Translations under genes and position numbers: made by a program
Shown: in pieces, positions 1 to 7,956 of the stretch
How the letters are laid out: each line of letters begins with the position of its first letter
Numbering within the stretch: the first letter of the stretch is position 1
The notes under the pieces: model-generated
What the model was told of the DNA's origin: nothing
Databases searched by the model: none
The model's input: the letters and a program-made list of their open reading frames with translations, nothing else
NCBI GenBank assembly: GCA_014384545.1
Contig: JACNFQ010000032.1
Span: 1-7,956 of the forward strand
Source: a bacterium
Lineage (GTDB): Bacteria > UBP7 > UBA6624
Direction: 5' to 3'
Length of the DNA: 7,956 nucleotides

Positions 1-1481
1 TCTTGCGAGGGCGGTACCACCTCTTTGTCCAATCTGTTCGTGGCGGGAAACCGATTCAACTCACAGAGGGAGCTTGGAGTGTTGGCTCGTTTTCGTTCCT
101 TCCTGATGGACGAATCCTCTATTCGGCAACGCCACACCCTGAAGATGACTTTAGTCAGGTGATGGAAAGTGATCTATTTGAAGTCTCCCCCGATGGGGGA
201 AAGTCCAAGAGGATTACGAAGTTCAACGGTACTCTTGACCAAGTAAGCGCATGGAGCAAGGACCGCCTCGTCGCTTTGGGAAGTGACTTGGCAAAGAGTT
301 GGGCGTCTCCCCAGTCGCTGTGGTGGGTTGAACGAAAAGGTGGAAAAACAGAGAGAATCGCCCCTGATTGGGATCGATCCATCACAGACTCTATGAACTG
401 TGATTGCCGCTTTCCTTCTCGCAATCATGCTCCTTGGATTTCACCAGACAAGAAGACGACGATCGTGGGCGTCACAGCGGGCTCTTCGGTTCGGTTGGCA
501 AAGGTGGGGTTAGAGGATAGCAAGGTTGAAATGGTTACGCCTTCTGACTGCTCGGTGTTGGGTTGGCACACCACACCAGATGGTTCTCTGCGGGCAGAGA
601 TTCGTTCTTCAATGAACACCTTCCCCGAACTGTGGTTTACAACACCTGAAGGCTCCTTTAAAGCGACGCGTCATAACGACACTCTTATGGCGTCCAAACG
701 CATCCTAAAGCCCGTCAATCTCTCCTTCAAGGCAAGTGATGGAAAAACGGTTGAAGCGTGGTTGGTTTTGCCTCGTAGACGCCAACGAAAACCCGCACCT
801 CTTATTCTGGCGATCCATGGTGGCCCCAAGACTGTGTATGGACATGCAATGATGATGGAGTTTCAGATGTTGGCGGGAGCAGGATATGGTGTCCTTTTCT
901 TGAATCCTAGAGGCTCGGATGGTTACGGAACCGATTGGGCTCATGCGGTCTTTGGAGCTTATGGCGAGCGAGATTATCAAGACCTCATGGAGGGCGTAGA
1001 CCATGCCTTGGCGGGAGGGTGGAACCTTGACGCCCATCGATTGGGTGTTCAGGGAGGGTCTTACGGGGGCTTTATGACCAACTGGATTGTGGGTCATACC
1101 AACCGATTCAAGGCTGCTGTGACGCAACGGGGTATTTCAGATTTTTCTTCCTTTTATGGCACGAGTGATATCGGGTTCTTCTTTGGACCAGAACAGATTG
1201 GGGGGACACCTTGGGAGAACCCCGAACGGTACAGCGAGAAAAGCCCTTTGACCCATATGGTAGATGTCAAAGCGGCTACCCTAATCATCCATAGTGAAAA
1301 CGACCTACGCTGTCCCATAGGACAGGCAGACCAACTTTATGCCCAGCTCAGAATCCAAGGCTCTACCGTTCAGATGGCACGATTTCCTGAAGAGACCCAC
1401 GAACTTTCTCGAACAGGCTCTCCCAACAGAAAGATGGAGAGGTTGCGCCTCTTGCTGGGCTGGTTTAGGAAGCACCTATGA
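1..1481 (+). CDS. S9 family (prolyl oligopeptidase/acylaminoacyl peptidase-type) serine peptidase, 5'-truncated by window edge
   Basis: The open frame enters from the left edge (codons from base 3) and ends at TGA 1479-1481, giving 492 visible residues. Full-length S9 acylaminoacyl-peptidase-like enzymes are usually about 600-700 residues, so part of the N-terminal beta-propeller is probably missing. The TTG at base 3 is not a credible start. Residues 1 to about 230 look like propeller blades (for example FSFLPDGRILYSA). From about 240 the alpha/beta-hydrolase domain follows. It shows the oxyanion-loop HGGP at about 272-275, the nucleophile Ser353 in GGSYGGF, Asp434 in HSENDLRCP and His466 in EETHELSR, a complete triad in the expected order. 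It should cleave short peptides, probably in the cytoplasm, but the exported state cannot be judged without the N-terminus. Its stop overlaps the thiS start (ATGA), so it is cotranscribed with the thiamine genes. No functional link to thiamine is known to me. Family call is firm; substrate is unknown. Confidence 0.93.
   Translation, partial: LRGRYHLFVQSVRGGKPIQLTEGAWSVGSFSFLPDGRILYSATPHPEDDFSQVMESDLFEVSPDGGKSKRITKFNGTLDQVSAWSKDRLVALGSDLAKSWASPQSLWWVERKGGKTERIAPDWDRSITDSMNCDCRFPSRNHAPWISPDKKTTIVGVTAGSSVRLAKVGLEDSKVEMVTPSDCSVLGWHTTPDGSLRAEIRSSMNTFPELWFTTPEGSFKATRHNDTLMASKRILKPVNLSFKASDGKTVEAWLVLPRRRQRKPAPLILAIHGGPKTVYGHAMMMEFQMLAGAGYGVLFLNPRGSDGYGTDWAHAVFGAYGERDYQDLMEGVDHALAGGWNLDAHRLGVQGGSYGGFMTNWIVGHTNRFKAAVTQRGISDFSSFYGTSDIGFFFGPEQIGGTPWENPERYSEKSPLTHMVDVKAATLIIHSENDLRCPIGQADQLYAQLRIQGSTVQMARFPEETHELSRTGSPNRKMERLRLLLGWFRKHL
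1467..1472 (+). promoter_or_regulatory. Ribosome binding site of thiS
   Basis: AGGAAG sits inside the end of the S9 peptidase gene, 5 nt before the ATG at 1478. It supports that ATG as the thiS start. It is the best-placed Shine-Dalgarno-like sequence I see in the window. Confidence 0.6.
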
Positions 1482-1675
1482 ACCTTCTTTTGAATGGACA
1501 GCCCCATACTTTTCAAGGAGAGACGGTTGATGAACTCCTCCTGAGTCTAAGCCTATCTCCTGATGGCGTCGCCATCGCGGTGAACCGAACGATTATCCCG
1601 CGATCAGATCTTGGATTGGCTCGACTAAGTCCTGATGACCATGTAGAAATTGTCAAGGCGTCTCCGGGGGGATAA
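1478..1675 (+). CDS. thiS: Sulfur carrier protein ThiS
   Basis: A 65-residue ubiquitin-fold protein, the usual ThiS length. It starts MNLLLNG, carries the ETVDELL motif around residues 15-21 and the [12 protein letters not shown] strand around 31-42, and ends in the diagnostic Gly-Gly (KASPGG). In the known pathway the C-terminal glycine is adenylated by ThiF and converted to a thiocarboxylate. That sulfur is then delivered to ThiG for thiazole formation in the cytoplasm. The ATG overlaps the S9 peptidase stop (ATGA) and has an AGGA-type ribosome site. Its TAA stop shares one base with the thiG ATG (TAATG), so the two genes are probably translationally coupled. MoaD has the same fold, but the length, the VNR.I.PR signature and direct adjacency to thiG favour ThiS. 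Confidence 0.96.
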
Positions 1676-2445
1676 TGTTGAGAATCGGAGATACCCAATT
1701 GGAATCCCGCCTCGTATTGGGGACAGGGAAATACAGTTCGTTCCAACTGATGGAAGAGGCGTTGGAGGCTTCTGAAACTTCTATGGTCACTGTCGCAATC
1801 CGTCGGGTCAACCTTGATGCTCCTAAGGGAGAAGGGTTGCTGGATTTTGTGGACCGGGAAAAGTATGTCCTGCTACCCAATACCGCAGGTTGCACTACAG
1901 AAGAAGACGCCCTCTTTGTAGCCCGACTCGCTCGTGAAGCTCTGGGGACAGACCTTATCAAGTTAGAAGTGATCGGAGACCCCGATTCTCTGTGGCCAGA
2001 CCAAGTCGCCACATTATCGGCAGCAGAAGTTCTCCTTTCAGAGGGTTTTACGGTCTTGCCCTACTGCGGACCCGACCCAGTTGTGGCAAAGTCTCTGGAG
2101 AGAATGGGGTGCCATGCAGTGATGCCGTTGGCATCCCCGATTGGAAGTGGCTTGGGTATCCAAGACCCTGATACTTTGGCGATTGTAAGGAGAGCTGTTG
2201 GTCAGGTCCCCCTTATTGTGGATGCAGGCGTAGGGACAGCTAGTGACGCAGCCAAAGCGATGGAGTTGGGTGCTGACGGTGTTCTGATGAATACCGCTGT
2301 TGCTGAAGCGAAAGACCCTGTCTTGATGGCTAGGAGCATGGGCGCAGCGGTCCAGGCAGGGCGGTGGGCGTTTGAGGCGGGGCGGATGGCTAAGAGGGGT
2401 TGGGCTGACCCCTCCAGTGGTGTGGAGGGTATTCCAGGAAGTTGA
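1675..2445 (+). CDS. thiG: Thiazole synthase ThiG
   Basis: A 256-residue TIM-barrel protein of normal ThiG length. ThiG condenses 1-deoxy-D-xylulose 5-phosphate, ThiS-thiocarboxylate and dehydroglycine into the thiazole phosphate moiety of thiamine. Lys96 in [10 protein letters not shown] matches the Schiff-base lysine of characterised ThiG proteins (the same number in Bacillus subtilis). Other family blocks are [10 protein letters not shown] (11-20), [14 protein letters not shown] (66-79) and the phosphate-binding region [23 protein letters not shown] in the C-terminal third. It starts with ATG overlapping the thiS stop. A G-run lies only 3 nt upstream, so coupling to thiS translation is likely. 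The stop overlaps the start of the thiE-like gene (TTGA). All key residues are intact. The glycine imine must come from ThiO or ThiH encoded elsewhere. Confidence 0.97.
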
Positions 2446-3011
2446 AACTGCCTCGGGTGGTGGGCAGCACCCCAAGTCTGTCCGGACTCGGCACATTTCT
2501 CCCGAGAATCAAGAGAGCGGGCCATAAGGGTGTGGGGGTGTTGCAGGGTCGGGACCATTCCCTATCGCCTGAAGACCTATACTTAGCGACCCAGAGAATT
2601 CAAGAGACCTGCCCCACCCTACCCCTTCTCTTGAACGGGAGCCCCTCTATCGCTATGGATTTGGGTCTGTGGGGTGTGCACCATCCCGACTTCGCACCGA
2701 AGACGGAATGGAGAGAGGGTTGGAACTCCTCTTCACGCCTCGTCTTGACCTTTGCAGCCCACGGCATAGAAGGGATCCGTAGAGGGGAGAGTTGGGGTGC
2801 GGATGCCCTGCTCATTTCTCCTGTAATGCCCCCCTCGCCCAAGAGTACAACGATGAAGCCCCGGCGCCCATTAGGTTGGACAGGTCTTGGAGAACTCGTA
2901 CTGACCACACCCCTGCCCCTCTTCGCACTGGGTGGATTGGGTCGGGGTGATTTGGGTACTGCACGATCCCATGGAGCACATGGTATTGCAGGGATAGGAG
3001 CTTTTTTCTAG
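2442..3011 (+). CDS. ThiE/TenI-like protein (degenerate thiamine phosphate synthase or thiazole tautomerase)
   Basis: A 189-residue TIM-barrel protein of the TMP-TENI fold, slightly shorter than typical ThiE (about 205-215). Recognisable blocks are [22 protein letters not shown] (about 62-83, where ThiE has I-N-D-...-GVHLGQ), the AAHGIEG region (ThiE: SAHT.EE), [15 protein letters not shown] (ThiE: ADYIGFGPVFPTxTK) and [12 protein letters not shown]...[12 protein letters not shown] (ThiE: VVAIGGI...GADGVAVVSAI). Several ThiE substrate residues look replaced: the metal-binding Asp of IND is Gly, the Ser before AH is Ala, and both Thr of TxTK are Pro. TenI proteins also lack some of these, so a thiazole tautomerase or a diverged synthase are both possible. 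The TTG at 2442 overlaps the thiG stop. GGAGGG (2424-2429) lies 12 nt upstream, and a GTG at 2457 is an alternative. Its stop shares CTAG with the convergent regulator gene. Confidence 0.78.
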
Positions 3012-3490
3012 GAAGAGGAAGGCTGAGGGGGGGCATAGACCCACTGGACCTTCAGTTGGGGGCGTAGACCTGCTTCGTTGATAGTCTGAACCAAAGCGTC
3101 CAGGTCTAGAGGGCGATTCTCTCCTTGAACCATCACCAGAACTTCTTTCCCCTCGGCATCCACCGGATGAGGCTCTAGGAGGCGTTGCCCCCACCCCTCA
3201 ATGCCCCTTTGGAGACGGGCTATAGGGTCGGCTCCCGCCTTAATCAGTTGCCGTAGCGCTTCAACGATTCGGTCACCCTTTGCGAGGCGAAGAACTTTCT
3301 TCCTCCCTTCAATTTCGGCAAGGAGAATGCCCTGTTCCACCAAAGAGCGCACTTCTCGTGAGACATTCGTACTGTGCCCATCTACCATTTCGGCAAGTTG
3401 TCGGACATGGAAAACGGAGAGCCCCGACAGATAGAAAACAGACAACAAGTCGGCTCGCAACCGAGACCCAAACAACTTCTTGAGTGGCAT
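3008..3490 (-). CDS. Winged helix-turn-helix transcriptional regulator with a nucleotidyltransferase-remnant C-terminus
   Basis: A 160-residue protein. Residues 4 to about 70 form a winged helix: LFGSRLRADLLSVF (helix 1), VRQLAEMV, then the recognition-helix region STNVSREVRSLVEQGIL and the wing AEIEGRKKVLRL. This pattern is typical of the wHTH that often precedes an MNT-type nucleotidyltransferase domain (LFGSKTR...VRELA...N.S.REL..LE..GLL...R.GR.K.Y.L). The C-terminal part (about 100-155) ends VLVMVQGENRPLDLDALVQTI..AG....LKVQWVYAP. That resembles the last strands and helix of such a domain, but the GSFARG...DxD catalytic motif is absent. I infer a DNA-binding repressor that lost enzymatic function. 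The ATG (3490-3488) has no Shine-Dalgarno sequence. A TAAAAT box 9 nt upstream and three palindromic sites in the promoter suggest autoregulation. The regulon is unknown; the tail-to-tail thi operon is not controlled from here. Confidence 0.85.
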   Translation of the reverse strand: MPLKKLFGSRLRADLLSVFYLSGLSVFHVRQLAEMVDGHSTNVSREVRSLVEQGILLAEIEGRKKVLRLAKGDRIVEALRQLIKAGADPIARLQRGIEGWGQRLLEPHPVDAEGKEVLVMVQGENRPLDLDALVQTINEAGLRPQLKVQWVYAPPQPSSS

Positions 3491-3491
3491 A

Positions 3492-3571
3492 TGGGATATA
3501 TTTTACCCCAGTATCGCGTCTTTGGGGTCTTTTTTATCCCATTTGGGGGCTTTGGGTACTTTTTAGCCCCA
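3492..3571. promoter_or_regulatory. Array of three 19-nt near-palindromic operator-like sites
   Basis: Three sites share TGGG-N11-CCCA ends. On the + strand they are TGGGATATATTTTACCCCA (3492-3510), TGGGGTCTTTTTTATCCCA (3523-3541) and TGGGTACTTTTTAGCCCCA (3553-3571). Read on the - strand they fit TGGGRYWAAAA-NNNN-CCCA with an A-rich centre. Start-to-start spacings are 31 and 30 bp, close to three helical turns, so dimers would sit on the same face of the DNA. The first site ends one base from the regulator's ATG and covers its putative -10. Binding by the adjacent wHTH protein is an inference from position. Confidence 0.65.
3500..3505 (-). promoter_or_regulatory. Putative -10 box of the wHTH regulator, near-leaderless
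   Basis: TAAAAT on the - strand is separated from the ATG by 9 nt (ATATCCCAT), so transcription would begin at or within a few bases of the start codon. No clear TTGACA-like -35 is seen at the expected distance. The box lies inside the first 19-nt palindromic site, so a protein bound there would block the promoter. Confidence 0.4.
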
Positions 3572-3598
3572 TTAACGCTACCTAGAGTGAGGATTGCT

Positions 3599-3744
3599 CC
3601 CTAAAGCAAGCGTGAAAGAAAAGGGGTGGGCTTGGGAAAGAACGACCTCCCTAGAAAAACGACAAGGAAGGGGTGTATGAGGGTCGGGGCTCACCAAAGA
3701 GCGTAATCGTTCGTTCTTTGGAGGGCATTACTTTCACTTTAGGG
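3599..3744. repeat. Long interrupted inverted repeat with nested arms
   Basis: Three arm pairs are nested around a common centre: CCCTAAA (3599-3605) with TTTAGGG (3738-3744), GTGAAAG (3612-3618) with CTTTCAC (3731-3737), and AAAGAACGA (3637-3645) with TCGTTCTTT (3711-3719). A fourth pair, CCTCCC (3646-3651) with GGAGGG (3720-3725), is out of nesting order and could only pair in an alternative or pseudoknotted fold. The enclosed about 65 bp has no coding signal. It could be a structured RNA, a transcript end, or a decayed small mobile palindrome. I see no flanking target duplication. Confidence 0.5.
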
Positions 3745-3789
3745 TAGCTTCCACGCCTTGCCACCTGTCGGGGCGTGGACATGAGGGAC
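3737..3789. repeat. Palindromic repeat unit, copy 1 (REP-like)
   Basis: The unit opens with CTTTAGGG (3737-3744). The 39-nt core follows at 3751-3789, starting CCACGCCTTGCCACC and ending GACATGAGGGAC. The core carries an inverted repeat: TCCACGCC (3750-3757) pairs with GGCGTGGA (3772-3779), 8 bp around a 14-nt loop. An identical core lies 61 bp downstream. Its position after the M20 gene, in a non-coding gap, fits a REP-type intergenic element. Confidence 0.7.
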
Positions 3790-3795
3790 GGAGGC

Positions 3796-3850
3796 CTTTA
3801 GGGCAAGGCTCCCACGCCTTGCCACCTGTCGGGGCGTGGACATGAGGGAC
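3796..3850. repeat. Palindromic repeat unit, copy 2 (REP-like)
   Basis: The second copy has CTTTAGGG at 3796-3803 and a 39-nt core at 3812-3850 identical to copy 1. Here the base before the core is C, so the arms pair over 7 bp rather than 8. This copy also makes a competing perfect hairpin with its leader: GGCAAGGC (3802-3809) and GCCTTGCC (3816-3823), 8 bp around a 6-nt loop. Confidence 0.7.
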
Positions 3851-3862
3851 AGCAGACCAGAA

Positions 3863-3945
3863 GGACGCTTGCGTCCGGCTCTGCGCCGGAGCACCTGAAA
3901 TGGTGGCTCGGAGAGCCACAAACCCCGACCTAACGGAGAGCCACA
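3863..3945. repeat. Cluster of three short perfect hairpins plus a 12-nt direct repeat
   Basis: Three hairpins follow one another. GGACGC (3863-3868) pairs with GCGTCC (3871-3876). TCCGGC (3874-3879) pairs with GCCGGA (3885-3890) around 5 nt, sharing bases with the first. GTGGCTC (3903-3909) pairs with GAGCCAC (3913-3919) around GGA. The sequence CGGAGAGCCACA occurs at 3909-3920 and again at 3934-3945. The cluster lies immediately after the M20 stop on the - strand, so it may protect or end that transcript, although no clear U-run follows. Confidence 0.5.
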
Positions 3946-3954
3946 GCCCCCCGC

Positions 3955-5589
3955 CTATTTCTTGGGGGTTTTCTTCTTTCTCTTCTTCTTAGGTGCTGGG
4001 GGCGGAAACAGCGCCTCCAAGAGGCAAACAAGGGTGTGGGGCACCACTCGGGTTACGTCATCTATCAAAACGCGCTCTTCGGGGCTATGGGCACCATACC
4101 CACTGGGACCTAAGTTAATCAAGGGCAATCTGACCTTATTCCCTATCCCCTTTGGTCGTTTTATTTTCAAGGGTTGAGCCGTGATAAACTGTATCCAAGC
4201 ATCTCTTGCCTCGTGGACCAAGGAAAGGTCAGTCACATAAGGGTAAAACGGCTTCTTTTTCCAACAAACCCCTAAGTCCTTACCTGATTGCTTTAAAGCG
4301 ACATCAACGGCATCCTTGAACCGAACATATCCCTTCCCACTTTCCCAATCAAAGCTGGGATACATAGGAGGAATCAAACCCACCACAATCCAAGGTGTTC
4401 GAATCTTTTGGTACAACGCACTGTCCAAGAACTTCTCTCTACAAAACTCTCTCAAGTCGTCCCCTTCAGTAAAGTTATACGCTTTTTCCACCAACTCGGT
4501 GGGATCAAGAAAGATCGGACTATTCAGTTTCTTTCCCTTGGGCACTCGCGCCTTGAAAAGCTCTTTAAGGGCTTCATCCACTTCCTCTGTCACAATCTCC
4601 AACACTTCAGCAGGTTTTCGCTTCATGGTCGGCACATGGAGATACCCCCAAAACTCGCCAGGAACGGTGGTATCGTACTTATCCCTCAAATCAGTTCCCC
4701 GCAACATCAAAGGTGGGGGCAAGGGCTCGCCATCAACATCTTCTCGGAGAGCTTTGCACCCCTCTAATCTCTGGACAATAGCGGATCCAATCAACAGCCC
4801 TGAAGGGAGGGGATCCGATTCCACTTCTGCCGCATGGCGCGTGGGTCCTCGGTAGTAAATACCCACCAAGACCTTCCCCATCACTCCCATATGAATCTCT
4901 CGCTCTTCCTTGGGGGCGTCCTTGGCGGGCTCCCAAAAATCAGTCCCCACAACACCCACTAAGCGTATCTTCTCGCGGCGCAACAGCTGCCCCATCAAAG
5001 GAATCGCATTTCGCATTCCTGATGAATCTCCTTCCTCATCTGGAGTCAACAACAAAGCAAGACTTACGTCTTCGTCTTCCATGGCCAAGAGGGTCTCGAC
5101 CATAGCAGCGACACCACCCTTCATGTCCAGTGTTCCACGCCCCCAAACGAAGTCCTCTCCCTTTAGGTCTTCCACAGCACAATCGCTGAGCAAGGTTCTG
5201 TTATCCATTACTTTGTCGGAGTCACCCGCCGCCAATTCACCACGCAAACTTGAAAGCAACTTGGGGGGATGAGTCGCTACGGGCTCCAAAAACCCATAAT
5301 CCTCCATTCCTGTTGTGTCAATATGCCCCACCATCAAGAGCCCCTCTTTGTTCTTTCCTCTCTTGACAGCAGCCAAAGCGAACTTCTCTTCGCCTGGATC
5401 ATCAGGACCATCCCCCACGATGTAGGTCAACTTGACAACGGACACCCCCCCATTGCTCCGCCGCCTAATATAACTCTCAATAAACCTAAGAATATCCTCT
5501 TCTCCATACGACCCTGTTTCGCTGCGTAGAGAAACGAGGTCCAAGAGGAGATTTCGGATTCGGTTGGGATCGGGTGTGGGAAGTCGCAT
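3955..5589 (-). CDS. M20 family metallopeptidase, RocB-like (arginine utilisation protein family)
   Basis: A 544-residue protein with the long, insertion-rich M20 layout of the RocB group rather than the about 400-residue ArgE/DapE type. Metal and catalytic motifs are present in order: GHIDT (His89, Asp91), FVWGRGTLDMKGG (bridging Asp155), LTPDEEGDSSG (Glu185 catalytic base, Glu186 ligand), GTDFWEP (Asp217) and a C-terminal GPSGYGAHSPEE (His501). Residues RHAAEVESDPLPSGLLIG (251-268) fit the lid/dimerisation segment. It should hydrolyse an amide bond in an amino-acid or peptide substrate in the cytoplasm with two Zn or Co ions. RocB is linked to arginine use in Bacillus, but its reaction is not established. 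It ends in an unusual lysine-rich tail, PPPAPKKKRKKKTPKK. The ATG at 5589 is the first possible start after an in-frame TAG at 5601-5599. The gene lies 32 bp after the mutase. Confidence 0.9.
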   Translation of the reverse strand: MRLPTPDPNRIRNLLLDLVSLRSETGSYGEEDILRFIESYIRRRSNGGVSVVKLTYIVGDGPDDPGEEKFALAAVKRGKNKEGLLMVGHIDTTGMEDYGFLEPVATHPPKLLSSLRGELAAGDSDKVMDNRTLLSDCAVEDLKGEDFVWGRGTLDMKGGVAAMVETLLAMEDEDVSLALLLTPDEEGDSSGMRNAIPLMGQLLRREKIRLVGVVGTDFWEPAKDAPKEEREIHMGVMGKVLVGIYYRGPTRHAAEVESDPLPSGLLIGSAIVQRLEGCKALREDVDGEPLPPPLMLRGTDLRDKYDTTVPGEFWGYLHVPTMKRKPAEVLEIVTEEVDEALKELFKARVPKGKKLNSPIFLDPTELVEKAYNFTEGDDLREFCREKFLDSALYQKIRTPWIVVGLIPPMYPSFDWESGKGYVRFKDAVDVALKQSGKDLGVCWKKKPFYPYVTDLSLVHEARDAWIQFITAQPLKIKRPKGIGNKVRLPLINLGPSGYGAHSPEERVLIDDVTRVVPHTLVCLLEALFPPPAPKKKRKKKTPKK

Positions 5590-5595
5590 AGAACT

Positions 5596-5601
5596 ATTCT
5601 A
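5596..5601 (-). promoter_or_regulatory. Putative -10 box giving a leaderless M20 transcript
   Basis: TAGAAT on the - strand is followed by six bases (AGTTCT) and then the ATG. The arrangement is the same as at the divergent HtrA-like gene (TAGAAT, six bases, ATG). No Shine-Dalgarno sequence is seen upstream of this ATG. If used, the M20 gene has its own promoter inside the 32-bp gap after the mutase gene, in addition to read-through. Confidence 0.45.
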
Positions 5602-5621
5602 CGAGGAAAGAGCAAGGATAG

Positions 5622-7136
5622 TTATCGTGTTCTTCCCCAAGACTTCGTGAACACTTCCACAATTTCACCGAGAGTCGCTTCGGTTTTCACAGCCGCCAAA
5701 ATCAACTCCATAATCCCCCCCTCACCTCTAGCTCCTTTCTCCAGAGCACCCAAAGCAACTCTCACCGCCATGCTATCTCGCTTGTCCCGTCGCCGTGCAA
5801 GCGCTTGAGTCTGTTCAGCCCCCGTACCCTTGGGCAAGGGAGCGGGCTCTCTTGATGCACCTACGCCTTCTTCAAACCGATTTAGCCCCACAACGACTCG
5901 GTCTCCCCGCTCTATCTCTCCTTGAGATTGAGCGCTCGCTTCTTGGATGAGGCTTGCGGTCAGGCCAGACTTTACAGCAGCAACTCCTCCACCTGCTTCC
6001 TCTATCAATTCCACAACTCCACCCGCTTCATCCACCAATCTTCTGGTCTCTTTCTCCAAGAACGCCGAGCCTCCCAAAGGATCTACTGTCCGAGCCAATC
6101 CTGTCTCGTAGTAGAGAACTTGCTGTGTTCTCAGCGCCATCAGTGCGGCTTCTTCACCGGGCAGACCGATCGCCTCATCAAAAGCATTCGTATGGAGCGA
6201 CTGCGTCCCCCCCAAAGTAGCAGCTAGTGCCTGGATCGCTACCCGTGCTACGTTCAACAAGGGTTGGTTCCGGATGAGCGTTGAGCCACAAGTTTGTGTG
6301 TGGAACCGCAACTTCCTAGCCTTGAGATCAGTGATTCCCCTCTTTTGGAGCAAGTCGCTCCATAAAACGCGCGCTGCCCTAAACTTTGCAACTTCTTCAA
6401 GAAAATCGTTGTGACATCCAAAGAAAAAGGAGAATCTTCTGGCGACAGCAATTAGGTCTAATCCTTCTGCCTCTGCAGCATCCAAATACGCCATGGAATG
6501 AGCAAGCGTAATGCCCACCTCTAATGCTGCTGTCGCTCCCGCTTCTCGAATATGGTATCCGGAAACACTAATGGGGTTGAATTGGGGAACTTGGCTCTGG
6601 AACGACAACGTCTCTCTTACCAATCTCATCGAAGCTTCGGGAGAGAAAATATAACAACCTCTTGCGACAAATTCCTTGAGAATGTCGTTCTGAATCGTAC
6701 CCCTCAACACTGTCCAAGGGATACCTTGTCGTTGAGCCACCACCAAGACCATCGCCCAAAGAATCGCTGCAGGGGCATTGATGGTCATAGAGATGCTCAC
6801 TTTGTCTAAGGGGATGCCCTTGAGAAGACGTTCCATATCTGCAAGAGAGTCAATCGCCACCCCTGTTCTTCCTACCTCACCATCCGCTCGGGGGTCGTCG
6901 CTGTCCATCCCCATCTGAGTGGGAAGGTCAAAAGCGACAGATAGCCCCGTCTGCCCTCTTTCTAAGAGTGTTAGAAACCTCCTGTTTGTCTCATCTGCCG
7001 AACCAAACCCAGCGTACTGCCTCATCGTCCAAGCCCTTTGGGTGTACATCCCCTCATGAATCCCACGAAGAAAGGGGGGGTCTCCTGGATTGGAAAGACC
7101 CTCAATGGGTTCAAAGGGAAGATCGGTGCTATCCAC
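5622..7136 (-). CDS. Methylmalonyl-CoA mutase large (catalytic) subunit, lacking the B12-binding domain
   Basis: A 504-residue TIM-barrel substrate-binding chain of the two-protein type. It converts (R)-methylmalonyl-CoA to succinyl-CoA with adenosylcobalamin, linking propionate and branched-chain catabolism to the TCA cycle. By hand alignment, Tyr41 in RQYAGFG, Arg159 in EFVARGCYIF and His195 in SGYHIREAG match Tyr89, Arg207 and His244 of the Propionibacterium enzyme. The Tyr/Arg pair favours methylmalonyl-CoA over isobutyryl-CoA, whose mutase has Phe/Gln. Other blocks are GLSVAFDLPTQMG, GTIQNDILKE, SFFFGCHNDFLEEVAKFRAAR, LGGTQSLHTNAFDEA and TVDPLGGSAF. The chain stops after LGEIVEVFTKSWG, and no DxHxxG cobalamin domain is encoded in the window. 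The usual QQPENN-like segment reads RNQPLLN. Start is GTG (7136-7134); a TAG directly precedes it in frame. AGGA lies 8 nt upstream and TAGGAT 7 nt upstream. The gene probably leads an operon with the M20 gene. Confidence 0.94.
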   Translation of the reverse strand: MDSTDLPFEPIEGLSNPGDPPFLRGIHEGMYTQRAWTMRQYAGFGSADETNRRFLTLLERGQTGLSVAFDLPTQMGMDSDDPRADGEVGRTGVAIDSLADMERLLKGIPLDKVSISMTINAPAAILWAMVLVVAQRQGIPWTVLRGTIQNDILKEFVARGCYIFSPEASMRLVRETLSFQSQVPQFNPISVSGYHIREAGATAALEVGITLAHSMAYLDAAEAEGLDLIAVARRFSFFFGCHNDFLEEVAKFRAARVLWSDLLQKRGITDLKARKLRFHTQTCGSTLIRNQPLLNVARVAIQALAATLGGTQSLHTNAFDEAIGLPGEEAALMALRTQQVLYYETGLARTVDPLGGSAFLEKETRRLVDEAGGVVELIEEAGGGVAAVKSGLTASLIQEASAQSQGEIERGDRVVVGLNRFEEGVGASREPAPLPKGTGAEQTQALARRRDKRDSMAVRVALGALEKGARGEGGIMELILAAVKTEATLGEIVEVFTKSWGRTR

Positions 7137-7143
7137 CTAAACC

Positions 7144-7149
7144 ATCCTA
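7144..7149 (-). promoter_or_regulatory. Putative -10 box (or AGGA ribosome site) of the mutase gene
   Basis: TAGGAT on the - strand is 7 nt from the GTG start (spacer GGTTTAG). The embedded AGGA could instead act as a Shine-Dalgarno sequence 8 nt from GTG, so this one is ambiguous. It sits only 4 bp from the oppositely oriented TAGAAT of the HtrA-like gene. Confidence 0.35.
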
Positions 7150-7153
7150 CAAC

Positions 7154-7159
7154 TAGAAT
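7154..7159 (+). promoter_or_regulatory. Putative -10 box giving a leaderless HtrA-like transcript
   Basis: TAGAAT is followed by six bases (CTATTT) and the ATG at 7166. No purine-rich ribosome site lies upstream. A -35 element would have to overlap the start codon of the divergent mutase gene, and nothing there resembles TTGACA. Confidence 0.45.
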
Positions 7160-7165
7160 CTATTT

Positions 7166-7956
7166 ATGGTTCTCCTTTTTCTCGCCGCTGCCCTATCGCT
7201 ACCCGAACTCGTTCTAGAGGCGACCCCATCCGTTGTGCAAGTTATCTCATTCAAGGAGAGTTCACCCGATGCGTATGGTGTTCGCTGGCCAGTAGAGTCA
7301 AAAGGCACGGGTATTATGGGCATCGAACCGGGAATAATCCTGACGAACCACCATCTTGTTGCCGGCAGTTACGCCACGACGATTACATTAGGTGATGGTC
7401 GCCTCTACCCCGTACGCATCATCGGTTCAGACCCCATCGTGGATCTAGCCGTCCTCTCCGTCCCCCTTGAGGCATGGACGGAACCCTTGCCCTACAGGAA
7501 CCTCGCTGCACTGCCCCTTCAGCCCGGAGAGGATTTGGCAGCGATTGGGTTTCCATTTGGTCTAGATGTGAGTGTCTCTAAGGGGATTGTGAGTGCCACC
7601 GAGCGCTTCCTAGATACACAAAGTGGAGCGCGATGGGGGCTTCTGCAGACGGATATCCCCATCAACCCCGGATTGTCGGGAGGAGCTCTCTTTGACAACG
7701 AAGGTCGTATCGTGGCGATGGCTGTGGGTCGCCTTTCTGGAGACGGCGAAGGAATAGGGTTTGGTATCCCCATAGATAGAGTGATGGAATGGGTCGACCG
7801 AATCAAGAACGGGACAGCACAACATGCAACCTTGGGAATTGGTTTGGAGGAAGGTCATCTTCCGCCCGAGTACTTGACCAGATCTGTCCCACCGAGATTG
7901 CTCCGCGTCGTGACGATGTCCCAACCAAACAACCCTTTCACGCCAGGTGATTTGGG
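7166..7956 (+). CDS. HtrA/DegP-like trypsin-fold serine protease (S1C), 3'-truncated by window edge
   Basis: An open frame from ATG 7166 runs off the right edge, giving 263 visible residues. The in-frame TAG at 7154-7156 fixes this as the first start. The N-terminus MVLLFLAAALSLPELVLEA is hydrophobic but has no positive charge, so it is a weak signal peptide or anchor; export is likely but unproven. The protease domain starts at about TPSVVQV (20). The triad is His63 in LTNHHLVAG, Asp93 in DPIVDLAVL and Ser171 in INPGLSGGALFD. The usual TNAHV and GNSGGP are altered: Ala to His before the catalytic His, Asn to Leu just before the Ser, and Pro to Ala after SGG. IGFPFGL (about 127-133) and GIGFGIPIDRV (about 196-206) are typical S1C blocks. 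A PDZ domain appears to begin near TLGIGLEE (about 222) and is cut at TPGDLG. Expected role is quality control of damaged envelope proteins. It diverges from the mutase over 29 bp. Confidence 0.9.
   Translation, partial: MVLLFLAAALSLPELVLEATPSVVQVISFKESSPDAYGVRWPVESKGTGIMGIEPGIILTNHHLVAGSYATTITLGDGRLYPVRIIGSDPIVDLAVLSVPLEAWTEPLPYRNLAALPLQPGEDLAAIGFPFGLDVSVSKGIVSATERFLDTQSGARWGLLQTDIPINPGLSGGALFDNEGRIVAMAVGRLSGDGEGIGFGIPIDRVMEWVDRIKNGTAQHATLGIGLEEGHLPPEYLTRSVPPRLLRVVTMSQPNNPFTPGDL

Follow-up and report, generated by a model that had tools for sequence, protein, structure and literature searches.

The promoter of a winged-helix regulator that has not been described before, although of a familiar kind, carries three phased 19-bp palindromes. 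The sequence-only reading that these sites serve the regulator to control its own expression is very likely right. The whole model, in which a dimer of the 160-amino-acid protein binds 19-bp palindromes, represses its own promoter, and binds a small conserved regulon, is likely to hold. The regulator probably switches itself off and helps to control the building of the envelope in a poorly known phylum. The analysis pairs a regulator with putative operators and gives a first outline of a putative small regulon (envelope, division, and pyrimidine genes) for a phylum of which three genomes were examined. The stretch of DNA analysed (the window) is 7,956 nt long and contains the following features:
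2442–3011, forward strand: thiE-like gene, tail-to-tail with the regulator gene, the 3' ends overlapping by 4 nt, as in the relatives.
3008–3490, reverse strand: 160-residue regulator with an N-terminal winged helix and, tentatively, a C-terminal remnant that resembles a nucleotidyltransferase (MNT) domain but lacks the catalytic motif.
3492–3510, reverse strand: putative proximal operator TGGGGTAAAATATATCCCA, which includes the −10 box and is followed by T and then ATG.
3500–3505, reverse strand: putative −10 box TAAAAT, the best −10 candidate, inside the proximal operator and conserved in both relatives.
3523–3541, reverse strand: putative middle operator TGGGATAAAAAAGACCCCA, whose right arm ACCCCA occupies the −35 position and is separated from TAAAAT by 17 nt.
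3553–3571, reverse strand: putative distal operator TGGGGCTAAAAAGTACCCA, the most degenerate copy in the window.
3955–5589, reverse strand: M20-family peptidase gene, which lies next to the regulator on its upstream side in each of the three genomes.

The three sites match TGGG-N11-CCCA, and their starts are 31 and 30 bp apart, which confirms the spacing reported from the letters of the sequence. The chance expectation for this pattern in the whole window is 0.32. A fourth match lies inside thiE (2953–2971) and resembles a chance occurrence; four copies were reached in none of 200 shuffles. When the 170-nt promoter region was randomized 200,000 times with a first-order Markov model, three sites never occurred. 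The distal copy differs from TRGRRTNAAANNNAYYCYA at three positions, and the proximal site is the best match to the consensus rather than the weakest.

The nearest copy had also been said to cover the −10 box and to stop one base before the start codon, and TAAAAT (3505–3500) indeed lies inside the proximal site, which ends 1 nt before ATG. Promoters were assigned by reading the sequence against consensus. The distance from TAAAAT to ATG is 9 nt in the window and 7 nt in the relatives, with no Shine-Dalgarno sequence between them; therefore, the regulator transcript is probably leaderless and starts at ATG or no more than a few bases from it. Since the proximal site covers the −10 box of this apparently leaderless promoter, autorepression is the simplest reading. 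No TTGACA-like −35 box was found upstream of TAAAAT in the regulator promoter. A TAAAAT positioned 6–9 nt before ATG, without a ribosome-binding site, is shared by the regulator (3490–3505) and a TolQ-type gene elsewhere in the genome (L083, around 2073–2121), and this phylum may often use leaderless transcripts.

The phylum sample comprises three genomes, that of the window (G000) and two of a second genus (G001 and G002), which are close relatives of each other, so that few independent events are represented. A search for bacterial 16S rRNA gave no match in any of the three assemblies. The regulator gene is present in one copy in each, and close orthologues were found only in G001 and G002. 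Their proteins are 40–42% identical to that of G000, and the local G+C content is about 37%, compared with 54% in G000. Both orthologues are preceded by three 19-bp palindromes in the same register, at −78, −48, and −18 relative to ATG (−81, −51, and −20 in G000), with a spacing of 30/30 instead of 30/31. From distal to proximal, the orthologous sites are TAGAGTGAAAGTTACTCTA (TGGAGTAAAAGTTACTCTG in G002), TGGAATAAAATTCACTCTA, and TAGAGTAAAATATATCCTA, the last of which ends on the A of ATG. The arms differ between the genera, TGGGGT in G000 corresponding to TAGAGT or TGGAAT in G001 and G002, whereas the A-tract is kept and all three genomes share the segment GTAAAATATATCC unchanged. The replacement of G/C-rich bases in both arms, with symmetry, register, and A-tract preserved, is the pattern expected if a dimer-binding site is under selection. 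It is a clear case of operator arms that changed between genera while the number of sites, their spacing, and the A-tract were retained. The operators overlap the regulator's own core promoter and are conserved in the orthologues.

The TGGG core proposed initially is too narrow as a definition, since the orthologous sites are TAGAGT and TGGAAT palindromes. The operator is better written as TRGRRT-N7-AYYCYA with an internal AAA, a 19-bp imperfect palindrome. As a definition of a regulon, TGGG-N11-CCCA alone is too loose and was rejected, because it gives 85 sites compared with 48 for the control.

Between the M20 peptidase gene and the operators (3730–3960) lies a dispersed repeat, matched 41 times in the genome at 72–96% identity, its own copy included, and it holds a 43-nt unit twice (3747–3789 and 3808–3850). 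The vicinity of this repeat is what could favour an origin of the palindromes as part of a dispersed element, or a function of theirs as RNA. However, the sites lie outside the repeat and their register is conserved in another genus, the proximal site ends at ATG and leaves no leader to fold, and the arms of 4–6 bp enclose loops of 7–11 nt. We consider an RNA or repeat origin extremely improbable, and the RNA role was rejected, as there is no Rfam match.

The regulon statistics rest on pattern searches, with the same pattern reversed as the control. Zero-mismatch matches to TRGRRTNAAANNNRYYCYA number 5, 5, and 5 in G000, G001, and G002, compared with 1, 0, and 1 for the reversed pattern. When one mismatch is allowed, the genome-wide count of the motif exceeds that of the control little or not at all, and sites present in a single genome only are therefore weak candidates. 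Places were called intergenic or coding according to the longest non-overlapping open reading frames. Fourteen of the 15 zero-mismatch places are intergenic, as opposed to 2 of the 32 reversed-pattern places examined (Fisher p about 5e-9, a value that overstates independence, because G001 and G002 are kin and 7 of the 15 places belong to the regulator's own promoter). With these seven left out, 7 of 8 places are intergenic. The only exception lies inside lpxK of G000 (C19:29525), 481 bp from the lpxK/mraZ site described below, and is either a second auxiliary operator or a chance match. Of the one-mismatch places, four fall between genes, namely the lpxK/mraZ and TolQ-type sites of G000, the pyrE site of G001, and the distal site in the regulator promoter of G002; the others lie within genes. 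A fifth place was nominally called intergenic (G002 C26:38930), but it adjoins masked sequence and looks like part of a coding region. Regulators without the sites, and sites strewn at random elsewhere, would have spoken against the proposal. Instead, the copies concentrate between genes and two regions are conserved between the genera, which provides a glimpse of the predicted regulon:
lpxK/mraZ, divergent intergenic site at the start of the dcw cluster: G000 C19:29044, G001 C3:248634, G002 C45:10164; both genera.
Large secreted SdrD_B protein/pyrE-like phosphoribosyltransferase, divergent: G000 C36:10563, G001 C6:25859, G002 C17:3800; both genera.
Site before a MotA/TolQ/ExbB gene: G000 C52:2073; G000 only.
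Site before an NAD-dependent epimerase gene: G000 C32:23620; G000 only.

The name pyrE comes from a reading of the sequence and from a match to phosphoribosyltransferases, which exceeds the cut-off in G002 but falls short of it in G000. The TolQ-type and epimerase sites were looked for at the orthologous promoters of G001 and G002 and are absent there. A zero-mismatch TAGAGTTAAAAGTGCCCCA is located just past a small rph-linked gene in G001 (C3:33315) and G002 (C42:8608); it is conserved within the genus, and no counterpart was found at rph in G000. Because just two target regions are conserved, envelope and growth as the theme of the regulon is only a suggestion.

We hypothesize that the 160-residue regulator, presumably as a dimer, binds TRGRRT-N7-AYYCYA palindromes with an internal A-tract. 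Three such copies, at intervals of about 30 bp, slightly less than three turns of the helix, would make up its own promoter-operator. Occupation of the proximal copy, which extends from the −10 box up to the start codon, would block RNA polymerase and result in negative autoregulation of a leaderless transcript. The regulator would also bind single copies in front of the small conserved regulon, between lpxK and mraZ and between the gene of the SdrD_B-domain secreted protein and pyrE. The TolQ/ExbB-type and NAD-dependent epimerase genes are perhaps additional targets in G000. The sites themselves, their register and conservation, the change of their arms between the genera, and their recurrence between genes are observed; we infer that the regulator protein is the binder of the sites, as well as its dimerization, cooperativity, repression, and the sign of its action at the targets.

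The target sites vary in where they lie with respect to the putative promoters. In the regulator promoter, which has no TTGACA-like box, the −35 position is taken by an arm of the middle site, and this leaves room for activation from the middle and distal sites. Dimers bound there (near −41 and −71) could activate at a low level of the regulator and the proximal dimer repress at a high level, and the protein would be an activator at its targets. The TolQ-type gene of G000 shows the same geometry, and in G001, and likewise in G002, a TTGACA-18-TATACT promoter follows the mraZ site at a distance of 7 nt. Nevertheless, the proximal site of the window is nearest to the consensus, not weakest, and the mraZ promoter looks strong unaided, and we regard such dose-dependent autoregulation as unlikely.

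Boxes bound by MraZ in E. coli have TGGG cores. The resemblance of the window's sites to them, and the position of one conserved site next to mraZ, raise the question of whether the operators belong to another regulator, such as MraZ. Like MraZ in its control of the dcw cluster, the winged-helix regulator would act at the mraZ promoter region. However, known MraZ sites are direct repeats, in Mollicutes (AAAGTGKN3)3 (PMC5282649), whereas the sites described here are inverted repeats centred on the promoter of the winged-helix gene, and TGGG is lost from them in G001 and G002. At mraZ, the shared motif is a single inverted repeat and not a tandem of direct repeats, whereas the triple array is at the winged-helix gene. 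Ownership of the operators by MraZ or another regulator is therefore very unlikely, and autorepression by the winged-helix protein is the reading that we retain.

The regulator appears to be a winged-helix protein with a decayed nucleotidyltransferase domain, the assignment of the C-terminal part being tentative. The three orthologues have an identical recognition-helix region, GHSTNVSRE. Direct comparison with known families gave weak matches, none of which reaches its cut-off; those over the winged helix include PF25212 (E 3.5e-4), NF033788 (E 5e-4), and AF_1382 (PDB 2qvo). PDB profile matches with E above 0.02, FliD among them, were attributed to chance. The best matches outside the phylum are proteins that combine a winged helix-turn-helix with a nucleotidyltransferase domain (wHTH-MNT). 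A scan of genome contigs recovered only haloarchaeal wHTH-MNT proteins, and a scan of viral contigs no relatives. In an hhalign comparison with three wHTH-MNT proteins from outside the phylum, columns 2–139 of 160 are aligned with a probability of 98.5 and 33% identity. The winged helix is the best-aligned part; on the nucleotidyltransferase side, only the strand-helix segment after the motif aligns. The motif itself, GS-x(8-12)-DxD, is absent from all three orthologues, and decay of the domain is suggested because the profile alignment coincides with this absence. Two AlphaFold2 predictions (pLDDT 40 and 43) were too poor for a fold search, so the domains are assigned from sequence alone.

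The regulator resembles wHTH-MNT (MNT/Pol-beta-like) fusions in its N-terminal winged helix and along most of its length, but is shorter and lacks the catalytic motif; we know of no triple operator among these relatives. The likeness of its winged helix to ArsR/SmtB-type and HVO_A0114-type domains is sub-threshold: the ArsR/SmtB family score is 19.8 bits, compared with a cut-off of 55, and the three-orthologue alignment has no invariant Cys that could correspond to the conserved metal-binding one. The λ repressor CI at OR is an autoregulated repressor with multiple operator units. NanR is reported to bind a repeat operator as three dimers (PMC8012715). The likeness to CI and NanR is that a single promoter holds several operator copies in phase, one of which covers the core promoter, whereas the protein families are unrelated and the spacing, motif, and regulon differ.

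One concrete hypothesis is that the relic of the nucleotidyltransferase domain may serve as a ligand pocket. We speculate, at long odds, that the protein is a phylum-specific switch derived from a catalytically dead wHTH-nucleotidyltransferase, which senses a nucleotide through the relic fold and couples lipid A synthesis, the division and cell-wall cluster, the output of surface protein, and the supply of pyrimidines.

The gene order thiG-thiE, regulator, M20 peptidase is common to the three genomes. The operators lie beyond the 3' end of the M20 gene, which is therefore not obviously under their control. On the other side of the regulator, positions 1478–3011 hold a thiS-thiG-thiE-like run, the ThiE-like protein of which matches TMP-TENI but scores far below the thiE equivalog cut-off.
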